Below are positions 1 through 20,309 of a stretch of 20,309 bases of DNA, piece by piece (the stretch's first letter is position 1; each line of letters opens with the position of its first letter). Made by a program: the position numbers and the translations under genes. This stretch comes from a virus. The stretch covers positions 1-20,309 of IMG/VR virus record IMGVR_UViG_3300007512_000255; one strand, written 5' to 3'. A model generated the notes under the pieces. The model saw only the letters and a program-made list of their open reading frames with translations. It made no database searches and was not told the DNA's origin.

Positions 1-576
1 ATTGAAAATAAACGCATCAAGGAAAAGACTCTGAACCTATTACTTAAAGATGCAAGACGAGGCATTCTGCCAAATATATTGATAGACACAACACTTCAAA
101 GCAAAAATAAGATTAAAGACGCACTTCCTTCATTATTGCAAGCCGGTTATGACCCAAAGAATATTCATATTATATGGGTACTTACAGACTATGCTGTTGC
201 AATAGAACAAAATAAACAAAGGGAAAGGGTTGTTCCAGAAGATATTATGTTAATAACTCATGAAGGCGCCGCGACAACAATGTATAATTTTATTAAACAT
301 GGCACTCCTCGTACTATAGACGGTGGTGTTTATATTGTTCTTGGAGGAAAAGAGAATACTGTGTTGTACACAGACAGTGAAGGCAAACCAATAAAGACTG
401 GCAAAAATAAAGACAAAATTGTTGTAAAGGACTTTTCTTACATTACAATGAAGACTCCTGGCAGACGAATGACAAAGAGTAGTGATTTGAAAAAGCAAGC
501 ATATAAGTGGATTATGGATAAAGCACCCGAAACACTCACAAACAAATTATTCGACAAAGAAGAAGAAACTTCTTGA
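1..576 (+). CDS. C-terminal part of a predicted P-loop kinase (zeta-toxin-like), 5' end cut by window
   Basis: The frame is open from base 1 with no clear start, so the N-terminus, which would hold any Walker A loop, lies outside the window. About 191 residues remain. The fragment has a Walker-B-like strand (NILIDTT), then an amphipathic helix, a second strand (NIHIIWVLT), a basic NKQRERVVP segment that could be a lid with substrate-contacting arginines, and a conserved-looking THEGAATTM helix. This order recalls the zeta-toxin/P-loop kinase proteins of T4-like marine phages, which would phosphorylate a small molecule or nucleotide. That assignment comes from remembered family resemblance. 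The TTG at 79 is unlikely to be the start because coding sequence continues upstream of it. The gene leads a + strand run of accessory genes. Confidence 0.5.
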   Translation: MENKRIKEKTLNLLLKDARRGILPNILIDTTLQSKNKIKDALPSLLQAGYDPKNIHIIWVLTDYAVAIEQNKQRERVVPEDIMLITHEGAATTMYNFIKHGTPRTIDGGVYIVLGGKENTVLYTDSEGKPIKTGKNKDKIVVKDFSYITMKTPGRRMTKSSDLKKQAYKWIMDKAPETLTNKLFDKEEETS

Positions 577-607
577 AACCTGCATCTAATTTGATACAAT
601 AAAGGTG

Positions 608-1156
608 ATGGCATACCAACCAACAAAATTTAATTCAGCAGAGCAAGCGGTTGAGGAACTGACCAGTGGTATAGTTGATGTTTATTTTATAAAGAAAACT
701 ACTGGTCAGCCAAGACATATGCATTGCACCCTTGATGAAAAATATATCCCACAAGGAAATGATAATACCTTAGATTCTATAATAGCAAAATCCCTTCAGC
801 CAGGCGCCGAATCCTTCCCCATAGTAGTTTGGGACTTGTTGGTGGCAGGATGGAGAAGTTTTTATTTACACTCTGTTACTTTATATACTGTTTCTTCGTT
901 TGATGATACAAGAGAGATGATGGAAAGAATGATAGAAGAGGCAGATTCTTTAGAATCAGGAGAAATTTCACCAGAAACAAGAACAATGCTAACAGAAGAA
1001 TTTACCAAAAAAATGACAGAAAAGATAAACATGGCAATAGAAAATGCACCACAACAATTGATTGAATTTTCTGAGAGCAAGATAAAGGCATGGGCGGCGA
1101 CTATATTTACTAGTTTATGGAATAATAGAAATTTAAAGAGAAGTTTTAGAAAATGA
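608..1156 (+). CDS. DUF2693-like SH3 beta-barrel protein
   Basis: The protein has 182 residues when started at ATG 608; a GTG lies one codon upstream, and AAAGG abuts the start with very short spacing. Residues about 25-95 have the pattern of the DUF2693/SH3-barrel family of phage proteins: VYFIKKTTG, then RHMHCTL, and after a spacer IVVWDL followed by GWRSF. These proteins often sit among accessory genes, and their role is not known to me. The C-terminal half is helical and charged (REMMERMIEEADSLESGE), possibly a coiled coil, and is longer than the small family members. The stop overlaps the next start (ATGA), indicating translational coupling. A nucleic-acid or partner-binding role would be inference only. 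Confidence 0.5.
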   Translation: MAYQPTKFNSAEQAVEELTSGIVDVYFIKKTTGQPRHMHCTLDEKYIPQGNDNTLDSIIAKSLQPGAESFPIVVWDLLVAGWRSFYLHSVTLYTVSSFDDTREMMERMIEEADSLESGEISPETRTMLTEEFTKKMTEKINMAIENAPQQLIEFSESKIKAWAATIFTSLWNNRNLKRSFRK

Positions 1157-1410
1157 TTAGTAACCAAAAAAGAATAGATATTACGGGAAATAAACCGATG
1201 GAAAAGAAAAGTAAAAAGTCGAAACCAGAAAAATGGGTAAAGGAATTGATGGATGTATCGGCATCTGCTGTTGTTGGTTATGAAAAATATTTGATGGATA
1301 AAATAAATTATACACAATTAGCAAGAATTATGACAAATTTAAGAAAGGTGTTAGAAGAGAATGGTCATATATTTGATGACGCTGATGGTGGTAAGGATAA
1401 GAAAAAATAG
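1153..1410 (+). CDS. Small lysine-rich protein of unknown function
   Basis: This 85-residue protein starts at an ATG that overlaps the previous stop by four bases. A second in-frame ATG at 1198 (MEKKSKKS) would give 70 residues and begins directly at a lysine-rich stretch. The central part (WVKELMDVSASAVVGYEKYLMDK) is predicted helical, and the ends are basic (N-terminal) and Asp/Lys-rich (C-terminal). I recognise no family. The tight packing against both neighbours supports it as a real gene. Confidence 0.6.
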   Translation: MISNQKRIDITGNKPMEKKSKKSKPEKWVKELMDVSASAVVGYEKYLMDKINYTQLARIMTNLRKVLEENGHIFDDADGGKDKKK

Positions 1411-1412
1411 TT

Positions 1413-1793
1413 ATGGAAAAAAGAAAACCAACGATATATGTTGCCGGTCCAATGAGGGGTATAGCAGATTTTAATTTCCCTGCATTTGATAGGCAAGAAA
1501 AATTATTAAAAAAGCAGGGATGGAATGTCATCAATCCCGCAGAGATGGACAGACAGCACGGAAGTCCTGAAAGTGGCCCGATGGAATATGACCCCACAAC
1601 AGATTACGAAGACAGAGAGTTTATGCGAGATGCACTCAAACGAGATTTGACTGTGATTGCCGAAGACTGTACTGCCATTTACTGTATGTCTGGATTTGAA
1701 AACAGCCGTGGTGCATTAGCAGAATATCATTTGGCGAAAGCAATCGGTATTGATATTTACTATGAAGTACCATTACCTAAAATAAAATATTAA
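1413..1793 (+). CDS. DUF4406 family protein (nucleoside 2-deoxyribosyltransferase-like fold)
   Basis: The 126-residue protein begins IYVAGPMRG, the typical first strand and loop of DUF4406 proteins. It continues with GWNVINPAE, an RDLTVIAEDC segment leading to the third strand, and GFENSRGALAEYHLAKAIG, the motif carrying the conserved Ser-Arg-Gly-Ala and the Glu expected to be catalytic in nucleoside deoxyribosyltransferase relatives. Length is typical for phage members. The family is related to enzymes that cleave or transfer the N-glycosidic bond of deoxynucleosides, so a role in nucleotide metabolism or base modification is plausible but unproven. It starts two bases after the preceding stop and is probably coupled. 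The sigma70-type promoter just downstream begins a new unit. Confidence 0.8.
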   Translation: MEKRKPTIYVAGPMRGIADFNFPAFDRQEKLLKKQGWNVINPAEMDRQHGSPESGPMEYDPTTDYEDREFMRDALKRDLTVIAEDCTAIYCMSGFENSRGALAEYHLAKAIGIDIYYEVPLPKIKY

Positions 1794-1799
1794 TTTTAC

Positions 1800-1827
1800 T
1801 TGACTTTATTCAAACATAAAGTATAAT
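1800..1827 (+). promoter_or_regulatory. Sigma70-type promoter P1
   Basis: TTGACT at 1800-1805 and TATAAT at 1822-1827 are separated by 16 bp. The sequence after the -10 is TACATATG. It lies upstream of the gene at 1902 and gives a leader of about 70 bases that includes the AAAGGAG ribosome binding site at 1887-1893. Confidence 0.75.
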
Positions 1828-1901
1828 TACATATGTAAGTAGATGACAAGGTGTCATCACAATTAACGCCAAACACACATACACACAAAGGAGATATGAT
1901 T

Positions 1902-2144
1902 ATGGCAAACCCTTACGAACTACGGTGGGACATCTACCAACAAGCACAAAACAGATTAACGGAAAAATTCCACAACGAACACGATATGTGGCATCAGTTT
2001 GAGGATTGGAAACGGGACCGAGAGGCCGATGGTGATGTTATTACCGCCGTTTCTCCTGTTACTGAACGACCAAAATTTCCAACACATGAACAAGTTTTAA
2101 TAGAAGCAGAAAAAATTTACGAATTCGTACAAAAAAAGTCTTGA
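1902..2144 (+). CDS. Conserved T4-like marine phage protein starting MANPYELRW
   Basis: The start at 1902 is preferred because AAAGGAG at 1887-1893 lies 8 bases upstream; an ATG at 1896 would be only 2 bases from it. The 80-residue product opens MANPYELRWDIY, a signature I recognise from small hypothetical proteins common in T4-like cyanophages and relatives. It has a helix rich in charged residues and ends in a helical IEAEKIYEFVQKK segment. Function is unknown; no membrane segment or catalytic motif is visible. The gene has its own promoter and may be highly expressed early. Its stop codon lies inside the -35 box of the next promoter. Confidence 0.75.
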   Translation: MANPYELRWDIYQQAQNRLTEKFHNEHDMWHQFEDWKRDREADGDVITAVSPVTERPKFPTHEQVLIEAEKIYEFVQKKS

Positions 2145-2168
2145 ACGGCGACTAATATAAAGTATAAT
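2141..2168 (+). promoter_or_regulatory. Sigma70-type promoter P2
   Basis: TTGAAC at 2141-2146 overlaps the previous gene's stop codon. TATAAT at 2163-2168 follows after 16 bp. The bases before the -10 (ATAAAG) match those of P1. An ATG at 2175 lies 6 bases past the -10, close to the expected transcription start. Confidence 0.7.
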
Positions 2169-2258
2169 ACTTGTATGACAATTAAGGAACAGATGTATTG
2201 CGGTGTGCATCGAAATCCTTCAACCAGTGAGAACCGCAAAGACAGGAGTTTTAGGACT

Positions 2259-2513
2259 ATGGCAGTATACACAAAAAAAGCACGATTGATGAATCACCTT
2301 TCGCGAGGTTGGGACATTACACCAAAGCAAGCATATAGCAGATTTGGTATTAAAAATCTTCGTGCCACAATGAGCAACATCAAAGAGCAAGTTGAACGAT
2401 ATGGCAACTGGGAAGTTACTACTCGTACACTTGACAATGGTACAACTTGTTATGGGATGGATTTTCATGGTTACACAGATAACCCATTCGCCATCCGTGC
2501 CGGAATCGTGTAA
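2259..2513 (+). CDS. Small helix-turn-helix-like phage protein
   Basis: An 84-residue protein is called from ATG 2259, which has AGGAG at 2244-2248, ten bases upstream. The same frame is open back to ATG 2175, which would give a 112-residue protein with an effectively leaderless mRNA. The core (MNHLSRGWDITPKQAYSRFGI followed by NLRATMSNIKEQVERYGNWEV) matches a common small phage protein in which a short winged or HTH-like unit is followed by a helix. These are usually annotated as HTH or DNA-binding proteins, though function is rarely proven. The stop codon sits in the loop of a perfect 7-bp hairpin (2503-2520), which may end or stabilise the transcript. Confidence 0.7.
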   Translation: MAVYTKKARLMNHLSRGWDITPKQAYSRFGIKNLRATMSNIKEQVERYGNWEVTTRTLDNGTTCYGMDFHGYTDNPFAIRAGIV

Positions 2514-2982
2514 ACGATTCTTTGGAATCTAATCAGATTCCATTCATTTCCTCTTGAATGGGGGAAGACCTTACGGTGATTAAGCCCATTCAAGAATTTA
2601 GTTAGGTTTGACAAGTGAATAATTTTGTGCAGGGGTAATTGCCTGCACTAACTCCGTGACTGAATAAGTTTTTGTTATGCGGACTAAGGTATGCGGTTCT
2701 CTGTAGTGGAGTGTGGATGTCCAAATGGATGAAGCAGTTTCTAACTAGAACAATCGCAGTGCGAGTAGGATAACCAGTAGTGTTCCCGAAAGTTGCAGGT
2801 AATGCTGAATCCTGTCGGAGTACAAACAACTCGTCCTTGTGGAAAAGTAGAGGCATTTATAGACACCTTCGGGTGTGAAGATGATGTAAGATTCATTACC
2901 ACTATACACTGTGTGGCCTCGCAGTGAGGACGAAAAAAGTCGGTTAGTAGTATACCCCCACGATATGAAAGCCGACTTTTTT
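2514..2982 (+). ncRNA. Candidate structured non-coding RNA region
   Basis: About 500 bases without a credible protein gene. It is more GC-rich than its neighbours and packed with inverted repeats. Hairpins include 2503-2509/2514-2520 (its 5' arm lies in the HTH gene), 2523-2530/2535-2542, 2553-2562/2585-2594 (10 bp, perfect), 2627-2633/2642-2648, 2863-2867/2872-2876 (UUCG loop) and 2917-2920/2926-2929. A long-range helix can pair 2798-2811 with 2890-2900, about 11 bp around a small bulge, and the region ends in a strong terminator. There is no tmRNA, RNase P or group I intron signature that I recognise. No dedicated promoter is convincing, so it may be read from P2. The 84-codon frame on the opposite strand (2602-2856) lacks a recognisable protein character. 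Confidence 0.55.
2933..2982 (+). terminator. Rho-independent terminator with long loop
   Basis: AAAAAAGTCGG at 2933-2943 pairs perfectly with CCGACTTTTTT at 2972-2982, an 11-bp stem closing a 28-base loop, and the stem's 3' arm ends in six T. It closes the hairpin-rich region and directly precedes promoter P3. Confidence 0.75.
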
Positions 2983-2984
2983 AA

Positions 2985-3012
2985 TTGACATATTTTATAA
3001 ATGTGATATAAT
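2985..3012 (+). promoter_or_regulatory. Sigma70-type promoter P3
   Basis: A consensus TTGACA (2985-2990) and consensus TATAAT (3007-3012) are separated by 16 bp. This is the strongest match in the window. The ATG at 3019 is 6 bases past the -10, so transcription should begin at or next to the start codon. Confidence 0.85.
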
Positions 3013-3018
3013 TTCTAT

Positions 3019-3609
3019 ATGAATATAGATTATAATAAACTAACAAACGATTTGATTGACAACTTCAATGATTATCATTCATTACTTGAAGTTCCTATCA
3101 ATGGCATAGTATGGGAAAATCTTCTTTACAATTCACTTTTAATGCAATCATCAAATGTAGAATGGGATTACCGAAGCCATAAAACGGGTGAAGATGTTAA
3201 ATTTGAATCAACAGGAATATCATGCAAAGGTGGTAGGGTATTAGGAAAGAAGAAAGATAAACTTAAAATTTCTTCTTATAGAAGTACAATGTACAAGACA
3301 ATCGAAGAAAAGATAAATTACTTTGACGAGAGACATGAAGATGTTTATTTTTGTTTAACATACGAAAACAAAGATAATCACATATATAAATTATATACTT
3401 TTGATTCTGAGTATTTGGATTATAAAAATTTAAATTGGGAAAAAACAAAAAGAGGATGGCAAGGAACAGGAAAATTTCTAGCAAAGATTGAACAGTCTAT
3501 GAGTGACCAATTATGGTTATGGTTGCCAGTTTCTGATTTAACAGAACAATTCCATATAGAAATCGAAAAGTCTAATAAATATAATAGTGTCAAACAAATC
3601 ATATTATAA
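3019..3609 (+). CDS. Restriction-endonuclease-like protein (putative PD-(D/E)XK fold)
   Basis: The 196-residue protein has WENLLYNSLL (residues 32-41), then SHKTGEDV (53-60) and ISCKGG (67-72). Asp59 followed by Ser68-Cys69-Lys70 fits the geometry of a PD-(D/E)XK nuclease active site in which the second acid is replaced by Ser, and the segment resembles some type II restriction endonucleases. Substitutions at that position are known, for example Asn in MspI. No cognate methyltransferase is in the window. It could be a free-standing or homing-type nuclease or a host-DNA-degrading enzyme. There is no Shine-Dalgarno sequence; the ATG lies at the predicted transcription start of P3, suggesting a leaderless mRNA. 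The assignment is tentative. Confidence 0.45.
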   Translation: MNIDYNKLTNDLIDNFNDYHSLLEVPINGIVWENLLYNSLLMQSSNVEWDYRSHKTGEDVKFESTGISCKGGRVLGKKKDKLKISSYRSTMYKTIEEKINYFDERHEDVYFCLTYENKDNHIYKLYTFDSEYLDYKNLNWEKTKRGWQGTGKFLAKIEQSMSDQLWLWLPVSDLTEQFHIEIEKSNKYNSVKQIIL

Positions 3610-3619
3610 GGAGAATGTT

Positions 3620-3796
3620 ATGGAACTAAATGAACAAGTGATTCGTGGTCTTAAAGCAAAACTATTATACGAATCTTGTACATGTACACCTGCGGATAGG
3701 TGCGAGTGTGATTCTGTTATGGAAGATATTCGTGTTGCAAATCAATGGATTGACTCCCTTGATGGTGAAGCACAGGATTGTTGCGAGGATGGTTGA
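3620..3796 (+). CDS. Small cysteine-containing protein, unknown
   Basis: Start 3620 is supported by AAGGAG at 3608-3613, six bases upstream and overlapping the stop of the nuclease-like gene. The 58-residue product has a cluster ESCTCTPADRCECD (about residues 20-33) and a C-terminal DCCEDG. This spacing of cysteines could bind a metal ion, but I recognise no family. The final eight bases overlap the next gene. Confidence 0.6.
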   Translation: MELNEQVIRGLKAKLLYESCTCTPADRCECDSVMEDIRVANQWIDSLDGEAQDCCEDG

Positions 3797-3920
3797 TGGA
3801 CAAGCAGGTAAAGGTAGTAAATACCGTCCAGTAAATCAAGAAAAATATGCCGAAAATTGGGAACGGGCATTTGGCAAAAAGAAAAAGAAAAAGACAAAGA
3901 AAAAAGGAAAGTCTAAATGA
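3789..3920 (+). CDS. Small conserved phage protein with GKGSKYRPVN motif
   Basis: This 43-residue protein begins MVDGQAGKGSKYRPVNQ and continues with KYAENWERAFG. The pattern is familiar from small proteins of T4-like phages with unknown function. The C-terminus is almost pure lysine (GKKKKKKTKKKGKSK), suggesting nucleic acid binding. Start 3789 overlaps the previous gene by 8 bases and has only a weak GAGG immediately upstream, so coupling is likely. The frame is open further upstream, but that region has no phage-like sequence. Confidence 0.65.
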   Translation: MVDGQAGKGSKYRPVNQEKYAENWERAFGKKKKKKTKKKGKSK

Positions 3921-4240
3921 GTGAAGTAAAAATTGTACGATTAACATCAGGTGAAGAATTGATTGCAAAGGTAGAAAAAGTAGATGACATTAGTTACATC
4001 TTGAAGAAGCCAGCAATCTTGATTGCAACAGGAAAAGACCAACTCGCATTTGGTCAGTGGTTGCCTTATGTAGACATTAAAGATGGTATTGAAATTCTCT
4101 CTGCCTATGTTGTGTTTGTTGTAGACCCAATGGAAGAAATGGCAGCACAATACGAAGAAGCATTTGGTTCGGGTTTGGTTGTTCCAAAAGGTAAGATTGA
4201 AACACCTTCTAGTTTAAAATTTAATGGTGCGAAGATTTAA
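3917..4240 (+). CDS. Conserved T4-like phage protein, SH3/LSM-like
   Basis: The 107-residue protein opens VKIVRLTSGEELIAKVEKVDD and then YILKKPAIL, a strand-turn-strand pattern like a small Sm/SH3-type barrel. It continues with QLAFGQWLPYVD and a hydrophobic AYVVFVVDPMEEMAAQYEEAFGSG segment. Similar proteins are widespread in T4-like marine phages without known function. It overlaps the preceding gene by four bases (ATGA), so it is translated as part of the same run. Confidence 0.7.
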   Translation: MSEVKIVRLTSGEELIAKVEKVDDISYILKKPAILIATGKDQLAFGQWLPYVDIKDGIEILSAYVVFVVDPMEEMAAQYEEAFGSGLVVPKGKIETPSSLKFNGAKI

Positions 4241-4242
4241 TA

Positions 4243-4386
4243 ATGGCAAAGAAAAAAATCGGGTACGACCCGTCAATCGCAAATCGGGTAAAGGTAGGTA
4301 AACCTAGAACATCAAAAATCTTTCGTAAGAAAGGTAATCCACCATCACGAACATCTAAAAGAGGAAATGGTGCAAGGATAAAATAA
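4243..4386 (+). CDS. Very small basic protein (47 residues)
   Basis: Starting two bases after the preceding stop (TTTAATAATGG), this frame encodes MAKKKIGYDPSIANRVKVGK and a similarly basic remainder ending GNGARIK. It has no acidic cluster, membrane segment or known motif. The position between two coupled genes and the tRNA, and the coherent basic composition, support coding. A nucleic-acid-binding role would be guesswork. Confidence 0.55.
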   Translation: MAKKKIGYDPSIANRVKVGKPRTSKIFRKKGNPPSRTSKRGNGARIK

Positions 4387-4392
4387 TTGTCT

Positions 4393-4465
4393 GCACCTGT
4401 AGCGTAGTGGATAACGCATCAGTTTTCTAAACTGATACACGCAGGTTCGATTCCTGCCAGGTGTG
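4393..4465 (+). tRNA. tRNA-Arg(UCU)
   Basis: A full cloverleaf can be drawn. The acceptor stem GCACCTG (4393-4399) pairs with CAGGTGT (4458-4464), with one G-U pair at the end. The D stem is GCG/CGC, the anticodon stem TCAGT/ACTGA closes the loop TTTCTAA, which gives anticodon TCT, and the T arm is GCAGG-TTCGATT-CCTGC. The discriminator is G4465; CCA is not encoded. It reads AGA and AGG codons, which are frequent in the window. It lies inside the + strand gene run, six bases after one gene and eleven before the next. Confidence 0.93.
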
Positions 4466-4476
4466 TTGGAGAAAAT

Positions 4477-4665
4477 ATGAAAAAGAAAAAAGAAACAGAC
4501 AGAGATATGTTCGGAAGACCCAAGAACAGAGCCAAAACTTGGGATGCAAAATTAGGTAAAGACCCAAAGAAGAACAGAAGACAAGCCAAAAAGGGTTTGA
4601 GGGAAGAACCTCAAACCTTCTTTGGTAAATGGGCAAAACACTTAATGGAAAATAAAGATGACTAA
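4477..4665 (+). CDS. Small basic protein of unknown function
   Basis: The 62-residue protein starts at 4477 with GGAGA at 4468-4472, right after the tRNA 3' end. It is rich in Lys and Arg (MKKKKETDRD, KNRRQAKKG) and ends in a short helix FFGKWAKHLMENKDD. No known family is evident. The last eight bases overlap the following small gene. Confidence 0.6.
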   Translation: MKKKKETDRDMFGRPKNRAKTWDAKLGKDPKKNRRQAKKGLREEPQTFFGKWAKHLMENKDD

Positions 4666-4820
4666 GCCATTTAGAAATATCTACGAGAAAAAAAGAAACA
4701 CCGGCAACAATCAGAGAACGCCAAAGACAACGCCGAGTAAAGTTGATTTCTATTGCCATGATTACTCTTGAGTGTATAATTGGCATCGGAACTATAATGT
4801 ACTTTATGCACACTTTGTAA
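4658..4820 (+). CDS. Small membrane protein split between two frames (needs a +1 shift at a run of seven A)
   Basis: From ATG 4658 the zero frame gives MTKPFRNIYEKK and then an unconvincing tail ending at the stop 4769-4771 (37 residues). If one base is skipped in A4688-4694, reading continues as ETPATIRERQRQRR and then a hydrophobic helix, LISIAMITLECIIGIG and TIMYFM, with stop at 4818-4820. That combined product of 53 residues is a coherent small inner-membrane protein with a basic cytoplasmic head and one transmembrane helix. The +1 frame has no usable start of its own before ATG 4758. Either the A run has one extra base by sequencing or mutation, or the ribosome shifts there. The first eight bases overlap the previous gene. 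Confidence 0.5.
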
Positions 4821-4848
4821 TTGACATCCCTTCCGTCTGTGTTATACT
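4821..4848 (+). promoter_or_regulatory. Sigma70-type promoter P4
   Basis: Consensus TTGACA at 4821-4826 begins right after the stop of the small membrane frame; TATACT is at 4843-4848, again with a 16-bp spacer, followed by ACACATATAG. It drives the gene at 4881. Confidence 0.8.
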
Positions 4849-4880
4849 ACACATATAGATAAAGAAGAAGGAGTACTCCA

Positions 4881-5096
4881 ATGAGTGAAACATATGATTT
4901 AGGTGAAAGTGTGGTACATCGTGACAGTCAAAAGATGGGGAAGGTTGTTGATGCCGCAGAAAGCACAGAAGATGGTACTACTGAATCAGTAAAAATTCAA
5001 TTTGAAGATGGTTCAACAGATTGGCATTCTGTGAGTGAAGTTTCTAGAATGTTATACGAAACTGACCCAACAGAATCAACCTTCTTACAAGATTAA
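4881..5096 (+). CDS. Small beta-rich acidic protein, conserved-type phage hypothetical
   Basis: The 71-residue protein has AAGGAG at 4868-4873, seven bases before the start, and its own promoter. The sequence MSETYDLGESVVHRDSQKMG followed by KVVDAA and VKIQFEDGSTDWHSVSE looks like a small Tudor/KOW-type barrel: turn-rich strands with a Gly-Lys-Val strand and a FEDGSTDW turn. Similar small proteins occur in T4-like marine phages. Function is unknown. Its TAA shares the palindrome TTAA with the stop of the convergent gene on the other strand, leaving no room for a separate terminator. Confidence 0.65.
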   Translation: MSETYDLGESVVHRDSQKMGKVVDAAESTEDGTTESVKIQFEDGSTDWHSVSEVSRMLYETDPTESTFLQD

Positions 5097-6667
5097 TATC
5101 CCATATTATTAGGTCTTCTGGTATTGAAGAGGTTTCTTGGTATTGCGGTTGATTGTAGTTGTTGTGGGTGTTCAGCACCTTCCATACAATAACCAGTTGC
5201 AGATGACCCCATCCAATGTGTGTTGGGGTCAGCAATACATTCTTCTTCTGAATATTCACTAACTCTTTTTGTGTCGCCCCAACCAGGCAAAGATGAGTTG
5301 CAACATCTTCTTCCGCCTGAATTTGAACATGGTCCCGCTCTATATGTTTCGTTTGCCCAGCATGGATTTCTTCTAAAAGACCCACCTCTTGGAACTCTGA
5401 CATTTCTACACTTTGGTATACCCTCTCCACAATAATTAGGAACACTGGAATCACAACATGAGTGGAATGTTATTCCACTGGTGGGCGTGCTACGACTTGC
5501 AGCGACTCCACCAGAGCCCCACATAGCCAACAATTCATTTAGGGTATCTATGTTCCATTGGTATCCAAATTGATTTGTTAGAATGTTCCATGCATTTTGA
5601 ACTGATTGCGGAAATCCTAATCTTCGCCAATCTAGGGATTCTATTGGGTCTTGATTATTGGACGCTACTACAAAAGGAACTCCCACTTCAATAAACCATA
5701 TAAACCATTCAAGATGGATGCTTCCCCATGTGGCATCTATTGGGATTGGTGAAGGAGAATTGGGAATAGTTTGGATATCTGTCTGGCTAACTCCCGTATC
5801 TATTTTTCTTGATACCTTTCCATCAACTGGATTTATTGTTAGGTTTGAAAATGCAGAAACCATTTTTTCAACAGTTGATGTTTGAATATTTAATGAATAT
5901 TGTGATGGAATAGTCCCAACATTTGGCTGTTTGGGTTGGTTTCTATCTGAACGAATAATAGATATATGGGTCAGGTCTCCTAGTAAATCTATTTCTGGGA
6001 TTGCTTCTTTAACAACTATTCGTTCCCATCCTTCGTCTGTGTCAACTTTAAACTCTTTGACCGTATATGTGCCTATGCCGGCAATTTCAACTTTGTCGTT
6101 TTCTAGTATTTCTCCAAAAACAGAAGAAAAAGAATGCTCTGTATTATTTCCTAAGAAATTAACTATTTCGTGTGATATTTTTGTGGTGACTATCTCGTCT
6201 GCTGTAGTCCACAATAAAGAACCCAACCAATACCTAGAATCATATTTCCTATAAGTTGAACTTTGACTGTTTATGCTTATAGGAACAGCGATAATAGTTT
6301 TTGTTTCGGAGTCATATTTTTCAAATTTGTATGTTCCGCTTAAATCGTATTTTGTATCATCGCCAGAAGATTCGTCTAAGTAAAAAGCATCAGATAAAGT
6401 AATAGTACTTCCTCTTTTAACGGTTCTTTTAAAGAGAGTTTCCATTTCTTCAATTTCATTTGTATCTTTGGTGTTGTAGTAAAAAATAACTTTGGTGTTA
6501 TCTTTATTAAAAACAACTGTTGGGTCGGTCATATATGCTTCAGATGTGTCGATGATGTCTTCAAGTTCATCAATAAGATGAATTGCGATGAATCTTCCAC
6601 TTCCAACTTCTCGATAAATGGAGTTCTTCTTTGTGTTTCTTACTTTCCGTGAAGAATTAAATGACAT
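5093..6667 (-). CDS. Structural-type protein with cysteine-rich C-terminal domain
   Basis: This 524-residue protein starts three bases after the stop of the upstream gene 6671-8038, so the two are co-translated. The first 200 residues are beta-rich and resemble no family I know. The middle has Trp-rich stretches (WGSIHLEWFIWFIEVG, GYQWNIDTLNELLAMWG). Residues about 404-505 hold ten cysteines, in SCCDSSVPNYC, RRCC and EEECIADPNTHW followed by GYC. That last pattern (CC, then EEC, then W, then C) is the same as modules in the giant protein at 17330. A virion surface or fibre protein is the best guess. No signal peptide or transmembrane helix is seen. Confidence 0.6.
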   Translation of the reverse strand: MSFNSSRKVRNTKKNSIYREVGSGRFIAIHLIDELEDIIDTSEAYMTDPTVVFNKDNTKVIFYYNTKDTNEIEEMETLFKRTVKRGSTITLSDAFYLDESSGDDTKYDLSGTYKFEKYDSETKTIIAVPISINSQSSTYRKYDSRYWLGSLLWTTADEIVTTKISHEIVNFLGNNTEHSFSSVFGEILENDKVEIAGIGTYTVKEFKVDTDEGWERIVVKEAIPEIDLLGDLTHISIIRSDRNQPKQPNVGTIPSQYSLNIQTSTVEKMVSAFSNLTINPVDGKVSRKIDTGVSQTDIQTIPNSPSPIPIDATWGSIHLEWFIWFIEVGVPFVVASNNQDPIESLDWRRLGFPQSVQNAWNILTNQFGYQWNIDTLNELLAMWGSGGVAASRSTPTSGITFHSCCDSSVPNYCGEGIPKCRNVRVPRGGSFRRNPCWANETYRAGPCSNSGGRRCCNSSLPGWGDTKRVSEYSEEECIADPNTHWMGSSATGYCMEGAEHPQQLQSTAIPRNLFNTRRPNNMGY

Positions 6668-6670
6668 ATT

Positions 6671-8038
6671 TTATGTGCCGATATAGTATACTTCTGCGCT
6701 ACCGGCAGTACCAGCCGCTCTTACATAAATCTTATTTAGATTGTTGATTTCAAGGAATATAGATTCTCCTGGCTCTAACAAATAACCGTTTTCAACACTG
6801 TTAAGAAGTCCCGTATTGCCCACAAGAACATTTTCATTTCCCATGGCTTTAATTGTAACACCAGTTCTCATTTCTAAATTGGTGTGTAGTTGTTGTGTTG
6901 TTGTGGTAACTTGTTTGCGGCCAGACCTTAAATCGCTGGGCCTGTTTATCGCAGAAATAGTTGCTTTTACATTACCACTATTAATATCTGCTCGGATACT
7001 TGATATTGCAGATGTATTCGTTTTGACATCATCTAATGTGCTAATAAGAGGTTTGGAACTATTTTCTAACGAATCAATAATAGCATCATCATCAATAGTA
7101 ACGGTATTAGAAACGGTGGTGCTTAATGCGGAAGTTGCAGTAACTTCTAATGCGCCATCATTCTCACCTCTGACGGTCACTGGGTCACCACCACCTGCTG
7201 TGAATCCTTGAATCCTTAGTGGCGGTTCAGAGGAGTTTGTCACACCATGAACACTGGATACATTTACTGTGGCACTGAATCCTGCATTCGTTATTGCAAC
7301 ATTTAATGCATCTCCAGAATGCCCTAATGTATTACCATCACTTGCATATATTCTTGTATATACCTTTTCACCTTGGTCAAACCCATAGCAAGAAACTGAA
7401 TCCGTTGCAGCCCCAAGTTCTCGGCCACCTGTGTTATGCACCGAACCAAAGACTTCAATGCTGTCTGTAAATCTTCCCAATCTTCTACCACCAGTAACAG
7501 CAATTGGAACTCCAAATCCATATCCAGGATATATTTCTCCTTGAACTTCTGCGGTCACCCCTGCACTTGTTCCCTGTACGGCAATGCCTGATTGTTGCAT
7601 TATATTACCGTTTCCTCTAACAATAATATCACCAGTAACAGCAACGGGATTCCCGCCTGGGAATCCTTGAATTTGTCCTGTAATTCCAACATGGTCTGTG
7701 CCATTCGTTGAACCAGCAACTGCGATATAATGTAATTCAGTAGAAGAGCCAGAACCGTCTTGGCCATAGTTTCTTATAGCAAAAAATCCAGTTTCTCCAC
7801 CGTTTATTGTACCTGTTATTGTAGTTGTTTCTGTTTGTCCTGCGAATTGTATTGGCAGTGGGTCAGTTAGAGTCACTCTTTTTGATTCTGTTTCATCTCC
7901 CCATACGGGTTTTACTACATTAATGTGTGCATGGGATAATCCTATCCCATCTGTGCCAAAGTCTGTTGCTATACTTGCAGTATTGCCTGTAATGTCAACA
8001 GTGATGTTAGATGTTTGGTCGCCGCCTGAGTGTGACAT
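6671..8038 (-). CDS. Beta-rich structural-type protein with VTG/VxG repeats
   Basis: The 455-residue protein is dominated by short strands ending in V-x-G: PVAVTGDIIVRG, PIAVTGG, DPVTVRG and similar, spaced irregularly over residues about 60-310, suggesting a beta-solenoid or repetitive fibre. A more helical stretch (about 315-375) precedes a compact C-terminal domain (GVTIKAMGNENVLVG, LLEPGESIFLEINN, IYVRAAGTAG) of a kind seen at the ends of marine phage structural proteins. It starts at 8038; GGAG lies 12 bases upstream, a long spacing. With its downstream partner it forms a two-gene - strand unit. A TATATATA at 8091-8098 differs by one base from the late promoter consensus and could serve it. 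Confidence 0.6.
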   Translation of the reverse strand: MSHSGGDQTSNITVDITGNTASIATDFGTDGIGLSHAHINVVKPVWGDETESKRVTLTDPLPIQFAGQTETTTITGTINGGETGFFAIRNYGQDGSGSSTELHYIAVAGSTNGTDHVGITGQIQGFPGGNPVAVTGDIIVRGNGNIMQQSGIAVQGTSAGVTAEVQGEIYPGYGFGVPIAVTGGRRLGRFTDSIEVFGSVHNTGGRELGAATDSVSCYGFDQGEKVYTRIYASDGNTLGHSGDALNVAITNAGFSATVNVSSVHGVTNSSEPPLRIQGFTAGGGDPVTVRGENDGALEVTATSALSTTVSNTVTIDDDAIIDSLENSSKPLISTLDDVKTNTSAISSIRADINSGNVKATISAINRPSDLRSGRKQVTTTTQQLHTNLEMRTGVTIKAMGNENVLVGNTGLLNSVENGYLLEPGESIFLEINNLNKIYVRAAGTAGSAEVYYIGT

Positions 8039-8063
8039 AGTTTATAAAATCTCCAAAAATTAG

Positions 8064-8091
8064 TTGATTAAAATCTCTTTTTTGCTATACT
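8064..8091 (+). promoter_or_regulatory. Sigma70-type promoter P5
   Basis: TTGATT at 8064-8069 and TATACT at 8086-8091 with a 16-bp spacer, followed by ATATATAG. It lies about 65 bases before the gp33-like gene. Confidence 0.65.
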
Positions 8092-8155
8092 ATATATAGA
8101 AAATAATGTGCAGTAAATGCTTAGTTAATATTTTATGAAGGAGGATTTATTAAAA

Positions 8156-8383
8156 ATGCTATTTGACAAAGACATTCAGACGGATTTTGCAAGGGATGTA
8201 GAAAAATATGTTGAGAATAATGGCGGAACATATATTGATGCCATTCTCACCATGTGTGAGAACTTTGAAATAGAACCTCAAATAGCCGCTAAATTCCTTA
8301 CTAAACCCATCATCGAAAAAGTGGCAATAGAAGGTGTAGATATCAATCTATTGAAAGAAAATACTGCAAAACTTCCAATTTAA
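8156..8383 (+). CDS. 33: Late transcription coactivator, gp33-like
   Basis: Start 8156 is chosen because AAGGAGG at 8138-8144 lies 11 bases upstream; the in-frame ATG 8135 would place that ribosome binding site inside the gene. The 75-residue product has a DFARDVEKYVENNGGTYIDA segment, then ILTMCENFEIEPQ and a C-terminal LLKENTAKLPI. This matches the short gp33 proteins of T4-like marine phages, which are smaller than T4 gp33 (112 residues). In T4, gp33 bridges host RNA polymerase and the gp45 clamp so that gp55-bearing polymerase fires late promoters. Perfect TATAAATA sites in this window fit that role. The adjacent position to gp32 is also consistent. Confidence 0.72.
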   Translation: MLFDKDIQTDFARDVEKYVENNGGTYIDAILTMCENFEIEPQIAAKFLTKPIIEKVAIEGVDINLLKENTAKLPI

Positions 8384-8386
8384 TGT

Positions 8387-8414
8387 TTGACTATTAGTAG
8401 GTTTGTAGTATTAT
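8387..8414 (+). promoter_or_regulatory. Sigma70-type promoter P6 for gene 32
   Basis: TTGACT at 8387-8392 and TATTAT at 8409-8414 are separated by 16 bp, followed by ATACATATAG. The -35 begins four bases after the gp33 stop. The resulting gp32 leader is about 80 bases. Confidence 0.65.
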
Positions 8415-8431
8415 ATACATATAGTAATTGT

Positions 8432-8476
8432 GGTTGGGTAGTTCCCAATCGAGTATTAGAACACGGTAGTTCCGTG
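8432..8476 (+). promoter_or_regulatory. Twin hairpins with identical TAGTT loops in the gene 32 leader
   Basis: Hairpin one: GGTTGGG (8432-8438), loop TAGTT, CCCAATC (8444-8450), a 7-bp stem with one G-U pair. Hairpin two: CACGG (8462-8466), loop TAGTT, CCGTG (8472-8476). They share the core GGTAGTTCC. T4 gp32 represses its own translation by binding its leader, so a matching operator role is inferred. Confidence 0.6.
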
Positions 8477-8501
8477 AGTAGCAAAATAAGGAGCATTTTA
8501 T

Positions 8502-9383
8502 ATGTCATTTGCAGATTTTAAGAAGCGTTCTCAGTCAAGTATTAATGAATTGACTAAGAAGATTGAAGAAACAAACAAGAAAGAATCATACACCGATGAC
8601 CGTTTCTGGCGTCCAGAGTTGGACAAGTCCAGTAACGGTTATGCTGTAATTAGATTCCTTCCCGCACCAGACGGTGAAGACTTGCCATGGGCAAAGTATT
8701 ATTCGCATGGTTTCCAAGGCAAAGGTGGATGGTTTATTGAGAATTGTCCTACAACTATTGGTCAAAAGTGCCCTATATGCGAAGCAAACAGTGAACTCTG
8801 GAATAGTGGAATTGAAAAGGATAAGGATATTGCAAGGAGTCGTAAACGCCGTTTGCACTACACTTCAAACATTATGGTTGTAAGTGACCCTGCCAATCCT
8901 CAAAACGAAGGTAAGGTATTCCTTTACAAATTCGGTAAGAAGATTTTTGATAAAATTAATGAAGCAATGAACCCAGAATTTGATGATGAAACACCAGTGA
9001 ATCCATTTGATTTTTGGGAAGGTGCAAACTTCAAACTGAAGGTTCGTAAGGTTGCAGGTTTTATCAACTATGATAAGAGTGAATTTGAATCTACTTCCGC
9101 ATTGCTTGATGGTGATGATGCGAAGTTAGAAGAACTTTGGAAGACTCAATATGCACTTTCTGAATTTACAGACCCTAAAAACTTTAAGTCATATGACGAA
9201 TTAAAGACAAAACGAGATGCTGTTCTTGGTGCTGATATTCGTGAAACAACTCCAGAAAAAACTTCTACTGCCGAAACAGTTAGTGATGGTGGTTCAGAAG
9301 CCGCAGAAAAAGCATTTGGTGAAAGTAGTACGGAAGAAGATACAGATGCTCTATCATATTTTGAAAAATTAGCGAACGAGTAA
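8502..9383 (+). CDS. 32: Single-stranded DNA-binding protein gp32
   Basis: The 293-residue protein is close in length to T4 gp32 (301). The N-terminal segment FKKRSQSSINELTKKIEE corresponds to the basic cooperative-binding region. The core starts FWRPELDKSSNGYAVIRFLP, the OB-fold entry of this family. Zinc ligands are visible as His69, Cys82, Cys90 and Cys93 (SHG, ENCPTT, QKCPICE), matching the His-Cys-Cys-Cys set of T4. The C-terminus is acidic and ends EEDTDALSYFEKLANE, the tail that contacts replication and recombination partners. It coats single-stranded DNA during replication, repair and recombination. The ribosome binding site AAGGAG precedes ATG 8502. The leader carries paired hairpins suggesting translational control, and a strong terminator follows. 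Confidence 0.95.
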   Translation: MSFADFKKRSQSSINELTKKIEETNKKESYTDDRFWRPELDKSSNGYAVIRFLPAPDGEDLPWAKYYSHGFQGKGGWFIENCPTTIGQKCPICEANSELWNSGIEKDKDIARSRKRRLHYTSNIMVVSDPANPQNEGKVFLYKFGKKIFDKINEAMNPEFDDETPVNPFDFWEGANFKLKVRKVAGFINYDKSEFESTSALLDGDDAKLEELWKTQYALSEFTDPKNFKSYDELKTKRDAVLGADIRETTPEKTSTAETVSDGGSEAAEKAFGESSTEEDTDALSYFEKLANE

Positions 9384-9403
9384 TTTGATTTCATCTTCTA
9401 TTG

Positions 9404-9435
9404 AAAAAGGAGTCCTTCGGGACTCCTTTTCTTTT
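9404..9435. terminator. Bidirectional terminator with UUCG loop
   Basis: GGAGTCC (9409-9415), loop TTCG, GGACTCC (9420-9426), extended by four A-T pairs (9405-9408/9427-9430). T runs follow on both strands, so it can stop gp32 transcripts and the convergent tail operon. The tape-measure stop codon lies in its T tract (9434-9436). Confidence 0.92.
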
Positions 9436-10966
9436 ATCCAAGCATTCTTTGCCACTGAGGTATGATTTGGTATGTTGCAAATTCATTTAAATTTCTTGTA
9501 CTGGGGGCAATCATAGGAGGAGGAACATGTGTATATCGTTCTCTGTTATTACCGCTGGCCATGGTTGGGTGACTGGGCGGATATGGTCCTCGTTTTTGTG
9601 GTGGTCTTGTGAATGCGCCAGATGTATTTCTTTCTCCCTGAAGTCCAGAAGTTGATTCTTGTTCTTGTGCTTTTAATTTGGCATTTGATTCAAGCATCTT
9701 TGCTTCTTCGGATGCGGTACTTTCTTCTACTATTGCGGCCGCAGGCTCTTCTTCTTCAAGTGCAAGGTTTGGGGCCATACCACAACAATCTAAAAGTATT
9801 CCTTTTATGTCAATCAAGCAACCGTATATTATTTCCGTTGACTTTTCAAGTGCGGATATAAGTTCGCCTGTTTCCATGTTTATAGTTGTGTCACCTTCGC
9901 CGTGAATAATACCTGAAATCCCGCCACTAATGGAATCCATCCAACCTCTTCCTTCTTCACTAACACCCTGCATAAAACCACCGATTTGGTCGGTAACTTT
10001 TACTAAATTATCGGTCATTGTATCAGCCCATGCTTGCAACTCTCCACTTATCGCTTGTCCAATTTCAATACCTATTCTTGCAACTGATTCTGCTATCTCA
10101 GTGGCTATGGTTGCACTAGTTTCAGCCCATGCTCTAGCAGATTTATCAAGGCCAGACATAACATCTTTTCCTGCTTCCCATACTCCACTTGCGATATCTT
10201 TTATGCCTGTCCATGCTCCACTTACGATATCTGTTACGCCTGTCCATAATCCAATTACGGCATCTGTTATTACTGTCCAAGCACCCTTTGCAATATCTGT
10301 AATTGTTCCCCACAGCATACTAAACGGTTTAAGTATTCCATCAACTATTTGGTCAATCCATCCTCTATCGCCTCCAAGCAAATCTTCAAACAATGCAAAA
10401 TCAATGGGGTCTTCTGGTTTATTAAGAGTATTGTCTATATCGCCCAATTGTCCTGAAATTGTTTCTGTATCAAAAGATATATCACCAACACCCCCACCAG
10501 TTGCGGAACTTCCACCCAGTATTTCAGTTACTTCATTATTGGTATCTGATATTCCTTGTAAGGGGTCTATTATGGATTCACTTTCCTCTTGAGGAATTGT
10601 TTTTTGCATTCCTTCTTCTTCTGATTGAGGAACTGTTTTTTGCATTCCTTCTTCTGATAATTTAGAATCCTCTAACTCTTCAAAGTCGCCCTTTTGTTCG
10701 GTCATACTTTCTATTATAAGTTTTCCGATTTTGGCGCTGTCAATTTCTAATTTTTCAATTTCTAATTTTTCAAACTTCTTAGAGTCATCACCAAAAAGAG
10801 CATCTACGCCCTTACTAAGTAGACTTTGAGATTCTTTGGGTTTGGGAGGTTGTTCTATATTGTTTCCACCACCAAAAATGCTACCAAGTTTATTGCCTAT
10901 TCCACCCATTCCACCCATTGGTGGTGACAATCCTAAAGCCGATAGTGCTATTTCTGGAAGCGCCAT
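9434..10966 (-). CDS. Tape-measure-like tail protein (position of T4 gp29)
   Basis: The 510-residue protein is called tape measure mainly from its place: last in the order tube, chaperone, -1 extension, then this gene. Its content fits. A Gly-rich start is followed by acidic low-complexity regions with a duplicated EEGMQKT unit. Next come five 11-residue repeats (about 215-269, GAWTGIKDIAS type) and a long helical, Ala/Gly-rich region (about 270-360). T4 gp29 has 590 residues. At roughly 1.5 angstrom per residue, a helical ruler of this size suits a tail somewhat under 100 nm. AAAGGA sits about 10 bases before the start, inside the end of the preceding ORF, so they are coupled. No clear transmembrane segment is visible. 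A hub or chaperone-bound structural protein is the alternative. Confidence 0.6.
   Translation of the reverse strand: MALPEIALSALGLSPPMGGMGGIGNKLGSIFGGGNNIEQPPKPKESQSLLSKGVDALFGDDSKKFEKLEIEKLEIDSAKIGKLIIESMTEQKGDFEELEDSKLSEEGMQKTVPQSEEEGMQKTIPQEESESIIDPLQGISDTNNEVTEILGGSSATGGGVGDISFDTETISGQLGDIDNTLNKPEDPIDFALFEDLLGGDRGWIDQIVDGILKPFSMLWGTITDIAKGAWTVITDAVIGLWTGVTDIVSGAWTGIKDIASGVWEAGKDVMSGLDKSARAWAETSATIATEIAESVARIGIEIGQAISGELQAWADTMTDNLVKVTDQIGGFMQGVSEEGRGWMDSISGGISGIIHGEGDTTINMETGELISALEKSTEIIYGCLIDIKGILLDCCGMAPNLALEEEEPAAAIVEESTASEEAKMLESNAKLKAQEQESTSGLQGERNTSGAFTRPPQKRGPYPPSHPTMASGNNRERYTHVPPPMIAPSTRNLNEFATYQIIPQWQRMLG
10160..10324 (-). repeat. Five 33-bp tandem repeats inside the tape-measure-like gene
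   Basis: Units start at 10160, 10193, 10226, 10259 and 10292 and share ATATCTNTTA and TGTCCA blocks. They encode an 11-residue repeat with Trp at position 3 and Asp near position 8 (for example GLWTGVTDIVS). The period and Trp placement suit a ruler-like helical segment. Confidence 0.8.
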
Positions 10967-10973
10967 ATATTAT

Positions 10974-11177
10974 TTATCCTTTTGCGTTTCTTTCTGCCAT
11001 CTTATCTCTTATTTTTTCGTTTTCTACCGCAATATACTCTATCAATTGTGCAACATAGATTTCTTTTTCCCAAGGAATCATTGATTCTAATTCTGTTAAA
11101 CTATATTTGTGATGTTGCATTAGTTGAAAGTTTAAGGTGTAATATCCTACTAGGCTCAGATGGCTGAGCCCTATTTG
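10974..11177 (-). CDS. -1 frameshift extension of the gp26-family gene (GT-like chaperone extension)
   Basis: This frame has no stop from 11177 down to TAA at 10974-10976. Entered by a -1 slip on T TTT TTC it adds 67 residues to the first 239 of the upstream protein, for a fusion of 306. The extension reads QIGLSHLSLVGYYTLNFQLM and continues HHKYSLTELESMIPWEKEIYVAQ, ending in a charged helix. An internal ATG at 11120 could alternatively give a free 48-residue protein, but it has no good ribosome binding site, and the frame upstream of it is open exactly back to the slip site. The tyrosine-rich start and the LTELESMIPWE helix resemble the T domains of tail assembly chaperones such as lambda GT, which recruit tail tube subunits to the chaperone-coated tape measure. 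Confidence 0.75.
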   Translation of the reverse strand, partial: QIGLSHLSLVGYYTLNFQLMQHHKYSLTELESMIPWEKEIYVAQLIEYIAVENEKIRDKMAERNAKG

Positions 11178-11183
11178 AAAAAA
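11153..11183 (-). promoter_or_regulatory. Programmed -1 ribosomal frameshift site (slippery heptamer plus hairpin)
   Basis: Read on the - strand: slippery T TTT TTC (11183-11177) in the correct register with zero-frame codons GAT TTT TTC. Then come AAA TAG (six bases, zero-frame stop) and a perfect hairpin, GGCTCAG (11170-11164), loop CCAT, CTGAGCC (11159-11153). All three elements have textbook spacing. Confidence 0.82.
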
Positions 11184-11893
11184 TCCAGAAGCCCTTTAAG
11201 TGTAATTTCCCTCGTTTCTCCATCTGATGTTTCATATTCTAAATTATATTCTACTTTCGGAGCAGTTGAATAAAATTGAATTATCTTTTCATACTGGCCT
11301 TTAGTAAGATTATTTACAAAGTCTTCCAATTCTGTTCTTGGAATTATACTACAATCTAAAGTTTCTTCTTTAGTTTCAATTTTATCAATAGTATTAATAA
11401 TCACATAAAACAGAGGAACGGTATATTCTTCATTTTTTGGTTTAGTATGTTGGATTTCTTCCATCATATGAAGTGAAGGGTATTTCATTGTGACAACGAT
11501 ATCGTCTGATATTTGAATCTCGTTTGTGTGTTCCTTATCCTTTTGTACTGTAATATCTTCAATGTTTATTTCTTTTTGTATTCTCTCTTGTGTTTCTGGG
11601 CAAATAATAGTTGGGTTTAATATTTCCCCAATAGATTTTGCTCTTAATTGAAGATACATGTATTCAACATCAAACATAGGCAAATCTTCAAGGTTATCAA
11701 TATCATCAAAACATGCACCGATTAATTGCTTAATGGCATTCATTATTGATGATTCGTCAGATGATTCTTTTGCCATTAATAGAATCTTTTCTTCTTTTAC
11801 CAAAAATGGTCTAAATGTTTTGCTTTCTCCAGTTGAAGGTAATATCAATTCATATTTTGGAGTCGCTTCTTTTAAAATATCTACTATACTCAT
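11171..11893 (-). CDS. 26: gp26-family baseplate/tail assembly protein (G-like chaperone)
   Basis: The 240-residue protein matches the T4 gp26 baseplate family seen in marine T4-like phages: YELILPSTGESKTFRPF, KEEKILLMAKE, a Cys/Asp-rich turn, MFDVEYMYLQLRAKSIGE, and a C-terminal helical part (GQYEKIIQFYSTAP). T4 gp26 is slightly shorter (208). It is classically called a hub component, but its place between tail tube and tape measure and its frameshift-ready end argue that it acts as the G-type tail assembly chaperone. AAAGGA lies about 10 bases before the start at 11893. Its TAG is part of the spacer of the frameshift signal, so some ribosomes should continue into the next frame. Confidence 0.75.
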   Translation of the reverse strand: MSIVDILKEATPKYELILPSTGESKTFRPFLVKEEKILLMAKESSDESSIMNAIKQLIGACFDDIDNLEDLPMFDVEYMYLQLRAKSIGEILNPTIICPETQERIQKEINIEDITVQKDKEHTNEIQISDDIVVTMKYPSLHMMEEIQHTKPKNEEYTVPLFYVIINTIDKIETKEETLDCSIIPRTELEDFVNNLTKGQYEKIIQFYSTAPKVEYNLEYETSDGETREITLKGLLDFFK

Positions 11894-11908
11894 ATTATAA
11901 ATCCTTTA

Positions 11909-12430
11909 TTATTTGTAGTCATATTTACGATAAGTTATTGTTACCTGTAGTTTTGCAGTTTCGTTTAGCATACCATATCCATAATTTGATGGTATAATAG
12001 AACTTGGAAATGCTCCATACAGAGAAAATGTTCCTTGAGGCACATCAAAGTGGTCTAAGCAAGAAATTGTCATATTAACAGTGTTGGGACTTGTATTCAC
12101 TGGTATCGCGACTTCGTTACTTGGAATTAACCCATTCATCCAATTTTCAAAAAATTTTCTTTGGCTTTGGTCTTCAGACACAGGAATAGTCATTACAATT
12201 TCTGTATTAAATTGTCTTCGGTATGGATATTGCCTAATAGCACCATATTGTGCATCTGTAAAAAAGGAGAATCCTCTTGCCGGAAGTGTTATACTTTCTG
12301 GAAATACTTGGGAGCCACCGAAAAAATCTACAGCATATCTGGCTGGAGATGCAAAATTTTTGAACATCTTTTTAAATTCATTTATAGTTCTGTGATGTCC
12401 CTGTTGTTGTAGTGTGGATGTTATCGGCAT
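11909..12430 (-). CDS. 19: gp19-type tail tube protein
   Basis: The 173-residue protein is near the length of T4 gp19 (163). It shows the family pattern: an N-terminal helix, a strand set with ITLPARGFSF, then GAIRQYPYRRQFNTEIVM, and the VSEDQSQRKFFENWMNG helix, followed by beta strands ending in LQVTITYRKYDYK. These form the tube ring subunit that polymerises inside the contractile sheath. The related gp48 and gp54 initiators share the fold, so gp54 is an alternative. Its place just before the chaperone gene favours the tube itself. The ribosome binding site is weak. A near-consensus late promoter (CATAAATA) lies about 35 bases upstream, which suits a highly produced late protein. Confidence 0.72.
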   Translation of the reverse strand: MPITSTLQQQGHHRTINEFKKMFKNFASPARYAVDFFGGSQVFPESITLPARGFSFFTDAQYGAIRQYPYRRQFNTEIVMTIPVSEDQSQRKFFENWMNGLIPSNEVAIPVNTSPNTVNMTISCLDHFDVPQGTFSLYGAFPSSIIPSNYGYGMLNETAKLQVTITYRKYDYK

Positions 12431-12464
12431 AATTATATCTTCTTTCTGTATGTTTCCTATATTA

Positions 12465-12472
12465 TATTTATG
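12465..12472 (-). promoter_or_regulatory. Possible late promoter (one mismatch)
   Basis: The - strand reads CATAAATA, seven of eight bases of the T4 late consensus TATAAATA, overlapping the end of gene 4 and about 35 bases upstream of the tail tube start at 12430. It would boost tube expression. AT-rich context makes chance a real possibility. Confidence 0.4.
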
Positions 12473-12902
12473 GAAGAATATCGTCTTCTGTTAAAATTAT
12501 AAACTTCCATTTTCGTTTTTTACAAAATTCTTTTGCAGATTCCCATTTTTCGTGATTTATGGTGTATCTGATACATTCATTGATATAGTTTTTGGTTTTT
12601 CTTTTCGGCTTCTTGGGTGGAATTGTCTGTTTTTTTGGTTTTACTTCTATTACTACAGTTTTAAAAGAACCATCTTCGTTTTTCATCTTTACAATAAAAT
12701 CTGGAAAATATTTATGATTTTTTCTGTCTACTGGGGAATAATACGGAATTATTATTTCTTCACTTCCCCATTTCTGAACATTTACATTTTCGTCCAAATA
12801 ACGACATACTCTTCTTTCCCATAACGACCTACATATTATATTGTTGGGATTTCCAATATATTTTTCCACATTTTTGGGTTTGTATTTAGTTTTATAAGGC
12901 AT
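12468..12902 (-). CDS. 4: Head completion protein gp4 (gp50-type), nuclease-like fold
   Basis: The 144-residue protein is close to T4 gp4 (150). Characteristic segments are YIGNPNNIICRSLWERRVCRYLD, WGSEEIIIPYYSP, KYFPDFIVKM and VVIEVKPKKQTIPP, then a helical C-terminus with KWESAKEFCKKRKW followed by FIILTEDD. The PDF Asp and the IEVKP Glu and Lys form a PD-(D/E)XK-type active site pattern, and the SLWERR helix supplies a conserved Glu-Arg. In T4 the protein acts after DNA packaging so that heads can join tails. It is the first gene of the leftward late operon, starting 18 bases from a perfect TATAAATA on the same strand. Confidence 0.88.
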   Translation of the reverse strand: MPYKTKYKPKNVEKYIGNPNNIICRSLWERRVCRYLDENVNVQKWGSEEIIIPYYSPVDRKNHKYFPDFIVKMKNEDGSFKTVVIEVKPKKQTIPPKKPKRKTKNYINECIRYTINHEKWESAKEFCKKRKWKFIILTEDDILP

Positions 12903-12919
12903 ATAATTGTCCGCTAAAG

Positions 12920-12927
12920 TATTTATA
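12920..12927 (-). promoter_or_regulatory. T4-type late promoter, leftward
   Basis: The - strand carries a perfect TATAAATA, 18 bases before the gp4 start. It should be recognised by gp55-bearing polymerase assisted by gp33 and the gp45 clamp, and would drive the operon gp4 to tape measure. Confidence 0.8.
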
Positions 12928-12939
12928 TCACAAATCTCT

Positions 12940-12947
12940 TATAAATA
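12940..12947 (+). promoter_or_regulatory. T4-type late promoter, rightward
   Basis: A perfect TATAAATA (CTTATAAATATTA context) lies 23 bases before the gp48-like start. Transcription from about 12 bases downstream would leave a leader holding AGGAG at 12957-12961. It is arranged back to back with the leftward site, 12 bases apart. Confidence 0.82.
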
Positions 12948-12970
12948 TTACATAATAGGAGCATTAATAA

Positions 12971-13984
12971 ATGGCACAACTATCGTATCCCACGGGAGGG
13001 GACTTCACAACAGAAGAAAATCTTGGAGGTTTTTTAAACTTCAAGGCCAGACCTTTTGAAAATACACTAGACGACCAAGCGGAAACTACTGGAGATGCTG
13101 GCAGTGTTCACGACATATCCCTTCCATATACAAATGTTGTAAGTTCAGAATCTTCAGTTTGGGATAGTGGGGATAATGATGGTTTTTGGGGATATACTGA
13201 TGCTGATACTGGCGCTTCAGAATTTATCAAGCGGGTCGCAGGTTCATTTGTTCCTAGTCCTGCGGTTGATCAAGTTCAAATGGAATTAAGTATGGCCGGA
13301 TATAAGCAACCGACATTGCGACAAAGACATTATAGTTGGAATTTAGTGAATCGAGAAGAAAAAGATGGTCAAGAAATTGCAGAAATATGCAGGGCATTTC
13401 AAGCATCTGTTTATGGTAGAATTGGAAAAGCAGGCAAAGGTGGGATGGATTTGGTTGGTAATGAACAAGTTATGCCGCCGCCGATGTGGAATGTTACTTT
13501 TCTTCAACCAGACAAATCAAATAATAAATTAGCGCCCGCATTTGAAGATTTTGGAAGTCCAAATTCGGGCCAACCTGATGGTGGTGGTTTCTCTATGATG
13601 GGGATGGCCAGTGGGTTATCGATGTTCGGTCTTGCTGGAGCCATCATAGGTGGGTTTGGCTCTACAGATTCAAGGGGTGGCGATGACGCGGCTGAAAACT
13701 TGAACGAAGGCCCACAAGCGAGACCTGGACTATGGAGATGGCATATGGATCAATTCTTATCTGTTCTAGTAAGAGCAGAAATTTCACCAACAAAATCAAC
13801 AGATGGCACAATGGTGAAAGCGGCAAATGGATTTCCATTAGTAACATCATTGTCATTAAGTTTTATGGAAGTTGCACAAGTTGTTGCAAACCAAAACTGG
13901 ACACACATTATTCCATACTCATTCGCAACGGACAAAGACAGTCCTGGATATGCTGGAGAGGGTGGTCCATTTTCACCACTATAA
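12971..13984 (+). CDS. 48: Baseplate tail-tube cap protein, gp48-like
   Basis: The 337-residue protein begins MAQLSYPTGGDFTTEENL. It has a central RHYSWNLVNREEKDGQEIAE helix followed by ICRAFQASVYGRIG, and MPPPMWNVTFL, a pattern like the tail-tube-like domain of gp48/gp54 baseplate proteins in T4-like phages (strand, helix with Glu-rich start, then PPP-W strand). A Gly/Met-rich hydrophobic insert (about 208-228, GGFSMMGMASGLSMFGLAGA) interrupts the domain. The C-terminal LVTSLSLSFMEVAQV strand and the final residues close the barrel. T4 gp48 has 364 residues and caps the baseplate tube. AGGAG lies 9 bases upstream. gp54 is the main alternative. The next gene is gp53. Confidence 0.6.
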   Translation: MAQLSYPTGGDFTTEENLGGFLNFKARPFENTLDDQAETTGDAGSVHDISLPYTNVVSSESSVWDSGDNDGFWGYTDADTGASEFIKRVAGSFVPSPAVDQVQMELSMAGYKQPTLRQRHYSWNLVNREEKDGQEIAEICRAFQASVYGRIGKAGKGGMDLVGNEQVMPPPMWNVTFLQPDKSNNKLAPAFEDFGSPNSGQPDGGGFSMMGMASGLSMFGLAGAIIGGFGSTDSRGGDDAAENLNEGPQARPGLWRWHMDQFLSVLVRAEISPTKSTDGTMVKAANGFPLVTSLSLSFMEVAQVVANQNWTHIIPYSFATDKDSPGYAGEGGPFSPL

Positions 13985-13996
13985 TAGGAAAAATAA

Positions 13997-15037
13997 ATGT
14001 ATTTTGATAATTTTCCAAAACTCAATTATGATTTTACTACTGCGGATGGAACTATTTCTCTTCAAATGCAAGACATTTTTCGTAGAGTAAAAATTAAAAG
14101 GCAAACACTAGATAATCCAAGTAATTATAATTTTCACATAGTAAACGATGGAGATACTCCAGAACAAGTTTCCTTTAATGTGTATGGTGATACTAGTTTA
14201 TGGTGGATAGTGTTATTAGCAAATGATATTTTAGATGTAGATAAACGGTGGGTAAAAGGTACTACTGAACTTGATAGATTATTTAATGAGTTTTTAGAAG
14301 GCCAAAGTCTTTATATAATGGAACATCTAGATATTCATAAAGATGATGTTATTGTAAAAAGAGATACATCACAAGATGGTTCATTAGATATAAACACATG
14401 GGGTAAAATTGCCGATTGGGATCCCTTCCACCACAAGATAGATGTAAAGTCTAATAATTCCAGTGGAACATTTAATGGGTCTGATGAGTTTTATATTTAT
14501 CGTGAAACCGCAGAAGGATATAAAAAGATTGATGGGTTTGGCTTAACGGCATGTGCTATACAGGGAGTAGGACAAACTGGATGTACACCAGTAGGGTATG
14601 AGGGTGGTTTAGGAACTGGACCATATTGTGCAACTGCGGGCTTTACATTTTCTTCTATTCGTAGAGCAACAACTATAAAAAGCAGTCTTGGATTTTTTGA
14701 ATCTAATGATAATCCAGTAAATCCATATTCTATGATTGATGGGAACTCTCCAAGAGGAGTTAGTGGAGATTTTTATGTTCCAGAAGGAAATCTATGCGGT
14801 CTCACTGCTACTCTTTTATACCAATGGGTTACTGACACTACAGACGGTTTTCCAGAAACTTCTAATACTTCCATTAAGGCAGTAAGTAGAGGTGCGGCAC
14901 TTATTCGTGATAATGATAATAGGAGAAAAATTAAAGTTCTTAACCCAGAAATAGTAAAAGGGGTTATTTTGGAATTTAATTCTCTTATAGGAAAAAATGT
15001 TCCACCAGGAACAACAAGATATATAACATTAGGATAA
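13997..15037 (+). CDS. 53: Baseplate wedge protein gp53 with long C-terminal extension
   Basis: Residues 1-105 match gp53: MYFDNFPKLNYDF, then DIFRRVKIKRQ, NYNFHIVNDGDTPEQVSFNVYG, and SLWWIVLLANDILDVDKRW, which is the hallmark LANDI motif. T4 gp53 has 196 residues; this one has 346, the extra part being a beta-rich, Gly/Cys/Ser-containing region (about 165-310) before a C-terminal NDNRRKIKVLNPEIVKGV segment that resumes the normal end of the family. The insertion may decorate the baseplate. gp53 joins wedges to one another and to the hub during baseplate assembly. It follows the previous gene by 12 bases with TAGGAA as ribosome binding site. Confidence 0.85.
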   Translation: MYFDNFPKLNYDFTTADGTISLQMQDIFRRVKIKRQTLDNPSNYNFHIVNDGDTPEQVSFNVYGDTSLWWIVLLANDILDVDKRWVKGTTELDRLFNEFLEGQSLYIMEHLDIHKDDVIVKRDTSQDGSLDINTWGKIADWDPFHHKIDVKSNNSSGTFNGSDEFYIYRETAEGYKKIDGFGLTACAIQGVGQTGCTPVGYEGGLGTGPYCATAGFTFSSIRRATTIKSSLGFFESNDNPVNPYSMIDGNSPRGVSGDFYVPEGNLCGLTATLLYQWVTDTTDGFPETSNTSIKAVSRGAALIRDNDNRRKIKVLNPEIVKGVILEFNSLIGKNVPPGTTRYITLG

Positions 15038-15041
15038 TAGT

Positions 15042-17330
15042 ATGGTCTTTACACAAGATGATTCATTTAGAATTTCTATTAAGAAACTTTCTGTAAAAAA
15101 ATTAGACGGTGAAGGTGAAATAGAATTATATGGAGAGAAAACTGAAAAAATCGGGGATGCAATCCATCAATTTACAATAAAAGAAAGCATCTTGCCTCTA
15201 GAATCAACAATCGTAGGTTCTCTGGTTATTAGAGAACCAGGCCATATGATTGACGATTTTGTAATGACTGGCCAGAATGAAATTTTACACATAGAAATGA
15301 ATACTCCAACCGTTCCTGACTCCGATGTAACATTAGAACTTTGTGTTAGTGAATGTAATAGGATAGACAATGTTGCAGAGTTGAGTGGCATCATGGGAGA
15401 AAATCTTACAAGAAACTATTATAAAATTAAACTGGTTTCTTGTGAAAGTTTATACTATAATATGGATATTTTAACTCAAGAACAAAATGCAGAATTCATG
15501 AACAAAGATAGATTTTTAAAAATTGCTACTAGTGGTGAAGGCGGTGGTGAAGAAGAAGGCCCGCAACTAGGTGGTTTATTGGGTGTTGCTGGGGATATTG
15601 TTGAAGGATTATTTGAGGAAGAGGAGGAAGAGGAGAAAGAGGGATTGGTCAATACCCTTGCACCGAAATATTTTAATGGTGGAAAATGGCATGTTGAGAA
15701 CCCTATGGAAATTGAAGGAACTCATAATTCCATTTGGTTAAAGGCAAATCAAAACATGTATCCGTGGGGCAAATTGCCTAATCAAATGCCATTAATGCAA
15801 TTGATGTCTAATTTAGCAGAAAACTCTCTTGATAAAGATCAAAAACACGCTAATTTTTTATTCTGGAACGATTTCGATGGGTGGCATTTTAAATCCGTTG
15901 CAAAAATGATTAAAGAAAATAAAAATAATATTTTAAAATCATCTCAAATTACCTATACACTGAAAACTCCATATGTTTATGCAAAAGGACCGGCCGCAAC
16001 TTCTAAAAAATCATTTGTAAAGGATAAGGGAGATCCAAGACTATTTGAATTGTCTGGAAATCGGGAAACTAATCATTTAGGTTTGTGGCAAAATGGAGCA
16101 TATTCTTCATATTATGAATATATAAAACCAAATTATGATGATCCCTATCATAACTATCTTGATACTTCTTCTTCAATAAAAACTAAATTTATTAACTATT
16201 CGTATCAAGATGTTTGGCCTAATCCAGACGAATGTTTATGGGAAACTGTGGAAACCTATAAACTTCTTCCTTCTAAAATAAAAACAGAGAATGATAAAGA
16301 TTCTCCAAACAAAACCAGAAGATTAAAAAAGAACGACATCTATGGATATTTTGGTTCTGCATTTAATGACGAAACTCCAAATAAGTATGATTATTTGTCA
16401 AGCAGAATTGAAAATGGAAAAATGGGAAAACAAAATAATGTAATGTGGCAAACTGTACTTGACCAAACAGATTTAAAAATAAGCCAATTAGAAAAAATAT
16501 ATAAAAATATTATTGAGCCAACAAAAGAAAATTATGCAAGGTATCTTCACCTACAGAACCTTAAAGAGAAATGGAATGTATATCGTCATTCAATTTGCTG
16601 TGAAAAGCAAGACACGAAGATGCAATTCTTTGCAGTTATTGATGATGCAAGACTTATATCTGACGATGGTGGAGAAGCGAACAGCGGTGGGATATATGAA
16701 TATACATGGAGAGAGGTTGAGTTATGGCCTTCAGACGCTATCAACGAATGGCCTGATGGGGTAGAACCAGAAATTTTAACAAACGAAGAAGCACCAATTT
16801 CTGTGGTGGTTGTTCCAAATGGATTGCGAGGCGGGCCTGTTGATGAAGAAGAAAACGGTGCTGACCAGCCATCAGATTTGGGAAGTGCGTGGAATCTTAA
16901 CGAACTAATGAATGTAAAAGAAGATGATAATATATTTGTTGGTCCAGGAATTAATGTTGCAGATAAAGATTTTAATGATTATCCAGAATCATATCAAATG
17001 ATGCCAGTTGGTGGTTATTTTAAAGTTGGAGAAGACCCATGTGCCGAAGACCACGAAGATAAAATACATTTTCATAAACACATTGTGCAAATGAATCGAA
17101 TTCCTTCTTATATGCTGGAATTTATTTCTCCTCTTGGTTCTACAGTAGAGGAAGAAGATGAAGACATTTCACTTTTAGAATGGTGGGAAGATTGGGTTTC
17201 AGGCATCTTAGGAGTTCCACTTAATGGCGATGAAGATGAAGAACAAACTGAACAAGATTCTGAACTAGAAGAAATATTTTTCTTTGATGTTCCAAATGCA
17301 CATGATGGATTATGCGACTGTATTGAATAA
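15042..17330 (+). CDS. Large baseplate hub-like protein (gp27-like)
   Basis: The 762-residue protein starts with a beta domain ([20 protein letters not shown] then [10 protein letters not shown]) typical of the large hub proteins of marine T4-like phages. It continues with a ring domain containing [20 protein letters not shown] around residue 273, a motif I recall from those hub proteins. An acidic linker of consecutive Glu (about 192-200) splits the N-terminal part, and the C-terminus is again strongly acidic ([15 protein letters not shown]). T4 gp27 is about half this size (391). The hub trimer would connect tube, needle and wedges. AGGA lies seven bases upstream of the start. Its stop shares one base with the next start (TAATG). 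Confidence 0.55.
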
Positions 17331-20309
17331 TGAGTACTCATAGAACATGTTGTTGTGGATGTAGTGATAATCCTTGTAATTCTAATGAGTTCTTTTATGA
17401 ATTTGGAACACAAGGAACTTGCCCTGTTTGTGCAATTGGAGAATCTTCATATACTGATTCATTGACGGAAGAGGTCGCTCCTATGCCTGGGGAACTTGAT
17501 GATTTGTTTATTGGTAATTCTTGTTGGTCTTCTAATGTTTGTGCGGAATATGACCCATGCCTACCAGACATGGCCCCACCAGATTATTATCAGTTCGCAT
17601 CTCCTATGGGATTTCTTCCGTGGTCACCACAAGTATTTGCAGAATGGATACAGTATTATCAGAGTCCTCTTGTTCCAAGAGGCAATTGTACTATGCACTG
17701 CACTGAAGAAAATGTTGGGTGTCATAAAATTGCTTTTACGGGTAATATTGGTAACTATCATACATTTGGACTTGAGTGTGGTGCTAAAGTAGCAACCGTC
17801 CCACCAGAACCAGATGAAGATTTTGGCAACTGGCAATGGGTAAGAGAATGGGTTCAATCTGGTGGCAAGTTAGTTGTTATGGGAGAAGCAAAAGAGTGTA
17901 CGGATGAATCATTAATATTTGATAGACCTGAGCCTTTTTATCAATCTGCTGGGTGTAACATTCCATGTGATGTAGAAAATGTAGTAGAAGAATATGAATC
18001 ACAAAGTTTTACTGGTCAGGAAATATCAGAAAGATTAAAACTGTTTGCAGAATTTTGCGCTGATGAAAGTGATGAAGAAATTACTGAACCAGAAAAGTTC
18101 TTTGATTTTAATAACGAACTAATAAATGAGGTTGAAATTCTTGAAAATGAAGGCAATCTTACTTGTTGTCAAAAAACTAAAAAACCATTCATAAAAGAAA
18201 TTGATGGTAGTTTATGGTTAGCAGATCTTCTTGCAAGCCTTGGTCTTCCTTCACCACCAGATATTTTTCCCGAAGGAATTTTAGACATTGTACAATATTA
18301 TTTGGAAATCTTTGGAGTCGATATAGGACCAACACCAAATTTACCACTTCCATTTAAAACAATTGATGCAACTGGATTAGTTCCAAGAAACAAAGGAAAG
18401 GGACTTGTTGGCAGTTGCGATTCTAAAGATTGTACAGTTGTATATAAACAAAATGGTAAAGGCGCAGTTATTGTTGTTTATGACAGTAATGTTTGGGGAA
18501 TGACTGCAACGCAAGTACCAATATCAGAATATGAACTTATTAATAACGGATTAACACCAGAAGAAAATAAATTAAGGCATTGCAATAATGATTTTTGGAA
18601 ATTCCTTTGTGAAGAGTTTTTAATTGAAGAAGGTTATGAACCCACTGAGTGTGAAGGCCCAGAATTTTGGGATAACATGGGTCCAGACTATCAAAATAAT
18701 GAATGTGTTCCTACTGCGGCCTGCTGTTTACCAGATGGAACTTGTCAAAATCTAAATGTTTGGCAATGTACGGAAGCACACGGAATATGGAGAGGAAGAT
18801 GTGCAGACGAAGTTTGCAATAACAACAATACTGCTAATACACAAGATTGGTGTTGTCCATCATGTGAGGAATTAGAAGAACCGTGTGAACCTATGCCAAC
18901 AGGTTCTTGTTGTAGATGCACTGGACAACTAGTTTCTGGTGGTGGTGGAAATAATGGTAATTCTAACTTAGATGAACCCATTGGTGGATGGGATGCATGG
19001 TGTTATCCAGATGGACCTAATGATGCATGTTGTCCACCAGATAATCCCAATCATATCTGTTGTACAGACCCAGATAGTATCTGGTGTAGTTGTTATGATA
19101 GATGTTGTATTCCTGTTGGAAACGATGGTGTACTTGGTGCTTGTGTTGCTGTTTGTGAACCACCAACTCCCAAAAGTCCTCCTTGTAATGATTACGGAAT
19201 TTATAACGAGCAGGATTGTACTGAGGTTGCGGGGGAATGGATGCCAGGAAGAGTTAGGAACTATGGGGATACTTGTTTCAAATGTGGACAATGGGATAGT
19301 GAATCAAGAACTTGCATTTGTCCAAATGAAGACTGGACACACGATGACCCGTATCCAGATTCCGAAGGAAGATGTCGATGTCGTTGTGGTGGTTGCTGTT
19401 CACCAAAGGGCGCATGTTGTTGGGGTGGTTTTTCCAATTGGAACTGTCAGATAATGACTCAATACGAATGCGAAGGAGTCAATAGTCCTCCAAATGCAGT
19501 TTTTCATGAGGGAGTATGGTGTAATGAAATTCCAGACCCAGAATCTCCATGTTATGCTGATGAACCGTGTGAATGTGAATGTTTGGGTGAGATGTATGAA
19601 TGGGAATGTTGCCAACAACCTGGATACACTTGGAAAGAAAATCAAGACTGTGATTCTTGTGAATGTCCAGAATGTGATACAGATAGTGATTGTTTGGATG
19701 GTGAATGTTGTGAAGATGGGGAATGTATAGAAAGAGAATGTTGTACCGATGAAGATTGTGAAGGAGAACAATGTTGTGAAGATGGAGAATGTGCTGATTG
19801 TATAGAAGAGTTAGGACATTGCTGTGTTCCGTACGGCACACCGTCTTATGTAATACTAGAGGAGCATGGTATATGCTTAGGCCGCGATAGTATCTGGGCG
19901 GGGCATGTCTATGGATGCCCGCGGCATAATGCAGATGGCCCAGCGAATTTGTGCTTCCCACCAACCACCTGCTGTCTGACTGGTGTTGAGGGATCGTGCG
20001 GTGAAGGAATTCCTGATGGCAGTGTTGGAACTTATGTTGGAATTACAAAAGAACAGTGTGAATCTATTGCAGGTGGAATATTTTGGCCAAGAAGTTCAAT
20101 AGACTCTCCAGGATCTGATGGATATCACGAATGCAAAGAAAGTGGGTGTGGCGCGCCGGCAGATTTTGAGTGTGTTTGCAATTATGGATACTGTGTTGAA
20201 GAAGAAGGTCAAGATTGTGGCTACGCAGAGGTTGTACATGAGTGTACCGTAACAACTTTACCTGCTTGCGATGAATCGAGTAATGAGACAGTGTGTAGGA
20301 GACACGCTT
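17330..20309 (+). CDS. Giant cysteine-rich virion-type protein, 3' end beyond window
   Basis: The frame is open for at least 993 residues from an ATG overlapping the hub stop, so it is translated with the baseplate genes. By hand count it has about 100 cysteines, four in the first dozen residues (CCCGC) and most after residue 460. Modules of the form CC, DG-C, Gln/Glu-C, Gly-x-W, then C recur: ACCLPDGTC with [13 protein letters not shown] (about 462), GACCWGG with YECEG and GVWC (about 694), and [11 protein letters not shown] with [11 protein letters not shown] (about 879). They resemble GACC-type repeats of surface proteins in other bacteria. A 22-residue repeat lies at about 793-821. No signal peptide. 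Likely a disulfide- or metal-stabilised baseplate or fibre protein; the exact role is unknown. Confidence 0.65.
19706..19792 (+). repeat. Direct repeat coding CCEDGEC, 66 bp apart
   Basis: Nearly identical 21-base copies at 19706-19726 and 19772-19792 (one synonymous base differs) encode CCEDGEC twice, 22 residues apart. The spacer ([15 protein letters not shown]) is itself cysteine-rich. This indicates internal duplication within the giant protein. Confidence 0.75.

Follow-up and report, generated by a model that had tools for sequence, protein, structure and literature searches.

Gene content and layout of the locus

The window, by which we mean the whole 20.3-kb stretch of DNA analysed, is the record of an uncultivated virus, a marine T4-like phage. 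Its minus strand carries, from 5′ to 3′, a tail tube-family gene, a homologue of gp26 and a tape-measure-like gene (Table 1), which places gp26 where a TAC-N/TAC-NC pair of tail assembly chaperones (TACs) is found. In several named relatives, the annotated neighbours of gp26 are likewise tube-family or tape-measure genes. The zero-frame protein of 240 aa belongs to the family PF12322/phrog_150, i.e. gp26.

The gp26 ORF ends in CTG GAT TTT TTC AAA TAG on the minus strand and thus contains the heptamer T TTT TTC in the register required for tandem −1 slippage. The heptamer (11183..11177) is separated from a perfect hairpin (11170..11153) by a 6-nt spacer, AAATAG, that includes the zero-frame stop codon TAG. 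Read in the −1 frame, the sequence stays open for 67 more residues (11177..10977) up to a TAA at 10976..10974, leaving a gap of 7 nt to the ATG (10966) of the 510-aa tape-measure-like ORF. The earlier note had described, from the letters of the DNA, the slippery heptamer closing the gp26 ORF, a 7-bp hairpin 6 nt 3′ of it, a 67-residue extension in the −1 frame with its end just ahead of the tape-measure-like gene, and a fusion of 306 aa; all of its coordinates and lengths hold.

Table 1. Features of the gp26 locus and its flanking genes in the window
Feature	Position	Strand	Evidence
Tail tube-family gene, 173 aa, upstream of gp26	11909..12430	-	phrog_45 tail tube, 1.5e-16
gp26 homologue, short form (TAC-N-like), zero frame, 240 aa	11171..11893	-	PF12322 T4_baseplate, 1.8e-55; phrog_150, 2.1e-55
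SD-like AAGGG, 5′ of the heptamer with 8 nt in between	11192..11196	-	SD tetramer peak; anti-SD pairing, p 4e-12
Slippery heptamer T TTT TTC	11177..11183	-	Sequence; TTTTTTN kept in 180/182 complete relatives
7-bp hairpin GGCTCAG-CCAT-CTGAGCC, 6 nt 3′ of the heptamer	11153..11170	-	Perfect stem; covariation in 7 selected loci
gp51 C-terminal domain, read in the −1 frame from the slip site; fusion of 306 aa	10974..11183	-	phrog_634, 3.5e-24; pN/pS 0.26
Tape-measure-like gene, 510 aa, downstream	9434..10966	-	Several tape measure PHROGs, best 8.8e-9

An open run as long as the −1 extension occurs at 13% of minus-strand positions in the window and at 1% in shuffles. Because such a run is not rare by itself, the case for its translation rests on the conservation of the heptamer and on purifying selection in the −1 frame.

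Elsewhere in the window, two ORFs near tail and baseplate genes are rich in cysteine: one of at least 993 aa (17330-20308, plus strand, running off the end), throughout its length, and another of 524 aa (5093-6667, minus strand), in its C-terminal part. Neither had a Pfam match at E 0.1.

Conservation of the slippery heptamer

Relatives were collected by similarity to gp26 itself and are therefore unselected for the slip site. Among 182 complete loci, 180 carry TTTTTTN, in register and close to the gp26 stop codon, with an open −1 frame beyond it (102 of 103 and 78 of 79, respectively, in two sets that share a few contigs). They include cyanophages, a Pelagibacter phage, Caulobacter phage Cr30, an Ochrobactrum phage, Aeromonas phage PX29, Vibrio phages nt-1 and EniLVp02, Stenotrophomonas phage YB07 and Rhizobium phage RHph_I1_9. 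The two exceptions, which lack the canonical heptamer, are Vibrio phages K452 and K413. In both, the gp26 stop codon forms part of a TAATG, and no tape measure gene is annotated directly downstream.

After dereplication, 130 site-bearing loci remained. Given their proteins, codon usage predicts the heptamer in about 61 of them (~47%), and all 130 carry it; the nominal probability of this conservation, 10^-43, overstates the independence of the loci because they are related. Elsewhere in gp26, FF dipeptides are coded by T TTT TT in just 6 out of 61 cases. The codon preceding the FF of the slip site ends in T whether it specifies Asp, Asn, Ser (AGT or TCT) or Ala, and a T kept across such different amino acids is unexplained by protein constraint.

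Frame breaks at homopolymers are a classic type of sequencing error, and the one seen here could in principle be an artefact of this kind or mark a fused gene in decay. However, the break falls at an identical position in the same 180 of 182 contigs and isolates, and there is purifying selection on either side of it. The comparison of relatives refutes the artefact, to which we assign next to no chance.

The −1 extension and gp51

By its match to phrog_634 (‘baseplate hub assembly catalyst’), the −1 extension belongs to the gp51 family, and its C domain aligns with the C-terminus of gp51 (hhalign E 3e-6). Over the 15 codons between the usual zero-frame stop and the commonest first Met, the −1 frame has a pN/pS of 0.255, compared with 1.5–1.6 for the other two. 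The segment 5′ of the usual first Met is, by these substitution ratios, under purifying selection in the −1 frame, and this stretch would therefore be translated in that frame. The gp26 loci thus combine a slippery site with a conserved open alternative frame, as in a TAC-N/TAC-NC pair. The proposal that a short downstream ORF is joined to gp26 has gained support from this comparison; the identity of that ORF as gp51, and the T4 equivalent of the fusion in gene 51, had been missed.

The downstream ORF is given as a separate gp51 CDS in public records (e.g. syn9, P-SSM4, Mosig and PX29), and it could be an independent gene that needs no frameshift and is translated by reinitiation at a start codon further 3′, an arrangement that would suit the 7 of 130 nonredundant loci in which the gp26 stop overlaps an ATG of the −1 frame (TGATG or TAATG). 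Against this, selection in the −1 frame already operates 5′ of the usual first Met, the extension in the window has no Met until about residue 22, and an ATG or GTG accompanied by a Shine-Dalgarno (SD) tetramer occurs within the first 25 codons in only 8 of the 130 loci. In addition, T4 gp51 is colinear with the entire fusion, and the heptamer is kept beyond the codon-usage expectation. Reinitiation without frameshifting is thus very improbable. In loci with TGATG or TAATG at the gp26 stop (L083, L088, L089, L090, L091, L097 and L108), the gp51 domain might in addition be produced by itself.

Candidate stimulatory elements

In the 130 nonredundant loci, SD-like tetramers (AGGG, GAGG, AAGG and similar) mostly start 12–15 nt before the heptamer. 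Their pairing to the anti-SD exceeds that of synonymous shuffles (p 4e-12), so the conserved E/K/R-G residues encoded at this place do not fully account for it.

Downstream, the hairpin of the window reaches 8 bp if an extra G-U pair is counted, with an RNA minimum free energy of −12.9 kcal/mol (z −2.4). Across the 130 loci, folding of the 51 nt that follow a spacer of 5 nt is stronger than in synonymous shuffles (mean z −1.47, p 4e-15), compared with a mean z of −0.28 to −0.39 in control windows within the body of gp26. Stems of at least 6 bp beginning 5–6 nt 3′ of the heptamer number 16 against 4.1 expected. A hairpin in the same register as that of the window was found in seven loci (L002-L004, L122, L139, L151 and L181), and 4 of the 8 pairs show changes on both sides; as these loci were chosen for forming the hairpin, the percentage of paired positions among them is biased, and the synonymous-shuffle test is the unbiased one. 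Most relatives have a different stem in this place, or none of such length. A role of the downstream hairpin as a transcription terminator was also considered and rejected, as no terminator-like site was found. An Rfam search with the hairpin returned no family, only a single sub-threshold chance match elsewhere.

In the E. coli gene dnaX, a cellular gene, the frameshift signal consists of an SD-like sequence ~10 nt upstream, the heptamer A AAA AAG and a stem-loop 5–6 nt downstream. The three-part layout of the window resembles it, with the SD-like and hairpin parts recognised here on statistical grounds.

The change of frame might instead take place during transcription, by slippage of RNA polymerase on the T run, and the poly-T run is indeed present, reaching 7–8 T in 15 of the 130 loci. 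In the other 115, it is exactly 6 T, which is short for polymerase slippage; moreover, the tandem-slip register, the upstream SD-like element and the hairpin at a spacing of 5–7 nt fit ribosomal frameshifting. Transcriptional slippage is accordingly extremely unlikely in our estimation.

Comparison with T4 and other tail assembly chaperone loci

T4 has two PF12322 proteins, gp26 (208 aa) and gp51 (249 aa), the latter extended at its C-terminus. A profile of the predicted fusion (residues 17-284) aligns end to end with T4-type gp51 (residues 7-246), across the slip junction, with a probability of 99.3 and an E value of 1.1e-20. T4 and the window thus share a family, with T4 gp26 corresponding to the short form and T4 gp51 to the whole frameshift product. 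In T4, however, the short and long forms are two divergently oriented genes, while in the window a single gene would give both through a −1 frameshift, and the end of T4 gp26 lacks a T TTT TTN heptamer, unlike gp26 of the window with its T TTT TTC. From these comparisons, T4 keeps the short and long forms as two genes, where the window phage, like almost every other T4-like phage in the sample, appears to use one.

The slippery sequence of lambda G/GT is GGGAAAG, unlike the T TTT TTC of the window. In phage lambda, G/GT is a chaperone gene between the tail tube and tape measure genes, with a −1 frameshift near its end that yields a minor long form (PMC5009743). The gene position and the −1 frameshift near the gene end are shared with the window. 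A TAC locus in the Vandenendeviridae and Andersonviridae (phage Adele) has a poly-T slippery motif ending TAC-N and, ahead of the tape measure gene, an open −1 frame that is conserved (PMC12846349). The window shares both features, although these are other phage families and the motif is GTTTTT (PMC12846349) rather than T TTT TTC.

The AlphaFold models of gp26 and of a T4-like gp51 are confident (pLDDT 92 and 91, respectively). Foldseek searches of both models against the PDB gave no significant match, the HK97 tail chaperone 2ob9 coming up for gp26 only at E 2.0-2.2 (probability 0.10-0.12), and a sequence search of gp26 against PDB chains returned nothing relevant. Placement in the TAC superfamily consequently rests on gene order, frameshift architecture and the literature, not on fold. 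T4 gp51 is reported to be needed for assembly yet absent from the final particle (PMC3004832), which is consistent with a chaperone. With a short form in PF12322/phrog_150 and an extension homologous to the gp51 C-terminus, the locus in the window matches the T4-like gp26/gp51 tail assembly chaperones; gene order, frameshift architecture and colinearity with T4 gp51 support the earlier note's proposal that gp26-type proteins are G/GT-like tail assembly chaperones of T4-like phages.

A model of the probable gp26-gp51 frameshift

We consider it highly probable that a programmed −1 ribosomal frameshift produces a G/GT-like pair consisting of a gp26 short form and a gp26-gp51 long form. The conservation of the site and selection in the −1 frame lend support, at the level of sequence, to the frameshift proposed in the earlier note. 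In the window phage, some ribosomes very probably slip back by one base near the end of gp26, a device known from long-tailed phages. Most would halt at the TAG and yield the 240-aa short form, and we infer that in a minority the putative downstream stem-loop, aided by the candidate SD-like sequence upstream, causes a pause on U UUU UUC. The paused ribosomes would slip back one base and read 67 more codons, giving the long form of 306 aa. If the pair acts as lambda G/GT does, coating of the tape measure protein would fall to the short form, and recruitment of tube subunits to the C-terminal domain of the long form. T4 would do likewise through two separate genes, 26 for the short form and 51 for the long one.

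Relation to published work and implications for annotation

Tail assembly chaperone genes of T4-like phages were reported in 2022 (Vladimirov, Gautam & Davidson, Virology 566:9-15). In the papers that summarise this study, it is cited for poly-T slippery sequences in the TAC-N genes of T4-like phages (PMC12846349) and, in the PRFect paper, for the presence, in some T4-like phages, of a short gene alongside a fused long gene that is separate from it (PMC10885494). From these citing summaries and the colinearity with T4 gp51, we infer that the genes named there are gp26 and gp51. To the extent that such summaries convey it, the central idea, a frameshift in the gp26 TAC of T4-like phages, has very probably been published in substance, and the claim of novelty for gp26 as the missing chaperone of these phages is unsupported, as their TAC genes were already reported in 2022. 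The three-part signal of SD-like element, slip site and hairpin, together with the covarying hairpin, may be new detail, and what is added to the published idea is breadth, detail on the frameshift signal and corrected annotation.

In cyanophages and marine vibriophages, gp51 lacks its first ~200 residues according to the relevant passages of Sullivan et al. 2010 (PMC3037559), and those passages offer no frameshift explanation for the short protein. The missing ~200 residues of cyanophage gp51 would be supplied by gp26 through the frameshift, which would explain this oddity. The chances seem evenly balanced that, outside the T4 subfamily, gp51 of T4-like phages exists mainly or only as the frameshift extension of gp26, made through a dnaX-like signal (an SD-like element, U UUU UUN and a fast-evolving stem-loop), that the ‘truncated gp51’ of cyanophages are not independent genes, and that in T4 the long form exists as a stand-alone copy, gene 51. 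The annotated regions of the named phage records (L083-L098) contain two separate genes and no joined gp26-gp51 CDS; on the frameshift reading, the two ‘baseplate hub’ genes of these records should be annotated as joined.
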